Shown piece by piece: positions 1 through 64,000 of a DNA stretch of 64,000 nt (its first letter is position 1; each line of letters opens with the position of its first letter). The DNA lies in the NCBI GenBank assembly GCA_013343275.1, contig CP046106.1:434001-498000 (forward strand), given 5' to 3'. The notes below the pieces were generated by a model that saw only the letters and a program-made list of their open reading frames with translations, was not told the origin of the DNA and searched no databases. The stretch comes from Candidatus Nanohaloarchaea archaeon. Its GTDB lineage: Archaea > Nanohalarchaeota > Nanosalinia > Nanosalinales > Nanosalinaceae. The translations under genes were made by a program, and so were the position numbers.

Positions 1-615
1 GGCGCACGAATGAGCAAGGCAGAAGACGGCCTCTACAAACTAAGACAACATGTCGACACAGCAATCGTAATTGAAAACGACAAACTACTTGATATCGCAG
101 GCGACATGCCTCTCGACCAGGCATTCGGAGTAGCTGACGAACTGATCACAACAATGATCAAGGGAATCACAGAGACAATCTCCAAGCCTTCACTCGTCAA
201 CCTGGACTATGCAGATGTCCAGGCAGTAATGAACGAGGGCGGAGTCGCAGTAGTCGGATACGGAGAGTCAGATACAAACAATAAAGGAAAAGAAGCGATC
301 CATGAGGCCCTCTCCAATCCATTGCTCGATGTAGAGTTCGACGGAGCAAACGGAGCACTACTCCATGTTGCAGGAGGCGAGGACCTGACACTCAACGAGA
401 TCAACGACGTCGGCCAGCTGGTAACGGACAAGCTCGACAATCAGGCCCAGGTAATCTGGGGCGCACGAATCCGCGACGACCTGCAAGGAAAACTACAGGT
501 AATCTCAATTATCACAGGCGTGAAATCACCTTACGTCCTGGGAGAACTTGAGGAAGACGAAGAGACCGAGGTAAAAGGAGACGTAAACGACCTCGGACTT
601 GAAGTCATGAAATAA
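1..615 (+). CDS. ftsZ: Cell division GTPase FtsZ, C-terminal part (5' end outside window)
   Basis: The reading frame is open from base 1 and the first ATG at base 10 is internal, so the gene begins upstream of the window. What remains is the end of the GTPase domain (helix with LYKLRQHVDTAIVI, then NDKLL and the segment KPSLVNLDYADV) and the C-terminal tubulin-like domain (GESDT, GALLHVAGGEDLTLNE, VIWGARI, ITGV). The GGGTGTG nucleotide loop lies upstream and cannot be inspected. FtsZ polymerises at mid-cell to drive division. The tail after the folded domain is short, acidic and ends in DLGLEVMK, a possible partner-binding peptide. Family assignment is sure; which FtsZ paralogue it is cannot be told from this part. 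Confidence 0.93.
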   Translation, partial: GARMSKAEDGLYKLRQHVDTAIVIENDKLLDIAGDMPLDQAFGVADELITTMIKGITETISKPSLVNLDYADVQAVMNEGGVAVVGYGESDTNNKGKEAIHEALSNPLLDVEFDGANGALLHVAGGEDLTLNEINDVGQLVTDKLDNQAQVIWGARIRDDLQGKLQVISIITGVKSPYVLGELEEDEETEVKGDVNDLGLEVMK

Positions 616-619
616 ACTC

Positions 620-650
620 GAAAGCCGGAGGCTTTCTGGGTTACCAGAAA
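620..650 (+). terminator. Two overlapping hairpins just after ftsZ
   Basis: GAAAGCC (620-626) pairs with GGCTTTC (630-636) across a 3-nt loop. TTTCTGG (633-639) pairs with CCAGAAA (644-650), so the two stems are mutually exclusive. They begin five bases after the ftsZ stop. There is no long T-run, so a classical archaeal terminator is not certain; RNA end protection or processing is an alternative. Confidence 0.4.
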
Positions 651-982
651 TTCTCCAAATTTCGAAAAGGCTGGAGATCGGAGATCTTCTGCTTCACAGA
701 AAATCTCTGATTTTCGGCAAGGAGGCCACCCGGCCTCATTAAACCTATATTACGGAGGAAGGCCTCTACTCGAAAACCCCTCCCCCCCCCTTCGACAGGC
801 TTTCCTCCCTAAAAACCTATATTTCAACAGGCGAAGGCTACCAAGACCTCCACGCCACCGACAAAAACCCCTCCCCCCCTTTGTTTTGGCGTGGAGGCCA
901 GCCTTTCGCCACTTATTCTCAATTATTTCTTTTCGATCGCTAAACCAAAAAGTTCTTTACAGTTAACAAACAAAACAGAGCT
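651..982. other. Hairpin-rich intergenic region with two C-loop hairpin units
   Basis: This gene-free stretch is filled with inverted repeats: AATTTC (658-663) with GAAATT upstream at 647-652, GAAAATC/GATTTTC (699-715), GAGGCC/GGCCTC (722-737), and two larger units. Unit 1 has arms 754-765 and 797-808 (12 pairs with one G-T). Unit 2 has an outer arm 830-839 pairing with 900-910 and an inner arm 847-857 pairing with 887-897. Both units are preceded by a TATA-like ACCTATATT (743-751 and 815-823), and both loops carry AAAACCCCT followed by a run of C. The layout suggests structured RNAs or a duplicated element. A promoter for the next gene would lie around 945-960, but no clear TATA box is visible. 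Function unknown. Confidence 0.55.
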
Positions 983-1486
983 ATGAAAGCTGAGAACGAG
1001 GCTATTCTTGGTCTTTCAGGCCTTCTAGCCTTGCTGGTTCCGGTAACTTTCTACACTACTGAAACACCGCTACTGGCAGGACTTTTCTCACTGGCCTCAC
1101 TTGGCATATACAGGTACTGTGACAGAAAGATGGCTATGTCCAGCCTAACCGACCTGGACGAGCTGAAAAGCCTTTATGTTCAGAAAGGTATAGAGGCCAT
1201 TATACTTCTGACTGCTGTTGCATCGCCGGTAGTTGATAAAAATGTCGCGGTATCCGTGCTCCTACTGGTTTTTGTAAGCGAAACCATTCGTGAAGAGGCA
1301 GAAGCTGTCTCGAAGACCGTACTGACATCTTACGCAGGGTTCGAGATCAGGGCAGCAGTCCTAGGTATAGGCATGGTCTTCCAGTCAGTGGCAAGTTACA
1401 GCCTGTTCTATGCGCTTGTTCTGGTAGGAGTCCTGACTGTCTACGAGCTGGGAAGAACTACTCATATCAGCCTGGAAAATATCTGA
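983..1486 (+). CDS. Small integral membrane protein, family not recognised
   Basis: A 167-residue protein with about six hydrophobic segments (roughly 6-24, 29-45, 69-82, 87-100, 123-137, 139-155) and a charged loop near 47-68 (CDRKMAMSSLTDLDELKSLY). I see no catalytic motif; in particular the DG..AR motif of CDP-alcohol phosphatidyltransferases, which have a similar size and topology, is absent. It stands alone between the hairpin spacer and the KH-protein gene, on the same strand. The ATG at 983 follows an AT-rich stretch. It is real by codon use and hydrophobic pattern, but function is unknown. Confidence 0.7.
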   Translation: MKAENEAILGLSGLLALLVPVTFYTTETPLLAGLFSLASLGIYRYCDRKMAMSSLTDLDELKSLYVQKGIEAIILLTAVASPVVDKNVAVSVLLLVFVSETIREEAEAVSKTVLTSYAGFEIRAAVLGIGMVFQSVASYSLFYALVLVGVLTVYELGRTTHISLENI

Positions 1487-1562
1487 AGTAGATGGCTTTT
1501 GAGGCGGCTAAATTTTCCTGGCAGCCTCAGGTATTTAATTTTTCACTGCTCCTTCATTAATT

Positions 1563-2066
1563 ATGAAGGCACCAATATGTAACGTCTGCTTGAAGAGCGA
1601 TGTGCTCTGCAGCAGTTGCAAGGAGAAGTACGAGAACGGTGAAATATCCGATCTGGAAATCGAAATCTCAAGGACACTACAGGATTTAAGCAACGAATAC
1701 GGCTCGCTTAGAGACTCAGAAATCAAACACGCATACGACACAGAAAACGTCGTAGTAATCGTCACAGCAGAGGGAGACGGAGCCAAAGTAGTTGGAAGAA
1801 GCGGAGACATCGTCAAGAAACTCGCAGACGAAATCGGCAAATCAATCAGAGTAGTTGAAAAAAGCGAAGACGACAAAGAAGTCATCAAAGGCCTGCTCAG
1901 CCCTGCTGAAATAGAATCAATCAACACAGTTTTCAGCCCTGACGGCCAGTACAAGAAGATCGTCGTCGACGAAGACTACGAAGGAAAGATCAACCTCTCC
2001 AACGAAGAGTTCGAAGAACTAATCGAACAGATCACAGGGGAGAAGTACGAGCTCTCCTTCGAATAA
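1563..2066 (+). CDS. Zinc-finger KH-domain RNA-binding protein (archaeal NusA-like family)
   Basis: The N-terminus has two CxxC knuckles (C6/C9 and C16/C19) that should bind one zinc. A helix follows (SDLEIEISRTLQDL), then a type II KH fold with the GxxG-type turn in VVGRSGDIVKKLADEIGK (about residues 79-96). The last third (LLSPAEIESINTVFSPDG) matches the conserved tail of a family found across Euryarchaeota and annotated as KH-domain or NusA-like protein; role in transcription or translation is unproven. TATA-like TATTTAAT at 1532-1539 lies about 28 nt before the ATG, so the mRNA should be leaderless. A T-rich tract follows the stop and separates it from the convergent GNAT gene. Confidence 0.82.
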   Translation: MKAPICNVCLKSDVLCSSCKEKYENGEISDLEIEISRTLQDLSNEYGSLRDSEIKHAYDTENVVVIVTAEGDGAKVVGRSGDIVKKLADEIGKSIRVVEKSEDDKEVIKGLLSPAEIESINTVFSPDGQYKKIVVDEDYEGKINLSNEEFEELIEQITGEKYELSFE

Positions 2067-2087
2067 AAAACCTCTTTCTTTTCCCTT

Positions 2088-2621
2088 TCACTTTCTCATA
2101 ATTAGACTGGATCTCTCCCTGGAAAGAATATCGATATCTTCAGGGCCAAGAACACTTTCTCCAGCAGTCTCAAATCCGAGGCTGCGGTAGAAATTGACAG
2201 CATTTTCATTGTCCTCAAATACTTCCACCACAAAGCTGGAGAAACCTTCCGGAATCCGGGCAAAGGCCTCCTCCGCCAATGCAGTACCAACTCCCTGCCG
2301 CCAGTAATCAGGGTGAACAAACATCGAACGTAGCTGGACCTCGTCTTCATCTACAAAAGAGTCTGCCTCGCCGTTCCAGGCCATACGTATCCTGCCAACC
2401 ACTTTACCGTCTTTCTCAGCTACAAGAACAAACGTCCCATCTTTCTCAGTTCTTTTCCTTATATCTTCCTCGGATTTATGGAACTCAGAACTCTGTCGAG
2501 CCACCTCCACCTCTTCAGAGGTCAGAAAGCTTTCCTGGCCCTGAATCCATGATTTCCTGCCCAGCTCCTCCAGGTCCTCAGTGTCGGAAGGCCTGACCTC
2601 TCTGATTTTCAACTCCATCAT
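2088..2621 (-). CDS. GNAT-family N-acetyltransferase
   Basis: A GNAT fold enzyme transferring an acyl group from acyl-CoA to an amine. Visible marks are the beta4 strand VVGRIRM, motif A LRSMFVHPDYWRQGVGTAL with the pyrophosphate loop RQGVGT, and motif B ENAVNFYRSLGFE. The substrate cannot be told. The frame is open further upstream to a GTG at 2642, but a TATA box at 2644-2651 points to transcription starting near 2621, and two adjacent ATGs (2621 and 2618) sit there, so the shorter start is chosen. It is divergent from rli1, with interleaved promoters, and convergent with the KH gene. Confidence 0.85.
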   Translation of the reverse strand: MMELKIREVRPSDTEDLEELGRKSWIQGQESFLTSEEVEVARQSSEFHKSEEDIRKRTEKDGTFVLVAEKDGKVVGRIRMAWNGEADSFVDEDEVQLRSMFVHPDYWRQGVGTALAEEAFARIPEGFSSFVVEVFEDNENAVNFYRSLGFETAGESVLGPEDIDILSRERSSLIMRK

Positions 2622-2658
2622 GATTGTTTTAATTAATCTCACGGTTTAAATCAACTCT
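2622..2658. promoter_or_regulatory. Interleaved divergent promoters of GNAT gene and rli1
   Basis: TTTTAATTAA (2627-2636) is centred about 27 nt upstream of the rli1 ATG at 2659. TTTAAA (2646-2651, read on the minus strand) is centred about 27 nt upstream of the GNAT ATG at 2621. Each TATA box therefore lies between the other box and the other start codon, so the two initiation complexes should compete. Both mRNAs are predicted leaderless. Confidence 0.6.
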
Positions 2659-4467
2659 ATGAGCACAGAGAAAAACGCAAAGAACTTCATCGTTGTAATC
2701 GACCAGGAGAAGATAGAACCTGACCTGGCGAAGGAGACCGTCATAAAGTACGATCCATTGAACAGGTCAGGAAAAGAAGGCGGATTCCGCCTCGATGACG
2801 AAGGCCACCTCCACATCGACAACGAAAACGTCATGGAGGCCCACAAGATGGCGATCAACAAGTACCCATACGACGGAGCCATCCAGCTAATCCGACTGGA
2901 CAGAGAGTTCGGAGAAAAAATCCACCAGTACGGGGAAAACGCATTCAGACTCTACGGCCTACCAGAACCAAAAGAAGGCCGGGTAACAGGAATCCTCGGA
3001 AGAAACGGGATCGGAAAATCCACGGCCCTGAGAATACTTGCAGGCGACATAAAGCCAAACCTGGGCCAGTTCGAAGAAGAACCCGACTGGAGCGAAATAA
3101 AGAAAGAATACCGTGGAACAGGCCTCCAAACCCATTTCAACAAACTCGCAGAAGGAGAAGTTACCTCGGCATTCAAGCCTCAGCAGGTCGATAAGATCCC
3201 TGAGTACCACGAAGGGACTGTAGAGGATCTTCTGGAGATAGAGGATGAACGAGATGTTATCGGGGAAGTTGCAGAGAAGACCGATATCTCACATCTTATG
3301 GACAGAGAGCTCGACGAGCTTTCCGGCGGAGAGCTGCAGAGAGTAGCTATTGCATCGACAATGGTGAAAGACGCAGATCTCTACATGTTCGACGAGCCAT
3401 CCTCATTCCTGGACGTAAAACAGCGCTTGAATATTGGAGAGGCCATCCACGCACTTTCGGAGGATGCAGCTGTACTGGTCGTAGAGCACGATCTGGCGAC
3501 GCTCGATCTCGTATCTGACGCAGTACATGTCTTTCATGGAGAGGCCGGAGCCTACGGAATGGTATCGAACGCTTTCTCGACAAGAGAAGGGATAAACCAG
3601 TACCTCGACGGCTACCTCAAAACACATAATTTACAGATCAGAAGCGAATCCATCGACTTCAAACGGACCAAAAGAAGCCAGGTGGAGAAGAAGGCCTCCG
3701 TCTTCGAGTACCCAGAGCTAGCGAAAAGCTTTGGACAAGGAAAGTTCTCACTGGAAGTTGACTCAGGAGTGCTCCACGAGGAGGAGGTTCTCGGAATATT
3801 CGGAGAGAACGGCCTCGGAAAAACTACCTTTGCAAAAATGCTGGCCGGCGCACTGGAGCCAGATCAGGGCCAGTCCCCTGAAGTCGATCTCTCATTCAAA
3901 CCGCAGTACTTGGAATCTCAGGATGCAAACGTTGAGGCCGTAATTTCTCAGCATGTCAACCCTGAGAACAAGAAGTTCAAGAACCGTATTGCAGAACCCC
4001 TCGGGATCGAAGATCTCTACGAGCAGAACATCAACGACCTATCCGGCGGAGAGTTACAGAAAGTGGGCGTCGCGATCTGTCTGTCCAGAAACGCAGACGT
4101 ATACGTACTGGACGAGCCATCGGCCTACCTCGATGTAGAATCAAGAGTGGAACTAGGGAGAGTGATAAAGAGGTTCGCACGGAAAACCGAGAAACCTGTC
4201 ATGGTAATCGATCACGACCTCATACTCCTAGACTATATCTCCGACAGAGGCCTTGTATTCGAGGGAGAGCCAGGAGTTGAAGGCTATGCAGATAATCCTT
4301 CGAAGATCGGAGAGGCTATGAACAAGTTCCTGAAACTCGTGGATCTGACATTCAGGAAGGATCCGGAAACCGGGAGACCTCGAGCCAACAAACCCGGCAG
4401 CCAGAAAGACAAGCAGCAGAGGAAAAAAGACGAGTTCTACGAGCAGAAAGCGGTGAAGAAAGAATGA
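2659..4467 (+). CDS. rli1: ABCE1/Rli1 ribosome-recycling ATPase lacking the Fe-S cysteines
   Basis: Twin-cassette ABC ATPase that splits ribosomes after termination. Cassette 1 has Walker A GRNGIGKS (114-121), signature LSGGELQRVAIA and Walker B MFDEPSSFLD; cassette 2 has GENGLGKTT, LSGGELQKVGVA and VLDEPSAYLD. The hinge II tail FRKDPETGRPRANK is typical of ABCE1. The odd part is the N-terminus: the two 4Fe-4S clusters of the family need eight cysteines, yet residues 1-110 contain none. By alignment with the family consensus (from memory) the eight positions are I19, A24, V28, D32, V58, A61, M64 and Y69, while flanking landmarks (VID, PLNRSGKE, PYDGAI, YGENAF) remain. The domain is kept but cannot bind clusters in the usual way. 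The gene overlaps the next by 4 nt. Confidence 0.95.
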   Translation: MSTEKNAKNFIVVIDQEKIEPDLAKETVIKYDPLNRSGKEGGFRLDDEGHLHIDNENVMEAHKMAINKYPYDGAIQLIRLDREFGEKIHQYGENAFRLYGLPEPKEGRVTGILGRNGIGKSTALRILAGDIKPNLGQFEEEPDWSEIKKEYRGTGLQTHFNKLAEGEVTSAFKPQQVDKIPEYHEGTVEDLLEIEDERDVIGEVAEKTDISHLMDRELDELSGGELQRVAIASTMVKDADLYMFDEPSSFLDVKQRLNIGEAIHALSEDAAVLVVEHDLATLDLVSDAVHVFHGEAGAYGMVSNAFSTREGINQYLDGYLKTHNLQIRSESIDFKRTKRSQVEKKASVFEYPELAKSFGQGKFSLEVDSGVLHEEEVLGIFGENGLGKTTFAKMLAGALEPDQGQSPEVDLSFKPQYLESQDANVEAVISQHVNPENKKFKNRIAEPLGIEDLYEQNINDLSGGELQKVGVAICLSRNADVYVLDEPSAYLDVESRVELGRVIKRFARKTEKPVMVIDHDLILLDYISDRGLVFEGEPGVEGYADNPSKIGEAMNKFLKLVDLTFRKDPETGRPRANKPGSQKDKQQRKKDEFYEQKAVKKE

Positions 4468-4712
4468 AGAAAGAGGACATAATCTTTGACCGTGGTGACA
4501 ATGAGATAGTATTCGTCAAGACAGAAATCGATACTGAAGACCTGGCAGAGGTCGAAAAGCCGGAAGAACTCAAGGAGAGAATGAAGAAAGAGGAAGGCCT
4601 TGTACTTGAGAACGCAACCATCACAGCAATCTTCAGCGACGAATTCGCAGTACATCTTCATGAAGACTCGAAGATCACGCTTGATGGAGAACAGATCTAC
4701 CCTACAGATTAA
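4464..4712 (+). CDS. Small acidic protein of unknown function, cotranscribed with rli1
   Basis: An 82-residue protein whose ATG overlaps the rli1 stop by 4 nt, so the two are translationally coupled. It is rich in Glu/Asp, has a helical middle (KPEELKERMKKEEG) and beta-like ends (NEIVFVKTEI; ATITAIFSDEFAVHLH). No known domain recognised. Coupling suggests a role near ribosome recycling, which is inference only. Confidence 0.7.
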   Translation: MKKEDIIFDRGDNEIVFVKTEIDTEDLAEVEKPEELKERMKKEEGLVLENATITAIFSDEFAVHLHEDSKITLDGEQIYPTD

Positions 4713-4736
4713 ACATTTCTATAAGAAACATTCTAC

Positions 4737-5663
4737 ATGAGTAACTGGACAGCAGAAGAAATGCCTAACCTGGAAGGAAAAACAGCTCTAGTCACAGGAG
4801 CAAACTCAGGCATAGGATTTGAAGCCACGAAAAAACTCGCACGGAAAAACGCAGAAGTAGTAATGGCCTGCAGAAAAAAGGAGAAAGGCCTTGAGGCGAA
4901 AGAAGAAATAGAGGCAGAGATTGAAGGCCCCGACCTGAGAGTAATGCAGGTAGACCTGGCCTCACTTGACTCAATCCACGAAACGGCAGAAAAATTCAAA
5001 TCAGAATACGAGAAACTTGATCTACTGTTCAACAATGCCGGAGTAATGGCTATCCCAAGAAGAGAAACAGAAGACGGATTCGAATACCAGATAGGCGTAA
5101 ACCATCTAGGCCACTACGCACTCACAGGCCTGCTACTGGAAAAACTGGAAAACGCCGATGACGAGGCCCGAATAATTTCTCAAAGCTCTATTGCTCACGA
5201 AAACGGCGATATCAACTTCGAAGACATCAACCACGAAAAAAGCTATGACCGCATGCAGGCTTACTCAGATTCCAAGCTTGCAAACATTCTTTTCGCCAAA
5301 GAACTGGATAGAAAACTGAAAGAGGATGACCTAGATATCAAGGCCATAGCTTCACATCCCGGCGTCTCCCACACCAACCTTTTCAACGCTGAGGAAAGCC
5401 AACACAACATAATAGTCACTAAACTAATGGGTCTAGGCCTGAAACTGTTCGGCCAGAGCCCAGAAAAAGGCTGTCTCCCAATGCTTTACGCAGCAACCTC
5501 TGAAGAAATTGAAGGCGGAGAATTCATCGGGCCGGACGGATTCAAAGCAATCCGTGGCAGTCCTGAGAGACAGATACCTTCAGAGAAGGCCCAGGATGAA
5601 AAACTGGCAGAAAGACTCTGGGAGAAATCAGGGGAAATGACCGGCGTGGAGTATAACCTGTAG
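4737..5663 (+). CDS. Short-chain dehydrogenase/reductase (retinol-dehydrogenase-like)
   Basis: NAD(P)-dependent oxidoreductase of the classical/atypical SDR type. Visible are the dinucleotide loop TGANSGIG (about residues 20-27), DLASLDS after the adenine pocket, NNAGVM (about 100), the catalytic Ser in IISQSSIAH and the YSDSK pair (Tyr and Lys). ACRKKEKG after strand 2 suggests NADP preference. The C-terminal third resembles the retinol dehydrogenase/WWOX group (PGVSHTNLF, ATSEEIEGGEFIGPDG). The substrate is unknown. It lies 24 nt after the unknown gene at 4464. Confidence 0.88.
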   Translation: MSNWTAEEMPNLEGKTALVTGANSGIGFEATKKLARKNAEVVMACRKKEKGLEAKEEIEAEIEGPDLRVMQVDLASLDSIHETAEKFKSEYEKLDLLFNNAGVMAIPRRETEDGFEYQIGVNHLGHYALTGLLLEKLENADDEARIISQSSIAHENGDINFEDINHEKSYDRMQAYSDSKLANILFAKELDRKLKEDDLDIKAIASHPGVSHTNLFNAEESQHNIIVTKLMGLGLKLFGQSPEKGCLPMLYAATSEEIEGGEFIGPDGFKAIRGSPERQIPSEKAQDEKLAERLWEKSGEMTGVEYNL

Positions 5664-5721
5664 AGTTCCCTGCCGGCGAAAGTAGAGTAATTTAACAGTA
5701 AACCTCCAGACTTGTTACTGA

Positions 5722-6456
5722 ATGCAGGCAGAAAAGGAGTTAAGATTTTCAGTACCGGAGATATCCGAGGCCCTGGGCTTTCGCAGAGAACAGTTCCATC
5801 CTGACGAACTTCTTTCAGATGAGGAGTTCCCTCTTGACTACCCTGAGACAAGGCCTGAGGACAAGTACGAGGAATGGAACAGGCCTGACCTGAGAGCTTT
5901 TACCGATAATATTGGTGCTGCCTGGGAGGACAAACTAGCGGAGAGATATGACATGGATACTGTAAGAATCGGGCCAGTAGATCTGAAGGTTACGGAAGGA
6001 AAATTCGAGGATTCTCCGGTTCAGGCCAAGACAGCCTGCATAATAAACAGTAAAGGTCAGAGAGACGACGGTAGCTGGAAAACACAGCCAGGCCTTCTAT
6101 ACGTCAAAAGGCCAGAGATGGAGAGTCTAGCAGAGATGAATTTTGAAGATACATGTCTTGACCCGGATGAGTACAGCCCTCCAGCGCTTCTGCACGGCTC
6201 CGTACATTATCCACGCGAAGACATGCCTAAACTACCGGACAGCGTTCCAACAGCTACTATAGAATCACCTGATGACCGCAACTACAGTTTTGAGACAGCT
6301 TATGTAGGAGAGATAGTAACTCCTGTAGGCCCGTTATACAAAGACAACCAGGACGCGTTTAACAGCGGATCCAGACAGGCCTGGCCTCTTAACTGGAGAA
6401 AGGCCTTTGGGAGAAATATAGAAGATGAAAGTATTATGAGGTACTGGAGAGACTGA
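5722..6456 (+). CDS. Conserved-looking protein of unknown function
   Basis: A 244-residue acidic protein not matched to a family. A central segment has DTVRIGPVDLKVTEGKFED, then PVQAKTACIINSKG and GLLYVKRPEMESL, strand-rich and with a D...K spacing loosely like restriction-endonuclease-fold nucleases; I cannot confirm that. The C-terminus (QAWPLNWRKAFGRNIEDES) is basic and aromatic. TATA-like TTTAAC at 5692-5697 lies about 28 nt before the ATG. It ends one base before the convergent AlaX gene begins. Confidence 0.65.
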   Translation: MQAEKELRFSVPEISEALGFRREQFHPDELLSDEEFPLDYPETRPEDKYEEWNRPDLRAFTDNIGAAWEDKLAERYDMDTVRIGPVDLKVTEGKFEDSPVQAKTACIINSKGQRDDGSWKTQPGLLYVKRPEMESLAEMNFEDTCLDPDEYSPPALLHGSVHYPREDMPKLPDSVPTATIESPDDRNYSFETAYVGEIVTPVGPLYKDNQDAFNSGSRQAWPLNWRKAFGRNIEDESIMRYWRD

Positions 6457-7176
6457 TTACTCCTCTAGCTCGAACTCCAGTCTTTCCACGTTCTCCCCTT
6501 TGGAAACCCTGTTAACTATGTTTATACGGCCGATCTCATTGATGTTGTCGACGTGAGTTCCTCCACAGGGACAGATATCGTCTTCACCGATAACCACCAC
6601 CCTCAGCGGATCCACGCTTTCAGGAATCAAGTCAAGGTTGGTACGGCCTTCGGTCATCTGCTCTTCTACCAGTTCACGCGCCATCTCTTTCTTCCGGACT
6701 TCCAGGCCTTTCTGGATCAATGCATTGGCCTCTTTCTCTATTTTCTCGACGTCTTCCTCGCTGAAATCTACAGGTTTGAAGTCTATCCGGGACTGGTCTT
6801 CGTGTATCTGGTTGCCGGCTGTCGTTGCATCGTACTCCTGCAGTGCAACCCATGAGAGAATATGCTGGGCAGTATGCATCCTCATATGTTTGTAGCGTCG
6901 CTCCCAGTCGATCTCGCCATGTACTTCCTGCCCTGGCTCCGGGAAATCGCCTTCAATGTAGTGACGGACTTCTCCATGCTCTTTCTGCACATCGACTACT
7001 TCTGCCTCGCTACCATCCCACGAAATCTTTCCCTGGTCCGCCGGCTGTCCGCCACCCTCCTTGTAGAACAGGGTTTCCTTCAGGCAGATATAGTTATCCA
7101 TCTCCTTTACCTTGCTTACCTCGGATTCAAACTCCTTCTGGTACTCATTGTCCGGATAGTACAGAAGCTCTGTCAT
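6457..7176 (-). CDS. alaX: AlaX-type alanyl-tRNA editing hydrolase
   Basis: Free-standing relative of the AlaRS editing domain that deacylates Ser-tRNA(Ala) or Gly-tRNA(Ala). The zinc site is seen as HTAQH (about residue 101) and the later CGGTH (about 205). The N-terminal part FYKEGGGQPADQG is the conserved glycine-rich strand of AlaX-M/L proteins. The 239-residue length fits AlaX-M. A TTTAA box at 7199-7203 precedes the start by about 25 nt with GGCC between them, a promoter layout seen at several genes here. Confidence 0.92.
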   Translation of the reverse strand: MTELLYYPDNEYQKEFESEVSKVKEMDNYICLKETLFYKEGGGQPADQGKISWDGSEAEVVDVQKEHGEVRHYIEGDFPEPGQEVHGEIDWERRYKHMRMHTAQHILSWVALQEYDATTAGNQIHEDQSRIDFKPVDFSEEDVEKIEKEANALIQKGLEVRKKEMARELVEEQMTEGRTNLDLIPESVDPLRVVVIGEDDICPCGGTHVDNINEIGRINIVNRVSKGENVERLEFELEE

Positions 7177-7225
7177 ATCACAGGTTACGGCCTCCAGCTT
7201 TAATGCAGTTACTGTATTCAGACTG

Positions 7226-7795
7226 TCAACCAGGCAGCACCAAGTTCAGTAAAGTGACTACTATACCTGCAGCACCCATCCTTGCAGCCGCTACATACAG
7301 TTTCTGACCTGAGATATTCCCCATGTAAACACCGAACGCGGAAAGAAGGGCTACACCGATGGCTACTGAGGCAACTGTAGAGTACAGCATCCCGATCGCA
7401 GGTTCAAAAAGGAAGGGAATCAGCGGCAATAGTATACCAATCACCGGGCCTAAACCGCTGCTCAACGCATTGATGACGCGGCCCTGCTTCTTCTGCCTGT
7501 GGATCTCGGTACCTTCCAGACCTGTCATCATAGGTTCTTCAAGCTCGTGAACTTCAGCCAGTTTCTCTGCTCTCTCAATCTCCCATACACTCCAGATACC
7601 GGAGGTCGCAAGACCTATACCAGCGCCGACTCCGACCTTGAACACGGTAAGGCCTGTAGGCACTCCTGATAGAAAGCTTCCGACCGCTACTCCTGTAGAA
7701 GTCAGTGTTCCGTCGAATCCATTGGAGATGAAGTAGCGTCTGGATATCTTCCGGACATCCTCTTTCTGCCAGGCCTGTTTCAGGTCTTCAAACAT
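7226..7795 (-). CDS. VIT1/CCC1-family membrane transporter
   Basis: A 189-residue membrane protein beginning with RRYFISNGFDGTLTSTGVAV, the first-helix signature of the VIT1/CCC1 (DUF125) iron/manganese transporter family. About five hydrophobic segments follow, with a charged central loop (EIERAEKLAEVHELEE) where the family binds metal, here rich in Glu. It is shorter than eukaryotic VIT1. It begins 3 nt after the DUF211 stop and is likely in one transcript with it. Substrate (Fe or Mn) is inferred from family. Confidence 0.82.
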   Translation of the reverse strand: MFEDLKQAWQKEDVRKISRRYFISNGFDGTLTSTGVAVGSFLSGVPTGLTVFKVGVGAGIGLATSGIWSVWEIERAEKLAEVHELEEPMMTGLEGTEIHRQKKQGRVINALSSGLGPVIGILLPLIPFLFEPAIGMLYSTVASVAIGVALLSAFGVYMGNISGQKLYVAAARMGAAGIVVTLLNLVLPG

Positions 7796-7798
7796 TGT

Positions 7799-8089
7799 TT
7801 ACTTGTCCTGCGGTGTCTTGCTTTCCTCAACCATTTTATCGCCGTAAACGATTTCATCGATCGAGTGAATACTGCCACCCAGATCCTCTATGGCCTCTCT
7901 GACTTCGTCATCGTCAATTTCCTGGCCTTCGATTGTTACTTTGAGATTTCTTACTTCTTCATCTATCTCATAAATTGTCGCGTTGACACCTTCTACTCCT
8001 GATGCTTTTTCCACTTCTTCTGCGAACTTTACCATACTCGGACTGTGAGGTTTGAGGACGTCCAGTACTAGCCTTCTTATCTTCGACAT
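7799..8089 (-). CDS. DUF211 protein
   Basis: Small ferredoxin-like alpha/beta protein of the archaeal DUF211 family: start MSKIRRLVLDVLKPHSPS, middle GVEGVNATIYEIDEEV, end DLGGSIHSIDEIVYG. The frame extends upstream to 8179, but the family begins at MSKIRR and a TTTAAA box at 8115-8120 sits about 27 nt before the ATG at 8089, so the short form is chosen. It is upstream of the VIT-family transporter with a 3-nt gap, which suggests a regulatory or metal-related role (inference). Confidence 0.85.
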   Translation of the reverse strand: MSKIRRLVLDVLKPHSPSMVKFAEEVEKASGVEGVNATIYEIDEEVRNLKVTIEGQEIDDDEVREAIEDLGGSIHSIDEIVYGDKMVEESKTPQDK

Positions 8090-8111
8090 GTTTACTATAT
8101 CGGAGAAACTC

Positions 8112-8135
8112 AGGTTTAAAGTAGAGGGTTTAAGA
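8112..8135. promoter_or_regulatory. Divergent TATA boxes for DUF211 and rps17e
   Basis: TTTAAA at 8115-8120 faces the DUF211 gene on the minus strand (27 nt to its ATG). GTTTAAG at 8128-8134 faces rps17e (about 31 nt to its ATG). Both mRNAs should be leaderless or nearly so. Confidence 0.55.
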
Positions 8136-8161
8136 AGTTTGTCTTCCAGTGTTTTCCTTGT

Positions 8162-8353
8162 ATGGGACGTGTAAGACAAACATATGTTAAGAGACTTGCC
8201 AAGGACCTGGTAAGTGCTGACGAAGAAAGATTTTCCGAAGACTTCGATGAAAACAAGGAAGAACTCAAGGACATGGACGAGTTCAAGTCAAAGAAGCTGA
8301 GAAACAGAGTTGCCGGCTACATTGTAAGAGTAATCGACAACAAGGAAGATTAA
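8162..8353 (+). CDS. rps17e: Ribosomal protein eS17
   Basis: A 63-residue protein starting MGRVRQTYVKRLAKDL and ending KSKKLRNRVAGYIVRVI, the two halves of archaeal S17e (small-subunit protein). The insert between them is unusually acidic (DEERFSEDFDENKEELKDMDEF), as expected in a salt-in halophile. It is monocistronic between the DUF211 promoter and the convergent vWA gene, with which it overlaps by 4 nt at the stop codons. Confidence 0.92.
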   Translation: MGRVRQTYVKRLAKDLVSADEERFSEDFDENKEELKDMDEFKSKKLRNRVAGYIVRVIDNKED

Positions 8354-10695
8354 AGGCCTCTGAAGAATACTGCAGCTGACGAAGCCAGTAAAGCTACCAG
8401 CTGGAGAACGCCAAGGCCTGGCACATCGAAACTCCTCTTCGCATCCTTTCTAACGTACACAGGTATCTTATCCGTATTATTTATACCAAGATTATGGTTA
8501 ATTGTAGTTATAGTCAGGTACTGCTGGCCTGTCGTGGATTCATCAGGAGAAACTATTATGTTAAACGTCTTGGAGCTATCGCTCGGCAGAGAGTAGCTTT
8601 TGGAGGCAGACCCATCAGGGAAGTGAGCATTCACACCTGAAAGCTTCGTCTCCATCCCGGTCTTGTCAAAGTCCAGAGGATTTCTCACAGTGTACCTGAA
8701 GTTTCCAGGACTTCCCGAAGAGGTAATAACTCCCGAATAACTGTACTCGCTCTGTGTCTGAGTCCTGTAACTGTTACGGGTAGCTCTCCTGAACCGGAAA
8801 ACCTCCGAAATAGTATGCCATCTATCCGAAACCGTAACATTCCACCTGTATATTTTACCTGCCTTATCAGCATTAGCCCAGTCATAGGTAACACTTGTCC
8901 TAGGAGAGACACCAGTTTCCTCCTTCAGCAACTGGCCTGTATCCTGATTATAGATTTTGACAGTCAGATCATTCAAGTTCTCGACATTGTTCTCGTCATC
9001 CACGTAAGCCCTCAACTGCACAGGATCACCGTACGCAGGGTTCAAGTTCTTCGGCTCAGAAGCATAAATCTCAGGCCTCGGATTCCTAACATAGTAGCTA
9101 TGCCGGTAGACAGAGTGTGCTCCGTAAGGCCCAACTATCTCGCTGGTAATATTGTACCATATCCGAGAATCATTGTTATCTATCCAATTAGTTCTCAAAA
9201 CGCCCTCAGAAGGCTTATTGTAGGAAACATCATCTCTGATCAACGTTCCATTTTTGTATAGATCATAGGTTCCCTGAACAGTATCAGGGTAGTAATGTGA
9301 GAAATCCAGCGTGAACCTAAAAGTGTCATTCCACTCCACCTTATCCGGCGAGGTAGATTCCAAGGCCACAGGATAACCTAGGGACTTCTTATTGTTCTGT
9401 TCATCAGGCTCCAGTATCTGACCCTCTCCTACAGGCAAGCTGTCAAATACTCCCCGGAAATCGAAGTGAGCCGATATCCTGTCAGCATCCTGAAAGACAT
9501 TGTGATTCGCCCCAACGCTAAAATTCTCTAAGTAACTTCCACCAGCAGAGATTGGAGGAATAGTACGGTTAATCAAATATCCATCTTCATCGTATATCTT
9601 CAGGTAACGTTCTTTCGATACAATATTGCCTTTGTTTCTCAGAGTTACATTGATATAGACCGTATCCTCAACTCTACTGACATTCGTCTCCGAGACATTG
9701 AGATCTACATACTTGACATCCTCAGTCCTCTTATCATCAAAATAATACGTTTTAGTTGATCCCTCTACATCCAGTGTTAGGTAGGACTCACCTGTTTTAA
9801 CGTCTGTAGAACCTTCCTCCCCAGGATACCATCTAAAGATCTCCGAGTGATATCCAGCAGAGGAATTAACGTTGTTCCTAGTATATCTAGTATAAGGCCC
9901 GCTGAGATCGGTAGAGGAATCATAGCTGCTTATAGGGATTGCATGGTCAGGTAGGACCATATGTAGATCTGCACTGGTTTCAGCCGTCACCTCTTCCTGA
10001 ATAGCACTGTAAACCTGATTCACAGTATCATCGGAAGCAGCATACCAGCACTTGTCACCATCATCATTCTCGGAAGTATCCATTTTACATTGAGACGCTT
10101 CGGTCATAGACTCGAAGAAAGAAGTTTTTGCTCCCGGATACATAATCCCGTGAACTTCAATACCTGCAGCTCTTGCCGCGTCAGCTTCATCCCCTGGGTC
10201 ATCGCTGCTCTGAGCATCTGCCAATACAACCATCACCTGGATAGGGTTACTACCGCTATCCAGGAGCTCCTTTGCTCTAGTTACACCACATGCAATACAA
10301 GAACTCTGACTATTCTCCCAGTAGTAATCAGCAGCATTTTTGGCGGCAGACTTATCACTAGTTAATGTCTGCAACTTATCTCCCAACTCTGCCACCGCAA
10401 TCTTATCCCCCTTATCAGTATTTGCATTATCAATATAGTTCTTAGTAGCTGAGGCTACATCATTTCGATTACTGCCCATACTGCCCGAACCATCCAGAGC
10501 AAACGCCGTATCGATAGGCTGATAGGGATTATTTATCTTATACGTAAAGTTGCTCTTTATCTCTCTACCCATTACGAACTCCCCATCACCATCAACATCA
10601 TCTACATCCTCACTTAGATCGCTGGCCGAGGCTGTCTGGCCTGAAGCAGCGCCTAGAAGAAGGAGTAAGAGCAGAGCTACGACAGATTTTTGCAT
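8350..10695 (-). CDS. Secreted von Willebrand A-domain surface protein
   Basis: A 781-residue protein with a Sec signal peptide (LLLLLLLGAASGQTASA), a vWA domain from about residue 60 with the metal-binding loop DGSGSMGS, then several beta-sandwich repeats of CARDB/Ig type (NVSETNVSRVEDTVYINVTL; KNLNPAYGDPVQLRAYV). The C-terminus has a Lys/Arg-Ser linker followed by PGLGVLQLVALLASS and a short end, resembling a PGF-CTERM-type sorting or anchoring tail. The domain order suggests an adhesion or matrix protein outside the cell. Several N-glycosylation sequons are present. A TATA-like box near 10721-10728 precedes the ATG by 27 nt. Confidence 0.85.
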   Translation of the reverse strand: MQKSVVALLLLLLLGAASGQTASASDLSEDVDDVDGDGEFVMGREIKSNFTYKINNPYQPIDTAFALDGSGSMGSNRNDVASATKNYIDNANTDKGDKIAVAELGDKLQTLTSDKSAAKNAADYYWENSQSSCIACGVTRAKELLDSGSNPIQVMVVLADAQSSDDPGDEADAARAAGIEVHGIMYPGAKTSFFESMTEASQCKMDTSENDDGDKCWYAASDDTVNQVYSAIQEEVTAETSADLHMVLPDHAIPISSYDSSTDLSGPYTRYTRNNVNSSAGYHSEIFRWYPGEEGSTDVKTGESYLTLDVEGSTKTYYFDDKRTEDVKYVDLNVSETNVSRVEDTVYINVTLRNKGNIVSKERYLKIYDEDGYLINRTIPPISAGGSYLENFSVGANHNVFQDADRISAHFDFRGVFDSLPVGEGQILEPDEQNNKKSLGYPVALESTSPDKVEWNDTFRFTLDFSHYYPDTVQGTYDLYKNGTLIRDDVSYNKPSEGVLRTNWIDNNDSRIWYNITSEIVGPYGAHSVYRHSYYVRNPRPEIYASEPKNLNPAYGDPVQLRAYVDDENNVENLNDLTVKIYNQDTGQLLKEETGVSPRTSVTYDWANADKAGKIYRWNVTVSDRWHTISEVFRFRRATRNSYRTQTQSEYSYSGVITSSGSPGNFRYTVRNPLDFDKTGMETKLSGVNAHFPDGSASKSYSLPSDSSKTFNIIVSPDESTTGQQYLTITTINHNLGINNTDKIPVYVRKDAKRSFDVPGLGVLQLVALLASSAAVFFRGL

Positions 10696-10791
10696 CTCAT
10701 ATAGTTATGGGCTAGGCTAGAATTAAAGATTGTTGGAGCAGTTAAACACCAAAAACTCAGAATTATCAATCTTTACCTACGAAAGTGGCCT

Positions 10792-11562
10792 ATGGAAGAG
10801 ATAACTGAGAAAAATACCTTTTTCTTTGATATTGAGAGAACATTGCTGAGATGGGATGAGACTCTTATCGGGGCCGAAGAACTGGTTTCCAGGCTGAGAG
10901 ATGCTGGCAAAAGAGTAAGATTTCACACGGATAATTCCTTGATTTCAAGGAAGGCCTATGCCCGCAGACTTACCGATAATGGAATCTCTGCCGAGGAAAG
11001 CGATATTCTCAGCTCCACATATGTTGCCACAGAACATCTCTACAAAAACGATGTTAGCTCCGTTTATACTGTTGGAGAGTCGGGCCTTATAGAGGAGCTG
11101 GAGAGGAGAGACATCAAGGTTTCCAGAGATGCCGAGAATACTGTTGTAGGCCTGGATAGGAAGCTTACCTACGATAAAATTTCGGAAATCATGGATAGAA
11201 GCAGTAAAGGCCGGATTTTTACGTTGAGCAATCAGAGATTTTTCGAGAAGAGTTCAGGCATGCAACCTAACCAGGGTGTGATTAATGCTGCGATCAGAGA
11301 GTTTTCAGAAACCAAGAACCTTGGTAAGCCATCTGAGGAGTTTCAAGATATTTTCCGCAACTACTTCTCCTATTACCCGGGTAACTCTGTGATGATTGGC
11401 GACAGGAAAGAGGATATTATCCTTGGGAACGAGCTAGGGATGACGACTGTAGCAGTTATGTCGGGAGAACTCGATGAAGAACAGCTACGTAAAGCAGAAG
11501 GCCTTGAGGAGCCAGACTTTGGTCTTTCAAGCCTTCACCGTTTGAGCAAGAAGATTATTTAG
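10792..11562 (+). CDS. HAD-superfamily hydrolase, NagD-like
   Basis: A sugar- or nucleotide-phosphatase of the NagD subfamily by order of motifs: motif I FFDIERTLL at residues 11-19, motif II RFHTDNSLISR, motif III Lys in LGKPSEE, motif IV VMIGDRKEDIILG. In the usual DxD motif the first Asp is the nucleophile (D13) and the second the general acid; here the second is Glu (E15). Activity may be altered or reduced. The cap is about 100 residues, as in NagD. Followed after 42 nt by metG. Substrate unknown. Confidence 0.8.
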   Translation: MEEITEKNTFFFDIERTLLRWDETLIGAEELVSRLRDAGKRVRFHTDNSLISRKAYARRLTDNGISAEESDILSSTYVATEHLYKNDVSSVYTVGESGLIEELERRDIKVSRDAENTVVGLDRKLTYDKISEIMDRSSKGRIFTLSNQRFFEKSSGMQPNQGVINAAIREFSETKNLGKPSEEFQDIFRNYFSYYPGNSVMIGDRKEDIILGNELGMTTVAVMSGELDEEQLRKAEGLEEPDFGLSSLHRLSKKII

Positions 11563-11604
11563 AACTGGGAAGAAAGCAGTTTAAAGAATTGCACTGAAAT
11601 AACT

Positions 11605-13704
11605 GTGTTAGGTGAACCAGCTATCGCAGACGAAGACAGAGTTACGATCACATCCGCACTACCGTACATTCACGGAGTACCACATCTTGGAAACATGGCA
11701 GGAAGCGTATTGCCAGCGGAACTGATGCATAGATACTATGATGTAATAGGAAAGGAGAATATCTTCATCTGCGGCGGCGACGTACACGGAACACCGCTCG
11801 AACTCGAGGCTCTGGAACGCGGAGAAGACCCACGAGATATCAAAGACAAGCAGAACAGGAAAGTTAAAGAGGCCTACGATAGCCTGAACGTAGACTTCAC
11901 TATATTCAGCGATACTCACAGCGAATACAACAGGAAACAGACGCACGACATGTTCGAGGAGCTTTACTGCAGCGGCCTGATCAACGAGAAGACTCAGAAC
12001 ATGGCCTACTGCCAGGACGACGAAAGATTCCTTCCTGACAGATACATTGAAGGAGAATGTCCTCACTGTGGAGGCCTTGCACGTGGAGATCAGTGCGATG
12101 ACTGCGGAAAACTGGTTGAGCCAACCGAGATAGAGAATCCGGAGTGCCAGATCTGTGGAGGCCACAACATAGAGTTCAGAGATACCGATCACCTTTTCCT
12201 CGATCTTACAGAGTACAAGGACCGGATCAGAGAATGGATCAAAGAGGAAAATCCTGTACCTGAGAACATGGAGAAGCAGATCCTGCACGACCTGGAAGAG
12301 GCCGAGGACCGATCGATCACGCGTGACCAGGACTGGGGATTCGAGATTCCTGTAGAAAGAGTAAATGAAAGAATTGAGGACCAAGGCTTTGACGTGGAAA
12401 AGCTTGATCCCGAGGTTTACGATGATAAGGTCCTGTATGTATGGTTTGACGCACCGATTGGCTATATCGGGTTTACCAGAGAGCTCTTCAACGATTCAGA
12501 GGAATGGAAGAAACACTGGAATCAGGATGCAGACATATACTATTCTATCGGGAAGGATAACGCTATTTTCCATACCGTAATATGGCCTACAATGCTACTT
12601 GGTGCCTCCAGCGAGGATATAGAGTATGGATTGCCGAAGTATGAGTTTATCCAGCAGTACCTAATGTGGGAGGATGGCGCCTTCTCCAAGTCCCGTGACA
12701 GAGGAATCTTCATCGATGAGGCCGTAGAGTACTATCCTGCGGATTACTGGCGGTTCTACCTTGCGAAAATGCTTCCGACAGACCACGACACCAACTTCTC
12801 GTGGGACGACTTCGAGGCAGAGATCAACAACGTCTTGAACGATACAGTCGGGAACTTCGTCAACAGAACCCTCAGCCTCGCCGAGCAATGGTTCGACAAC
12901 GAAGTACCGGAAGCAGATCTAACGGCGAAGGACGAGGAAATACTAGAGGAAGCCGAAGAACTAGTCGAGGAGTACAGAAACGAGTTTGAGAGCCATGAAC
13001 CTAAAGAGGCTCTTGACTCATCTCTGGATCTGGCAAGACTGGGAGACCGGTATCTCTCAGAGGAAGAGCCATGGAACAATGAAGGCCGTAGAGAAGAAAC
13101 AATCTATGTAGCCATCCAGATTATCCACAAGTTAGCCTCGACACTCTACCCATTCATTCCGGAAAGTAGTGAAAAAATGATGGAGATGCTTGGAGAGGAT
13201 ACGGAGATTGACAGCGAGGAAGACTTGCTATCAGAAGGCTCTATCGAAACCGTGGGAAGTGGCAGAGAGCTTGGAGATAGAGAGATTCTCTTCGAGAAGA
13301 TCGATGTCTCAGAGTACAAGGAGGAAGATACTATGGATGAAGAATCAGAAGGTACAGAAGATCACGTCTTGAATGTCGAAACCGTTAGCTTCGATGAGTT
13401 CAGAGAGATGGATCTACGTATAGGTCGGATCGAAACTGTTGAAGAGCATCAGAATGCCGACAAGCTGTACAAGGTAAAAGTGAATGTGGGCGATACAGCA
13501 CTTCAGACCTGTGCAGGCCTCAGAAACCATTACGCAAAAGAAGAGCTCGAAGGCCGTAAAGTAGTAGTTTTAGCGAACCTTGAGCCAGCAGAGCTGAGAG
13601 GCGAGAAGAGTGAATGCATGATGCTCGCTGCCGAAGATGATTCTGGTAACGTTTCATTGTTGACCGCCGATCAGGAAATGAAAGTAGGGAGTGAAGTAAA
13701 GTAG
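11605..13704 (+). CDS. metG: Methionyl-tRNA synthetase with C-terminal tRNA-binding domain
   Basis: Class I synthetase of 699 residues. The HIGH motif is HGVPHLGN near the start. Two zinc knuckles occupy the connective region (CPHCGG..CDDCGK and CQIC). The KMSKS loop reads AFSKSRDRG, with the first Lys replaced by Ala but the catalytic second Lys kept. An anticodon-binding helix bundle follows. The last about 110 residues (MDLRIGRIETVEEHQNADKLYKV, read in two parts) form an EMAP/Trbp111-type OB fold that dimerises and binds tRNA. The start is GTG, 19 nt after a TTTAAAG box at 11579-11585, so near-leaderless. Confidence 0.95.
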   Translation: MLGEPAIADEDRVTITSALPYIHGVPHLGNMAGSVLPAELMHRYYDVIGKENIFICGGDVHGTPLELEALERGEDPRDIKDKQNRKVKEAYDSLNVDFTIFSDTHSEYNRKQTHDMFEELYCSGLINEKTQNMAYCQDDERFLPDRYIEGECPHCGGLARGDQCDDCGKLVEPTEIENPECQICGGHNIEFRDTDHLFLDLTEYKDRIREWIKEENPVPENMEKQILHDLEEAEDRSITRDQDWGFEIPVERVNERIEDQGFDVEKLDPEVYDDKVLYVWFDAPIGYIGFTRELFNDSEEWKKHWNQDADIYYSIGKDNAIFHTVIWPTMLLGASSEDIEYGLPKYEFIQQYLMWEDGAFSKSRDRGIFIDEAVEYYPADYWRFYLAKMLPTDHDTNFSWDDFEAEINNVLNDTVGNFVNRTLSLAEQWFDNEVPEADLTAKDEEILEEAEELVEEYRNEFESHEPKEALDSSLDLARLGDRYLSEEEPWNNEGRREETIYVAIQIIHKLASTLYPFIPESSEKMMEMLGEDTEIDSEEDLLSEGSIETVGSGRELGDREILFEKIDVSEYKEEDTMDEESEGTEDHVLNVETVSFDEFREMDLRIGRIETVEEHQNADKLYKVKVNVGDTALQTCAGLRNHYAKEELEGRKVVVLANLEPAELRGEKSECMMLAAEDDSGNVSLLTADQEMKVGSEVK

Positions 13705-13723
13705 AAATAAAGAGAAGGAGAGT

Positions 13724-14125
13724 TTACTCAGCCTGAACTTTGCTGAGGCCGTAACGCAGGTTTGTGGAGCCTGTACCTGCTTCTGGCTCTTCGCCAGGAG
13801 TTCTTTCTTCTTCAGGTTCTAGGCCAGCATTAACTGCTTCTTCTACAGTCATTCCTCTCGACATGTCTTCCGCGAGGATATTTCCGCTTTCGGAGCCTCT
13901 TTCTTCTCTACCACCATAGACTTCTGCTCCAGCTTCCCGTAGCTGGGCCTCTGCTTTGGCCTGTTCTTTTTCAAATACTGCTCCGTATCTATCGCCGTCG
14001 ATCTCTACAATTGCATCGTAGTCGGAGACGTTATTATCTGCAGGGCCTTCCTCCACAGTATCAGCTTTATCTCTTAGGGTTCTATATGCTTCTCTGTTGT
14101 CCTCGAAAGTATGTAGATCATCCAT
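13724..14125 (-). CDS. Acidic protein of unknown function in accessory cluster
   Basis: About 133 residues, very acidic, with a helical middle (KEQAKAEAQLREAGAEVYGG) and a flexible Glu/Pro/Gly-rich end. No family recognised. An in-frame GTG lies 12 nt upstream at 14137; I prefer the ATG at 14125 because AAGGTGAAC upstream of it looks like a ribosome binding site at about 8-nt spacing. Its promoter carries the same palindrome as that of the small gene at 15437, so these genes are probably co-regulated. Confidence 0.6.
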   Translation of the reverse strand: MDDLHTFEDNREAYRTLRDKADTVEEGPADNNVSDYDAIVEIDGDRYGAVFEKEQAKAEAQLREAGAEVYGGREERGSESGNILAEDMSRGMTVEEAVNAGLEPEEERTPGEEPEAGTGSTNLRYGLSKVQAE

Positions 14126-14146
14126 TGAGTTGTTCACCTTATAGTT

Positions 14147-14165
14147 GTTACTTACTCATAGTAAC
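14147..14165. promoter_or_regulatory. Palindromic operator, copy 1
   Basis: GTTACT-N7-AGTAAC, a perfect 6+7+6 inverted repeat lying directly between the TATA box TATATAAA (14166-14173, serving the minus strand) and the start of the 13724-14125 gene. The place next to TATA is typical for repressor binding in archaea. Copy 2 is at 15440. Confidence 0.6.
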
Positions 14166-14173
14166 TATATAAA
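14166..14173 (-). promoter_or_regulatory. TATA box of the 13724-14125 gene
   Basis: TTTATATA on the minus strand, centred about 27 nt upstream of position 14142, giving a leader of a few bases before the GTG at 14137 or about 17 before the ATG at 14125. Confidence 0.55.
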
Positions 14174-14194
14174 CCTTTTGATTTTTGCAGAAAT

Positions 14195-14920
14195 CTACAG
14201 CAGTTCTACTCCCTCATCGTCTTCAGAGGATTGCGGTTCAAAAACCGGGCCTCCAGCAGTTTCATCTAGGCTTCGGGCAGTTTCAATATTGCTCTCTATA
14301 TCGTTGTAGACATCCCAAGATACTCCTCTACTGCGGGCAGATTCAGCAAGCGATTCAAGGTCTAAGTTTTCTGCCATCTCAACTGCTCTCTCCCCTACAG
14401 CATCAAAATCACCAATATACTGGACGAGATCGTGTTCCTCTGCAGCACTCTCGGCCTCGCTCTTCACAGCTGAGTAGACTCCATTGATACTGCCTCCAGC
14501 GTTCTCGAAGTCGAAGGCATAGAATCCTTCGGAGTCAGTAGAAGTATTATCAAGAATATCGCCCTGCCCCATCAAGGCCTCGAAGGCATAGGTATCTACC
14601 AGTGATTCTGCAGCGTGCTCAGAGGCCTCTAGTTCTCCCTCACCTCCAAGTTCCGAGGTGATTAAAACACCTTCTTCAGAGTCGAAAGATGCGTCTGGAA
14701 CCCTGATATCGTAGTCTAGCTCATCTGCCAGAACCTCTGCCATTAAATCATAAGAGGCAGATTCTTCATCCTGAGGCCTGACAAAAACATTACTGCCATT
14801 GTATTCGGCGACCTCCATCTCTTCCGCGTTTTCTCCCGGAGAGTAGCCTCTCTCATCAGCAACCTCCATGAAAGGCCTTACATCCTCAAGATCTTGGTAA
14901 GTAGGGCTCCAGTTATCCAT
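14195..14920 (-). CDS. Acidic protein with faint kinase-like motif order
   Basis: A 241-residue protein. Order of segments: VAEYNGSNVFVRP (strand pair where kinases of the HipA/PI3K-like fold have their ATP-binding Lys, here Arg), a Glu-containing helix ASYDLMAEVLADEL, GVLITSELGG, then GQGDILDN and FYAFDFENAGG. The last two look like a D-x3-N catalytic loop followed by a DFx metal-binding motif. This is a resemblance I see by eye, not an established assignment. The C-terminal 100 residues are helical. It lies 36 nt downstream of the 118-residue gene and is probably in the same transcript. Confidence 0.55.
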   Translation of the reverse strand: MDNWSPTYQDLEDVRPFMEVADERGYSPGENAEEMEVAEYNGSNVFVRPQDEESASYDLMAEVLADELDYDIRVPDASFDSEEGVLITSELGGEGELEASEHAAESLVDTYAFEALMGQGDILDNTSTDSEGFYAFDFENAGGSINGVYSAVKSEAESAAEEHDLVQYIGDFDAVGERAVEMAENLDLESLAESARSRGVSWDVYNDIESNIETARSLDETAGGPVFEPQSSEDDEGVELL

Positions 14921-14956
14921 GTTTTTATCAACTCCATTTTGCTACGATCAGCATTC

Positions 14957-15313
14957 CTATCTTTGGTAGGTCTCGGCAGTTTCAGAACCTTCCAGCTCAA
15001 GACCTAGATCCATCTCCGTTCCATCGCTGTTCAGGTGGTTGTACATCTCACGGAACTCTTCGAGCTCCATTTCTTCACCAGATCCTCTCTCGTAGATCTC
15101 TACCTCAGAGTCGTCTCTCTGAGAGAGCATCTGGAAATCCTCATCGAAGTTATCTGCAATATACTCTAGTCCTGCTACTAGGCCCTCTTCATCGAATATA
15201 CTGATCTTCTCATAGGCCTCGTCTCCAGTGTCAATTCTTTCTCTGGATACCCTGTACTCCTTGCCGGAGAAAGTTCTATCCATATCCTGTCTTCCCTCTC
15301 CAAATCCGTTCAT
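14957..15313 (-). CDS. Small acidic protein of unknown function in accessory cluster
   Basis: 118 residues, acidic, alpha/beta by eye (EYRVSRERIDTGDEAYEKISIF; LEEFREMYNHL), no family recognised. The ATG at 15313 lies 4 nt after the stop of the tiny upstream gene (15318-15437), so it is translated from that transcript. Second gene of a three-gene unit with 15318-15437 and 14195-14920. Confidence 0.6.
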   Translation of the reverse strand: MNGFGEGRQDMDRTFSGKEYRVSRERIDTGDEAYEKISIFDEEGLVAGLEYIADNFDEDFQMLSQRDDSEVEIYERGSGEEMELEEFREMYNHLNSDGTEMDLGLELEGSETAETYQR

Positions 15314-15317
15314 GGTA

Positions 15318-15437
15318 TCACCCAGTCTGTACTGTGATCTTTTTATGTTCGATTTTGGAGCCGCCTATCTCAGCCCTCAACTCATCAAGGGTCTCATTTG
15401 CAATAGTTTCGTATTCAGTTTCAGTCATAGCAATCAT
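15318..15437 (-). CDS. 39-residue protein, first gene of the accessory operon
   Basis: ATG at 15437, stop at 15318-15320, giving an acidic N-terminal helix (MTETEYETIANETLDELRAE) and a basic end (EHKKITVQTG). It fits exactly between a TATA box with the shared operator upstream and the start of the next gene 4 nt downstream, which supports translation. A second ATG at 15428 would remove three residues. Function unknown; size and place would suit a small regulator or antitoxin, but nothing in the sequence proves this. Confidence 0.5.
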   Translation of the reverse strand: MIAMTETEYETIANETLDELRAEIGGSKIEHKKITVQTG

Positions 15438-15439
15438 AT

Positions 15440-15458
15440 GTTACTATTTAGTAGTCAC
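15440..15458. promoter_or_regulatory. Palindromic operator, copy 2
   Basis: GTTACT-N7-AGTCAC on the plus strand, matching copy 1 (14147-14165) in both half-sites except one base and in the 7-nt spacer length. It abuts the minus-strand TATA-like box TTTTATTTT (15459-15467) and ends 2 nt before the ATG at 15437. Confidence 0.6.
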
Positions 15459-15533
15459 AAAATAAAAACCTTTTGGTCGGAGGTCTAGTATCCTGGAAAA
15501 GTATTTGAAGCTGAGGCCATCTTCACCAGATAG

Positions 15534-16667
15534 ATGGCAAAGCCTGCTGGAAAAGAAAAACAGCTCCCGAGAAACATAAACTCTGCCGACTCAGTCCCTG
15601 TCGACGATATAGATTTCAGATCAGGTGAAAAAGATAAATCAGTTGAAGAGCTTCTGGACGAACACAAAAGACTGGGAGTCAGGCCTTTTACCGCAGAAGT
15701 ACAGGAATTTGAAAGATTGGATGAGGGTCGACGCTCCGATATCCTCAACAGTATAGACCAGTCCGTAGATCTGGAGACAGATGAATGGATGGAACCAGAC
15801 TATGAAAACGCAGATATTGAAGTAGACTGGGAGAAACTGAAAGAAGCCTCCGATGAGGAGAGAAGGTTTGAGAAACTTGAGGAAAAATACACTGGGCCTG
15901 CAGGCCTTTTCCAGTTGTCTGTACAGCCGGATGATGATATAGAGTGGCAGCCAGGCGATTTCTTCTCCATAAAACTTCCCGAAACACCAGGCCTTGATCT
16001 TCAAGGCCATCAGGTACCCGAAGTTCGCAGGGAAACAGCAGAGGACGAGACTGTTTTCCGGGCCTATTCTATCGGTTCCTCACCGAACGATGATGCCATT
16101 GATTTCTACATCAAAAGGATTCCGGATGAAGCAGTTACAGAACAGTCTCTAACCCCTGTACTGGATGCGAAGATGAAGGAGGCCGATGAGATAACCTTGA
16201 GAGGGCCTTACAGCGATGAGCTTTCGATAAAGGAAACTTCCGAGAAGGACATGGTTTATGTCTCGACCGGTACCGGCATGGCCCCACTGAAAAGCATGAT
16301 AGATTTCAGCCTGGAGGAAGGCCTTGACAGCTTTGAAGGAGAGGAAAGGGATATGTATATCTTGCTCGGCGCATCCTATGAGGATGAATTACCGGCCCAC
16401 CAGCATTTCCAGGAACTGGATGAGGAAAACGAAAACATACATTATATCCCTACAGTCAGTAGAGAGAGTCTTGTCTCGGACTGGGATGGTGAAACCGATT
16501 ACGTACAGAACGTGCTCTCAGACTATGCCGGAGACGAGATCGATATGGAAAATGCCGAAGTATACGTCTGCGGAATGAGCACGATGGCACAAGGAGTCAG
16601 ACAGACAGTAGAAGAACTAGGCCTGGACACCGAAAACGGGAGCTACCACGAAGAAGTATTCGACTAG
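15534..16667 (+). CDS. Ferredoxin-NADP reductase-like flavoprotein with acidic N-terminal extension
   Basis: 377 residues. The first about 110 are acidic, probably poorly folded and unrelated to the family. Then comes an FNR-type module: FAD-binding barrel with FRAYSIGSSP (Arg-x-Tyr-Ser flavin motif), NAD(P) domain with STGTGMAPLKSM and VYVCGM, ending YHEEVFD. There is no attached ferredoxin or other Fe-S domain, so the electron partner must be separate. TATA-like GTATTTGA at 15501-15508 lies 29 nt before the ATG, with AGGCC between them. Confidence 0.83.
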   Translation: MAKPAGKEKQLPRNINSADSVPVDDIDFRSGEKDKSVEELLDEHKRLGVRPFTAEVQEFERLDEGRRSDILNSIDQSVDLETDEWMEPDYENADIEVDWEKLKEASDEERRFEKLEEKYTGPAGLFQLSVQPDDDIEWQPGDFFSIKLPETPGLDLQGHQVPEVRRETAEDETVFRAYSIGSSPNDDAIDFYIKRIPDEAVTEQSLTPVLDAKMKEADEITLRGPYSDELSIKETSEKDMVYVSTGTGMAPLKSMIDFSLEEGLDSFEGEERDMYILLGASYEDELPAHQHFQELDEENENIHYIPTVSRESLVSDWDGETDYVQNVLSDYAGDEIDMENAEVYVCGMSTMAQGVRQTVEELGLDTENGSYHEEVFD

Positions 16668-16721
16668 AAAAACTGCGTTAGAAGTCTAGTTTATTTGAAA
16701 TTTCAGGCCTCACACTTCTTT

Positions 16722-17501
16722 ATGAAACTCAAATTCCTTGGAACAGGTGGAGGCCGTTACGTCACCGGTGAGCAAAAAAGGAGAACTGCAGGAATAATAG
16801 TTGAGACAGAGGAGACAAAGTTACATGTTGATCCTGGGCCGGGTGCACTGGTGTACGCCAACAAGGAACTTGAGAACCCGGAAGAAGTTGAAGGCCTGAT
16901 AGTTTCACACGCGCACCTCGACCACGCCAGCGATGCAGAACCAATCATTGAAATGATTACCGAGGCCTACAGCAACCAGGCCGCGCTTTTCGCCAATGAA
17001 ACCGCTCTCAACGGCTACGGCGACATCGAGAAATCAGTCTCGAACTACCATGAAGGTCTCTGCTCCAGAGTTGAGAAACTGGAAGAAGGATCGGAATACG
17101 AGTACAAGGACGTAAAGATAGCGTCTCAGGAGATGTTCCACGGCGATCCAAGGACACAGGGCTTCACCTTGGAGACCGAGGAAAAGAAGATCGGTTTCTG
17201 GACCGACACACAGTACTCGGAAGAACTTCTAGGCCTCTACAAAGACTGTGACGTAATAGTTATCTACTGCACTCGGCCTGAAGGAAACTCTGTGAAGAGT
17301 CATACCGCGATCGGTGAAGTACCGGAAATAATGGAGAGTACTGAGGCCTCGACATGCATCATCACACATTTCGGCTACTCTCTTTTGGACTCTGATCTCG
17401 ACGAACAGAAAGAATACATAGAAGAGAGAATAGATGGAAAAGTTATCTTTGCCGATGACGGCATGGAGTTCCCGGGAAACAAGAACCTGGCCAGCTTCTA
17501 G
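16722..17501 (+). CDS. Metallo-beta-lactamase-fold hydrolase
   Basis: A 259-residue MBL protein. It begins MKLKFLGTGGGRY, has the metal motif SHAHLDHASD, a later His in MFHGDPRT, Asp in FWTDTQYS and ITHFGYSL near the end. This order fits the PhnP/RNase Z-like single-domain group; substrate unknown. The frame is open to a TTG at 16695, but a GTTTATTT box (16689-16696) about 29 nt before the ATG at 16722 and the family start support 16722. AGGCCT sits between TATA and ATG. Confidence 0.87.
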   Translation: MKLKFLGTGGGRYVTGEQKRRTAGIIVETEETKLHVDPGPGALVYANKELENPEEVEGLIVSHAHLDHASDAEPIIEMITEAYSNQAALFANETALNGYGDIEKSVSNYHEGLCSRVEKLEEGSEYEYKDVKIASQEMFHGDPRTQGFTLETEEKKIGFWTDTQYSEELLGLYKDCDVIVIYCTRPEGNSVKSHTAIGEVPEIMESTEASTCIITHFGYSLLDSDLDEQKEYIEERIDGKVIFADDGMEFPGNKNLASF

Positions 17502-17537
17502 AAAAATTTTAAAACATTTCAAGGCCCTTTCTTCTGT

Positions 17538-17603
17538 ATGAGAGCTGCTGGCTTACTGCGGAAAGGTGGATGCTTTGTACCTCCAGCAGCTGCTATCGAA
17601 TAA
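17538..17603 (+). other. Possible leaderless 21-codon ORF or hairpin RNA upstream of valS
   Basis: A TATA-like ATTTTAAAAC is centred about 28 nt before an ATG at 17538, with AGGCCC between them, the same layout as the promoters of the genes at 16722, 20466 and 24776. The ORF would have 21 codons and end at 17603. The same stretch forms a stem: AGCTGCTGG (17543-17551) with CCAGCAGCT (17583-17591). A leader peptide or small RNA is possible; neither is shown. Confidence 0.25.
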
Positions 17604-17756
17604 TCTGAACTCTTTAACTAATGAATTAACCGATTTCTACAGATTTTTGTCTAAAATTTATGCTATGAGTTTCTACCTGAATTCAACGGTTTCACGCTTT
17701 GAAAGTTTAAAATCATTTAAGAATCATTTCAGCTTATCTAACCGAGGCCTCTAAAA
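17604..17756. other. AT-rich leader region before valS
   Basis: About 150 bases of distinctly lower GC than the surroundings. It holds GTTTAAAATCATTTAAGAAT (17703-17722), likely the valS promoter, and AGGCCT at 17745-17750, just before the valS ATG. No gene accepted. Confidence 0.4.
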
Positions 17757-20384
17757 ATGGAAGGAGACTACAATCCGGAGAAAATTGAAGAGAAATGGCA
17801 GCAAAAATGGGAAGAACAAAATACTTACAGGTATAAAGGAGGGGAAGGAGAAGTATTCTCCATCGACACACCACCTCCAACAGTTTCAGGAAACCTGCAC
17901 TTCGGCCACACCTACGGCAACACGCTAACCGATTTCCAGGCCCGCTTCCAGCGCATGCAGGGCAAAGACGTTTTCTTCCCGTTCGGATACGACAACAACG
18001 GTATTGCAAGCGAGAGGCTGACAGAGAAAGAGCTTGGAATCAAGCATCAGGACTTTGAACGCAGAGAGTTCCAGAAAAAGGTTCGCGAAGTCTGTACCGA
18101 GTACGAACAGAAGTTCGAGGACATTATGAAGGAGTTTGCTTTCTCCATGGACTGGTCGAATACTTACAAGACTATCGATCCGGAAGTTCAGAAAGTTTCC
18201 CAGCTGTCCTTCATCGATCTATACGAACAGGGCCGAGAGTACCGTGAGAAAGGCCCGGCAATCTGGTGTCCGGAATGCGAGACAGCAATCAGCCAGGTCG
18301 AGACGGAGGACGCGGAGCGGCACTCACACTTCAACGATATCGAGTTCCCTCTGGCCACAGGCAACGGCTCAGTTATAATCTCTACTACAAGACCTGAGCT
18401 TCTGCCAGCGTGCGTCGCGATCTTCGTCCATCCCGAAGACGAGAGCAACGAGCACCTGGTCGGAGAAAAGGCCGAAGTCCCGCTTTTTGACTACGAAGTC
18501 CCTATAATTGAAGACGAGAGAGTCGACAGAGAGACTGGTACAGGCGTCGTCATGTGCTGTACGTTCGGAGATCAGAACGACATCGAATGGTACCAGGCCC
18601 ACGACCTCGATCTCAGAGTAGCAATCGACAGAGACGGCACAATGACTGATCTGGCGGAAGACTACAAAGGCCTTGATACGAAAGAGGCTCGTGAAGAGAT
18701 TGTAGAGGATCTAGACAGCGAAGGATATCTAATTGATCGCAGAGAGATCACTCACACAGTCCAGGTCCACGAAAGATGCGATGAAGACATCGAATTCATG
18801 GTTACAGAGCAGTGGTACGTTGAACTGCTGGATCACAAGGACGAGTACCTTGAGGCCGGCGAAGAGATGGACTGGTTCCCTGAGAAAATGTTTACACGGT
18901 ACAAGAACTGGATTGAAGGCCTTCAGTGGGACTGGTGTATCTCCCGACAGAGAGACTCCGGAATTCCGTTCCCTGTCTGGTACTGCGAGGAATGTGGAGA
19001 AGAGATCATAGCTGACAAGGAGGACTTGCCTGTCGATCCTATCCAGGATACTCCTGTAGGAGAATGCCCGGAATGTGGCCACGACGAGTTCAGGCCTGAG
19101 AAAGACGTATTCGATACATGGGCCACCTCATCGCTAACTCCGCTGATCAACGCTGGATGGCACTGGAACGCAGAGGAAGAGGAATACGAGATGGAGAGGC
19201 CTGAGCTTTACAAGTTCGATTTGCGGCCTGAAGGCCACGACATCATCAGTTTCTGGCTTTTCCATACAGTTGTCAAGTGCTACGAGCACACAGGAGAAAC
19301 ACCTTTCGAAGGCACTATGAATCACGGGCATGTTCTCGACGAGAACAGGGAGAAAATGTCGAAGTCACGAGGCAATGTTACAACACCTCAGGAGATCCTC
19401 GAGGATTATCCTGTCGACGCGGCCCGTTACTGGGCAGGCGCAGTCAAGCCAGGCGACGATCTGCCGTTGAAGGAGAAAGATCTGGTTTCAGGGGAGAAGT
19501 TGCTGAGAAAGCTGTGGAACGCATCCAAGCTAGTTGACGACTTGACACCTGCAGAGAGACTGGATCTTGAAGAAGATAAACTGGATGAAGTTGATAGATG
19601 GATCTTCGCAGAACTGGACGATACATTGGAAGAAGTTACAGAACACATGGAGGCCTACGAGTTCTCCAAGGCCCGTGATAAGCTGCGGTACTTCTTCTGG
19701 CACACATTCTGCGACGACTACCTGGAGATCACAAAGCAGAGGCTCTCAGACGAAGATAAGAGCTCTGCACAGTATGCACTGCAGGAAGTTCACCGCTCAA
19801 TCGTCAAGATGTTCGCACCGTTCATTCCTCACATCACCGAGGAGATCTGGAACCAGATGCATGACTCGGGATCCGGAACGGTTTCCGATCAAGAAGACCT
19901 GTCTTCGCAAAGTATTCACCGCAGCAGCTGGCCTGAAGACTCGGGAATTGAGGCTGACCTGGAGGCCGGAGAGACAGCGATGGAAGTTATCTCCGCACTC
20001 CGGAAGTACAAGTCCAGCAACCAGATGGCGTTGAACGAGGAACTCGAACACGTCACAGTCTACGGCAACATCTCAGGGATGGAAGACCCTATCAAGGAGG
20101 CTATGCATATCGAAGAGCTCGAGTCAAAGGATGGAGAACCGGAGACCGAGAAGAAGATCATCGATATCAGCCTTGATTACTCTAACGCCGGCCCTAAGTA
20201 CGGCGACAAAGTCTCCGAGATAGAAGAGGCCCTGGAGAACAACGAATGGATGATCGACGACGGCCGATTAGAGGTTGCCGATGAGCACCTGAAGCCGGAG
20301 ATGTTCGAAGTCCACGAGGAACGGACTTACACAGGAGAAGGGGAGATGCTGGAAACAGAGAATGCTCTCGTTGTAATCAGGTAA
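17757..20384 (+). CDS. valS: Valyl-tRNA synthetase
   Basis: Class I synthetase of 875 residues. HIGH motif is NLHFGHTYGN in the early PPPTVSG context; KMSKS is REKMSKSRGNV, canonical. Zinc knuckles are seen at WCPECETAIS, WYCEECGEEI and GECPECGHDEF. The CP1 editing domain (TTRPELLPACVAIFVHPED and GTGVVMCCTFGDQND) should remove Thr-tRNA(Val). The C-terminal anticodon-binding bundle is present; the bacterial coiled-coil tail is reduced, as usual in archaea. Single gene with a pyrimidine-rich terminator after it. Confidence 0.97.
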   Translation: MEGDYNPEKIEEKWQQKWEEQNTYRYKGGEGEVFSIDTPPPTVSGNLHFGHTYGNTLTDFQARFQRMQGKDVFFPFGYDNNGIASERLTEKELGIKHQDFERREFQKKVREVCTEYEQKFEDIMKEFAFSMDWSNTYKTIDPEVQKVSQLSFIDLYEQGREYREKGPAIWCPECETAISQVETEDAERHSHFNDIEFPLATGNGSVIISTTRPELLPACVAIFVHPEDESNEHLVGEKAEVPLFDYEVPIIEDERVDRETGTGVVMCCTFGDQNDIEWYQAHDLDLRVAIDRDGTMTDLAEDYKGLDTKEAREEIVEDLDSEGYLIDRREITHTVQVHERCDEDIEFMVTEQWYVELLDHKDEYLEAGEEMDWFPEKMFTRYKNWIEGLQWDWCISRQRDSGIPFPVWYCEECGEEIIADKEDLPVDPIQDTPVGECPECGHDEFRPEKDVFDTWATSSLTPLINAGWHWNAEEEEYEMERPELYKFDLRPEGHDIISFWLFHTVVKCYEHTGETPFEGTMNHGHVLDENREKMSKSRGNVTTPQEILEDYPVDAARYWAGAVKPGDDLPLKEKDLVSGEKLLRKLWNASKLVDDLTPAERLDLEEDKLDEVDRWIFAELDDTLEEVTEHMEAYEFSKARDKLRYFFWHTFCDDYLEITKQRLSDEDKSSAQYALQEVHRSIVKMFAPFIPHITEEIWNQMHDSGSGTVSDQEDLSSQSIHRSSWPEDSGIEADLEAGETAMEVISALRKYKSSNQMALNEELEHVTVYGNISGMEDPIKEAMHIEELESKDGEPETEKKIIDISLDYSNAGPKYGDKVSEIEEALENNEWMIDDGRLEVADEHLKPEMFEVHEERTYTGEGEMLETENALVVIR

Positions 20385-20430
20385 TCTTCCTCTAACCTCT
20401 CTTCTTTCTTACCTCTTCTTTGCTTTCTGA
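20385..20430 (+). terminator. Pyrimidine-rich terminator after valS
   Basis: TCTTCCTCTAACCTCTCTTC and further T/C clusters follow the valS stop directly. Archaeal RNA polymerase stops at such U-rich tracts without a hairpin. The aRF1 promoter begins just after. Confidence 0.5.
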
Positions 20431-20465
20431 AGTAGTTAAAAGAATTCAGGCCTCTTATCTTCTAC

Positions 20466-21707
20466 ATGAGCCAGAATCAAAACCACGATGAAATGAGCAA
20501 GTACCAGTTGAAGAAGCTGGTCAACAAGCTGGAGGACATCAGAGGCCGGAACACTGAGCTTGTATCGCTGTACATTCCTGCAGGATACGACATGTCGAAG
20601 ATCTCCGAGTTTATTACATCCGAATCTTCAGAGGCCGAAAACATCAAGTCGAAGCACACCAGGAAGAACGTGAAGGCCGCCCTTGACAAGATTTCCAGGA
20701 GGGTGAAGGAGGAGCCTGTTACCCCGGAAAACGGTGTTGCTTTCTTCGCAGGAAATGTCTCCGAACGCGAGGGACGGCCTGATATCCAGCTGTGGGAGGT
20801 TATCCCTCCTCAACCGATCGAATCACGCAGATACCGCTGTGACAAGGAGTTTGTTCTACAGCCTCTGAAAGATATGATCGTCGACGACCGAGTTTACGGA
20901 CTGATCGTTGCCGACAAGAACGAGGCTGCGATAGGATACCTTCAGGGCTCCTCAGTGAAGACCGCATATACACTATCATCTAATGTGCCTGGAAAGACCA
21001 GGGCCGGAGGACAGTCGGCACAGAGGTTCGCCCGTTTGAGAAAGGAGATGCTGAAATCCTTCCTCCAGGAGATAGCGGAGAAATCGAAGAACGCATTCAT
21101 GAGTAAGGCCCGCGAGGATAAGCTGCTGGGCATCATTATCGGAGGCCCTGGATTTGTGAAGGACAAGCTTGTCAGCGATGACTACCTTCATCAGGAACTT
21201 CAGGACAAGGTTATTGCGAACAAGTCGCTGGGCCACTCCGGGGAAGGCGCACTGAAGGAGCTTGTTAACAAGGCGGAGGACGATATCGAGGACTCTGCTG
21301 TTGTGCGTGAAAAGCAGTTAGTGAACGATTTCCTTGAGAACCTGAAGGAGGAGAACGGGAAATCCGAGTACGGCCTGGAACCTGTAATAAAGGCCCTGAA
21401 AATGGGTGCTGTAGATACCATTCTCATCTCGGAGGACTACGAATCTTTCAAGGCCGACTACGAATGTCCCAACGGCCACGAAGATACAGTCTTCGAAGAG
21501 GAGGCTGAGATAGAGGATTCAAAGGAGTGTCCTGAGTGCAATGAGGAGATGAAACTCGAGGAGATGCAGGACATAGTCGATTACATGGCAGGTAAGGCCG
21601 AGGAGATGAGTTCGGATCTTGAGATTATCTCCACTGATCACGAGGAAGGTCAGAGATTGATGAATATGGGAGGCGTTGCCGCCATCCTGCGGTACAGAAT
21701 CCGTTAA
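20466..21707 (+). CDS. prf1: Peptide chain release factor aRF1
   Basis: 413 residues, full length for aRF1. Domain 1 has the stop-codon motif NIKS (in ENIKSKHTRKN) and YRCDKEF (YxCxxxF). Domain 2 has the GGQ loop TRAGGQSAQRFARLR that triggers peptide release. Domain 3 has a mini zinc-ribbon-like insert (YECPNGHED and KECPECNEEM). It acts together with the ABCE1-type recycling factor encoded at 2659. A GTTAAAAG box lies 28 nt before the ATG, with AGGCCT between them. The stop overlaps that of the convergent DedA gene by 4 nt. Confidence 0.97.
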   Translation: MSQNQNHDEMSKYQLKKLVNKLEDIRGRNTELVSLYIPAGYDMSKISEFITSESSEAENIKSKHTRKNVKAALDKISRRVKEEPVTPENGVAFFAGNVSEREGRPDIQLWEVIPPQPIESRRYRCDKEFVLQPLKDMIVDDRVYGLIVADKNEAAIGYLQGSSVKTAYTLSSNVPGKTRAGGQSAQRFARLRKEMLKSFLQEIAEKSKNAFMSKAREDKLLGIIIGGPGFVKDKLVSDDYLHQELQDKVIANKSLGHSGEGALKELVNKAEDDIEDSAVVREKQLVNDFLENLKEENGKSEYGLEPVIKALKMGAVDTILISEDYESFKADYECPNGHEDTVFEEEAEIEDSKECPECNEEMKLEEMQDIVDYMAGKAEEMSSDLEIISTDHEEGQRLMNMGGVAAILRYRIR

Positions 21708-22366
21708 GCAGATTTTTCTATAAGTATAATGTAGAGATCGCGGGCCTTTCTGTATGCGATAACCGAGCCAACTGCTAGGATAACTGTTACTATTATCAGC
21801 GTGGAGAGGCTGTCGATCAGGCCTGCTATTCTCTCAAGGTATTTTTCGCTGCCTACCCACCAGCCAATCATCCCGAGAATGAAGTTACGGGGCATCATTC
21901 CGATGAAAGACCATATACCGTACTCTCTCCAGTCCATCTGGAAGAGGCCAGCGCTCCCGGAGATGAGTGAGAGAGGCACGATAGGTACCGCACGGAAGAG
22001 CGCTACATAGTATTTTTCCCGACCTGAGTCGAAATGGCTTTCCAGGTGCTGGACTTCCTCCCATTTTACGTCCAGATATTTACCGTACTTCTTGATGATC
22101 GGAGGGCCGCCGTAGTAAGCTGCGCCAAAGACGAAGTAGGAGCTGAGTACCGATGCGATAGATGCAGGTATCGCGATTATAAACAGAACCTTTACTACTG
22201 CCGCCGGCACTGTTGCGGCCTCTATCAGCAGGAATCCGGCAGCCATCGGTATGATAGGGGATGGAATAGGGACGAAAACTTCTTCGATCACCATTCCAAG
22301 CATTACTGCGAGAACTCCATGCTGCTGGATAAGCTCGAAAAGCAGCTGTACAAAACCATCTAACAT
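21704..22366 (-). CDS. DedA/VTT-family membrane protein
   Basis: 220 residues, DedA (SNARE-associated/VTT) fold. Markers are MVIEEVFVPIPSPIIP in the re-entrant N-terminal loop, ESHFDSGREKYYVALFRAVPIVP with the Arg and Pro of the family, and GMMPRNFILGMIGWWVG. Members move phospholipid head groups or carriers between leaflets; the substrate here is unknown. C-terminal hydrophobic helix 195-212. Monocistronic. Confidence 0.85.
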   Translation of the reverse strand: MLDGFVQLLFELIQQHGVLAVMLGMVIEEVFVPIPSPIIPMAAGFLLIEAATVPAAVVKVLFIIAIPASIASVLSSYFVFGAAYYGGPPIIKKYGKYLDVKWEEVQHLESHFDSGREKYYVALFRAVPIVPLSLISGSAGLFQMDWREYGIWSFIGMMPRNFILGMIGWWVGSEKYLERIAGLIDSLSTLIIVTVILAVGSVIAYRKARDLYIILIEKSA

Positions 22367-22414
22367 AGATTTCAGTTACTCAGGGAGACTTATGAAAAGG
22401 AAGGAGGGCCTCCC

Positions 22415-23863
22415 TCAGAGAAGGTTTTGCAGCAGTTTCCGGAGGTATGAGACTAGGCCCTGCAGGTCGTACTTCAGGCTATCCACCAGATCCGTACCCT
22501 GTCTGAAACTGTTTTCAGGTATATCCAGCTTCCTGATAGTCAGATTTTCTGCTTCACGGGAAGGCTCTGCCGAGTACACAGGGTAGTCGTAGCTGTTTAT
22601 CCTGTCGAGACAGTTACTAAACTTTTCTCTACTGTCGTACTTGCAGGGAGTCATATCCAGGTACTGGGAGAATATCTCCCACTTCCGTTCAGGACTGTCG
22701 ACCTTGCCGCTTACATTAAATTTCTCGTAGAGCCGGGATAGACGGCCTCCTCTCGACACGTAGTTCTTGATTATCAGCTCGGAGTAGGCATAGCCAAACT
22801 CTCGGTGCTCAGAATCGAAGCTGGACCAAGTCTTCATGAAATTCAGGTCATTCTGATAGTAGTTCCAGAGAACCTCAGGATCTCCTCTGGAAGGAACAAG
22901 GCTGTAGGTATTGTCGGAGGGATCAGGATCCCAGCGAATATCATCGCCAAAAACCTCTCCAGGAGGCCTCACATCCCTGTCCTCGCTGCTTAACTTCTTC
23001 CTCACAAGAAACTCAACGTATTCAGCAGTTCCCTCATCGAAGTAGGCCGAAGAGGTCCTGTCCCAGTTAAACTCACGGTCATTCAATCCGTGAACTGTCT
23101 CATGCGCCAGCACAGGTATATAGTCAGAACCTATATTCTGCCGGACCATCATCGAACCTCCGATATACTCACCGGCACTCCAGCTGTTCGCCACCCTCCT
23201 GTACACATCCTCAGGCATTGAAGCAACCGGGAACCGCTGGAATTCCTGCACAACACCTGTAGTACCTATCGAAATTTCATAGGCCATCGATGTATTCCCC
23301 CGATAATCTCCGAAGAAAGAGTAGTAACGGGTCTCATTCCCTTCTCCGAACTTTACACGGAGTGATACCGGGCCTTCTCCTCTGAACTTCAAGGTATTAT
23401 TTGAGTAAGATGTTTCAAAACCGTAGCTTTTCCAGCCTGAAATTAAATTATCGACGTGAAGCACTCCACGGCTCTCCTCTCCGCTAAAACCTGGCAGAGA
23501 TAGTTCTCTCTTGTAAAGGCCCCTGTATATCTCCTCGGCGTCTGCCGTGACATTCATCACAATTTTAACCGTCTCATTCATCCGTCTAGGACCAGAATTA
23601 GTCGTAATATGGATCTGCTGGCCTTCCACACGGTAGTCTTCTATCCTGCCTATAGAGTCTCTAACTGAGATTATCCCGGCCGATTTCGGTATCTGCCATG
23701 TAAGACTCCATTTATTCACCGGACAGTTACTCTCACAGTTCAGCTCTATCGAAGTGTTGAGCTGCATCCCGCTCTTAGATATACTGGCTTCGTGGTACAC
23801 ATCGGCAGATGCTGCTGATACAAGAGCAGCCGCCAGAAAAACGAGAAAAAGCAGTTTCCTCAT
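22415..23863 (-). CDS. Secreted zinc metallopeptidase (HETVH, peptidase MA-like)
   Basis: 482 residues with a Sec signal peptide (KLLFLVFLAAALVSAASA). The zinc site LAHETVHGLND is followed about 20 residues later by YFDEGTAEYVEF, the gluzincin-type third ligand helix, as in M1/M61 and peptidase MA proteins. The N-terminal half is a beta-sandwich rich in sequons. No C-terminal anchor is obvious; the end is amphipathic (LVSYLRKLLQNLL). A TATA-like box near 23888 precedes the ATG by 27 nt. Likely acts outside the cell on proteins, possibly of a partner organism (inference). Confidence 0.78.
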   Translation of the reverse strand: MRKLLFLVFLAAALVSAASADVYHEASISKSGMQLNTSIELNCESNCPVNKWSLTWQIPKSAGIISVRDSIGRIEDYRVEGQQIHITTNSGPRRMNETVKIVMNVTADAEEIYRGLYKRELSLPGFSGEESRGVLHVDNLISGWKSYGFETSYSNNTLKFRGEGPVSLRVKFGEGNETRYYSFFGDYRGNTSMAYEISIGTTGVVQEFQRFPVASMPEDVYRRVANSWSAGEYIGGSMMVRQNIGSDYIPVLAHETVHGLNDREFNWDRTSSAYFDEGTAEYVEFLVRKKLSSEDRDVRPPGEVFGDDIRWDPDPSDNTYSLVPSRGDPEVLWNYYQNDLNFMKTWSSFDSEHREFGYAYSELIIKNYVSRGGRLSRLYEKFNVSGKVDSPERKWEIFSQYLDMTPCKYDSREKFSNCLDRINSYDYPVYSAEPSREAENLTIRKLDIPENSFRQGTDLVDSLKYDLQGLVSYLRKLLQNLL

Positions 23864-23917
23864 GGAACAGTTATAGGGCGTGAAGGCATAAAAAGTTCCT
23901 ACAGCTGAAGAACAAGT

Positions 23918-24502
23918 ATGGCCATACTCTCCGACAAGGACATCAAAAAACTGATCAAAGAGGAAAACGCTGTATACGTGAAAAAAGGGCCTGAACTCGA
24001 CAACGAACTTCAGGTAGGGCCTTCTTCAATCGATCTCCGGCTCGGATACGACTTCACCTTCCCCGAGACACGGAAAATGAAAGCTCTAGATACTAAAGAC
24101 ATGGATAGCTTTTCACGCAAACAGAAGGAGATGAAGGCCTCTGCGGAAGAAGGGGTTGTAATTCATCCCGGAGAGTTTGTTCTTGGAACAACACTGGAAA
24201 CTGTTAATATACCTGATAACATGGTTGCAAGGATTGAAGGCCGTTCCTCGTACGCTCGTCTAGGCCTTATTCCTCACGCGGCGGGAGGTTTCGTTGACGC
24301 AGGTTTTGAGGGCCAGATCACGCTGGAGATTCAGAACCTTGGTAACGTGCCGATAACGATCTACCCCGAGGACCGTATCTGCCAGATGGCGATTGAGACT
24401 ATGACTTCTGAGGCCGAGAAACCTTACGGTGAGAAAAAGGATTCGAAGTACATGAATCAGGAAGGTGCTACCGAGGCCCGACTTGATAAGGAGAAAAGGT
24501 AG
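23918..24502 (+). CDS. dcd: dCTP deaminase (dUTPase superfamily)
   Basis: 194 residues. Trimeric dUTPase-like fold: IDLRLGYDF, then GRSSYARLGLIPHAAGGF and VDAGFEGQITLEIQN, with the Ser/Arg phosphate binders and catalytic Glu. The C-terminal arm (PYGEKKDSKYMNQEGAT) closes over the nucleotide. It converts dCTP to dUTP for dTMP synthesis; whether it also cleaves dUTP, as the M. jannaschii enzyme does, cannot be told. Monocistronic, divergent from the metallopeptidase. Confidence 0.93.
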   Translation: MAILSDKDIKKLIKEENAVYVKKGPELDNELQVGPSSIDLRLGYDFTFPETRKMKALDTKDMDSFSRKQKEMKASAEEGVVIHPGEFVLGTTLETVNIPDNMVARIEGRSSYARLGLIPHAAGGFVDAGFEGQITLEIQNLGNVPITIYPEDRICQMAIETMTSEAEKPYGEKKDSKYMNQEGATEARLDKEKR

Positions 24503-24543
24503 ATTTTAAGAAGAAAAAGTTGGGATGTGTCTGTGGTGGAACG

Positions 24544-24657
24544 TCAGAGGCATTCCTCATGGCATACGCCGTTTTCCTGCCTCTCCATGTCCTGATCGCT
24601 GTGTACAGCGTTACCACAGACTAGGCAAAAGCCTATCTGTTTTACAAGTTCTGGCAA
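24544..24657 (-). CDS. 37-residue zinc-binding mini protein (CxxC...CHxxC), copy 1
   Basis: Starts with TTG at 24657, with GGGGGAGGG 6-7 nt upstream as a strong ribosome binding site, and a TATA-like AATTATAATT (near 24697-24706) about 30 nt before that. Sequence: a short helix, then GFCLVCGNAVHSDQDMERQ and GVCHEECL at the end, giving four Cys and a His for one zinc. It is a clear relative of the protein at 63218 (LCVICGDRVHSQEDY...YCHQSC). Length is below usual gene-calling limits. Function unknown; such single-knuckle proteins often bind RNA, DNA or protein. Confidence 0.65.
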   Translation of the reverse strand: MPELVKQIGFCLVCGNAVHSDQDMERQENGVCHEECL

Positions 24658-24775
24658 AAATTCCCTCCCCCGATGTAAAAATCATGTAGGAAGAATTATA
24701 ATTTCGATTGTAGCTGACACCAAACGTTCAGGAGATCAACCAGAGTTAAAAATTTCTCAAGGCCTTCTTACCTGT

Positions 24776-25522
24776 ATGAAACCTGTTGATGCACACTGCC
24801 ACATAGATTTCGACCAGTACAGCGAGGACCGTGAAGAAGTAATCCAGAGATCGAGAGAAAGACTGGAGTTTATCGTTAACGCTGGTAGCTGCCTGGAAAA
24901 CAACAGGAAGGCCTTACAGCTTCAGGAAGAATATCCAGACTTTGTGATAGCTAATCTAGGTCTGCATCCCACCTACACCGACAAGTTCGACCAGCTTGAG
25001 GAGGTAAAAGAGCAGATTAGAGAGGAAGATCCTGCTGCAGTCGGTGAGATAGGTCTAGACCATCATCATGTAGACAGCCCGGAGATGCGAGATCGGCAGG
25101 AAGAGGTTTTCAGACAGATGCTCTCCCTGGCCGAAGAGCTAGATAAGCCTGTTGTAGTCCATTCAAGGGATGCAGAGGAGAAGTGCGTGGATATACTGTC
25201 AGAGTACGATCTTGAGGGCGTTATGCTCCACTGCTTTAACGGCAGTCCTGAACTTGCCGGGAAAGCAGCTGACAGAGGATACTTTATCGGAGTTACCACA
25301 CAGGTTCTCTACTCGAACCGTGTTAAAGAAATTGTAGAGTCTTTAAGCATTGAGGACATGTTGTTAGAGACTGATTCTCCTTTCCTCTACCGTGGAGAAA
25401 GGAACGAGCCGTTAAACGTTATAGAGAGCGCCGAGAAGATTGGAGAGTTGAAAGAAGCGGATAAGGCACAGGTTGTGGAAAAGACTTCTGCCAACGCTGT
25501 CGAGTTATTCAGAGATGGCTAA
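24776..25522 (+). CDS. tatD: TatD-family metal-dependent deoxyribonuclease
   Basis: 248 residues, amidohydrolase-like barrel. Metal ligands: DAHCHID at the start, AVGEIGLDHH (Glu), VVVHSRDAEE, VMLHCFNGSPE and LLETDSPFLY. Family members are 3'-5' exonucleases or endonucleases in DNA repair and turnover. Promoter GTTAAAAATT is about 27 nt before the ATG, with AGGCCT between. Monocistronic; the NYN protein follows after 45 nt. Confidence 0.93.
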   Translation: MKPVDAHCHIDFDQYSEDREEVIQRSRERLEFIVNAGSCLENNRKALQLQEEYPDFVIANLGLHPTYTDKFDQLEEVKEQIREEDPAAVGEIGLDHHHVDSPEMRDRQEEVFRQMLSLAEELDKPVVVHSRDAEEKCVDILSEYDLEGVMLHCFNGSPELAGKAADRGYFIGVTTQVLYSNRVKEIVESLSIEDMLLETDSPFLYRGERNEPLNVIESAEKIGELKEADKAQVVEKTSANAVELFRDG

Positions 25523-25567
25523 GCCATTAAATGTTTCCTAAATAATCCTTAATCAAGTGAATTCAAA

Positions 25568-26032
25568 ATGGTTTTCAACAAGATCAAAGACACTGTCAGC
25601 AGAGGAGAAAACATTGCAGTTTTCGTGGACGGCCCTAACGTCGTCAGAAAGGAATTTGACCTGGATCTTGACGAACTGAGAGAGGAAATAGAGGAAGAAG
25701 GCAACATAAAGATCGCGAAAGTATTCTTGAACCAGTATGCATCCGACAAACTTATCGAAGCTATTGTTTCACAGGGTTTCGAAGCTGCACTTGGCCTTGG
25801 AGGAGAAAAGGCCAAGGAGAGCGACGTAGATGTATACATGGCAGTCAACGCGATGGAATCAGTGTTTGATGATAATATAGACAAGATTGTGCTTGTTACA
25901 AGGGATACAGACTTCCTTCCTGTTATACAGAAGGCCAAAGAGCATGGTAAGGAGACGATACTGATCGGAATGGAGCCAGGGTTCTCAACTGCACTGAAGA
26001 ATGCCGCAGACAAAGTAATAGAACTTGACTAG
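25568..26032 (+). CDS. NYN/PIN-like nuclease-fold protein (TIGR00288 type)
   Basis: 154 residues. NYN domain with acidic residues in AVFVDGPNVVRKEFD, SDVDVYMAVNAM and VLVTRDTDFLPVI, the metal-binding set of PIN/FLAP-like ribonucleases. The archaeal TIGR00288 family has this length and start. Probably an RNase; no substrate known. Followed after 3 nt by a small membrane protein gene. Confidence 0.85.
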   Translation: MVFNKIKDTVSRGENIAVFVDGPNVVRKEFDLDLDELREEIEEEGNIKIAKVFLNQYASDKLIEAIVSQGFEAALGLGGEKAKESDVDVYMAVNAMESVFDDNIDKIVLVTRDTDFLPVIQKAKEHGKETILIGMEPGFSTALKNAADKVIELD

Positions 26033-26035
26033 AAA

Positions 26036-26362
26036 ATGGCGCCTATCCGCTTCGACATAATGGGGGCGCTGGATTTCATTTCCGGCATACTCCTTCTCTA
26101 CACAGTATCTCCTGTACCAGAAAGCGTGGCAATGATACACGCAGGATTCCTTATATTCAAAGGTGCTGGAAGCATGATTAACTCCGTAAGATTCCCCTTC
26201 TTCATATTCATACTCGGAGGTTTCGCAGACCTGATATCGGCATCAATACTTTTCTACGGAAAACCTCCCATCCTGATGGACCACAAGATCTGGATTTCAG
26301 GCCTCCTCTTCCTGAAAGGAGTCTGGAGCATGCTGGGCCTGATGTCAATTCAGTCCTCGTAA
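26036..26362 (+). CDS. Small four-helix membrane protein
   Basis: 108 residues with four hydrophobic stretches (about 9-25, 31-46, 52-75, 86-104). No family recognised. It begins 3 nt after the NYN gene stop and is likely in its transcript. The last 13 bases overlap the convergent small gene at 26350. Confidence 0.65.
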   Translation: MAPIRFDIMGALDFISGILLLYTVSPVPESVAMIHAGFLIFKGAGSMINSVRFPFFIFILGGFADLISASILFYGKPPILMDHKIWISGLLFLKGVWSMLGLMSIQSS

Positions 26363-26508
26363 GTTCTCTTCAACTCTTCAATCATCCTGACCTTGACAGG
26401 GCTCTGCTCTTCCTCCTCAAAACGGTTCTTCAGCTCTTCCAAGGCCTCAACTTTTTTCTCATCAGAAAACTCGTCAAACTCGTCGGGGAGCTCGGACTCT
26501 ATATCCAT
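26350..26508 (-). CDS. 52-residue acidic helical protein
   Basis: ATG at 26508, stop at 26350-26352. The product is almost wholly charged and helical: DIESELPDEFDEF, then KKVEALEELKNRFEEEEQ and VKVRMIEELKRTYED. The codon pattern matches neighbours (GAG/GAA, AAG) and an AGGCCT is embedded. It lies between the disordered-protein gene and the convergent membrane protein gene. Function unknown. Confidence 0.6.
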   Translation of the reverse strand: MDIESELPDEFDEFSDEKKVEALEELKNRFEEEEQSPVKVRMIEELKRTYED

Positions 26509-26540
26509 GAAAAGTACATTTTCTCCTAAAACTATTCAAT

Positions 26541-27293
26541 TTAACTGTTCAGAGAGTTGTTAATCCTCTTAAGCAGCTCGATAATCTGCTCGTTCTGAGA
26601 CTTCAACTCCTCGAAATCCCCCTGCGAATCAGCAACTGACTGAGAACTATCATCCGAGTGAAGGCCTGCATTCTCCATCTTTCTACGGGTATTGCTGCTT
26701 ACCTGAGGCTGGGAGCTACCACTCTGAGGCCTACCTGCCTGAGCATTCGGATTACCTCTCGACCTATTTCCCTGAGAACCTGAACCAGAACTATTTCCTG
26801 AAAGCGATCGGCCTCCAGAGTTACCTCTGCTATCCCCTCCCGAAAGGCTTCTACCAGAGCTACCTTGATTTCCAGTCCTTCCGCTCTGACCTCCGGACGG
26901 AGAGTCAAGTGAACGACCTGACTGACCTGAACCGGATGGCTGCTGTGATGGAGGGCCTTGCTGGCCGCCTCTACTGTTTCCCTGATTCTGGCCACTGTTC
27001 TGACCAAGGTTACCCTGCTGAGGGCCTGATTGAGGAGGGTTAGATGGTGAAGAACCATTGTTGCCGGGATTCTGCTGCGGGGAATTCCCTGGAGCAGCGT
27101 TTCCATTATTATTGTTATTTCCTGTTCTACCGCCGGAGGAGAATCCATCGCCTCCACCGTCTAGAGAACTATCTCCTGAATCTCCGAAACCGCCACCGAG
27201 GTCGGAATCATCGAAAGAAGATCCGCTGTTATCGTTGCTGCTGTCGGAGCTGTCCCCTCCAACTGCGTTCTTCACGTCGTCAAAAACTCCCAT
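26541..27293 (-). CDS. Intrinsically disordered Gly/Ser/Asn/Gln-rich protein with C-terminal coiled coil
   Basis: 250 residues. After a short N-terminal helix (MGVFDDVKNAVGG) come about 200 residues of low complexity: an Asp/Ser/Gly stretch, a poly-Asn patch, Pro/Gln-rich repeats and several GRSLSGG-like units, the latter with Arg spaced in Gly/Ser. The last about 25 residues (FEELKSQNEQIIELLKRINN) form a coiled coil. This resembles phase-separating linkers. The coiled-coil protein at 49470 ends in a similar Gly/Gln/Asn/Arg tail. Role unknown. Confidence 0.7.
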   Translation of the reverse strand: MGVFDDVKNAVGGDSSDSSNDNSGSSFDDSDLGGGFGDSGDSSLDGGGDGFSSGGRTGNNNNNGNAAPGNSPQQNPGNNGSSPSNPPQSGPQQGNLGQNSGQNQGNSRGGQQGPPSQQPSGSGQSGRSLDSPSGGQSGRTGNQGSSGRSLSGGDSRGNSGGRSLSGNSSGSGSQGNRSRGNPNAQAGRPQSGSSQPQVSSNTRRKMENAGLHSDDSSQSVADSQGDFEELKSQNEQIIELLKRINNSLNS

Positions 27294-27344
27294 ACAACTT
27301 ATTGCGGTAATCCGGTTAAATAAACTTTTGAAAAAGAGGCCTAA

Positions 27345-29624
27345 CTATCTCCTTCCCTTGAACTTCCTGAAGCCGACCTCGCCAAGGAACACAACCAAGG
27401 CCAGTACCAGCAGGTAAGGCGTCAGAGAAGTCTTCCTGACAACTTTCTCGCTACTGAAACTTCTGAGATCACTCACAATCTTATCCTTCTTCCCTACAGA
27501 ATACACTTCTCCACCAGTCTTCCTGGCGATGCTATCAATCCTGCTATCATAACCTACTTCCTGCAGCTCAGGATTGTAATTATAGCTGTAAGGAACACCA
27601 TGGAAACTATGGAACCCAAGGCCTTCAGGATCAAGCCTGTCAGAGTAAGTACCACCCGCATCACGAGTCAAACCTTCAATACTGTACGAAGCCTCAACCT
27701 CAGGCCTCGACTCGCCTCTACGCGCCGAAGAAACAGAAACCCAGCGGCCTTCACGGCTTACATCGCCGACAGCCCAACTGAAGGTACGGATAACAGCAGA
27801 TGGGTCTTCTCTCATCAGCCCTGCCAGGTTCTTATTATCAGCTGAGAAGGCTGCAACCCTGCCAAGTCCGTAACGCCAGGTTGTCAAAACAGGATCGCCG
27901 TCCTGCGTAGCAAGCAGCAGATTACCGGAGGGCCTTACCTTTACAGAGTCCGTTCCAGTGACTCGGGAATTGGTATTAAGGCCTTCAGTAATGAAGTGCT
28001 GGTTGTTGATGCTCTGGACTGTTCCAACGCCGGAGTTTCCGCCTCCAGCCATTATGCTGAATCTGCCTCCTGATTTCAGGTATTCAAAAGATCTTATGTG
28101 TGTTCTGGAGGTTAGTTCGCTGAGGAAGGAAGTATCTGCCGCATCTCCTATCGTTACGAAGTAGAGAGGATGTTTGCTAGAGTCTAGACTTTCAGCAACT
28201 TCTTTCATCTTTGCTTTATCCTGTTCTGCGGTTATCTTGATGTTACTGTTTGTTGCCTTGGTGATGTCCTCGAACTTGCCGTCTGTTATCATTACGATAG
28301 CGGTTTCCCCTTCCTTTCTCTGAGCAAGTTCTTTGGCTCCCCTCAAACCGTAGGACTGTATGGCTCCTGCAGTACCTTCAAGAGATGCTATACGGGACAT
28401 CAATCTTTGACGGTCATTTTGGTACGTCAGGCCCAGGAAAGCAGGCTGACCAGGGTTACGGACTATCCTTGGATCATAACCTTCATTTCCAAGACCATAA
28501 TTCAGTATTGCAACCTTGGAGCTAGGATTATTTCTGCCAAGTATCTTGACGAAAGAACCAGCTACCGTCTCCGCAGTCTGTTCCCTGTCACTGAAGAGAC
28601 TGTAAGATGTATCTACAGCCAGAATTATTCGAGCACCCTTATTCTCATTGTCAGCTCCCGGAACTTTCCTCACTGGAAGAATGCTGTAAGGCATGTTGTA
28701 TTCTCCCGTGTAGACCAGGCCTTTACCTTTTGTTATGTACGGTATAAGCTCTTTTTCATTAAACTCTTGCTTGGCGAATACGGCATCGTAGCTGGAGAGA
28801 TCTTCTGGTACTTCGCTGACATGCTCTAGCTTGAAGTACTGCTGTAGATCGGATTGGAGGGGCGAGCTCTCTCCTATTACTAGTATCTTCGGTTTCTCAG
28901 TTACTTCTACTGTTTTGTAGTATGCATTGTTGGCGTTTTCCCTGTCGTTAGCCTTCAGCACTGCTTTTATCTTGTGATAGCCTTTTGATTCAAACTGTCT
29001 TGTAAAGCTCCAGTTTCCGCTAATCTCGCCTTCCTTGACTGTCTCCCCATCAACCATAACTTCTACAGAGACCGGGCTTTCTGCCGTGGAGCTGACCTTC
29101 ACAGTAAACCTGTTGTTTGCTCCTGGAACTGTTCTTGATGGGCCTCTTATAGTTACTGCGTGTTCTTCCTGCATTTCTGGTTTGATGAAGCTGACTGTTG
29201 CGTTCTTTTTCTGGGCCTCTTTTACTACCTGTGTGAGGTCTTCGTTGGTCTGGAGGTCGGACATTACGAGGTAGGCCTTGTTGGGCTCCAGGTTCCGGAG
29301 AATGTTGTTTTTGATCTCTGAGCTATTTCCGGATGCTATTATCTCGGTTTCTGTCTGTATATCTGAGAACTGTATGTTTTCCTGTTTCATGAACTGTGTG
29401 GAGCGCGAGTTATCTTTCAGCAGGTTGAGATGAGGGTTCTCCATTCTCTGCTGCGACATCTGTATCTGTGGGCCTGCAACTGCCAGAGCCAGCAAAAGTA
29501 TTACCGCAAAGCGGGTTGCTCCGAGGATCTTTGGATACTTGTCTGAGGCAGTATAGATTGTATAGAGGCCTGTAATGCTCAGCGCCACCAGTACTAGGGC
29601 CAGAGGTTGCTCGAATCCTATCAT
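27345..29624 (-). CDS. Membrane-anchored vWA/Bat-like protein
   Basis: 759 residues. Two N-terminal helices (LALVLVALSITGLYTIY; ILLLALAVAGPQ), an extracytoplasmic beta-rich region, a vWA domain from about residue 330 with a modified metal-binding loop (AVDTSYSLF, DxSxS), and a C-terminal helix LVLALVVFLGEVGF followed by a basic end. The order resembles BatA/BatB and CoxE-like proteins. It overlaps the next upstream gene (29621-31315) by 4 nt, so the two are coupled. No MoxR ATPase partner is seen in the window. Confidence 0.78.
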   Translation of the reverse strand: MIGFEQPLALVLVALSITGLYTIYTASDKYPKILGATRFAVILLLALAVAGPQIQMSQQRMENPHLNLLKDNSRSTQFMKQENIQFSDIQTETEIIASGNSSEIKNNILRNLEPNKAYLVMSDLQTNEDLTQVVKEAQKKNATVSFIKPEMQEEHAVTIRGPSRTVPGANNRFTVKVSSTAESPVSVEVMVDGETVKEGEISGNWSFTRQFESKGYHKIKAVLKANDRENANNAYYKTVEVTEKPKILVIGESSPLQSDLQQYFKLEHVSEVPEDLSSYDAVFAKQEFNEKELIPYITKGKGLVYTGEYNMPYSILPVRKVPGADNENKGARIILAVDTSYSLFSDREQTAETVAGSFVKILGRNNPSSKVAILNYGLGNEGYDPRIVRNPGQPAFLGLTYQNDRQRLMSRIASLEGTAGAIQSYGLRGAKELAQRKEGETAIVMITDGKFEDITKATNSNIKITAEQDKAKMKEVAESLDSSKHPLYFVTIGDAADTSFLSELTSRTHIRSFEYLKSGGRFSIMAGGGNSGVGTVQSINNQHFITEGLNTNSRVTGTDSVKVRPSGNLLLATQDGDPVLTTWRYGLGRVAAFSADNKNLAGLMREDPSAVIRTFSWAVGDVSREGRWVSVSSARRGESRPEVEASYSIEGLTRDAGGTYSDRLDPEGLGFHSFHGVPYSYNYNPELQEVGYDSRIDSIARKTGGEVYSVGKKDKIVSDLRSFSSEKVVRKTSLTPYLLVLALVVFLGEVGFRKFKGRR

Positions 29625-31315
29625 TCTATATCACCTATGTAGTAGAGGTATCCTGTCTCGATGAGCGCCAGCAGTAAAACTGCGAGGGCTGAAAGGTTCT
29701 GCACGCTTTTAGGCACGGTAGCAGTACCAGAGCTCTCCGAGATCGATTCTTTCTGTTCTGGCGAGGATTCGTCCTCGTTTAACAGGTTGGCTGCATATGT
29801 TTTTCCGTTTCTGTCGTAGAATCCTGTCTGGTTGAACTCTACGAGCTGTCCTGAAACTAGCTCTGTGCTTCCTGTCTGTACGTTCAGGTCTTCCGCAGTC
29901 TTGACTTCTGTGTACTTTTTCACGAGGTCTTTCCAGAATATAGGGTAGAGGAAGTTAGTGCGGAAGTCCTCATCCCGGATATTGTAGAATATGACGTCTC
30001 CCTGCCCATACTTGGTGTGAACGAGAGCCTCCGAAGGATCCGACAGCGAGTTACCGGTTGCTGTTGCATTGTAGACCTGTGTGCTGCCGATATTGATCTT
30101 TCTGGGCTTGTTGAATTCCACATCCATAGATTTCCGCTCCCCGATATCCTTGACAGGTAGAGATTCGAAGTACTGAGGCTGGAGGCCTGGAGAGGCAAAT
30201 ACCACTGCGGTAGCTCCGTCCTGCACATTCTGCTCTATTTTGTTTATACTTGTAGAAAGTGGGTTATCGGAAGTATCCTGATCGAAGCCTCCTATCACAT
30301 AGACATCGGAGTTCGGAACTGTGTCCAGATGAGGCGAGTAATACTCAGGATCTGTCGAGTTAATAATATCCAGAGCTGTAAACAGGTAGTTATTCTTTTC
30401 ATCGGAGATAAGCGCTGTTTGTAAGCTGTAATCTTCAGGCAGATAGATAAAGGCCTTGTTATCTGCCTTCATGCCATCAGTAGGTAGTTTGACAGTATTT
30501 TTACCTTTTTCCAGTTCAAGGTTTACTCTGCGGGCCTCTCCAGACTGTAGCTTCACAGTTTCTGAGGTTTCGTCAAGAGTTACCTGGATCTCCTGTGTTG
30601 TTTCTCTGTAGTTCTTGACTTCTATCCATCCCTTCTTCGGGCTTAGATCGACTATACCCCAGGAGTTAGAGCTGGCAAGATCCATAGCTTCTATATCCCT
30701 GTTTGCCGACATGCTCTGAATCAGCGAGTTAGTTTCTGAAGAGCTGAGTGTGTGGTCGGTATCTGTAGCAAGAACAAGCTGCCCTGTAAAGGTTTGAGCT
30801 GTTCGAAGACCCTGTATCATATCTGTTCCTGTCTGTTCCTGCTCTACACTTTTTATAGCATTTTTAGCAGCACTGGTCGAGCCCTGCTGTAGCAGTACCT
30901 CTACATCGTCGTTGACAAGTATAACAGTATTTTCTTTTCCAAGGTGATCGATAGCAAACTGTTTGGCCTCCTCTAGATTGCCCTGCATGCTTGCCGAGTT
31001 ATCTATAACTATGACAGCGCTGTCTGCAGTGGCCGGTGCGTTGATGAAAGGGTTTGCTGCGGCTGCCGCGATAGCTGCTACGAATAGTATGTGGAATATC
31101 AGCATTAGATTCCTGAGTACTGCGGACAATGCCTGCTGGACCTTGCCGTCTTTCCTGTCCTTCATGAAGAAGCGGATTGACGGCATCATTTTCTCGTCAG
31201 GTTTCGGCCGTACAAGGTAGAAAATTATCAATGGTACAAGCGCTGCAAGAGCCAGAGACCATGTCGGGTCCAGAAAGTAGTTACTGAGTGCCGAGTTACT
31301 TAGGGCGGAAAGCAT
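29621..31315 (-). CDS. BatA-like membrane protein with N-terminal double helix and vWA domain
   Basis: 564 residues. Starts with the BatA-type N-terminal region (LVRPKPDEKMMPSIRFFMKD between two membrane helices), then vWA with IDNSASMQGN (DxSxS metal site). A beta-sandwich segment and glutamine-amidotransferase-like stretch (DVYVIGGFDQDTSDN; GATAVVFASPG) follow, ending in a membrane helix (VQNLSALAVLLLALIETGYL). First gene of the two-gene vWA unit. Such proteins assemble or chaperone complexes at the membrane; target unknown. Confidence 0.78.
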   Translation of the reverse strand: MLSALSNSALSNYFLDPTWSLALAALVPLIIFYLVRPKPDEKMMPSIRFFMKDRKDGKVQQALSAVLRNLMLIFHILFVAAIAAAAANPFINAPATADSAVIVIDNSASMQGNLEEAKQFAIDHLGKENTVILVNDDVEVLLQQGSTSAAKNAIKSVEQEQTGTDMIQGLRTAQTFTGQLVLATDTDHTLSSSETNSLIQSMSANRDIEAMDLASSNSWGIVDLSPKKGWIEVKNYRETTQEIQVTLDETSETVKLQSGEARRVNLELEKGKNTVKLPTDGMKADNKAFIYLPEDYSLQTALISDEKNNYLFTALDIINSTDPEYYSPHLDTVPNSDVYVIGGFDQDTSDNPLSTSINKIEQNVQDGATAVVFASPGLQPQYFESLPVKDIGERKSMDVEFNKPRKINIGSTQVYNATATGNSLSDPSEALVHTKYGQGDVIFYNIRDEDFRTNFLYPIFWKDLVKKYTEVKTAEDLNVQTGSTELVSGQLVEFNQTGFYDRNGKTYAANLLNEDESSPEQKESISESSGTATVPKSVQNLSALAVLLLALIETGYLYYIGDIE

Positions 31316-31350
31316 CTCTGTATTATTCTTCTATCTGAACATTTATACAA

Positions 31351-34038
31351 TCAGTCTTCAATCCTGTCCATCACTTGCTGGTGCATCTGCTGAAGCCTCT
31401 CCTTCCTGTCCTCCATCTTGATAACGTCGGTACTACCCTGCAACAGCAGGTTATGGCTGAAAGGAGAAGGCACGTCAGCCTCACGCAGACCATAAGTTAT
31501 TTCTCCCGAACCAAGGCCTTCAATAACCTCTTTCGCATGCTTGATATCCATTGCATCCTCCATTATCTCTCTATAGGTCTCCTTCACCATCGGGAAGTCC
31601 TCACCATACTCGTTTCGAATAGTTGAGAGCAGGAAATGGCCTTTCATCTGCTGCTGGCCCACAGTCTTCGAGTTGCCGGCGTAGTTCCTGAGAATCATCA
31701 GCGATCTGCCTGCGACGTGTCGGAACCTTCTCTTCATCAGCTCTGTCTTCTTCACGGCCTCCTTCAGTTCCTCCTCAGGATTGCATTCTGCGAGGTCTTC
31801 AAGCAGTTGATCGATATCTACAGGCCTTCTCGGCGTGACAAGTATGAATCCGTTGTCATCGATCACCATGCCGATGTTGGAGCCGAACTTCTTCTGCAGC
31901 ATGTTCGCCAGAATCCTCGCGATCGCATCATGCGCTCTCCGGCCGTAGATAGTCTGGAAGATCAGGTTCTGCCGGTTATCATCGTCAATATATTTCTCAA
32001 CAGTTATCTCTTCGTGGCTTGATACTTCTCCTGTGAACTGGTACTGTTCCTTGATGTAGCCGAAGATTGCGCGTGCCGTGTTCTCATCAAGGTAATAGTT
32101 GTGCATTATCCATTCAACGATATCATCGTCGCCTGCACCCATCTCCAGCTGCTGTGCTACCTGCTGACGGAACTTGCCAATTTTAAGGCCTAGATCATAG
32201 CTTAACGGCAGTCTCTCAGAGTACCAGGAAGGTACCGTCGGCGAACGGTTCGGCTTCGGATCGACGAATACCTTCATTCCCTTGGCATAGCTGAACTGAT
32301 ATGTTTTCCCGCCCAGAGTAAAAATATCGCCTTTCGTCAATCTATCAAGGAACTCCTCATCCAGCGAACCAACAAACTTACCTTCTCCACGAGTCTTTAC
32401 GTCGTACCCCGTCTCATCCGGTATCGTGCCGATGTTTGTCATGTAGATGACGCGTGTCATTTTTCCGGACCGGCCGAACCTGTTCTCCTCTCTGTCAACC
32501 CAGATCTTCCTGTAAACATTCTGATCCTCAAGCTCCTCGTACTCTCCGCCGAGATACTTCATAACAGCCTCAAAGTCCTCCCTGTCGAGGCCCTTGTAGC
32601 AGTAACTTTTTCTTATGACATTATATGCGTGATCGATGTCCCAGCGGTGATTGCAGGCCATTCCTACCATGTGCTGGCTGAGTACATCGAGGGCCTGTGT
32701 CGGTATCTGTATCTTATCGAGTTCGTCTTCCTTTGCGCACTTGGTAAGGACCGAACACTCCATTGCGTCGTCCCTGTCTGTTACTATCATTTTTCCTTTA
32801 GCCTTTTCCCCTATTTTGTGGCCTGATCGGCCTATTCTCTGGATACCTCGTGCTACTCCTTTCGGTGATCCAAGCTGGAGTACGAGATCGACTGTTCCGA
32901 TATCGACACCGAGTTCGAGACTGGTCGAGGTTACTGCGACCTTCATCTCCCCTTTCTTCAACTTCTCCTCTACATCCAGACGTACTTCTCGGGACATACT
33001 GGAGTGGTGGGCTCCGATGTTCTCGTCGTAGTGATCTTCAAACCGGCCTTTGAGCCCGTTGACTATGCGTTCCGTTGCGGATCGAGTATTGGTGAATATT
33101 ATAGTTGTTTCGTGGTCCTGGATCAGGTTATGGAGTTTATCGTACAGCGCTTCCTGTATCTCGTCCGGCGGTGTATGGATAAGGTCCTCTACTGGGGAGA
33201 CTGTTTCCAGATCGATCTCCTTGGAGGCCGCTACATCCACAATCGTACATCCTCTCGACTCGTACTCCTCATCCGAGACCGCTTCAGCAGTCTCGATGTC
33301 TTCGTACTCGGTCTCCTCTACTTCGATATCTTCCTCGGCCTCGTATCCTACAAGGAACTTCGCGATCTCATCAATAGGGGCCTGTGTCGCTGAAAGGCCT
33401 ATCCTAGTCGGAGAAGTGTTCGCCATGTCTTCCAGTCTCTCCATCGACATAGATAGGTGTACTCCTCGCTTGTTCTCGCTCAGAGAGTGGATTTCATCAG
33501 TAATCATGTACTCTACATCGCGCAGGTGCTCCTTGAACTTCGGAGAGTTAATCAGTATACCCAGGCTTTCCGGAGTAGTAATCAGGATATGTGGCGGAGT
33601 ATCCAGCATCTTGGATTTCTCTGCATCAGTTGTATCGCCAGTCCTTACCGCGGATCGTACCTCCGGAACTTCACGGCCATTTTCCTCCGCTGTCTTCTTG
33701 ATCTCAGCCAGCGGATCCTGAAGATTCCTCTGTATATCATTGTTCAGGGCCTTCAACGGAGAGACATAGATCGCATAGACCTTGTCCTCCAGTTCTCCTT
33801 CATCCCCTTTCCTGTACAGATCGTTAAGTATAGATAGAAAAGCGGAGAGAGTCTTTCCTGATCCCGTTGGCGCACAGATCAGAGAGTTCTCATGGCTATT
33901 GATCAGGTCGAAAGAATAGCGCTGCGGTGCTGAGAGACCTGGAAACTTGTCGTTGAACCATTCCTTGACGTACGGCTCGAAGTCATCAGGGAGTGTTTCC
34001 GAGGCCTGTTCTTCATCTGCGAATTTTATCTTGCTCAT
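31351..34038 (-). CDS. lhr: Lhr-type superfamily 2 helicase
   Basis: 895 residues. Motif I CAPTGSGKT (55-63), Ia SPLKALNNDI, motif II DEIH (181-184), motif III GLSATQAP, motif VI QRIGRSGHKIG. After the two RecA domains come the winged helix and the Lhr-specific core (SYCYKGLDREDFEAVM; DLGLKIGKFRQQV; GRRAHDAIARILANML). Length and lack of Zn cysteines fit archaeal Lhr rather than the longer bacterial Lhr. It is a 3'-5' DNA/RNA helicase implicated in repair and recombination. Monocistronic. Confidence 0.93.
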   Translation of the reverse strand: MSKIKFADEEQASETLPDDFEPYVKEWFNDKFPGLSAPQRYSFDLINSHENSLICAPTGSGKTLSAFLSILNDLYRKGDEGELEDKVYAIYVSPLKALNNDIQRNLQDPLAEIKKTAEENGREVPEVRSAVRTGDTTDAEKSKMLDTPPHILITTPESLGILINSPKFKEHLRDVEYMITDEIHSLSENKRGVHLSMSMERLEDMANTSPTRIGLSATQAPIDEIAKFLVGYEAEEDIEVEETEYEDIETAEAVSDEEYESRGCTIVDVAASKEIDLETVSPVEDLIHTPPDEIQEALYDKLHNLIQDHETTIIFTNTRSATERIVNGLKGRFEDHYDENIGAHHSSMSREVRLDVEEKLKKGEMKVAVTSTSLELGVDIGTVDLVLQLGSPKGVARGIQRIGRSGHKIGEKAKGKMIVTDRDDAMECSVLTKCAKEDELDKIQIPTQALDVLSQHMVGMACNHRWDIDHAYNVIRKSYCYKGLDREDFEAVMKYLGGEYEELEDQNVYRKIWVDREENRFGRSGKMTRVIYMTNIGTIPDETGYDVKTRGEGKFVGSLDEEFLDRLTKGDIFTLGGKTYQFSYAKGMKVFVDPKPNRSPTVPSWYSERLPLSYDLGLKIGKFRQQVAQQLEMGAGDDDIVEWIMHNYYLDENTARAIFGYIKEQYQFTGEVSSHEEITVEKYIDDDNRQNLIFQTIYGRRAHDAIARILANMLQKKFGSNIGMVIDDNGFILVTPRRPVDIDQLLEDLAECNPEEELKEAVKKTELMKRRFRHVAGRSLMILRNYAGNSKTVGQQQMKGHFLLSTIRNEYGEDFPMVKETYREIMEDAMDIKHAKEVIEGLGSGEITYGLREADVPSPFSHNLLLQGSTDVIKMEDRKERLQQMHQQVMDRIED

Positions 34039-34061
34039 GGCCCTGAAGTAAAGTGCAAGAT

Positions 34062-34913
34062 TTAAGAGGATGAAATTGAGAAGTTCTCCTCGGCGTAATC
34101 AAAGCCTTTGGCAAATATAGCTGTTGCAAGGCCTACCAGAGGCTGAAGAGCTATCATCAAGGAGACCAGGACAGGAATAAATATTGCAAAATGCTTGCCC
34201 TGCAGTTGAGCTCTCACCGCATCACTTATCCTGGCCGAGATATCTATCTGACTTCCTCCAGCAGATATCTGACTTGTTAGTTGCTGTGGAACTTCCGAGC
34301 GGGCCTCTATAAATGCAGAGTTGAGTGTCTGGAGCTCCTGCCTGCTGAAATCGTCTTTTGTCTCATTTATTACAAAGCTGCTGGTGTAGAGGATGGTTGC
34401 GTTGGCTGTCTGCCTTACAGTCGCCATCTGTTTGTTTTTCTGTGATGAGACCAGGTTGCTCTGGTTAACTATTCTCTCTCCTGACTGGCCCAGAAACTCT
34501 GCTGTCTGGTTCTGAAGCTGATTCTCGATCTGTGGATTGCTCATGGCGACATAGATCATTGATGCTCCGAGTATAAGGCCGAGGAAGAGAAGAGGCAGGT
34601 GTGTTGAGCCGTAGTACTCTCTAAACCTGTCTCCACCGGCAAACACCGATACGAGAACTGTTCCTATGGCTGCTATAACCGAGCCTACAGCCACAGGGCC
34701 TCCCATAAACACAAATCCTAGTACTGGTAGCGCGGCTAGAGAGGCCTTGTTGAATCCTTCTTTGGATATGTAGGCTGTGAAGCCGAATACCAGTGTAATC
34801 GGGAGCAGAGCTACAAGAGTTACCGGCCTAGAAATATCGATGAAATACGTCATTGAAGCTGCAAGGGCCGATAATGCGAAAACCGTCGCGGCCTCAAGGT
34901 AGGCTCTGTCCAT
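34062..34913 (-). CDS. Multi-pass membrane protein with a large external loop, unknown
   Basis: 283 residues. Five N-terminal hydrophobic helices up to about residue 125 (ending LLFLGLILGASMIYVAM), then about 110 residues with several sequons and Gln/Asn-rich helices (NPQIENQLQNQTAEFLG; TSQISAGGSQIDIS), and a final helix IFIPVLVSLMIALQPLVGLA. The loop is likely outside the cell. No family recognised. Lies between lhr and the E1-like gene on the same strand. Confidence 0.65.
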   Translation of the reverse strand: MDRAYLEAATVFALSALAASMTYFIDISRPVTLVALLPITLVFGFTAYISKEGFNKASLAALPVLGFVFMGGPVAVGSVIAAIGTVLVSVFAGGDRFREYYGSTHLPLLFLGLILGASMIYVAMSNPQIENQLQNQTAEFLGQSGERIVNQSNLVSSQKNKQMATVRQTANATILYTSSFVINETKDDFSRQELQTLNSAFIEARSEVPQQLTSQISAGGSQIDISARISDAVRAQLQGKHFAIFIPVLVSLMIALQPLVGLATAIFAKGFDYAEENFSISSS

Positions 34914-34942
34914 GAACAGTAGAAAATTCTACAGGACGATTT

Positions 34943-35881
34943 TTATAGCCCCAGTATTTCCGATACCAGGGCCTCAGCATGGCCTCTGTCGCGGGCGTTC
35001 AGTATAACTCTTCCATCTTCGAAGACCGTTACTTCTCTTCCATCGATTTCGGCCCGTGTCAAGTATTCATTGTCGGCGATTATATCGCCGAGCTTCTCCA
35101 GTTTTCCTGCATCTGTTTCTGAATCTAAATGTACCTGGTACTTGTTTTCTCCACATACAGCTGTGGTTTTACTCTGGCCGTTGAGTCGTGGAAGACTTTC
35201 CTGGTGGCATACCTTGCATCCATCGCTTTCCACATCCAGACTTTCTCCCTTATGGACAACATCCAGTTTCTCTTCTGTTTCCATGCCTGCAAGGAGTTTG
35301 ACAGCTTTTTCAGCAGATTTAAGACCGGTCTGGCCCGATATCTCTCTCAATACACCGGCTGTTTCACACGTCTCCAGTTTACCCGGGCTTACCTTCTCAA
35401 ATATACAGTTAAAGCATTTTTTGTCGAAGAGCATGGAGTATCCCTGTTCTGCTATTGCTGCAGTGTAGATCCACGGCAAGCCTTCTTTTTGAGAGAACTC
35501 GGAGATCAGCAGTCGTGTCTCCAGGTTGTCGGTTCCGTCAACAATCAGATCGACGTCCTGCAGGATACCTTCTATATTATCTGGTGACAGGCTCTCGACC
35601 CTGGTCTCTACATCTGTAAACCTGGAAAGGTATTCCCGGGCAGCTTCAGCCTTGGGAAGACTCTCCTCACACTGTTCCGGAGTATAGATATTGGAGGAGT
35701 ATACATCATTTGATTCCAGGTAGTCTCTATCAATTATCTTCAGATCTACGCCATGGCGGGCTAGATTCTCTGCTATTACAGATCCTGTTGCTCCTAGACC
35801 TATCACAGCGACAGTAGATTGCTGGAGTACCTTCTTCTCTTCTTCTCCGTAGTTTTGAAGTGCTTCAAATCTTGAGTACAC
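34943..35881 (-). CDS. E1-like adenylyltransferase (ThiF/MoeB/UbaA family)
   Basis: 312 residues. ATP loop VIGLGATGSVIAENLARHG, acidic IIDRDYLE, DGTDNLETR, and the catalytic Cys segment ETCETAGVL. Two CxxC pairs (CFNC and CKVC) bind structural zinc. The final about 70 residues form the archaeal E1 C-terminal domain (VFEDGRVILNAR). Such enzymes adenylate the C-terminal glycine of ubiquitin-like proteins (SAMPs) for protein tagging, tRNA thiolation or cofactor synthesis; no such partner is found nearby. GTG start, leaderless by a TATA-like box near 35907. Confidence 0.87.
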   Translation of the reverse strand: MYSRFEALQNYGEEEKKVLQQSTVAVIGLGATGSVIAENLARHGVDLKIIDRDYLESNDVYSSNIYTPEQCEESLPKAEAAREYLSRFTDVETRVESLSPDNIEGILQDVDLIVDGTDNLETRLLISEFSQKEGLPWIYTAAIAEQGYSMLFDKKCFNCIFEKVSPGKLETCETAGVLREISGQTGLKSAEKAVKLLAGMETEEKLDVVHKGESLDVESDGCKVCHQESLPRLNGQSKTTAVCGENKYQVHLDSETDAGKLEKLGDIIADNEYLTRAEIDGREVTVFEDGRVILNARDRGHAEALVSEILGL

Positions 35882-35932
35882 AGTTCTAGAGTTGCAAAAG
35901 AATTTTTATTAATTCCAGATGCATACCTGAAT

Positions 35933-36763
35933 ATGATTAATACTGGAACTTTAACGCCAAGTCTTTCGGATCTGGGCCTGCCTGCTGTAAGTGTAGGGCC
36001 AGAAGTTGTGATCGCGGCCGCTGCAGTCGTAGTAGCTGGCTGGGCAGTCAACAAGTTTTCCGACTACCTTATCGCAAAGTCTATCAAACGCAGACACGGG
36101 GATAAACATGTTATCAAGACATCTCAGAGGATATCTGCATACGCAATCTACTCGCTGACAGCAGTAGCTCTGCTGGGAGTTTTCGGCGTACCACTAGCCG
36201 CTCTCGGCACAATGGTTGGACTGATTGGTCTTGGACTATCCTTCGCTTTGAAGGACATGATCGCGAACTTTATCTCAGGCCTTCTGATCATGATTAACAG
36301 GCCTTTCAAGATTGGAGATCAGATCGAAGTATCCGGCGAATCCGGCACTGTTAGAGATATCAAGATCCGGGCCTCTGAGATCAAGACATACGACGGCAGG
36401 AAAGTTATCGTACCTAACTCTGTGCTGTACAGCAACACAGTTATCAACAATACGGCCTATGATGAACGCCGTTTCGAAGTTGTTGTAGGTGTAGGTTACG
36501 ACGACGATGTAGAAAGCGCCAAGGAACTCGCAATGGGGACACTGGAAGAAGCCGAAATGACCGAGGACAATCCTGAACCAGAAGTCCTTGTCGATGAGCT
36601 TGGAGGTTCCTCTGTAAACCTCAAGCTTCGTGGCTGGACCAAGCCTTCAAAGGCGAACATGGTGAAGGCCTCTTCAGAGGTTACCCAGCTTGTCAAGGAC
36701 AAGTACGACGATGCAGGAATTGATATCCCTTACCCGATCAGAACTATTTACATGGAGGAATAA
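35933..36763 (+). CDS. mscS: MscS-type mechanosensitive channel
   Basis: 276 residues, three membrane segments. The pore helix is GTMVGLIGLGLSFALKD, followed by the beta domain motif NRPFKIGDQIEVSG and GTVRDIKIRASEIKTYDGR, then VPNSVLYSNTVINN. The cytoplasmic alpha/beta domain is complete to the end (YPIRTIYM). It releases solutes on osmotic downshock, fitting a halophile. Divergent from the E1-like gene. Confidence 0.93.
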   Translation: MINTGTLTPSLSDLGLPAVSVGPEVVIAAAAVVVAGWAVNKFSDYLIAKSIKRRHGDKHVIKTSQRISAYAIYSLTAVALLGVFGVPLAALGTMVGLIGLGLSFALKDMIANFISGLLIMINRPFKIGDQIEVSGESGTVRDIKIRASEIKTYDGRKVIVPNSVLYSNTVINNTAYDERRFEVVVGVGYDDDVESAKELAMGTLEEAEMTEDNPEPEVLVDELGGSSVNLKLRGWTKPSKANMVKASSEVTQLVKDKYDDAGIDIPYPIRTIYMEE

Positions 36764-36767
36764 GGGC

Positions 36768-36817
36768 CTCCCTTTTTCCCTTTCCTTTTCTCGCTTTTTT
36801 CTTCACCGTTTTCTTCT
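36768..36817 (+). terminator. Pyrimidine tract terminator after mscS
   Basis: About 50 bases of C/T with several T4-T6 runs (CCCTTTTTCCCTTTCCTTTT and further), directly after the mscS stop. The thioredoxin promoter (CTTAAGAA at 36816-36823) begins at its end. Confidence 0.5.
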
Positions 36818-36843
36818 TAAGAATGGAACTCGCTGTTTGTGGT

Positions 36844-37155
36844 ATGCCAACAGATATCGACCCTGAAAAGATGGAAGATATTAAAAACAGCGAAGAGACC
36901 TGGATAATCGACTTCTGGGCCGACTGGTGCCAGCCGTGCAAAATGCTAGCTCCTCACTTTGAAGAGGCCTCTGAAGAACTTGACGATGTTAAATTCGGGA
37001 AAGTTGACATGGAAGAGCATCAGGATATTGGTACCGAGATGGGTGTCCGGGCCCTGCCTACACTGATCATCATGAAAGACGACGAGGAGATCGCAAGAAA
37101 GTCCGGTGCAATGAACAAGGCCGACCTGATGGACTGGATCAACTCGAACCTATAA
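36844..37155 (+). CDS. trxA: Thioredoxin
   Basis: 103 residues from the chosen start. Thioredoxin fold with DFWADWCQPCKMLAPHF (active site CQPC, C29 and C32; the usual sequence is CGPC) and cis-Pro in VRALPTLIIMKD. The frame also has an ATG at 36823, seven residues earlier, but CTTAAGAA at 36816-36823 is centred about 26 nt before 36844, favouring a leaderless start there. Gln in place of Gly in the active site should shift redox potential. Ends overlap the convergent AK6 gene by 6 nt. Confidence 0.88.
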   Translation: MPTDIDPEKMEDIKNSEETWIIDFWADWCQPCKMLAPHFEEASEELDDVKFGKVDMEEHQDIGTEMGVRALPTLIIMKDDEEIARKSGAMNKADLMDWINSNL

Positions 37156-37650
37156 CCAGCTGCTCCAGTCAACCTGGCCGTACTCACTTTCCAGTTCAGG
37201 CCATTCATCAATTTTCTCTTCTATTTCATCTACCACTTCCTCCACCGAAAGATCTGTTGTATCTATTTCCACAACTATATCCTGATTTTCTACGGCCTGC
37301 GACAGTACTATATCTAGGGCCTCGGATTCAAGGTTCTCCCTGACTTTTGTCTCAGAGTACTCTCTTTCCTCGAGTCTCTCGTCAAGGACCTCCGGGTCAC
37401 AGCGCAGTACGAAACAGATGTCTGCCGGATAGTAGTGTGAGAGATGGCCCTCAATCACGACTTCGTCGTATTTCTCTACTTCTTCCTCCAAGGCCTGTAT
37501 CATTGCATCTATATCTACCTCGAACTCTTCTTTCTGCTCGCCGAGGCCTCTTTCTTTGACGAATTCTGTCAGATGTATTACCGGGAGATCCAGGGCCTCT
37601 GAAATGGTTGTTTTGCCTGTTCCAGGGGTTCCTGTAACTGTTATTATCAC
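37150..37650 (-). CDS. Adenylate kinase AK6/Fap7-type NTPase
   Basis: 166 residues. P-loop GTPGTGKTT near the start, VIEGHLSHYYPADICFVLRC (family signature), lid YSETKVRENLESEALDIVL and C-terminal motif YGQVDWSSWL. Fap7 helps cleave or mature 18S/16S rRNA in the small subunit, binding uS11; archaeal members act likewise. Start ATG is at 37650; the divergent rfcS promoter lies just beyond. Confidence 0.92.
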   Translation of the reverse strand: MIITVTGTPGTGKTTISEALDLPVIHLTEFVKERGLGEQKEEFEVDIDAMIQALEEEVEKYDEVVIEGHLSHYYPADICFVLRCDPEVLDERLEEREYSETKVRENLESEALDIVLSQAVENQDIVVEIDTTDLSVEEVVDEIEEKIDEWPELESEYGQVDWSSWL

Positions 37651-37719
37651 ATCGAATTCTTTCTCGGCGTAGACATAAAAGTTTGAATTACTCCTGTGTA
37701 CTCAAGGAGGAGTTTATTT

Positions 37720-38670
37720 TTGATAAGCATCTGGACGGAAAAGTACAGGCCTGACAGCCTTGACGAGGTTGTTGGACAGGAAGATATAGTTGACAGACTG
37801 AGCGCTTTCGTAGAGGAAGACTCAGTACCACACATCCTGTTCGCAGGGCCTGCAGGAACAGGCAAAACCACTTCCGCAATCGCCATGGCCAAAGATCTGT
37901 ACGGCGACGAATGGAAGCAAAACTTTATGGAAACCAACGCCTCCGACGAGAGAGGAATCGATGTAGTAAGAGAGAAGATCAAGGACTTCGCCCGAACCAA
38001 GCCTATTAATGCAGAATACAAGATAATTTTCCTTGACGAGGCTGACGCACTTACTTCAGATGCACAACAGGCCTTGAGACGTACAATGGAGCAGTTCTCC
38101 GATAACTGCCGGTTCATCCTCTCATGCAACTACTCATCCAAGATCATCGATCCAATCCAGTCCCGATGCGCAGTTTTCCGATTTAACCGTCTGGAGCAGG
38201 AGAAAGTTGAGGACTACATCGAGAGGCTGGGTAAAGAGGAAGGATTCAAGATCTCCCAGGATGCAATCGATGCAATAATGCGTGTATCGGACGGCGATCT
38301 ACGGCGTGTAACCAATATACTACAGACAGCCTCAATTCAAAACGATGAGATCGAGGAGGAAGATATCTACGCAGTAGCCGCATCTTTAAGGCCTGACGAA
38401 ATCAGAGAGATACTTGACAAGGCCCTGGACGGTGACTTTATCGATGCCCGTGAGGATCTGGCTGAGATCATGATCAACAGAGGCCTTGACGGCCAGGACG
38501 TGATCAACTCGATTCACAGAGAGGTTTTCGACCTGGATATCAGTGATGACGCAAAACTGGAGATCGTCGAACAGCTCGGTGAGTTCGAGTTCAGAATTGC
38601 CGAAGGAGGAAGTAGCGACATCCAGATAGAGTCCCTACTGGCCAAGATCGGAAACCTGGAGAACAACTAG
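37720..38670 (+). CDS. rfcS: Replication factor C small subunit
   Basis: AAA+ clamp loader subunit that loads PCNA with RfcL. Walker A GPAGTGKTTSA, Walker B FLDEADAL, arginine finger segment QSRCAVFRF, box II YRPDSLDEVVGQ. The frame is open from a GTG at 37696, but homologues begin at IWTEKYRP; a TTG at 37720 lies 9 nt after AGGAGG (37705-37710), so the TTG start is chosen (316 residues). ACATAAAAG at 37672-37680 would start the mRNA near 37703, giving a leader with this binding site. Confidence 0.95.
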   Translation: MISIWTEKYRPDSLDEVVGQEDIVDRLSAFVEEDSVPHILFAGPAGTGKTTSAIAMAKDLYGDEWKQNFMETNASDERGIDVVREKIKDFARTKPINAEYKIIFLDEADALTSDAQQALRRTMEQFSDNCRFILSCNYSSKIIDPIQSRCAVFRFNRLEQEKVEDYIERLGKEEGFKISQDAIDAIMRVSDGDLRRVTNILQTASIQNDEIEEEDIYAVAASLRPDEIREILDKALDGDFIDAREDLAEIMINRGLDGQDVINSIHREVFDLDISDDAKLEIVEQLGEFEFRIAEGGSSDIQIESLLAKIGNLENN

Positions 38671-38709
38671 AAAATGATTTATTTTACTCAAAACCTGGAA
38701 GGCCTTCGA

Positions 38710-38730
38710 AAGCTATTCTCTGAATAGCTT
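38710..38730. terminator. Perfect hairpin between rfcS and rfcL
   Basis: AAGCTATTC-TCT-GAATAGCTT, a 9-bp stem with a 3-nt loop, midway in the 84-nt gap. It may end or process the rfcS mRNA or set the rfcS:rfcL ratio. Confidence 0.45.
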
Positions 38731-38754
38731 CTTGGGCTATCGTACCGTAACACG

Positions 38755-39939
38755 ATGTGGGTAGAAAAATACAGGCCTGAAAGTCTTTCGGAATACCGTG
38801 GAGCATCCAGTCAGAAGGAGGAGCTCCAGGAATGGATCAAAGACTGGGAGAGGGGCGATAAACCTGTTCTCCTGCATGGTCAGGCCGGTACCGGGAAGAC
38901 CTCTCTCGTCGAGGCCCTTGCAAATGATATCGGATACGAGCTTGTTGAGACTAATGCTTCCGACGTAAGAACTAAATCAAAGCTGAAGGAGGAGTTAAAG
39001 GAGGCAACCAGACAGGCCTCGTTTTTCGGCGGTAAGAAGCTGATTCTGGTCGATGAAGTAGATGGCATGGGTACCGGTGATAGAGGTGGTACTGCCGAGC
39101 TGAAGAGAATAGTAGAGGAATCGCGTTTCCCCGTAGTTATGACTGCTAACGATGCCTATGACAACAGTATCCGCAGTCTGCGGAACATGGCCAAGACTGT
39201 AAAACTGGACTCCGTCCATACTAACTCTATCGCAGCACATCTGAAAGAGATACTTGAAGAGGAAGGTATAGAGTATGAAGACGGTGTTCCGAAAAGGATC
39301 GCTCGTCAGGCCGGCGGTCAGATGCGTTCAGCGATCAATGATCTGGAAGCAGTGGCTATGGGCAAGAAAAAGATTACTGCAGATGATCTGGATGTTATTG
39401 CCAGTCGTGATAACCGTCAGGAGATCTTCGATTCTTTGAAGATTATTTTCAAGACTATGAACCCGGATAATGCCCGTCAGGCTACGGAGAACCTGGATGA
39501 GGACGCTGAAACGTTTATGCAGTGGATCCGGGAGAATATTCCACGTGAGTACAAAAGGCCTGCGGATATTGCAGAGGCCTACGATAATATTTCGAAGGCT
39601 GATGTGTTCAATGGCCGTATTATGCGAGATCAGAACTGGAAGCTGCTGAAGTATGTGTACAGTTTCTCGACTGTTGGTGTCGCATTGAGTAAGGAGGAGA
39701 AGTACAGTGGATGGACGAAGTACCAGTATCCTTCGAAGATCAAGAAAATGGGTCAGTCACGGGCCTCACGTAACAAGCTGGAGAGTATTTCATCCAAGCT
39801 AGGGGAGAAACTACATATCTCAGGTAACGACGCTGTCCGTGAGATGCCTTTTATCTCTCAGATGATTGATGCAAGGCCTGAAGTTATTGAAGAACTGGAG
39901 CTGGAAGAAGATGAAGTTGAGTTTATAGAGGAGTTCTAG
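38755..39939 (+). CDS. rfcL: Replication factor C large subunit
   Basis: 394 residues. AAA+ module: WVEKYRPESLSEYRG, Walker A GQAGTGKTSL, Walker B LVDEVDGM, ETNASDVRTK. The collar region follows (IFKTMNPDNARQATE; WTKYQYPSKIKKMGQ). The protein ends EDEVEFIEEF without a recognisable PCNA-interacting Qxx(I/L)xxFF motif and is shorter than the 470-500 residues common in Euryarchaeota. Pairs with rfcS immediately upstream. Its stop overlaps that of the convergent pilin-like gene by 4 nt. Confidence 0.93.
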   Translation: MWVEKYRPESLSEYRGASSQKEELQEWIKDWERGDKPVLLHGQAGTGKTSLVEALANDIGYELVETNASDVRTKSKLKEELKEATRQASFFGGKKLILVDEVDGMGTGDRGGTAELKRIVEESRFPVVMTANDAYDNSIRSLRNMAKTVKLDSVHTNSIAAHLKEILEEEGIEYEDGVPKRIARQAGGQMRSAINDLEAVAMGKKKITADDLDVIASRDNRQEIFDSLKIIFKTMNPDNARQATENLDEDAETFMQWIRENIPREYKRPADIAEAYDNISKADVFNGRIMRDQNWKLLKYVYSFSTVGVALSKEEKYSGWTKYQYPSKIKKMGQSRASRNKLESISSKLGEKLHISGNDAVREMPFISQMIDARPEVIEELELEEDEVEFIEEF

Positions 39940-40268
39940 TTGACAGGCACACAGGTCAGTCTTATCTCAGCGCGTGGATTGCGCAGTGTTACGTTGAAGC
40001 AGTCAGTGCTGCTATCTCTGTTCCAGTAAACTGATGAGGCACTGTACCTACTTATGCTGTTCACCATCTTATTGAAGTTCCGTATATCCTTTGGACTTCC
40101 CTGATCTACCTGTAGTGCCTCGTCTTGAATCATGTTTACGTAGTAGGCTTCTGTATCGGGACTGTATCTCTGGTTCTGTACCTGAGTCATGGCGGCTGCG
40201 GTCGCCATCACAATCAAACTGATTATTACTGCAGAGATTATCATAAACTGTCCTTTGCTTCTACTCAT
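39936..40268 (-). CDS. Class III prepilin-like protein
   Basis: 110 residues. N-terminus SRSKGQFMIISAVIISLIVM: basic, KGQ cleavage site and a hydrophobic helix, the class III signal of archaeal pilins and pseudopilins. The remainder is polar, with two Cys (DCFNVTL; LTCVPV) able to form a disulfide. Last gene of the pilus locus; its start overlaps the adhesin gene stop by 8 nt. Likely a minor pilin. Confidence 0.72.
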   Translation of the reverse strand: MSRSKGQFMIISAVIISLIVMATAAAMTQVQNQRYSPDTEAYYVNMIQDEALQVDQGSPKDIRNFNKMVNSISRYSASSVYWNRDSSTDCFNVTLRNPRAEIRLTCVPVN

Positions 40269-42786
40269 TTGACCACCTCAGATCAAGCCGGTAAGGCATA
40301 AACACTTCCTCACTAACACTTCCCACGATCTCGGTTGAGAACCGCGGCTGGTTCTGCTGCTCGAAAGAAAGCTGATCTCCTCTCAACCAGTACAGCGTAG
40401 AGGCCAGCACCTTTACATCTGACTGCTCGTAACTCTGCTCGTACGCCGCTCTTGCCAGTCTCTGACCTTCAAAACCTTCAAAATTGGTTCTGTAATTGAT
40501 CAGTTCTATCTCGTCCGATCCTGCAAAGACAAACTCCGCACATAGCCTGCCGTCGTCACAACCTGTTTCATTGTTGAAGGCAACCCTGTAACGCCGGTTA
40601 GCTATAATAACTCTTTCTCCCTGCAGGAACGGGCCTTCACCCTCATCGCCGTAATTACCGTTGTCATTGAAGTCGACATTCAGGGCCCGTATATCAGTTC
40701 CATCGCTTGAACCTAGATAAGTGTTAAGCACGCTATATGTTGCACCATTCGGGAATGTGAAAGTATCCATCGTATACTCTGACCCTGAAGGCGCACCGGG
40801 CGGCGGCGATGTAGGTGACATACTCCAGGAGGAGGCATTCCAGTCATCCGAGTTGTACCTGTGGTTGATGGCATAGAAAAAGTTGTTATCCGAGGTCACA
40901 GTCTCAGCGCCTCCAGACTTCACCCAACCTCCAGGAACCAGAGAGACATCACGCTGATCTCCGTTAAGCCCCTGGAAGTATGAGTCAGCCTCATCAGAAA
41001 CCGTAGTGGTGAAACCTCCAACCAGGTTAGCGAGATCCACAAGGCCTGCCGTTACCTGAATCGAGCCAGACGAGGCCGTACCGCTACCGCTTCCACCACT
41101 GATCTGTATATTGAAGTTAGTATTACCTGATCCACTTCTCACGAATATACGGCCTCCTGCACCACCACCGGCAGAGGAACTTGCATCCCCTCCATTCGCC
41201 GATAAAGTGCCAGATCCGGAGACCTGATGGGACTCTACTCTAATGCTGCCTCCTGAGCCGCCACCGCTGTCCGCAGTTCCATCCTCACCGTCCATAACTA
41301 TAGAGCCTGAGAGCGCGAATTCTTCGCTCTGTATCCATACAGAACCTCCACCAGATCCGCCAGCAGCATTGTCATCTGTATCGTATCCTCCAGCAGATCC
41401 AGGGCGTTTGGCCTCGAAGGAAGAACCGTATTCGCTGCCTCCTGCAGCGGCTCCAGAACCTCCAGGCCCACCGTATCCTCCGCCACCGGCTGCAGTTGCA
41501 GATCCACCTGCTCCTGGGCCGTAAGCAGTAGAGCCACTGCTTCCATATCCTGCCCCCGTTCCTACGAGAGATCCGTCAATATTGACCTCTCCTTCTACCA
41601 CAATCTTTGGTGCATACTTGCTGTAAAGTACGTTTTCACATGTGCCACTAGGAGAGTTCTTGCATACTGAAAGATTGTTCTCGACATAGGCCGTGGCCCC
41701 TGATTCAATTGTCAGGCTGTTCAGGAAATGCCTGCCCGGGCCGAATGTGCAACCGGAGTTGGATGAGTCTATGATCACATCTCCGGTATGGGGACAGGTG
41801 GTGGATTTGCTTCCCTGGCTCATACCTACCCATTCCAGGCCAAGGTCCTGAATGAAGTCATTACTGTTGGTAGTGGATTTATCCAAATTCATCAAGAGAA
41901 GAACTGAGCCTGTTTTCATGAAGTCCTCCACCTTCTGCCGGTTGGCCTGAATACTGGAAAGAGCTGCCTCATCTCTGAAAACCAGTATCTCGTACTTTGA
42001 CAGGTTTGCACGTCCAAGATCAAATGTGCTTACAGAGGTCCTGGTGTTTATGCCATTGACCTCTCTGGAAAGCATTTTCTTCATTTTAACAGGTTGATCA
42101 GCTTTGAAGAGCGATACACTGCTCGAATCTATCTCCTTGATATCATAGTAAGTATCAGGGTTGTCATCTGTCATATTACCCCAGAGGAAAAAGTTATCGA
42201 TATAGTAAGGGCCTTCACTGTTAGTGAACTGGCACTGAGTCTTGTTATCTACCCAGACGGTATCATAATCAGTCTCGGAATTGAAACCTCCAGAAACTCT
42301 TGGATCGGTATCCCCCACATAGAGCACCACGTTGTGCCGTGATTGACGGGAGGCAGCAGGATCTGTCTGCCGGAGCGGTACTCCTGGCTGCACTTCCTCT
42401 TCTAACTCTGTCAGATCACCGCTGCAGTCTGTGATTCCCTGGAGGCCCTGATTCGGGTACTGTCTCTTCGGCAGAACATTGTATCCTACAGAGGTCTCAA
42501 GTATAGGCAGATTTGAAACCGTCCCCGATACATGCATATTACGGCCTGATATCGTTGTTATAGCGGTTTTAAGAGACCCTATTTCGGCGTTCTTCATGAA
42601 GTGAGTTATGTGGCCGGTTTTCTTGAGCGTATAGCTGATATCCTGGGCTGCGACCTCCTGCTGGAAATTGCTCCAGTTCTGATTGTCAGGGATATCAAAG
42701 CTTCCGGCTGCAAATGCAAGAAGTATGAATATAGATACCATTAGTTCTATTGCGTATCCTGCGCCTTTCCTGTTCACCAGGCCCAC
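40261..42786 (-). CDS. Large Gly-rich adhesin with prepilin-type N-terminus
   Basis: 841 residues. N-terminus NRKGAGYAIELMVSIFILLA is a class III-like signal. Residues about 30-330 hold a beta/alpha domain with a PGRHFLNSLTIESGATAYVE strand ladder just beyond, then about 160 residues of Gly/Ser/Ala repeats (GGSGGGSVWI, GSGGSIRV, GGGAGGRIFV alternating with GSGTLSANGG), a pattern of right-handed beta-helix surface proteins. The end is a separate domain with Cys pairs (GCDDGRLC). Probably displayed at a pilus tip or on the cell surface. Overlaps both neighbours. Confidence 0.72.
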   Translation of the reverse strand: MGLVNRKGAGYAIELMVSIFILLAFAAGSFDIPDNQNWSNFQQEVAAQDISYTLKKTGHITHFMKNAEIGSLKTAITTISGRNMHVSGTVSNLPILETSVGYNVLPKRQYPNQGLQGITDCSGDLTELEEEVQPGVPLRQTDPAASRQSRHNVVLYVGDTDPRVSGGFNSETDYDTVWVDNKTQCQFTNSEGPYYIDNFFLWGNMTDDNPDTYYDIKEIDSSSVSLFKADQPVKMKKMLSREVNGINTRTSVSTFDLGRANLSKYEILVFRDEAALSSIQANRQKVEDFMKTGSVLLLMNLDKSTTNSNDFIQDLGLEWVGMSQGSKSTTCPHTGDVIIDSSNSGCTFGPGRHFLNSLTIESGATAYVENNLSVCKNSPSGTCENVLYSKYAPKIVVEGEVNIDGSLVGTGAGYGSSGSTAYGPGAGGSATAAGGGGYGGPGGSGAAAGGSEYGSSFEAKRPGSAGGYDTDDNAAGGSGGGSVWIQSEEFALSGSIVMDGEDGTADSGGGSGGSIRVESHQVSGSGTLSANGGDASSSAGGGAGGRIFVRSGSGNTNFNIQISGGSGSGTASSGSIQVTAGLVDLANLVGGFTTTVSDEADSYFQGLNGDQRDVSLVPGGWVKSGGAETVTSDNNFFYAINHRYNSDDWNASSWSMSPTSPPPGAPSGSEYTMDTFTFPNGATYSVLNTYLGSSDGTDIRALNVDFNDNGNYGDEGEGPFLQGERVIIANRRYRVAFNNETGCDDGRLCAEFVFAGSDEIELINYRTNFEGFEGQRLARAAYEQSYEQSDVKVLASTLYWLRGDQLSFEQQNQPRFSTEIVGSVSEEVFMPYRLDLRWSNE

Positions 42787-43640
42787 ACCTCCATTTTCAC
42801 AGGGTGGACAGTGCTACCTACTTCCATCGCTGCGTACCGATTCAGCTTGATAACTCGAGAATCCTGATCGAAAGCCGCACCAAAGGTAGTCATGGTTCTC
42901 TTGAGTACAAACATTGCTCCAGGCTCCTCTTTCCTGTTCTGTACTGTATGAAGCTGGAAAGGGTAGCCTGCAAGGGTTAAAGTGCCTCCTACCGCGTGAC
43001 GCGTGTACTTATACTGTGTTCCAAAGTCACAGGGATAGTATGCCGAGGCGTTGTACTCTGTCTTGTACACAGTATCGTAGACACCGTTATGCGATACAGT
43101 AAGGAAGCAGTACCGTGTCGATACAAAGTCCTCAACAGTGTAATGGACTTCGTTATCTGCACTCCAGTAGTTATCTATATCGCTGTCCGGTTCATCGATA
43201 AAGCTCGGTGAGTTAGAGCGGGTAAAACTTTTCGAGGTAGTAATTACGGGCATCCAGGTAAAACGGAACCTGTAATCGTGGCTTAGATGTAGGGCCTCTG
43301 TAAATATAGAATAGTTTAGCTTGTCGGATCCGACAGTTGAAAGCCTGTCTATCTTGTCTTTCTGCAGGAGTTTGTAGTCAGAGGCCAGACCTACATCTTC
43401 AGTGCTGCGGAGAGTAGAGAGGTTCTTCTCCCAGTTAGTGGTTCCCTGACCATGACCGGAGTAGCCTGGCTGCGTCATTAGGCGTGTTGAGAGGCTGTAG
43501 GCCTCCAGGTTAAGCGATGCCTGATGTACATCGTTCCTGAACTCCGGTACCTTTCCAGCGCCGATCGATGCTATTCCAAGCACCGCTATGAGGAATAGAA
43601 CCATTGAACCGAAGTACTCGATGCTGAACTGCGCTTTCAT
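42774..43640 (-). CDS. Prepilin-like surface protein of the pilus locus
   Basis: 288 residues. Start MKAQFSIEYFGSMVLFLIAV resembles the class III signal K-(A/G)-Q-x-S-x-E-Y. A longer frame reaches 43769, but the signal peptide fixes the start at 43640, where ATG overlaps the stop of the TadC-like gene by one base (TAATG). The mature part is beta-rich with aromatic patches and two Cys (RYCFLTV; YYPCDFG). The adhesin gene follows with overlap. Likely a minor pilin that carries or primes the adhesin. Confidence 0.72.
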   Translation of the reverse strand: MKAQFSIEYFGSMVLFLIAVLGIASIGAGKVPEFRNDVHQASLNLEAYSLSTRLMTQPGYSGHGQGTTNWEKNLSTLRSTEDVGLASDYKLLQKDKIDRLSTVGSDKLNYSIFTEALHLSHDYRFRFTWMPVITTSKSFTRSNSPSFIDEPDSDIDNYWSADNEVHYTVEDFVSTRYCFLTVSHNGVYDTVYKTEYNASAYYPCDFGTQYKYTRHAVGGTLTLAGYPFQLHTVQNRKEEPGAMFVLKRTMTTFGAAFDQDSRVIKLNRYAAMEVGSTVHPVKMEVWAW

Positions 43641-44692
43641 TATGGCAACCCCGCAGGAGCAACTATCATCATGAATGCGACGAAGGCCAGTGGCAGCATG
43701 ATTAAAGCGTGTTTTACACCTGCGCTCGGGCTTCCCTCTGATACCTGACCCGCAACTGCTGCGGTACATGCTCCCTGTATCATCAGCATTGTGAAGAGCA
43801 GCGACTTGTAGTAAGCCATTCTGCCGTAACTGTACTTGTTAGCGTACTGGCTGGTCAAATCATTAGTTACGTTAGCCGGGATAAATCCAAAGATCTTTGC
43901 TGTAGAGCAGAAAGGTCTTGCCGATGCGATAGCTCCACTACAGTAGTTGGTCGGGCCGCTGCCTCCGCCTCCGCCACTACCCTGACTACTCAACACCTCT
44001 TTTACTCCAGAGAGCGCTCCCGGATCAGGGCTTCCAAGGCCGAGGAGCTGCGCCAGCATAGTGTATATTCCTATCGTTATGCCTATGAACAGGAAGTAGA
44101 TAACGTACATGATGACAAGTTGCTGTCTCAGTTTTGCGTCTTTCTCCTGTATAACCTCCTTGAGTTTGGTTGCGTCCTCTCCTACAGATTCGATGGTCTG
44201 CGTGATTCCACCCCCGCTCTCAAAGCTCTGAATTATGATAGATGTCGACTCCTGTATGACTGCAGAGTCGCTCATACGTTTGTTGAAGCGCTCCATAACC
44301 TCTGGGAACGGGATTCCCCATGTAAGCTCGTAGTGGATCTTCTCGATCTCGCTGTTAAGCCTTCCGTAATCCGTTTCCTTGGCTGATTCAAAGGCTCTCA
44401 TAATTGTCATGCCTCCTCTCTTCGACTCAGCCAAGTCCTTCAGGAAGGAAGGGAATTGATCCTCCATCTGTCGAACCGCCCTATTACGGAGGAAAGATAA
44501 AATACCATAAGGTACAACGCCTATAAGCAGGCCCAGTATGAATGCGATTCCTCCTATTCTGTCAGCGCCCTGAAGGTAGAGGAAGAGGCCTATAAGCAGT
44601 ATAAATCCACCTACAGCTAGAGCTCCATAAATTATCTTCTTTGTAAGCGAGTAACCTGGTTCAAAGTCTTCCTCCTGGAAAAAATCTAGCAT
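43640..44692 (-). CDS. tadC: Type IV pilus assembly membrane protein, TadC/FlaJ type (second copy)
   Basis: 350 residues. GspF/TadC domain with KDLAESKRGGMTIMRAFES, YELTWGIPFPEVMERF and SIIIQSFESGGGITQTIES, plus membrane helices at 25-65, 190-220 and two at the end. A Gly/Ser-rich insert with two Cys (GSGGGGGSGPTNYCSGA) lies in an external loop. A ribosome binding site GGTGAT precedes the ATG. Works with the ATPase and the partner at 44697, like the TadB/TadC pair of bacterial Tad pili. Confidence 0.85.
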   Translation of the reverse strand: MLDFFQEEDFEPGYSLTKKIIYGALAVGGFILLIGLFLYLQGADRIGGIAFILGLLIGVVPYGILSFLRNRAVRQMEDQFPSFLKDLAESKRGGMTIMRAFESAKETDYGRLNSEIEKIHYELTWGIPFPEVMERFNKRMSDSAVIQESTSIIIQSFESGGGITQTIESVGEDATKLKEVIQEKDAKLRQQLVIMYVIYFLFIGITIGIYTMLAQLLGLGSPDPGALSGVKEVLSSQGSGGGGGSGPTNYCSGAIASARPFCSTAKIFGFIPANVTNDLTSQYANKYSYGRMAYYKSLLFTMLMIQGACTAAVAGQVSEGSPSAGVKHALIMLPLAFVAFMMIVAPAGLP

Positions 44693-44696
44693 TTTA

Positions 44697-45569
44697 TCAC
44701 CTTATTCCTCCAGGAGCTATCCCTCTTACAAAGATTATGAACATACCAGAAATTAAAGGAAGGCCTACGAAGATCGCTATTACCTGAACTGTTACAACCA
44801 GCTGGGGCGACATTGATGCAAATGAGCTCATAACTGCGCTCATAGATGTAAAAATTATAGAACCAACAATGACGATTGTAATATACATCTCCACCAGCAG
44901 AGATAGCTGATCAGCAAACTCCTCAACTCTCCTCTCGTAATCATTCATTAAAGTCTCTGCCCTCTGTCTTAAAAACTCTCTAAGAGACCCTCCCGTAGTT
45001 ATAGAGTGGTTAATACCCCAGACAAGCTCTTCAAAATCATCACTAGGAGTCCTCTCGGCTGCACGCTTCAAGGCCTCACTTATATCCATACCTAGAGTGT
45101 TGACATCCCTACTGATCTTGGCAGCCTCCTTGGAAACCTCTCCATACTCCTCCACCTCTGAGAGATTCTGGAAGATTTCAGGTAGGGATGTACCGGTGCC
45201 TGCCAGAGTCGACAGATACATTGTGGCAAAGGGTAGAGTATCCCGAATCTTGGAGGCCCTGTTGCTTACCAGTATTCGCGGGTAGATGTAGAATCCTACA
45301 AATGTAAATATTGAGAAAAGTATTCCAAATATTATCCCTATCATAAGGCCTGCGATACCCATACTCAGAGCCATTAAGCCTCCGATAAACAGGAAGCTGG
45401 CGCCGAATACTGAGGCTGTTGAAACAAACATGGTGCTCAGGTATTCCGGCAATGAAATTTCCAGACCTGCCTTGGTAAGCTTGGGTCTCAAGCCTTCAAA
45501 GTACTCAAGATACTGCAGTGCGTATGCTCCGGCTAACTGGTAACAGAAATCGCTATACTTCTTGAGCAT
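44697..45569 (-). CDS. tadB: Type IV pilus assembly membrane protein, TadB/FlaJ type (first copy)
   Basis: 290 residues. Same GspF fold: LPFATMYLSTLAGTGTSLPE, VNTLGMDISEALKRAAERTP, ELVWGINHSITTGGSLREFL, with helices at 47-95 and two near the C-terminus. Overlaps the ATPase gene end by 17 nt, the usual ATPase-FlaJ coupling. The next F-type gene follows after 4 nt. Confidence 0.87.
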   Translation of the reverse strand: MLKKYSDFCYQLAGAYALQYLEYFEGLRPKLTKAGLEISLPEYLSTMFVSTASVFGASFLFIGGLMALSMGIAGLMIGIIFGILFSIFTFVGFYIYPRILVSNRASKIRDTLPFATMYLSTLAGTGTSLPEIFQNLSEVEEYGEVSKEAAKISRDVNTLGMDISEALKRAAERTPSDDFEELVWGINHSITTGGSLREFLRQRAETLMNDYERRVEEFADQLSLLVEMYITIVIVGSIIFTSMSAVMSSFASMSPQLVVTVQVIAIFVGLPLISGMFIIFVRGIAPGGIR

Positions 45570-47265
45570 TGTTAATGTCTACTTCTTCATTATCAGCATT
45601 AAATGTTTGCCCAATCTTCTCCATCACTCTCTGCGGGTTAGAGTAGTACCTAGAAATCATATCACCTACATCCCTGTAGTGCTTGATCTGCTGGTCCTGC
45701 ATGTAGTTCAGTACGTGCTGACGGTTCCGGACCTCGTTCTTCAGATCCTGATAGTCCATTCCACTCTGATCGGCAATATCCTTCAGGATCATCGACTTGT
45801 TCTCGACATAGTACTCATCCTCCTTCGGATCCCATCCAAACACCTTGTTCGCATCAATACCCGTCCTCTCCTCATATCCACGGACTTCAAAGATGCCGTT
45901 AATCCTTCTGATATAGCTGCCGTCACGGCGAATCCTGGAAATCAACATAACAGCATCCAGAGTCTCGATCAGGCTGCCAGACAGGTTAATCGGCTCAGTC
46001 GTCAAACGGTCCATAAGCATGTCAAGGCTGTCGGCGTGGATAGTACTGAGTCCTGTGTGGCCTGTTGCCATCTGCTGGAACAGAATGTAGGCCTCTTCAC
46101 CACGGACCTCACCGACGATAATGTACTCAGGTCTCTGACGTAGAGATTCCTTGAGCAGGTTATCCATCGATACCTCTCCACCTTCCTCAGCGGATGAACC
46201 GAAACCTGAACGTGCTACCTCTGGCACCCAGTGCTCGTGTGGAAGCCTGAGCTCTGGCGTGTCCTCGATCGAGACAATCTTCTTGTCAGGCCTTATGAAC
46301 AGAGATAATGCATTTAGCTGTGATGTCTTACCGGATCCTGTAGTTCCTGCAATCAGTATTGATTTTCCGTGTTCCACCAGTGTCCAGAGATAGCTGTACA
46401 TCTGTGCGTTCTCCGTCTCGTAGTCCATCATGTGGATAGGAGTCAATGGGTCCTCTGTGAAACGACGGATCGTGAAGTTCGAACCTTTACGAGCAATGTC
46501 AGTTGCCAGAGTGGCCTGTACACGGGAGCCATCCGGCAGCGAACCATCGAGAAGTGGGCTGGAGACCGAAATCGACCGGCCGCATCTCTGAGCCAGCTTC
46601 ATGACAAACGCATCCAGCTCATCTTTCTCCTCCCAGACAATATCTGTCTTCACTGAGCCATATTTCGGGTTTCTGTGGTATGCATAGACAGGGATACCCT
46701 TCCCGTCGCAGGAGATATCCTCTACCTCAGTGTCGTTCATCAGAGGCTGCAGTCTTCCGAGGCCCGCGAAATCCCTCTTTGTGTAGTACCGTATTACCTC
46801 TTTCTGCTGACTGGTGACGTTCAGATTGTATTTATCGACAATAGTATCTATCTTCTTCTCCAGGTATTCGTCCGCGTCTCCGCTCTCAAGGTCGTTGAAG
46901 TCTATATCGAAGCTTCTCTGCATGATTGAATGGACTTTATCAAGAAGCTGCTCTATCTGAGGAGTGATCTCTGGTTCAACAACTCTGTAAACCAATTCTT
47001 CCTCCTCTTCGCTCCAGGAAATATGGGCCCATGCATACACCATTTCGCCTTCATCCGGGTCTGCAGGAACTAATGGGTATGTAACATCTACATCTGTTAG
47101 ATCAGCTTCGTCCTGTCCTTCATCGATCATCTCAGGGCTGAACTCTCCCGGAGCAGGTACCGAGATACCTGGTTGATTCTGGGTTTCCTCTTCCTCGTCT
47201 TCATACCACTCCGGGTGTTTCATCTTCCGGAGCCTACCTATCAACCCGTTCAAGTTCGCAGACAT
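45553..47265 (-). CDS. tadA: Type IV pilus/secretion ATPase (TadA/FlaI/GspE family)
   Basis: 570 residues. N-terminal domain acidic; core has GRSISVSSPLLDGSLPDGSR, Walker A AGTTGSGKTSQ, Asp box SIEDTPELRLPHEHW, Walker B EYIIVGEVRGEEA, His box GHTGLSTIHADS. It powers pilin insertion. The first about 100 residues are variable and rich in Glu/Asp. It is preceded directly by a prepilin gene (adjacent bases), followed by overlapping tadB. Confidence 0.94.
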   Translation of the reverse strand: MSANLNGLIGRLRKMKHPEWYEDEEEETQNQPGISVPAPGEFSPEMIDEGQDEADLTDVDVTYPLVPADPDEGEMVYAWAHISWSEEEEELVYRVVEPEITPQIEQLLDKVHSIMQRSFDIDFNDLESGDADEYLEKKIDTIVDKYNLNVTSQQKEVIRYYTKRDFAGLGRLQPLMNDTEVEDISCDGKGIPVYAYHRNPKYGSVKTDIVWEEKDELDAFVMKLAQRCGRSISVSSPLLDGSLPDGSRVQATLATDIARKGSNFTIRRFTEDPLTPIHMMDYETENAQMYSYLWTLVEHGKSILIAGTTGSGKTSQLNALSLFIRPDKKIVSIEDTPELRLPHEHWVPEVARSGFGSSAEEGGEVSMDNLLKESLRQRPEYIIVGEVRGEEAYILFQQMATGHTGLSTIHADSLDMLMDRLTTEPINLSGSLIETLDAVMLISRIRRDGSYIRRINGIFEVRGYEERTGIDANKVFGWDPKEDEYYVENKSMILKDIADQSGMDYQDLKNEVRNRQHVLNYMQDQQIKHYRDVGDMISRYYSNPQRVMEKIGQTFNADNEEVDINNAQEV

Positions 47266-47673
47266 CTATCTATCACTCAAGATCAATTTGTTTTGCTCCT
47301 TCAAAATACTTACTTCCCCGCCGTCGGCTGAACCGGAGAATCGATACGTGGAGTTCAGGTTTTCAAAACTGGTTACATACTCCTCATTTCCTACAAGTAC
47401 GAAGAACTTACCGTTCTCCAGATCCATCTGATAGGAGGAATCGCCTATACTATCAGGCAGATCAACAGCCACCGTCGCAGAACCGTTCTCTATATGGCCA
47501 ACAGATAAAAGGGCAGTAGCAACTTTGGACTGCACAGCATCTACCTGCGAGGACTCCACATCCTCCATAATACTATTCTGGAAAGTAGTGAAAGCAGTTA
47601 GAAGACCTAGAGCAACCATAAGGCCTATACCCAGAGATAGTACCGCCTCCACCGCTATAAACTGGCCTTTCAT
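47266..47673 (-). CDS. Class III prepilin-like protein
   Basis: 135 residues, start MKGQFIAVEAVLSLGIGLMV: KGQ cleavage site and hydrophobic helix. The mature part is beta-rich (YRFSGSADGGEVSIL). Overlaps the upstream prepilin gene by 4 nt and abuts the ATPase gene. Role as minor pilin inferred. Confidence 0.75.
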   Translation of the reverse strand: MKGQFIAVEAVLSLGIGLMVALGLLTAFTTFQNSIMEDVESSQVDAVQSKVATALLSVGHIENGSATVAVDLPDSIGDSSYQMDLENGKFFVLVGNEEYVTSFENLNSTYRFSGSADGGEVSILKEQNKLILSDR

Positions 47674-48353
47674 CCTAGATCTATGCTGATAACGTATCTC
47701 TTACGGTTTAAGGCCCTTCCAGAAGGCAATGTGACGGCCTCCGAACCCGTATCCATCCGGGTTCCTTCATTACGTATTCTTACAGTGGCGCCACCTGCAG
47801 CTTTTGTTCCTCCTGCAGCTACAAGGTCTATCTTTTCCAAACGAGAGCCAGAAGGTGTTTCTACATACATATTTCTGAACTCAATCCTGTAGGTCAGCAA
47901 AGTAGCTGAACCCCCAGTAGATTTCACCATGACTATCCCTGGAAGGTCTTTCCCGCTTATAGCATAGGCTCCGGTCTCTGCACTTGGTCTTATAGATATA
48001 TTTTGCAGACTGTCCCCTTTCAGAAATGTCCAGCGGTTGGCGTAGGGCGCGCTGCGGGAGGTACGGACCGTTACGTTGATGTAGTCTTTTTCAGAGTTAA
48101 CATTTACTCTGCGTATTGATGATTCCGAGTTCGGAAGCTTCAAGGGATACGGAGTTAATGTTCCTTCACCGGACTCCTTAACATCTATTATTTCCGAATA
48201 CAGGCCGACAACGTTATCTTCTATATTTGATACTGTTGCTTGGCCCTGTCGTTTCTCGAGTATAGGCGTTCCCCATACGTAGACAGATGCCACAGCACCT
48301 ATTGTAAGACCGGTGACTAGAATTGCAGTTACTGCAGTTGTCTGGCCTTTCAT
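47670..48353 (-). CDS. Class III prepilin-like protein
   Basis: 227 residues, start MKGQTTAVTAILVTGLTIGA, the KGQ-type signal. The mature part is a beta-sandwich-like region. TATA-like ATTTTATATT near 48378-48387 is about 27 nt before the ATG, so this gene has its own promoter and likely starts a transcript that includes the ATPase and TadBC genes. Confidence 0.77.
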   Translation of the reverse strand: MKGQTTAVTAILVTGLTIGAVASVYVWGTPILEKRQGQATVSNIEDNVVGLYSEIIDVKESGEGTLTPYPLKLPNSESSIRRVNVNSEKDYINVTVRTSRSAPYANRWTFLKGDSLQNISIRPSAETGAYAISGKDLPGIVMVKSTGGSATLLTYRIEFRNMYVETPSGSRLEKIDLVAAGGTKAAGGATVRIRNEGTRMDTGSEAVTLPSGRALNRKRYVISIDLG

Positions 48354-48411
48354 GTAATCAGGATAATCAGAGATAGAATATAAAATGAGGGGAAATGAAA
48401 AGTAAGGAAGT

Positions 48412-48942
48412 TTAGCAGCCTACTGAGCTACTGGTCTGTGGATCACATGTCCATGGTCCGAAGCTCTTTGCCGCTCCATCCATACTAACTGATATGCCTA
48501 TTGAGTTAGCTGCTGAAGGCCACTCAATACCGGTATTACAGGTATACTTCTCTCCTGGATTCACAAGTTTGTAGTTGCTCTGCTCAAAGCAGTTCTTAGC
48601 TGTATCACTGAAGGTGAAAGGTGTTGATGCTAGTGCACGCCCGGAAACTGCCGAGCCTGTACCCTGCGGCACGTAGGACATGCTGAACTCAGTACTGTTC
48701 CACGCTACACTTCCTACGTTAGACAATGTAATATTGACATATGCCGGAGAGCCACTGGTCTTGTAGAGGCTCTCCATATTCATATCCGTATTCCTAATCT
48801 GCTGCTGCTGGTTCACCTGCTGGCCAGGATTCCCGATTAGGCTTTGGAACTGAGTGTATACAACTCCTACCGCTCCTACAGTTATGAGAAGTAGTAGAAC
48901 AATAGCAATTACAGGCGTTATACCTTTCCTCTTTGTTAGCAT
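48412..48942 (-). CDS. Archaeal type IV pilin
   Basis: 176 residues, start KRKGITPVIAIVLLLLITVG, the archaeal pilin N-terminal domain with the site after the G of KG and a conserved TPVIA. The body is Ser/Asn/Gln rich with three Cys in the last third. Strong TATA TATTTAAG (48976-48983, minus strand) gives a separate promoter, so it may be the major pilin. Confidence 0.82.
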   Translation of the reverse strand: MLTKRKGITPVIAIVLLLLITVGAVGVVYTQFQSLIGNPGQQVNQQQQIRNTDMNMESLYKTSGSPAYVNITLSNVGSVAWNSTEFSMSYVPQGTGSAVSGRALASTPFTFSDTAKNCFEQSNYKLVNPGEKYTCNTGIEWPSAANSIGISVSMDGAAKSFGPWTCDPQTSSSVGC

Positions 48943-48994
48943 GATACCACTTATATCCTAGATTCCTTCTGCCTACTTAAATAGTTTTTTCGAC

Positions 48995-49477
48995 TTAACA
49001 GGAGTCTTCGCCGTTACTGTTGCTGCAGACTATCGAGGAGGAAGTATCGTACTGACCTCTCAGGACGATAGTAGTTGAACTCCCTACAGCAGGATAGGCC
49101 TTCATAGTATCTATAGTAACAGTATCTCCTGGATCAAGGGCGTTGTCCGACGGTGCACCGTAAGCATAGGTCCAGGATAACTTGTTGCCGTCCGAGTATA
49201 TATTCCAGAGCTTAACCCCGTCTTCCTCAGTAGCCAGAGTCATATCCCCATCATTTGTTACTTCAAGCCAGATATTACCGTTGCTACCTCTGTAACCGTA
49301 CTCTATACTTAACTCAGCTTTCTGCTCTTTGCTATCTACTCCTAATCTCTCCTTAACTCCTTCCCCAACATCGTCGACAGTATCGCTGAGAAAGATAGCT
49401 GAAGTAGAAACTGTGGCTATGCTGATAAGCAGAAGTAAGGAAGTTGCAACTACAGGAGTGACTCCTTTTCTATTCAT
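48995..49477 (-). CDS. Archaellin/pilin-like protein
   Basis: 160 residues from ATG 49477. N-terminus MNRKGVTPVVATSLLLLISI is the archaeal pilin/archaellin signal; body has archaellin-like segments (ELSIEYGYRGSNGNIWLEV; TEEDGVKLWNIYS) and a C-terminal Cys pair. The frame extends nine codons upstream, but the signal fixes the start, which overlaps the coiled-coil gene by 8 nt. Confidence 0.8.
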   Translation of the reverse strand: MNRKGVTPVVATSLLLLISIATVSTSAIFLSDTVDDVGEGVKERLGVDSKEQKAELSIEYGYRGSNGNIWLEVTNDGDMTLATEEDGVKLWNIYSDGNKLSWTYAYGAPSDNALDPGDTVTIDTMKAYPAVGSSTTIVLRGQYDTSSSIVCSNSNGEDSC

Positions 49478-50087
49478 TTTGATTATTGCCGTTACCTGAT
49501 CCAAACCTTTCTTTTAACTGCCTGACTCTCTCAGAGCTTTGGCCTCCAGAGTTATTTTGCTGCCTGCTCTGAGCATTACCTGATCTCTGCTGCCTGCCTC
49601 CTCCCTGAGCCATTCCGGCCTGCCGGAGGTTATTGTTTATATTCTGCAGATGGTTGATAACCTCTTCATTAGATGACTGAATATCCTGGGCCACATCATC
49701 CATCTTGTTACCTATGGCATCGGCGATTCTGCCTTCCATATCGCCAACCATTTCTCCTTCCATATCCATCTCGGAGGCCTCGTGAAGAAGGTCCATGAAT
49801 GAGTTCATGTTGTCAACTACCTCGTCCATCTTATGTGTCAGGTCTTCGACTTCGTTCTTCAACTCGTGAGTGGACTCAGTCATATCGTTGACGATTTTCT
49901 GGTTGGATTTCATTATGTCAAGAACATCACGGATAAGCTCATCGTTGCTTCCGCCAGCATTCTGCTGGGCCTGTTCCTGCATTTCATCAATTCTTCTTTC
50001 AAGTTTTCTGATAGGGCCAACTGGCACCATTTCATAGTCGTCATGCCCTTCGTCGTCGCCCAGTTCAACCTCGCTTCTTTTTGACAT
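49470..50087 (-). CDS. Coiled-coil protein heading the pilus locus
   Basis: 205 residues. After an acidic start comes YEMVPVGPIRKLERRIDEM, then long heptad helices (VNDMTESTHELKNEVEDLTH; MDEVVDNMNSFMDLLHEA; SSNEEVINHLQNINNN), and a disordered tail rich in Gly/Gln/Asn/Arg ending RERF-like VRQLKERFGSGNG. The architecture resembles cytoplasmic archaellum accessory proteins of the FlaC/D/E type, which is analogy only. First gene of the locus, with a strong promoter. Confidence 0.72.
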   Translation of the reverse strand: MSKRSEVELGDDEGHDDYEMVPVGPIRKLERRIDEMQEQAQQNAGGSNDELIRDVLDIMKSNQKIVNDMTESTHELKNEVEDLTHKMDEVVDNMNSFMDLLHEASEMDMEGEMVGDMEGRIADAIGNKMDDVAQDIQSSNEEVINHLQNINNNLRQAGMAQGGGRQQRSGNAQSRQQNNSGGQSSERVRQLKERFGSGNGNNQNE

Positions 50088-50103
50088 AGTTAGGAGAACC
50101 TCT

Positions 50104-50140
50104 CTTATTGAAGAATAAGGTAGAAGCCGGTATTTATAAT
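50104..50140 (-). promoter_or_regulatory. Promoter of the pilus locus with start-site palindrome
   Basis: TTATAAATA-type TATA box on the minus strand at 50131-50140, a near-consensus sequence, predicts initiation near 50108, leaving a leader of about 20 nt before the ATG at 50087. The palindrome CTTATT-GAAG-AATAAG (50104-50119) spans the predicted start and could be an operator or a 5' hairpin. Confidence 0.55.
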
Positions 50141-50181
50141 CAAGGGAAGAAAAAGAAATGAAATCTTTAGAGATGGGAGGG

Positions 50182-51855
50182 CTACATCATTCCTCCCATA
50201 CCGCCCATTCCTCCGCCAGGCATTCCGCCGGCGCCGCCTCCTGGGCCTCCTTCTGGTTCACTGTCGTCGGAGCTGAATCCTGAGGCAGAGATTACGTCGT
50301 CGATTCTGAGAATCATCTCTGCGGATTCTGATGCAGAGGTGACGGCCTGTGTCTTGATCTGTAGCGGTTCGACTACGCCCTGGTCAAAGAGTTTCTGGGA
50401 GCTGCCAGACGTTACGTCGAGGCCGGCCCATACCTGGCCTTCGTCATGTTTGTTTCTGAGATCGACCAGAGAGTCGATTGGGTCGTAGCCTGCGTTTTCT
50501 GCCAGGGTGCGCGGTACTACTTCCAGTGCATCGGCGAAGGCATTGATTGCGAGCTGTTCTCTGCCTCCTACGCTGTCAGCGTAGTCTCGGAGTTCCTGTG
50601 CAAGTTCTACTTCTGTTGCTCCGCCACCCCCTACTACTTTGCCATTTCTGAGGGCGGACGCTGCTCCACCGATTGCGTCTTCCATTGCTCTTTCTATCTC
50701 GTCGACTACGTGTTCTGTTCCTCCTCTTACAAGGATAGTAACGGATTTTGCAGCCGGGCAGTCCTGTACAAATGTCATCGCGTCGCCGCCGACAACTTTT
50801 TCCTGTACGGAGCCTGCTTTTCCGAGATCTGAGGCCTCTATGTCTTCTATATTTGTTACAATGTTTGCTCCTGTGGCCCGGGAGAGCTTTTCGATGTCTT
50901 TGGTTGATACCCTTCTGATTGCTGTGATTCCTTTCTTGGCAAGGTAGTGCTGTGCGATGTCGTCGATACCTTTCTGACAGAGAACTACATCTGCTCCTGC
51001 TTCGTCAAGTGCATCTACCATCTCCTTGAGCTGTTCTTCTTCCTGTTCGACGAAGTTCTTCATCTGGCTTGGATCGGAGATATTGATCTCTGCGTCAGTC
51101 TCTGTTTCCTTAACTTCGATTGCTGTATTCAGGAGCGCGATATCTGCGTCTTCGACTTCTGTAGGCATTCCGGTATGTACTCTATCCTTGTTTAGGATTA
51201 CTCCCTGTACAAGTTCTGTGTCCTCTACAGTTCCGCCCTGGCTTTTCTCCAGCTTGATCATTTCTCTGTCGATGACAAACTCATCTTCTCTCTCCTCTGC
51301 TACTTGCTTAACTGCGTCAACAGCGATCTCTGCCAGGTAGTCACGGGCTGTCTCTGCTGATTTGCCAGTCATAGACGTCATGGCTACTTTTTCAAGAGTT
51401 TCATCGTCGTCAAGCGATACATCTTCTGCGATATCGTTGAGAACTCTTGTTGCTCGCTCTCTGGCCTTACGGTAGCCTTTAGTTATGATTGTTGGATGGA
51501 TTTCCTGGTCCAGGAGATCCTCTGCCTGTTTCAGCAGCTCTCCGGAAAGTACTACTGCAGTTGTTGTTCCATCTCCGACTTCTTCTTCCTGAGTCTGTGC
51601 GACCTCGACCATCATCTTGGCGGCCGGATGCTCGAGATCCATTTCTTCAAGTATTGTTACACCGTCATTGGTCACTACAAGATCTCCTACGGAATCGACC
51701 ATCATCTTGTCCATTCCTTTAGGGCCTAGAGTAGTTCTTACTGCTTTTGCGACGGTTTTGCATGCATTAATATTGTTTTCCTGAGCGTCTTCTCCAGACT
51801 GTCTTTGGGTATCTTCCGACATTACGAAGATTGGCTGTCCTCCTAGTCCTGGCAT
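50182..51855 (-). CDS. thsA: Thermosome (group II chaperonin) subunit
   Basis: 557 residues. Chaperonin signatures [43 protein letters not shown] (nucleotide loop), and [15 protein letters not shown]-terminal tail Gly/Met-rich as in archaeal thermosomes. ATP-driven protein folding in an eight- or nine-membered ring. An in-frame GTG at 51867 is possible; I prefer ATG 51855 because AGGTGAA upstream fits a ribosome binding site. The TATA-like A/T run at 51889-51899 would start the mRNA near 51867. Confidence 0.96.
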
Positions 51856-51941
51856 AGAATTATTCACCTATTTTCATAGACATGTACAAAAAAATAAAAG
51901 ACTGTCTGTTGCCAGAAAATTGTCACAATACAGAGGGCCTT

Positions 51942-53804
51942 CTACTCAAGCGCTTTCTCCAGCTCTTCCTGCAAGATCTTCGATACAGTCCCTCCATCAG
52001 CCTCTACACGGCCCATCACCTGACCCATCAGGGCTCCCTGCGCATGCATGCCTTGCTCTTCGACCATCTCCTCTTTCTGATCTATTACTTCTCTGACAAC
52101 CTTTCTGATCTCTTCTTCAGAAGTCTTGCTCTCGGAAATTTCTTCTATAATTACTTCAACAGATTTACCTGTGCTGTTAAACTCCGAGACAAGCTCTTTC
52201 AGATCATCGTTCGATATCTTTCCTTCATCAAGCCCTCCAAGAATCTTGGAGTACTGCTCGTGGCCTAGGTCTTCTATATCGACTTCTTTCTCTAGGACAG
52301 AGTAGATATTGGTGAAAAAGTTTGCTACAAGCTTTTCATCATACTCGTCCTTGAACTTTTCGAACAACGGTAGCCTCTCGCTATATACTATCTGGGAAGC
52401 CAGTTCTCCGCCTATAATTTCCGAATATCTGTCTTCTCTTTCCTCGAGAGTGTCCGGCAGGTTCTGATCGATTTCCTGAACATCTTCCTCAGTAACTCTT
52501 ACCGCCGGTATATCGGTCTCAGGATACATCCGGGCGCTGCCTGGCAGAGGCCTTGCATAGCTGGTGGTAAAGTTCTGCTCAGCAGTCCTGGTTTCTTCCG
52601 GTACTTCTCCCTTATACAGTAGTTTTGCTCTATCTTTTACTGCCTGTGCTGCGGCCTTTGCCTGATCTTTCTCGGCAGCGATGACCGTGACTACATCTTC
52701 GTCATTTTTATCGAATACATCGGCTAGCTCTGAGAATTCTTCCGTCAGGCCGTAGTTTTCAAGGTCCTCATCTGTATGCAGTATTCCCTGCACTCCACGG
52801 GATTTCGCGTAGTCAACTAGCTCCTTGGCCACATATCTGTCTCCAGAGATCTTCTGCTTCATCTTACCTGTCAGGCCCGGGAGCTTCATTGCATATACTG
52901 CACCGTTGTTTTCCAGTACTGTAGAAATTATCTCATTATCTGTACTTTCGAAGACAGAAGTTACATTGTCAGCTACAATTTCCTGTTTTTCAAGCTGTTC
53001 TCCCAGCTCGACTAGGTTTTTCTGACGCTGGACTTCGTTCTCTATCACTTTATCGATATTCTCTACATCCTGGAATCCTTTGATCTCTACCCGAGAGCCT
53101 TCCTCGATAGAGACGTTGACGTCCTGTCTGATTGTACCGATTCCTCTGCGGGCTTTTCCTGTTGACCGGAGAAGCATACCTATCTTCTTGGCTACTTCAC
53201 GCGCATGCTCCGGGTTCTGGATCGAGGCATCGGTTCCTACCTCCACAAGAGGAACACCAAGCCTGTTGAGATCATAGAGAGCCTTATCTCCGTCCCTCTC
53301 ATGTATTCCAGCGGATTCCTCCTCCAGCTCGATGTCATCGATGTTTACTGTACCGGTCTCGGTCTCCAGTTTGCCGCCAAGGCCTATCATTGCTGTTCTC
53401 TGGAAGCCTGAGGTGTTGGAGCCATCCACCACCATTTTACGCATGACCTGGACCTCATCCGGAACATCTGCGTCAACCATACGTGTAAATATGAGAGCCG
53501 TCTCCAGGGCCTCTTCGTCGATGCTGTGCGGAGGTTCTTCATCGAGTTCTACGAGGCAGTTGTTGCGGTTATAGTATTTGTAGATGTATTTCTTGGATTG
53601 TTCTGCTGCTACTTCGGCGGCCTCGTCTTTCTCTCCGGTCTCTCCAGCTACTGCTCTGAGGTATCTGCTAACTCTGTGATCTGCGGCCTCGTCCTGAAGG
53701 TCTACAGGGCAGTCGCAGAAAAGTTTTGTCTCTGTTGCAAGCTGCTGGTGTATTTCGATTCCGCATTTGAAGCCTAGTTCTTCATAGTTAAGATTATTTG
53801 ACAA
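51942..53804 (-). CDS. gatE: Glutamyl-tRNA(Gln) amidotransferase subunit E
   Basis: 620 residues. Kinase-amidase subunit that activates and amidates Glu-tRNA(Gln). GatB/E motifs GIEIHQQLATETKLFCDC, RKMVVDGSNTSGFQRTAM, VEVGTDASIQNPE, RQDVNVSI. The AspRS-like insert (GDRYVAKELVDYAK...) distinguishes E from B. C-terminal tail domain (GALMGQVMGRVEADGG) complete. Last gene of the gatD-54331-53794-gatE operon; overlaps the upstream kinase gene by 11 nt. Confidence 0.96.
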   Translation of the reverse strand: MSNNLNYEELGFKCGIEIHQQLATETKLFCDCPVDLQDEAADHRVSRYLRAVAGETGEKDEAAEVAAEQSKKYIYKYYNRNNCLVELDEEPPHSIDEEALETALIFTRMVDADVPDEVQVMRKMVVDGSNTSGFQRTAMIGLGGKLETETGTVNIDDIELEEESAGIHERDGDKALYDLNRLGVPLVEVGTDASIQNPEHAREVAKKIGMLLRSTGKARRGIGTIRQDVNVSIEEGSRVEIKGFQDVENIDKVIENEVQRQKNLVELGEQLEKQEIVADNVTSVFESTDNEIISTVLENNGAVYAMKLPGLTGKMKQKISGDRYVAKELVDYAKSRGVQGILHTDEDLENYGLTEEFSELADVFDKNDEDVVTVIAAEKDQAKAAAQAVKDRAKLLYKGEVPEETRTAEQNFTTSYARPLPGSARMYPETDIPAVRVTEEDVQEIDQNLPDTLEEREDRYSEIIGGELASQIVYSERLPLFEKFKDEYDEKLVANFFTNIYSVLEKEVDIEDLGHEQYSKILGGLDEGKISNDDLKELVSEFNSTGKSVEVIIEEISESKTSEEEIRKVVREVIDQKEEMVEEQGMHAQGALMGQVMGRVEADGGTVSKILQEELEKALE

Positions 53805-54330
53805 GATCTCTCACCTTCTCTCTGAGTTCTTCTTCCTCTATATCTTCGTTTTTGATAATGTAGTCGCTTAGAGACATCATCTTCCCGACACCGTTCTGGA
53901 TTTCTCTCAGGTCTCTCTCCTCGAAGCCATCTCCTTCGACATCCTCATCTCTCTGGCGAGCCTCTCTCCGTTTCCTGCGGGTTTCACGCGAGGCCCATAC
54001 AGCCACTACATCAATTTCTTCCTCTATCTCTTTCTCAAATCTTTTCTTTTCATCCCAGCCTCTCATACCGGTAATCACTATCTTATCTCTTTCATCAATT
54101 ATTTCCTGGAGATAAGGAATACTGAGTTGGGCGATCGCATCCATTCCGTGTTCCTCTCGCATAGAGTTCACGAAGTCTCCTGTAGAGGCGGTTTCAAGGT
54201 TTCTTTTCTGCATCTCTGTTCTCACTACATCTCCCATGTCAAGGACTACGAATCCTTCTTCCTCAAGCATTTCAGCGACAGTGGTTTTTCCTGCAAGAGG
54301 CATTCCTGTTACTCCGTATATTTCTGTCAT
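53794..54330 (-). CDS. P-loop nucleotide kinase-like protein (UPF0200/dephospho-CoA-kinase-like)
   Basis: 178 residues. P-loop GVTGMPLAGKTTVAEML, acidic VVLDMGDVVRTEM, core VITGMRGWDEKKRFE, arginine-rich lid SRETRRKRREARQRDEDVEG. Fits archaeal UPF0200 proteins. Substrate unknown. Tightly placed between the 84-residue gene (adjacent) and gatE (11-nt overlap). Confidence 0.8.
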   Translation of the reverse strand: MTEIYGVTGMPLAGKTTVAEMLEEEGFVVLDMGDVVRTEMQKRNLETASTGDFVNSMREEHGMDAIAQLSIPYLQEIIDERDKIVITGMRGWDEKKRFEKEIEEEIDVVAVWASRETRRKRREARQRDEDVEGDGFEERDLREIQNGVGKMMSLSDYIIKNEDIEEEELREKVRDLVK

Positions 54331-54585
54331 CTAGGCCGACCTCTTGACTTCGTCTCGTATCATTGATTTAGCTACCTGGTACTCTGTAAAGTCATCTATT
54401 TCGATCTGGTCAAATCCCTGCTGGTTCATGAACTGTTTCGGATTATCCAGCTCCTTCCCGTTATCGTAGGAGACTACCAGCGCGAACTCTCTGAGAATAT
54501 CGAAAACCCTCTCCTTCTTACCGCTTTCAAGGAATTTCTTGGCTTTCTTGTCGAATTCATCCAGCATATCGTCTTCACTCATCAT
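54331..54585 (-). CDS. Small protein in the gatDE operon, unknown
   Basis: 84 residues, helical and charged (DEFDKKAKKFLESGKKERVF), then DNGKELDNPKQFMNQQGFDQ and a basic end. Overlaps gatD by 11 nt and abuts the kinase gene. No family recognised. Its position between the two amidotransferase subunits suggests a linked role, unproven. Confidence 0.65.
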   Translation of the reverse strand: MMSEDDMLDEFDKKAKKFLESGKKERVFDILREFALVVSYDNGKELDNPKQFMNQQGFDQIEIDDFTEYQVAKSMIRDEVKRSA

Positions 54586-55867
54586 ACATCGACCGCATCG
54601 TTACTTCTCCAGCGAGATTACTAGTCAGGTCTTCTTCAGGATTTTCAGAGTTCTCAAGAACCCACATCAGTTTGACATATGCTAACTCCGGATGCATGTC
54701 TTCAGCTGAGATAACTCCTGCATCCCGGATTTTAAGGCCTGTATCGTAGACATCCATGTCGATTCTTCCGAACAGGCACTGGGAGGTCATTACGACAATA
54801 GTATCCTCTGCAAGTTCTTCCAGCTTCTCCAGAATTTCTTCATGATGATCGGTCTCTCCATCCTCAAGATTGTTGACCGGTAAGTGCCCGAGGCCTGTTC
54901 CCTCAAGTACAACACCATCGTAATCCTGTTCAATCAGGAAGTCGATCTCCTCAGGGCCCATTCCCGGCCTTGTCTTCAGGAAGCCCACGTTCTCGTTCAG
55001 TTCAGTATTCTTTTCGTACTCCTCACTTGAGGCCTCGAAATTTTCCTCTACCTCGCCTGTCTCGTAGTTTACTCTTCCAAGAGCTGTTTCGTTAACGGCC
55101 TCAAACGCGTCTCTCCGGGATGTATGCATTTTACGGGCCTTGTGTGGCGGCAGAATGTTGCAGTAATTGTCGCTGCTGGTTTCATGCATGCAGATTCCAA
55201 ATCCTGTAAAGTCCGTTTCTTTCAGGAACTTTGATGCGCAGTACATGTTCATTGCTGCGTCGCTGGAAGGCCTGTCCGAGGATCTCTGCGATCCAACAAT
55301 CATGACGCCTGTGTCGATGTTCTGAAGCATAAGGCTGAGAGCTGCTCCTGTGTAGGCCATTGTATCAGTTCCGTGGCCTAGAATTATTCCGTCGTAGCTG
55401 TCTTTTTCTTCATCTATTTTTTCGGCAATCTGCTGCCAGTGAGCCGGCTCCATGTCTTCTGAAAACATCTGGGCCACGACCTTGCTGTGGATATTCACTT
55501 CATCGGCCAGTTCCGGGTACATTTCGAGGAGATCTTCCGGGTCGAAGGCCGGTTTGACTCCTCCTTCTTCGTATGATACTCTGGAGGCTATTGTTCCGCC
55601 CGTGTGTAGAATTAGTATTTCGGGCCTGTCTTCGTTGTGTTCTATTTCTCGGCCTTTTCTTTCGGAAGATTCGTTTTTCTCTACTAGTTCGATGTTTTCT
55701 GGTTCGAGGCCTATGTTGTATCCTGAGTCCAGTTTAAGCACTATTACTTCAGGGTCGCCGCTTTCTGGTTTCGGCATCAGTCGGCCTTCTCTATCGTTTA
55801 CTTTTACTGTGTCGCCGACTTCAATGTTGTTCTCTTCCAGCTGGGCCTGTATCTGTTCAGAATACAT
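54575..55867 (-). CDS. gatD: Glutamyl-tRNA(Gln) amidotransferase subunit D
   Basis: 430 residues. N-terminal about 90 residues form the GatD-specific domain (VGDTVKVNDREGRLM). Then an L-asparaginase-type glutaminase: LILHTGGTIASRVSY (catalytic Thr), LGHGTDTMAYTG (second Thr and Asp), GSQRSSDRPSSDAAMN, VVMTSQCLFGRIDMDVY. It produces ammonia for GatE. First gene of the operon. Confidence 0.96.
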   Translation of the reverse strand: MYSEQIQAQLEENNIEVGDTVKVNDREGRLMPKPESGDPEVIVLKLDSGYNIGLEPENIELVEKNESSERKGREIEHNEDRPEILILHTGGTIASRVSYEEGGVKPAFDPEDLLEMYPELADEVNIHSKVVAQMFSEDMEPAHWQQIAEKIDEEKDSYDGIILGHGTDTMAYTGAALSLMLQNIDTGVMIVGSQRSSDRPSSDAAMNMYCASKFLKETDFTGFGICMHETSSDNYCNILPPHKARKMHTSRRDAFEAVNETALGRVNYETGEVEENFEASSEEYEKNTELNENVGFLKTRPGMGPEEIDFLIEQDYDGVVLEGTGLGHLPVNNLEDGETDHHEEILEKLEELAEDTIVVMTSQCLFGRIDMDVYDTGLKIRDAGVISAEDMHPELAYVKLMWVLENSENPEEDLTSNLAGEVTMRSMYDE

Positions 55868-55983
55868 CTGAAACTGGTTGGAATATGAAAGCTTAATAAT
55901 CTAAACGGAGCCGGCGTTTTTTCTGGCCCGTTTTATAAAGTTTGCATCGGCATTGTTCTAGTATAAAAGGTGAAAATCACTTT

Positions 55984-57306
55984 ATGAAAGTTTACACACT
56001 TGGCGGTTATGAAGAAGTTGGAAAGAACATGACTGCCGTTGAAGTTGACGGAGAAGTAGTTATATTCGACATGGGTTATGATATGGAGAGCGTTGTCTCT
56101 TCTGAAGGCCAGGTCGATGAGATGACCACAAATCAGAGTCTAGATATTGGTGCAGTCCCTGAGGACGAACCAGTTCTGGATAAAAACGTTGTAGGAATTG
56201 TAATTGGTCACGGACACCTTGACCACGTTGGCGGCATTCCAAAGCTCGCCGGCAGTCACGACTGTCCTATCTACTGTACTCCATACACAGGTAAAATCGT
56301 AGAAAGAATGATCGAAGACGATCGCAAGAATGTCGACAACCAGTTGATTACACTGGACAAGGGAGAGGAAATGGAGATCTCAGGCAAGTTCACACTTGAA
56401 TTTGCTCACGTCAACCACTCAATCCCTGACGCAACACTATCTCTACTGGACACTCCAGAAGGATACGTTGTGTACGGTAACGACATGAAGATCGACAGAA
56501 GTCCAGTCATCGAGGAGACAACCGATGTCGAGAGACTGAAAGAAGTCGGAGAAGAGGGCGTAGAACTAATGATTCCAGGAACCACACGAGTAGACGAACC
56601 TGGACGGGCCCGTTCCGAGAAATCTGTTGAAGTAGAGCTCGAAGACGTACTGAACTCCTGCTACCAGGCAGGCGGAGCAGTAATCATGTCCACCTTCTCC
56701 AGCCAGATCAGCAGGCTGAACTCAATCATCGAGGCTAACAACGGACGCAGAAAGATCGCGTTTGTAGGAAGAAGCCTCAAGGAATACGTCGAGTCAGCAG
56801 AGGAACTAGGCCTTATCGACACAGGCCAGATTGAGGTAGTTTCCTACTTCGACGAATGTGACGAACTTATGAGCCGTGTTGACGGCGAGAGAAATGAGTG
56901 GCTTGTCGTTGCGACAGGAAACCAGGGAGAGAAAGGCGCACAGCTCGACAAGATCGCATCCGGAACATACGGATTCGACTTCGAGGAAGGCGACCACGTA
57001 ATCTTCTCCTCACAGGTAATTCCTTCACCAGTCAACGAAGCCAACCGCTACGAACTGGAGAAGAAGATGGAGGAGAAAGGAGTCAGAATCTATCCTGGTA
57101 TCCACACCACCGGCCACGCCCACAAGGAAGATCACAGAGACTTCATCCACTTCCTCCAGCCTAACAACATCATCCCAAGCCACGGAACAATCCAGAAGCT
57201 GGGCGACTACGTAGAACTCGCAAGAGAGGAAGACTACAGTCTAGGCGACGACGTCTTCGTCAGCGAGAACGGGAAGTGCATCGATCTAGAAGAAGCAAGC
57301 CTCTAA
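55984..57306 (+). CDS. rnj: Archaeal ribonuclease J (beta-CASP MBL nuclease)
   Basis: 440 residues. MBL motif VIGHGHLDHVGGIPK, then AHVNHSIPD, YGNDMKIDRSP, beta-CASP segments STFSSQISRLNSI and VVATGNQGEKGAQLDKI, and TTGHAHKEDHRDFI, PSHGTIQKL. It is a 5'-3' exoribonuclease. The frame reaches 55942, but the family begins MKVYTLGGYEEVGKN at 55984; AAAGGTGAAAA upstream is a ribosome binding site and TTTTATAAAG at 55929-55938 the promoter. Confidence 0.95.
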   Translation: MKVYTLGGYEEVGKNMTAVEVDGEVVIFDMGYDMESVVSSEGQVDEMTTNQSLDIGAVPEDEPVLDKNVVGIVIGHGHLDHVGGIPKLAGSHDCPIYCTPYTGKIVERMIEDDRKNVDNQLITLDKGEEMEISGKFTLEFAHVNHSIPDATLSLLDTPEGYVVYGNDMKIDRSPVIEETTDVERLKEVGEEGVELMIPGTTRVDEPGRARSEKSVEVELEDVLNSCYQAGGAVIMSTFSSQISRLNSIIEANNGRRKIAFVGRSLKEYVESAEELGLIDTGQIEVVSYFDECDELMSRVDGERNEWLVVATGNQGEKGAQLDKIASGTYGFDFEEGDHVIFSSQVIPSPVNEANRYELEKKMEEKGVRIYPGIHTTGHAHKEDHRDFIHFLQPNNIIPSHGTIQKLGDYVELAREEDYSLGDDVFVSENGKCIDLEEASL

Positions 57307-57320
57307 AAATAGAGGCCTTT

Positions 57321-57797
57321 CTACTTCCCCCATTTTACTTTACTTCCTTCTTCAATCGAATAGTTATCAGCAAAACCAGCATTTACTTCTATAACATACT
57401 TTGCAGGCCTCTCGCTGCGGTAAAGCTTTAGATTCTCCTCAGAAGTATTTGGCTGAGGGTATGCTGTTTCAATATTGATAATCTCTCTATCAGAGTTCAG
57501 AAACATCATATCCAGCGGGATATATGTGTTTTTCATCCAGAAAGCTCTAGGAGCTTCCTTCTTGAAGACAAAAAGCATTCCCTGATGCCGGCCCAATTCT
57601 TTCCTGTACATAAGGCCTCTCTCCCTCTCGGAAGAATTATCAGCTATCTCCAGGACAGCCCATGCACCGCTGGAACCTGCAAAACTTGCATTAACTGTCT
57701 CAACAGTGCTGGCATCCTGTTTATCGCCAGTTGATGATACGAGAACCCCTGTAGCTATCAGCGAAAGGCCTATCAAGAAAACTATTTTCCTGTCCAT
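57321..57797 (-). CDS. DUF192 protein, membrane-anchored or secreted
   Basis: 158 residues. N-terminal hydrophobic helix VFLIGLSLIATGVLVSS, then DUF192: ERERGLMYRKELGRHQGMLF, PRAFWMKNTYIPLDMMFL and PAKYVIEVNAGF. DUF192 proteins are small extracytoplasmic beta-barrels of unknown role. Convergent with RNase J; divergent from the photolyase relative. Confidence 0.85.
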   Translation of the reverse strand: MDRKIVFLIGLSLIATGVLVSSTGDKQDASTVETVNASFAGSSGAWAVLEIADNSSERERGLMYRKELGRHQGMLFVFKKEAPRAFWMKNTYIPLDMMFLNSDREIINIETAYPQPNTSEENLKLYRSERPAKYVIEVNAGFADNYSIEEGSKVKWGK

Positions 57798-57857
57798 AGT
57801 ACCTGTTTCTGACTTCTGGGATAAATAAACTAAATGTAACTCCCACAGAATTCTTTG

Positions 57858-59270
57858 ATGGCCTCAATAATTCTGCCTAACCAGTTGTTTGAGAACCCTG
57901 TTGACGAGAGCAAGAAATACCTTATCGAGCACAGCAGATACTTCACTGACTTCAACTTCCACAAAAAGAAACTGATCCTACACCGGGCTTCAATGAAGGC
58001 CTACGCAGAGAAATTCGACGTCGAATACATAGAATACAACGAAGATATCGCAGAAATTTTCCAGAAAGAAGACAGAATCCGAATGTACGACCCTGTAGAC
58101 CACAAACTCAGGAACCAGTTAGAGGCCTTAGCGGAGAAACACGATACAGAACTGGTTTTCGAGGAGAATTCTGGATTTATGGCCTCCATGGAGTTCAACC
58201 GTGAATACTTCGAGAGCCACGAATACTTCCAATTAAACTACTACAAACGGATGCGGAAAAAGTTCAACGTCCTAGTTGACGAGAATGGAAAGCCTGAAGG
58301 CGGAAAATGGAGCTTCGACCCGGAAAACAGGAAAAAGATGCCGGAAGATATAGAGAAGCCGGAAATACCGCAGTTCTCATCCCAACATGTCGAAGAAGCG
58401 AAGGCCTACATCGAAGAAAACTTTTCGGACAATCCCGGAAAGATTGAAGACTTCTTCTGGCCGGTGACGCGGGAACAGGCCTTGGAGAACCTGGAAGACT
58501 TTCTTGAAAACCGTCTGGAGAAGTTCGGGTATTACCAGGATGCGATCGACTCCGACCTAAAGTTTGGCTTCCACTCACTGCTTTCCTCATCGATCAACAT
58601 TGGGCTGATTACACCGGAGGAAGTTGTCGAGAAGACCCTGGAGGCGCATGAGGAAAATGATTATCCTATGAATTCTCTGGAGGGTTTTCTGCGGCAGATC
58701 ATCGGTTGGAGAGAATTCATCCGGGCGATGTACATGCTGGAGCCAGAGATGCGGGAGGCGAACTTCTGGGACGCGGATAACTCGATGCCTGAGGAGTTTT
58801 ACACCGGTGATACAGGCCTTCCGCCTGTGGATGATTCGATTCAGCATGCTTTGGATGATGCGTACTGCCATCATATCGAGCGGTTGATGGTTTTGGGTAA
58901 CGTGATGCTGTTGCTGGAGATCGATCCTGACGAGGTCTACGACTGGTTCATGGAGATGTTCATCGACTCATACGACTGGGTGATGGTGCCGAACATCTAC
59001 GGCATGAGCCAGTACAGCTGGGAAAACATGATGACCAAACCCTACATCTCCTCCAGTAACTACATCAACAAAATGTCACATTACGAGGGCGGCGAATGGG
59101 AAAACCACTGGGACGGCCTCTACTGGAACTTCATCAACAAGCATGAGGAGAAGATTGGAGATATTCAGCGGATGAGCTTCATGACTTCGACCTTGAACAG
59201 GATGAACGATGAGACCGTCGAGGATCATCTGGAGAATGCAGAAGAATATAAGGAAAGTCTAAATTTTTAG
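57858..59270 (+). CDS. PhrB-type cryptochrome/photolyase relative lacking Fe-S cysteines
   Basis: 470 residues from ATG 57858 (a TTG just before is in frame). Family of the bacterial (6-4) photolyase PhrB/CryB: LPNQLF start, FHKKKLILHRASMKAYAEKF, LEGFLRQIIGWREFIRAMY, AYCHHIERLMVLGNVMLLL, YDWVMVPNIYGMSQYS, KPYISSSNYINKMSHY. Normal members bind a 4Fe-4S cluster by four Cys, one before the AY(A/C)HH helix and three after NYI(N)RMS. Here the first site reads TGLPPVDDS without Cys and the loop after NKMSHY is short (EGGEWENHWDG) with no Cys. FAD-binding parts appear intact. TATA-like ATAAATAA at 57821-57828. Confidence 0.87.
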   Translation: MASIILPNQLFENPVDESKKYLIEHSRYFTDFNFHKKKLILHRASMKAYAEKFDVEYIEYNEDIAEIFQKEDRIRMYDPVDHKLRNQLEALAEKHDTELVFEENSGFMASMEFNREYFESHEYFQLNYYKRMRKKFNVLVDENGKPEGGKWSFDPENRKKMPEDIEKPEIPQFSSQHVEEAKAYIEENFSDNPGKIEDFFWPVTREQALENLEDFLENRLEKFGYYQDAIDSDLKFGFHSLLSSSINIGLITPEEVVEKTLEAHEENDYPMNSLEGFLRQIIGWREFIRAMYMLEPEMREANFWDADNSMPEEFYTGDTGLPPVDDSIQHALDDAYCHHIERLMVLGNVMLLLEIDPDEVYDWFMEMFIDSYDWVMVPNIYGMSQYSWENMMTKPYISSSNYINKMSHYEGGEWENHWDGLYWNFINKHEEKIGDIQRMSFMTSTLNRMNDETVEDHLENAEEYKESLNF

Positions 59271-59304
59271 AAAAATACTTAGGATTTAGTGAGGAAGGAT
59301 CATT

Positions 59305-59613
59305 ATGCCACTAGACGCCTTCAAAGACGATGATGTATATTTGTTGGCCTCCTCATTCATCCTAGGTTACGGAATTCTACTAGTCTTAATGGAAGGATAT
59401 CTGCTCGATTTGAGCGATGTAAATATAATTATCCAAAGCACTGCTCTGGGACTATTTTTGACAGCACTAATAGGTTTTCCCGCAAAATTCATCATTGAAG
59501 ATATTCATCACAAAAGTAAGGCAGAGAAAAAGAAGAGTAAGTTTAATGACCTATTCGAAATCTTAAGGCTATTTGGCGGCGCACTTCTCGTAGTATTAGG
59601 GATTATTTTCTAG
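59305..59613 (+). CDS. Small membrane protein, unknown
   Basis: 102 residues with helices at about 11-30, 40-58 and 86-102, and a basic loop (HHKSKAEKKKSKFND), unusual for this acidic proteome. Codon use is more AT-rich than neighbours. Begins 34 nt after the photolyase relative. Ends overlapping the convergent nitroreductase stop by 4 nt. Confidence 0.6.
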   Translation: MPLDAFKDDDVYLLASSFILGYGILLVLMEGYLLDLSDVNIIIQSTALGLFLTALIGFPAKFIIEDIHHKSKAEKKKSKFNDLFEILRLFGGALLVVLGIIF

Positions 59614-60215
59614 CGTAACTCAAAGATTTCTTCACCCTTTCTTCTCCAGTTTTTGTCTTCTTCCTTCGGGTAGCCGATCGGGAAGATCAGTATAGGCCTT
59701 TCGCTGTCCTTCAAGTCTAGTTTGTTAGATAGTTTGTCTTGGTCGAAGCCTCTTACTGGGCAGCTGCCGATTCTCTGTGTTTTGCATGCGAGCATGAAGA
59801 ATGTGGCAGGTATGACGGTGTTTCTGGTGAGCCAGCCTGTCATGAATTCGCTGCCCCTGTCTTTGTAGTCGGAGTACATTTTACGCAGGTTCTCTGCTTT
59901 CTCCTCGTCGATCCTGCCTTCCTCCAGTTTGTGCTCTAGTACCTGGTCGGCGTTCACATCTATCTCCTCGTCTCCAACCAGGACTACAATCTTGTCGGCG
60001 TATCTCACCCAGCCGTTCACCGGTATCACGGAGCTGGTGGCTTTCTCCATCGCCTCCTCGGAATCCAGAACGATGAACCTGTACGGCTGGAGGTTAAATG
60101 CTGTCGGAGCATTCGTCGTCAGGTCGAAGATCTTCTCCAGTTTTTCCCTTTCTACTTCTTCATCTGTGAACTTCTTAACTGAGGACCAGTTCTCCATCGC
60201 ATCGATCAGATCCAT
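59610..60215 (-). CDS. Nitroreductase-family flavoprotein
   Basis: 201 residues. FMN-binding segments: N-terminal AMENWSSVKKF (usually RRSxRxF), NAPTAFNLQPYRFIV, VIPATFFMLACKTQRIGSCP and ILIFPIGYPKE. Likely NAD(P)H-dependent reductase of quinones or nitro compounds; substrate unknown. The N-terminal Arg that contacts FMN is altered. Confidence 0.87.
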   Translation of the reverse strand: MDLIDAMENWSSVKKFTDEEVEREKLEKIFDLTTNAPTAFNLQPYRFIVLDSEEAMEKATSSVIPVNGWVRYADKIVVLVGDEEIDVNADQVLEHKLEEGRIDEEKAENLRKMYSDYKDRGSEFMTGWLTRNTVIPATFFMLACKTQRIGSCPVRGFDQDKLSNKLDLKDSERPILIFPIGYPKEEDKNWRRKGEEIFELR

Positions 60216-60257
60216 TATTCTCGCCGCAGAAAGAAAAGTAAAAAGGATGGTAGGCCT

Positions 60258-60437
60258 TTATTCTGCGTAGTAGGAGCCGAAGAATCCTGAGAGGAAGGAT
60301 GCGAATCCTACTGCGTAGAGCGCCCAGATCAGGTCCTGAGTTGGTACAGCGAATGATGCTGCGTAGGTTGCTACCAGGCTGATGACTAGTGATATAAGGC
60401 CGCTTATCGCATCGTCAGTGTAGTTATCTAGTTCCAT
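60258..60437 (-). CDS. 59-residue membrane protein
   Basis: ATG 60437, stop 60258-60260. Product has an acidic N-terminus (MELDNYTDDAISG) and two hydrophobic helices (LISLVISLVATYAASFA; IWALYAVGFASFLSGFFG). A GTTAAAAG box lies about 20-25 nt upstream. Just too short for many gene callers. Function unknown. Confidence 0.65.
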   Translation of the reverse strand: MELDNYTDDAISGLISLVISLVATYAASFAVPTQDLIWALYAVGFASFLSGFFGSYYAE

Positions 60438-60469
60438 GGCAATTTCTGGAGTCTTTTAACTGAAATAGG

Positions 60470-60790
60470 TTATGGTGCACCGACCGCCACAATTGTGCTC
60501 TGTGTGTCGCCGTTAACCAGTTTTCTCTCTTCGTCGGCCGATACCCTGATTGCATCTCCTTCTTCCAGCTGTACTACCTCGTTGTCTACTTCGATAGCTG
60601 CCTGGCCTTCAGTTAGAAGATAGACTTCTTCCTGGCCTTCATCTGCATGGTCATGCTCCATTCCTTCCCAACCAGGTTCTGCATCAATAACAGTTATACC
60701 TAGATTTTCGCAGTCAAGTTCATCTCGCAGGAAATGCAGTGCACCGCCTTCTGCACCTACATTCCGATAGTTTGCCTTAGAATAGCTCAT
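60470..60790 (-). CDS. Single-domain cupin
   Basis: 106 residues from ATG 60790. Cupin motif 1 EHDHADEGQEEVYLLTEG (His, His, Glu) and motif 2 VVQLEEGDAIRVSA. The second His of motif 2 is not obvious. The frame extends six codons further to 60808, but the start MSYSKANYRNV fits homologues. Metal-binding beta-barrel; no reaction assigned. Confidence 0.82.
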   Translation of the reverse strand: MSYSKANYRNVGAEGGALHFLRDELDCENLGITVIDAEPGWEGMEHDHADEGQEEVYLLTEGQAAIEVDNEVVQLEEGDAIRVSADEERKLVNGDTQSTIVAVGAP

Positions 60791-60891
60791 TGGAGAAAAA
60801 CACCTCACAGAAACACTCCTGCTCCAAACTTAAGGCCTTTTTGGAGAAGAGATTCAGGAATTTTATATTGTCTGAGAACACAATCGTTGAC

Positions 60892-61386
60892 ATGGTTCTG
60901 GAGACTGTTTTACTGGCAACCAGTATTTCTATAGTCAAGGCCTTGGTCTTCCTGGTTTTCGCAGGTATAGCTATCAGGCTCAGCTCCGATATAATTCGGA
61001 AAGCTGCCTCACACAAGTTCTCCGAACCGGTAGTTGTCGATCTTATAACGGATTCAGGCCGTTTTCTGCTGTGGTTCTGGGCTCTTCTTATGACTATGAG
61101 CATCCTCGGGTTCTCCGGGTTAGCAGCCTCTATGGGTACGGCGGCAGGATTCGTGGCACTGGGAGTATCCTTCGCACTGAAGAATGTGATCTCCGATACC
61201 GTGGCAGGAGCCTATCTTGCTCAGGACCCTGACTTCAACTCTGGCGACCGGGTAGAGACCGACGGCAGCGAAGGAGTTATCGAGGACGTAGGCCTCCGGA
61301 AAACCCGTCTACGGCTTGACAACAGCAACCTCAGAGTTCTCAATAATACCGATGTCGAGAAGAAATGGACTTTGCTCGAGGAGTAG
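60892..61386 (+). CDS. Short MscS-like channel protein
   Basis: 164 residues. Three membrane segments, then pore helix GTAAGFVALGVSFALKNVISD and the beta-domain start DPDFNSGDRVETDGSEGVIEDVG, ending at NNTDVEKKW. It lacks the cytoplasmic alpha/beta domain of MscS (compare the full channel at 35933). A frame extends to TTG 60790, but TTTTATATT at 60861-60869 fits a leaderless ATG at 60892. Confidence 0.78.
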   Translation: MVLETVLLATSISIVKALVFLVFAGIAIRLSSDIIRKAASHKFSEPVVVDLITDSGRFLLWFWALLMTMSILGFSGLAASMGTAAGFVALGVSFALKNVISDTVAGAYLAQDPDFNSGDRVETDGSEGVIEDVGLRKTRLRLDNSNLRVLNNTDVEKKWTLLEE

Positions 61387-61437
61387 GTCGGGCCTTACCA
61401 CTTGTTTTATACAAATTTTTCTATCAGAACTGTATTT

Positions 61438-63105
61438 ATGGAATTAGAGGAGATAGCTCGGAAATATGCTTTGAAGAATGCTGTCGAGCACGGCGGCGAA
61501 TGCAACCCTGGAGCAGTTATCGGAAAGATTTTTGCGGAAGAAGACTTTGAGAACAAAGGAGAAGTCACAGAGGCCGCACAGGAAGTATGCCAGGAGGTAA
61601 ACAGTAGGAGTCTTGAAGAGCAGGAATCCGAGCTAGAATCCTTCGAGTTCGAGGAAGAAGAGGAGGAAGAGCATGATCCGATTCCAGATCTGACGAACGC
61701 CGATGAATACGAAGAAATAGTTGTAAGGTTTGCTCCTAACCCGAACGGGCCTCCACACATCGGTCATGCACGTGGAATGACGATCAACGGCGAGCTACGT
61801 GACAAGTACGATGGCAAACTTATTCTAAGGTACGATGATACCGATCCGGTGACTAAGAGGCCTTTGAAAGAGGCCTATGACATGTATGCTGAGGACTACG
61901 AATGGCTGGGATACGAACCTGATGAAGTGCGGTACAGTTCGAAAAACTTTGATACTTACATAGAGTACGCTGAGAAACTGATCGAGATGGGGAAGGCCTA
62001 TGTCTGCAAGTGCTCGCAGGAGGAAGGCCACGAATACCGTGAGAAAGGTGAGGCCTGCCCTCACAGAGATCAGAGCGAAGAGAAGAACATGGAACTATGG
62101 CAGGGCATGAGAAACGGCGATATAGATGAGGGCGAAGCTACCCTTAAGATCAAGACCGATATGCAGCACAAGAACCCTGCGATAAGAGACTTCGTAGCCT
62201 TCAGAATCATCGATGACGCAGAACACCCTATCACCGGTGACAAGTACCGGGTATGGCCTCTGCTGGACTTCCAGGGCGCGATCGAAGACCATGTAATGGG
62301 CACGACCCATATTGTCCGAGGTAAGGAGCTGCGGGCATCGACAAAAAGACAGAAGTTTATCTACGACTACCTTGGCTGGGACTATCCTCACATCCAGTAC
62401 TGGGGCAATGTAAAGATCTCGGGATTCGAAGCTCCTGTAAGCACTTCAACACTTACAGAGATGATGGAGAACGGCGAGCTTGATGGATGGGATGATCCAC
62501 GTGCCCCGACACTTAGAGCGCTGCGGAAGAGAGGATTCCAGCCGGAGGCACTTCAGAACTTCTACATCGAGATGGGAGTCTCCGAGAAAGATATCGAGGC
62601 CAGTACAGAAACACTGGAATCACACAACCGTAAAATTGTAGATGACGGGGCCGAGAGAAGGTTTTTCGTGGAGAATCCTGTAGAGCTGGAGATTTCAGGA
62701 ATTCCAGAAGACATAGAACCTCACATGGCCCGCCACCCTGATCAGGACTGGGGAACGCGGAGCTTCGACCTTGAGAGAGATGACGGCACAGTTACAGTGC
62801 TTGTAGAGGAGAACGACCTTGAAGACGGTTTCCTCAGGTTAAAAGGCCTCTGCAATATCGAAATCCAGGGAGAGACTGCAGAGTACCGAGAGGGAGACCA
62901 TACCGAGGCGCTGGATAGAGATGCCAGCATAGTTCACTGGGTTCCAGCAAGTGCAGAAAAGGCCCGGGTTTTCATGCCGGACGGCAGAGAGATCGAAGGC
63001 CGTATAGAGCCTTCAGAGTACGAGAATGATACGGTCTACCAGTTCGAGAGGTTCGGTTTTGTTAGGTGCGAGGAAGAAGGAGAGTTCTACTTCGCCCACG
63101 AGTAA
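61438..63105 (+). CDS. gltX: Glutamyl-tRNA synthetase (archaeal, GlnRS-like)
   Basis: 555 residues from ATG 61438 (TTTTATAC box 27 nt before). N-terminal helical domain, acidic linker EEEEEEEHDP, then catalytic core VRFAPNPNGPPHIGHARGM (HIGH), RYDDTDP, HIVRGKELRAST, and GWDDPRAPTLRALRKRG. The KMSKS-equivalent normally reads STSK; here it is VSTSTLTEM, with the Lys replaced by Thr. The C-terminal anticodon-binding beta barrels are complete. With GatDE present this should be a non-discriminating enzyme that also charges tRNA(Gln). Confidence 0.95.
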   Translation: MELEEIARKYALKNAVEHGGECNPGAVIGKIFAEEDFENKGEVTEAAQEVCQEVNSRSLEEQESELESFEFEEEEEEEHDPIPDLTNADEYEEIVVRFAPNPNGPPHIGHARGMTINGELRDKYDGKLILRYDDTDPVTKRPLKEAYDMYAEDYEWLGYEPDEVRYSSKNFDTYIEYAEKLIEMGKAYVCKCSQEEGHEYREKGEACPHRDQSEEKNMELWQGMRNGDIDEGEATLKIKTDMQHKNPAIRDFVAFRIIDDAEHPITGDKYRVWPLLDFQGAIEDHVMGTTHIVRGKELRASTKRQKFIYDYLGWDYPHIQYWGNVKISGFEAPVSTSTLTEMMENGELDGWDDPRAPTLRALRKRGFQPEALQNFYIEMGVSEKDIEASTETLESHNRKIVDDGAERRFFVENPVELEISGIPEDIEPHMARHPDQDWGTRSFDLERDDGTVTVLVEENDLEDGFLRLKGLCNIEIQGETAEYREGDHTEALDRDASIVHWVPASAEKARVFMPDGREIEGRIEPSEYENDTVYQFERFGFVRCEEEGEFYFAHE

Positions 63106-63136
63106 AAGAAGGCCTTTTGACTTGAAAGTAGTATCG

Positions 63137-63158
63137 GAGGAGAATACAACTTCTCCTC
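63137..63158. terminator. Hairpin after gltX
   Basis: GAGGAGAA (63137-63144) pairs perfectly with TTCTCCTC (63151-63158) over a 6-nt loop, 31 nt after the gltX stop. Likely the 3' end of its mRNA. It precedes the promoter region of the mini zinc protein. Confidence 0.45.
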
Positions 63159-63217
63159 TACAGATTTACTTATTACCCTCCTTCCCTCATTAATGTTCAC
63201 GGGGGAGGTGGATAATT

Positions 63218-63361
63218 CTGAAGACCGAAGTCGACAGGTTAGGCCTCTGCGTTATCTGCGGAGATAGAGTCCACAGCCAGGAAGACTACCTGCAAGCATC
63301 CGAAGGCTACTGTCACCAGAGCTGCGTAAACAATACTCGTATAGTAGAAGCTGAGGCCTAA
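63218..63361 (+). CDS. 47-residue zinc-binding mini protein (CxxC...CHxxC), copy 2
   Basis: Frame 63218-63361 encodes LGLCVICGDRVHSQEDYLQ and GYCHQSCVNN. It is paralogous to the protein at 24544 in all zinc ligands and in CG..VHS. A strong binding site GGGGGAGGTG (63201-63210) lies upstream; the first possible start codons in frame after it are ATT (63215) and CTG (63218), so a rare start must be used. CTG is my choice. A pyrimidine terminator follows the stop. Confidence 0.6.
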   Translation: MKTEVDRLGLCVICGDRVHSQEDYLQASEGYCHQSCVNNTRIVEAEA

Positions 63362-63384
63362 CAGCGAAGAAAAAACCACAAACA

Positions 63385-63404
63385 CTTTCTTTTTCTTCTT
63401 TCTT
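63385..63404 (+). terminator. Pyrimidine tract after mini zinc gene
   Basis: CTTTCTTTTTCTTCTTTCTT follows the stop at 63361 by 23 nt. A typical archaeal U-rich terminator on the plus strand. Confidence 0.5.
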
Positions 63405-63423
63405 AGACGGCCTTTGAAAAGTA

Positions 63424-63566
63424 TGGGAAAGCCGGGAATCGAACCCGGGACCTCTGCGTATCTCACAAACGAATTGTTTTATTTAATCATCAAGGCCTTC
63501 CGTCGGCCTCTCATTGCTCATAAAGTTGTTATGAGCGCAGCGCTCTAACCGCTGAGCTACTTTCCC
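63424..63566 (-). tRNA. tRNA-Met (CAU), intron-containing, elongator type
   Basis: Exons 63530-63566 and 63424-63459 give a 73-nt tRNA. Acceptor GGGAAAG/CTTTCCC with A73, D arm GCTC...GAGC, anticodon stem CTGCG/CGCAG with loop CTCATAA, T arm CCGGG-TTCGATT-CCCGG. The anticodon stem lacks the three G-C pairs of initiators, so elongator Met is most likely; a tRNA-Ile2 read by modified C34 also has CAT and is the alternative. CCA is not encoded. Confidence 0.9.
63460..63529 (-). other. 70-nt tRNA intron with bulge-helix-bulge
   Basis: Lies between positions 37 and 38, the canonical archaeal site. The splice motif is seen directly: exon stem CTGCG/CGCAG, 3-nt bulge ATA, central helix CTCA/TGAG, 3-nt bulge TAA, and inner helix CAA/TTG. 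The intron contains AGGCCT and a GGCC-rich hairpin. Confidence 0.88.
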
Positions 63567-63679
63567 AAACTTTGAAGCGAAGTTTGATCACGCTCGGCTC
63601 CAAAGGAACCGACTTCAGAAAGTTCCTGAACGCCACCGTAGGTGGCTTCACGCGTGCCGCACTCCGCGTTAGGAGGCGA
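63567..63679. other. Hairpin-containing spacer between tRNA genes
   Basis: No gene. Inverted repeats: AAACTT/AAGTTT next to tRNA-Met, AGGAAC/GTTCCT, GCCACC-GTA-GGTGGC, ACGCG/CGCGT. On the minus strand the two tRNAs could be one transcript, with these stems as processing landmarks. Confidence 0.45.
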
Positions 63680-63753
63680 TGGGTTCGCCCGGATTCGAAC
63701 CGGGGATCTCCGCCATGTCAAGGCGGTGTCATAACCAGCTAGACCACGAACCC
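63680..63753 (-). tRNA. tRNA-Val (GAC)
   Basis: 74 nt. Acceptor GGGTTCG/CGAACCC with A73, D arm with GGTC/GAC-type pairing, anticodon stem CCGCC/GGCGG with loop TTGACAT (anticodon GAC), T arm CCCGG-TTCGAAT-CCGGG. No intron, no encoded CCA. Upstream of tRNA-Met on the minus strand. Confidence 0.93.
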
Positions 63754-63878
63754 TTAGACGGTTAATTGATGGTTGGGAGTGTACTTTTTTGAATCACTTG
63801 CAGTATTTTGGTTATTGTTTTTCTGGTTAGGCTTAAATAGTTAGGAAGACCATTTCTGGGTAGAGGTAAGAACTGTCG

Positions 63879-64000
63879 ATGAGCGTGGAGTGTGAGAAGT
63901 GCGGTAACGATTTGCAGGTTAATCCTGTTGACAAACCGAACGTGGACTGGATGAAAGTTGTCTGCAGCGAATGTGGTCATGTAGAGAATATTTCGATGAT
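63879..64000 (+). CDS. Zinc-ribbon protein, N-terminal part (continues past window)
   Basis: ATG 63879, open to the window end. The product begins MSVECEKCGNDLQ and continues with VVCSECGHVENIS, two CxxC knuckles for one zinc about 26 residues apart. Further domains are outside the window. CTTAAAT at 63833-63839 may be the promoter and GAGGTAAG at 63863-63870 a ribosome binding site. Confidence 0.65.
   Translation, partial: MSVECEKCGNDLQVNPVDKPNVDWMKVVCSECGHVENISM

What the first reader, a model, noticed from the sequence alone, without database searches (positions are those of the whole stretch)
2659..2990. ABCE1/Rli1 with all eight Fe-S cysteines replaced
Seen: residues 1-110 contain no Cys, while both ATP cassettes and hinge motifs are normal. 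Known: in ABCE1 two 4Fe-4S clusters on eight near-invariant Cys drive ribosome splitting. Aligned by eye, the positions are I19, A24, V28, D32, V58, A61, M64, Y69, and the surrounding landmarks (PLNRSGKE, PYDGAI, YGENAF) are retained. Inference: the domain persists with a non-cluster core, so recycling works without Fe-S, or the protein has changed role.
Basis: partly seen in the sequence, partly recalled or inferred. Interest (0 to 1): 0.88.

Follow-up and report, generated by a model that had tools for sequence, protein, structure and literature searches.

The report
Ribosome recycling factor without iron-sulfur clusters
A tiny salt-lake archaeon and its relatives carry a fully conserved version of ABCE1, the machine that splits used ribosomes, in which every cysteine that normally holds its two supposedly indispensable iron-sulfur clusters is gone, so nature appears to have built this core machine without the metal part.

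Summary
The ORF at 2659-4467 is the only ABCE1/Rli1 in this 916-kb genome; its N-domain has no cysteine. It is not a misjoin: 19 genomes of this family (Nanosalinaceae) and two Nanohalalkaliarchaeaceae-type genomes carry the same cysteine-free domain. That domain is under stronger purifying selection than the ATPase cassettes, and every cassette, HLH and hinge motif is intact. Fe-S assembly (SufB/D) and a normal radical-SAM Elp3 are retained, so loss of Fe-S synthesis is not the cause.

The cysteine-free form also occurs in haloarchaea, often on plasmids, as an extra copy beside a canonical eight-cysteine ABCE1; phylogeny places it inside the nanohaloarchaeal clade (transfer). Several copies lie in stress islands that include the Fe-S repair protein RIC. 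Relatives keep exactly four cysteines (C1, C2, C3, C8: one cluster), implying stepwise loss, 2 to 1 to 0, with cluster I lost twice.

Most likely this is a working ribosome-splitting factor whose Fe-S domain became a cluster-free protein wedge. Function is inferred, not shown. One correction: the second-motif replacements are M59, H62, A65 and Y69, not V58, A61, M64 and Y69.

The parts
2659..4467 (+). Cysteine-free ABCE1/Rli1 (602 aa), the only ABCE1 of the genome
2686..2898 (+). N-terminal former Fe-S domain (residues 10-80), predicted (beta-alpha-beta)2 ferredoxin-like fold, no cysteine
2713..2754 (+). First Cys motif replaced: C1 to I19 (2713-2715), C2 to A24 (2728-2730), C3 to V28 (2740-2742), C4 to D32 (2752-2754; D in all zero-cluster forms and in the one-cluster forms L046, L062 and L206)
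2833..2865 (+). Second Cys motif replaced: C5 to M59 (2833-2835), C6 to H62 (2842-2844; H in all zero-cluster forms and in L046, L062 and L206), C7 to A65 (2851-2853), C8 to Y69 (2863-2865)
2998..3021 (+). Walker A of NBD1 (GRNGIGKS)
3079..3183 (+). ABCE1-specific helix-loop-helix region of NBD1 to Q-loop
3319..3345 (+). ABC signature 1 (LSGGELQRV)
3553..3642 (+). Hinge 1 region (residues 299-328)
3802..3825 (+). Walker A of NBD2 (GENGLGKT)
4039..4065 (+). ABC signature 2 (LSGGELQKV)
4318..4419 (+). Hinge 2 (MNKFLKLVDLTFRKDPETGRPRANKPGSQKDKQQ)
21300..21701 (+). Match to eRF1 domain 3 in a 423-codon open frame: presumed aRF1, the termination partner of ABCE1 (a second match, presumed aPelota, lies outside the window at contig 817161-817430)

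Best explanation
The gene encodes a working ABCE1 ribosome-splitting ATPase in which the N-terminal domain keeps the ferredoxin-like fold and its mechanical job (swinging out to push the subunits apart with aRF1/aPelota and then sitting on the small subunit), but is held together by a protein core instead of two [4Fe-4S] clusters. Cluster I ligands (C1, C2, C3, C8) became hydrophobic or aromatic (I/A/V/Y here; V/V/A/I in the haloarchaeal type). The cluster II pocket (C4-C7) became D32/M59/H62/A65, with Asp and His invariant. Loss was stepwise: cluster II first, then cluster I, in parallel in two lineages. The gene type then moved from nanohaloarchaea into haloarchaea, where it is kept as an extra, often plasmid-borne copy that probably recycles ribosomes when Fe-S clusters are damaged (NO, oxidants, metals). 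Shown by sequence: loss, conservation, stepwise forms, transfer, linkage. Inferred: splitting activity, absence of metal, stress role.
For: Sole ABCE1 of the genome, with no Cys in the N-domain. Same in all 18 complete f1 orthologs, a partial 19th, and two f3 orthologs. RLI equivalog 723.6 bits. All NBD, HLH and hinge motifs kept. N-domain omega 0.02-0.06 against 0.03-0.17 in the NBDs for five unsaturated pairs. AF2 pLDDT about 86-94 for the folded N-domain; best PDB matches are ABCE1, TMq 0.93, rmsd 2.1 to ribosome-bound rabbit ABCE1. One-cluster forms with exactly C1, C2, C3, C8 in L046, L062, L199, L206. Cassette-only tree: a single origin of the zero-cluster forms is rejected, p-AU 0.0045. 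Haloarchaeal copies nest with nanohaloarchaeal f3 and far from the haloarchaeal canonical ABCE1; each such genome also has the canonical gene. aRF1 and aPelota matches in every f1 genome. SufB/D and Elp3 CxxxCxxC present. RIC single-copy and 13-35 kb from the Cys-free ABCE1 in 5 of 5 contiguous cases; island genes shared.
Against: No activity, metal or structure measurement exists. Several FeSD-rRNA contacts of S. solfataricus (R2, K15, N17, E19) are not kept in the Cys-free forms, although P25 and R28 are; canonical haloarchaeal ABCE1 also departs at R2 and K59. The domain modelled without any cysteine-bearing relative folds only at low confidence (pLDDT 57.6), with the right secondary-structure order. 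Seven of 13 haloarchaeal genomes with the Cys-free copy have no RIC, so the stress link is not universal. Nanohaloarchaea of anaerobic sediment also have it (PMC9765267), so oxygen alone does not explain it.
Confidence: 0.78

Rival explanations
1. The protein has left recycling and become another ribosome-associated ABC ATPase (regulatory, anti-association or biogenesis role), with something else splitting ribosomes.
For: Several FeSD-rRNA contacts are rewired. Some archaea lack ABCE1 altogether although most of those checked keep aRF1/aPelota, so recycling without ABCE1 seems possible. In haloarchaea the Cys-free protein is an accessory second copy.
Against: It is the only ABCE1 in the Nanosalinaceae; all catalytic, HLH and hinge motifs are kept; aRF1 and aPelota are both retained; the N-domain is more constrained than the cassettes.
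Confidence: 0.12
2. The domain still binds a metal, but a different one: D32 and H62 at the former C4 and C6 positions form a mononuclear or other non-cysteine site in the old cluster II pocket.
For: D and H are invariant in all 34 zero-cluster sequences of the alignment and present in one-cluster forms L046, L062 and L206; in the tree L062 lies apart from the nanohaloarchaeal clade.
Against: Only two plausible ligands, the other two positions being M/I/L and A/I/V; a hydrogen-bonded D-H pair explains the conservation equally well; one-cluster L199 has S and D instead.
Confidence: 0.08
3. Assembly error, frameshift or misjoin at the 5' end, or a canonical copy missed because the genome is incomplete.
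For: Completeness is 96.5%, not 100%.
Against: Same domain in 20 other independent assemblies, including several single-contig genomes, and none of the f1 or f3 genomes has a Fer4_RLI match.
Confidence: 0.01
4. The clusters were lost because the lineage can no longer make Fe-S clusters.
For: The Fe-S proteome looks small: one radical-SAM match in most f1 genomes (two in G005 and G009) and a primase without the PriL Fe-S domain.
Against: SufB and SufD are present in exactly the Cys-free families f1 and f3 and absent from f4, which keeps all eight Cys; Elp3 keeps its radical-SAM cysteines.
Confidence: 0.03

Closest known systems
Canonical ABCE1/Rli1 (P. abyssi 3BK7, S. solfataricus 6TMF, yeast Rli1)
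   Same: Twin ATPase cassettes, HLH, hinges 1 and 2, N-domain of similar length and predicted fold; about 38-44% identity to solved full-length ABCE1 structures over about 600 columns
   Different: None of the eight Cys, hence no [4Fe-4S] clusters; several rRNA-contact residues changed
Archaeal Rpo3 (RNA polymerase) ferredoxin-like domain, PMC5300874
   Same: Ferredoxin-like domain of an information-processing protein present with two, one or no [4Fe-4S] clusters in different archaea; Halobacteriales keep the domain without the cluster motifs
   Different: Cluster-free Rpo3 is already described; its clusters act in polymerase assembly and were shown to be non-essential in Methanosarcina, whereas ABCE1 clusters are regarded as essential (PMC8153317)
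Fused PriS-PriL-type primase lacking the PriL Fe-S domain (found here in nanohaloarchaea)
   Same: A core replication protein of the same genomes that lacks its Fe-S part
   Different: There the Fe-S domain is absent, and the protein ends in a possible zinc finger; in ABCE1 the domain persists

Membership tests
ABCE/RLI subfamily (NF009945) | Full-length match to the RLI equivalog above cut-off | tested here: met
   723.6 bits against 469, residues 11-596
ABCE/RLI subfamily (NF009945) | Two complete ABC cassettes (Walker A/B, Q-loop, signature, H-switch) | tested here: met
ABCE/RLI subfamily (NF009945) | HLH insertion in NBD1, hinge 1 and hinge 2 | tested here: met
   aligned and conserved; structure match to ribosome-bound ABCE1
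Fe-S ABCE1 (two-cluster type) | Eight Cys in CxxxxCxxxCxxxCP and CxxCxxCxxxCP motifs | tested here: not met
   zero of eight; no Fer4_RLI or Fer4 match
Fe-S ABCE1 (two-cluster type) | Bound [4Fe-4S] clusters | not testable with these tools
   ligands absent; metal content not measured
ABCE/RLI subfamily (function) | ATP-dependent 70S splitting with aRF1/aPelota | not testable with these tools
   partners present; activity not testable
2[4Fe-4S] ferredoxin-like fold | (beta-alpha-beta)2 fold | tested here: inconclusive
   confident in the full model, whose alignment includes Cys-bearing ABCE1; same secondary-structure order but low confidence from Cys-free sequences alone, best PDB match 3bk7 at E 0.022

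The most novel reading that the evidence does not exclude
A ribosome-splitting factor that needs no iron-sulfur cluster evolved stepwise (two, one, no clusters) in nanosized halophilic symbionts, and was handed to haloarchaea, where a plasmid-borne copy serves as a spare ribosome recycler when nitric oxide, oxidants or metals destroy the clusters of the normal ABCE1.
Probability: 0.4. Interest if true: 0.88.

Novelty: new variant of a known kind. Interest (0 to 1): 0.78.

Why it matters
ABCE1 is described as present in all archaea and eukaryotes, and its two clusters as essential (PMC6088178, PMC8153317); [quoted passage not shown] What they are for is still open. Natural versions with eight, four and zero cluster cysteines make that question directly testable, and haloarchaea that hold both the eight-Cys and zero-Cys genes offer an in vivo system. 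It would also show that Fe-S dependence of translation can be lost, and that such a core translation factor can move horizontally, here placed from the nanohaloarchaeal lineage into haloarchaea.

Tried and rejected
Loss of Fe-S biogenesis as cause: rejected, SufB/D present. Misassembly: rejected by independent genomes. A hidden canonical copy: none found. Viral carriage: no relative in IMG/VR. One origin of all zero-cluster forms: rejected on a cassette-only tree, p-AU 0.0045. Zero-cluster forms plus L046 and L062 as one clade: p-AU 0.0167; with more taxa L062 groups with L199. The domain-only structure model was too uncertain to carry weight; its PDB matches are only consistent with a ferredoxin-like fold. 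Papers: only one paper in the held library has both ABCE1 and Nanohaloarch, and the passages read do not mention this; a report in a subscription journal cannot be excluded.

Full report
OBSERVATION. The ORF at window 2659-4467 (+) encodes 602 residues. It is an ABCE1/Rli1: the NCBIfam RLI equivalog matches at 723.6 bits, cut-off 469, and both cassettes, the NBD1 helix-loop-helix region and the two hinges are intact. Its first 110 residues hold no cysteine, and Pfam's Fer4_RLI and Fer4 are absent, while a canonical nanohaloarchaeal relative scores for both. The genome (915,886 bp, one contig, 96.5% complete) has no Fer4_RLI match and no second full-length ABCE1.

CORRECTION. The second motif, CxxCxxCxxxCP, aligns without a gap to M59-E-A-H62-K-M-A65-I-N-K-Y69-P (phmmer against 3BK7; MAFFT). 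So the four positions that would bind cluster II (C4-C7) hold D, M, H, A. D and H are invariant in all 34 zero-cluster sequences of the alignment; the cluster I positions (C1, C2, C3, C8) hold I/A/V/Y. The assignment of ligands to clusters follows the general rule for 2[4Fe-4S] ferredoxins (own knowledge), and is consistent with which cysteines the one-cluster forms retain.

NOT AN ARTEFACT. All 18 full-length orthologs of the same family (f1, which includes named Nanosalina, Nanosalinarum and Nanohaloarchaea assemblies) plus one partial, and two of family f3 (which includes Nanohalalkaliarchaeum), are cysteine-free in this domain. In contrast family f4 (G021) and another nanohaloarchaeal MAG (L063) keep the canonical cysteines. 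The domain is under strong purifying selection: omega 0.02-0.06 for five pairs at moderate distance, below the cassettes' 0.03-0.17; other pairs are saturated or very close. AlphaFold2 on an alignment that includes canonical relatives gives pLDDT 90.1 overall and about 86-94 for the folded N-domain; PDB matches are led by ABCE1, TMq 0.93 and rmsd 2.1 to ribosome-bound rabbit ABCE1. The domain alone, from cysteine-free sequences only, is low-confidence (57.6) but gives the same secondary-structure order.

NOT A LOSS OF FE-S SYNTHESIS. SufB/SufD are found in exactly the families that have the cysteine-free gene (f1, f3) and not in f4 or f5. The Elp3-like radical-SAM protein keeps CGGGCIYC. Fe-S use nevertheless looks reduced: most f1 genomes have one radical-SAM match, and the primase is a PriS-PriL-like fusion without the PriL Fe-S domain.

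STEPWISE LOSS. Four proteins keep exactly C1, C2, C3 and C8, one cluster's ligand set, and have lost C4-C7: Ods01 (L046), a 72% identical protein in a 1.9-Mb genome of the haloarchaeal class (L206), a Woesearchaeon (L062), and G065 (L199). A fifth, G139 (L202), has lost C1 and C3 but keeps the other six, including C4-C7: the reverse pattern. In cassette-only trees Ods01 is sister to the f1 clade (100/98); holding the zero-cluster forms together as one clade is rejected (p-AU 0.0045). The simplest reading is one loss of cluster II followed by two separate losses of cluster I (f1; f3 plus haloarchaea); the different replacement residues at the cluster I positions in the two lineages fit this. 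L062 and L199 form a separate pair (100/99), so cluster II was probably lost at least twice, unless the N-domain moved on its own.

TRANSFER TO HALOARCHAEA. Thirteen haloarchaeal genomes examined carry cysteine-free copies (Natrinema zhouii two), each beside a canonical eight-Cys ABCE1. The cysteine-free copies nest with the nanohaloarchaeal f3 genes and lie far from the haloarchaeal canonical clade. Several are on plasmids. In a sample of 146 genomes of the class, 5 had one, three of them already known here. In several, the gene lies among DUF2249, CGCGG-RiPP, DsrE, TusA, cupin, UspA, redoxin, DtxR-type regulator and a second TrpRS. The Fe-S repair di-iron protein RIC is single-copy in 6 of 13 genomes and lies about 13-35 kb from the cysteine-free ABCE1 in all five where both are on one contig; for one gene in roughly 4 Mb, chance proximity is about 2% each, though the islands are related, so these are not independent. 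Seven genomes have no RIC.

MECHANISM. aRF1- and aPelota-type matches are present in every f1 genome, so the recycling partners remain. In the S. solfataricus 30S complex (PMC7196836; chain sequence confirmed) uS12-facing P25 and R28 are kept here, whereas rRNA-facing R2, K15, N17 and E19 are not; canonical haloarchaeal ABCE1 also departs at R2 and K59. I conclude that the N-domain most likely still works as the moving wedge, with a cluster-free core. Splitting activity, metal content and the stress role of the haloarchaeal copies are inference.

PRECEDENT AND NOVELTY. Rpo3 shows that a ferredoxin-like domain in the archaeal information machinery can persist with two, one or no clusters (PMC5300874). 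For ABCE1, reviews state presence in all archaea and essential clusters (PMC6088178; PMC8153317), and I found no report of a cluster-free form. I therefore call it a new variant of a known kind: an ABCE1 by descent that fails the Fe-S criterion.

Noticed in passing
Genomes of family f11 (10 genomes, 93-97% complete), f5 (G022, G024-G027) and others: No ABCE1 at all (no match better than about 1e-16 in f5, none at 1e-40 in f11), although aRF1/aPelota-type matches are present in four of the five f5 genomes; 28 of 38 archaeal genomes without Fer4_RLI lack ABCE1.
   Followed up: partly
L202 (G139): ABCE1 with C1 and C3 lost but C4-C7 kept: the reverse one-cluster pattern.
   Followed up: partly
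L062 and L199: One-cluster ABCE1 (C1, C2, C3, C8 kept) in a Woesearchaeon and in G065, sister to each other and apart from the nanohaloarchaeal clade.
   Followed up: partly
L189 (G000:C1:509865-510128 region): 484-codon frame, PriS-PriL-type fusion primase (weak PriL match) without the PriL Fe-S domain, ending in a CxxC...H...C zinc-finger-like tail.
   Followed up: partly
G000:C1:527392-529185: SufB and SufD present in f1 and f3 but absent in f4 and f5, opposite to what loss of ABCE1 clusters would suggest.
   Followed up: partly
L161, L162, L163 (haloarchaeal plasmids): A second tryptophan-tRNA ligase and a succinate dehydrogenase-type Fe-S subunit travel near the cysteine-free ABCE1.
   Followed up: no
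L054 and L055 (Natrinema zhouii plasmid); L052 and L183 (Haloplanus ruber): Two cysteine-free ABCE1 copies on one plasmid; the Haloplanus copy is interrupted (500-aa frame, remainder in another frame).
   Followed up: no
L143 (canonical haloarchaeal ABCE1): Walker B of NBD1 reads FYFLDEITP in L143 instead of the usual DEPSS/DEPTS.
   Followed up: no
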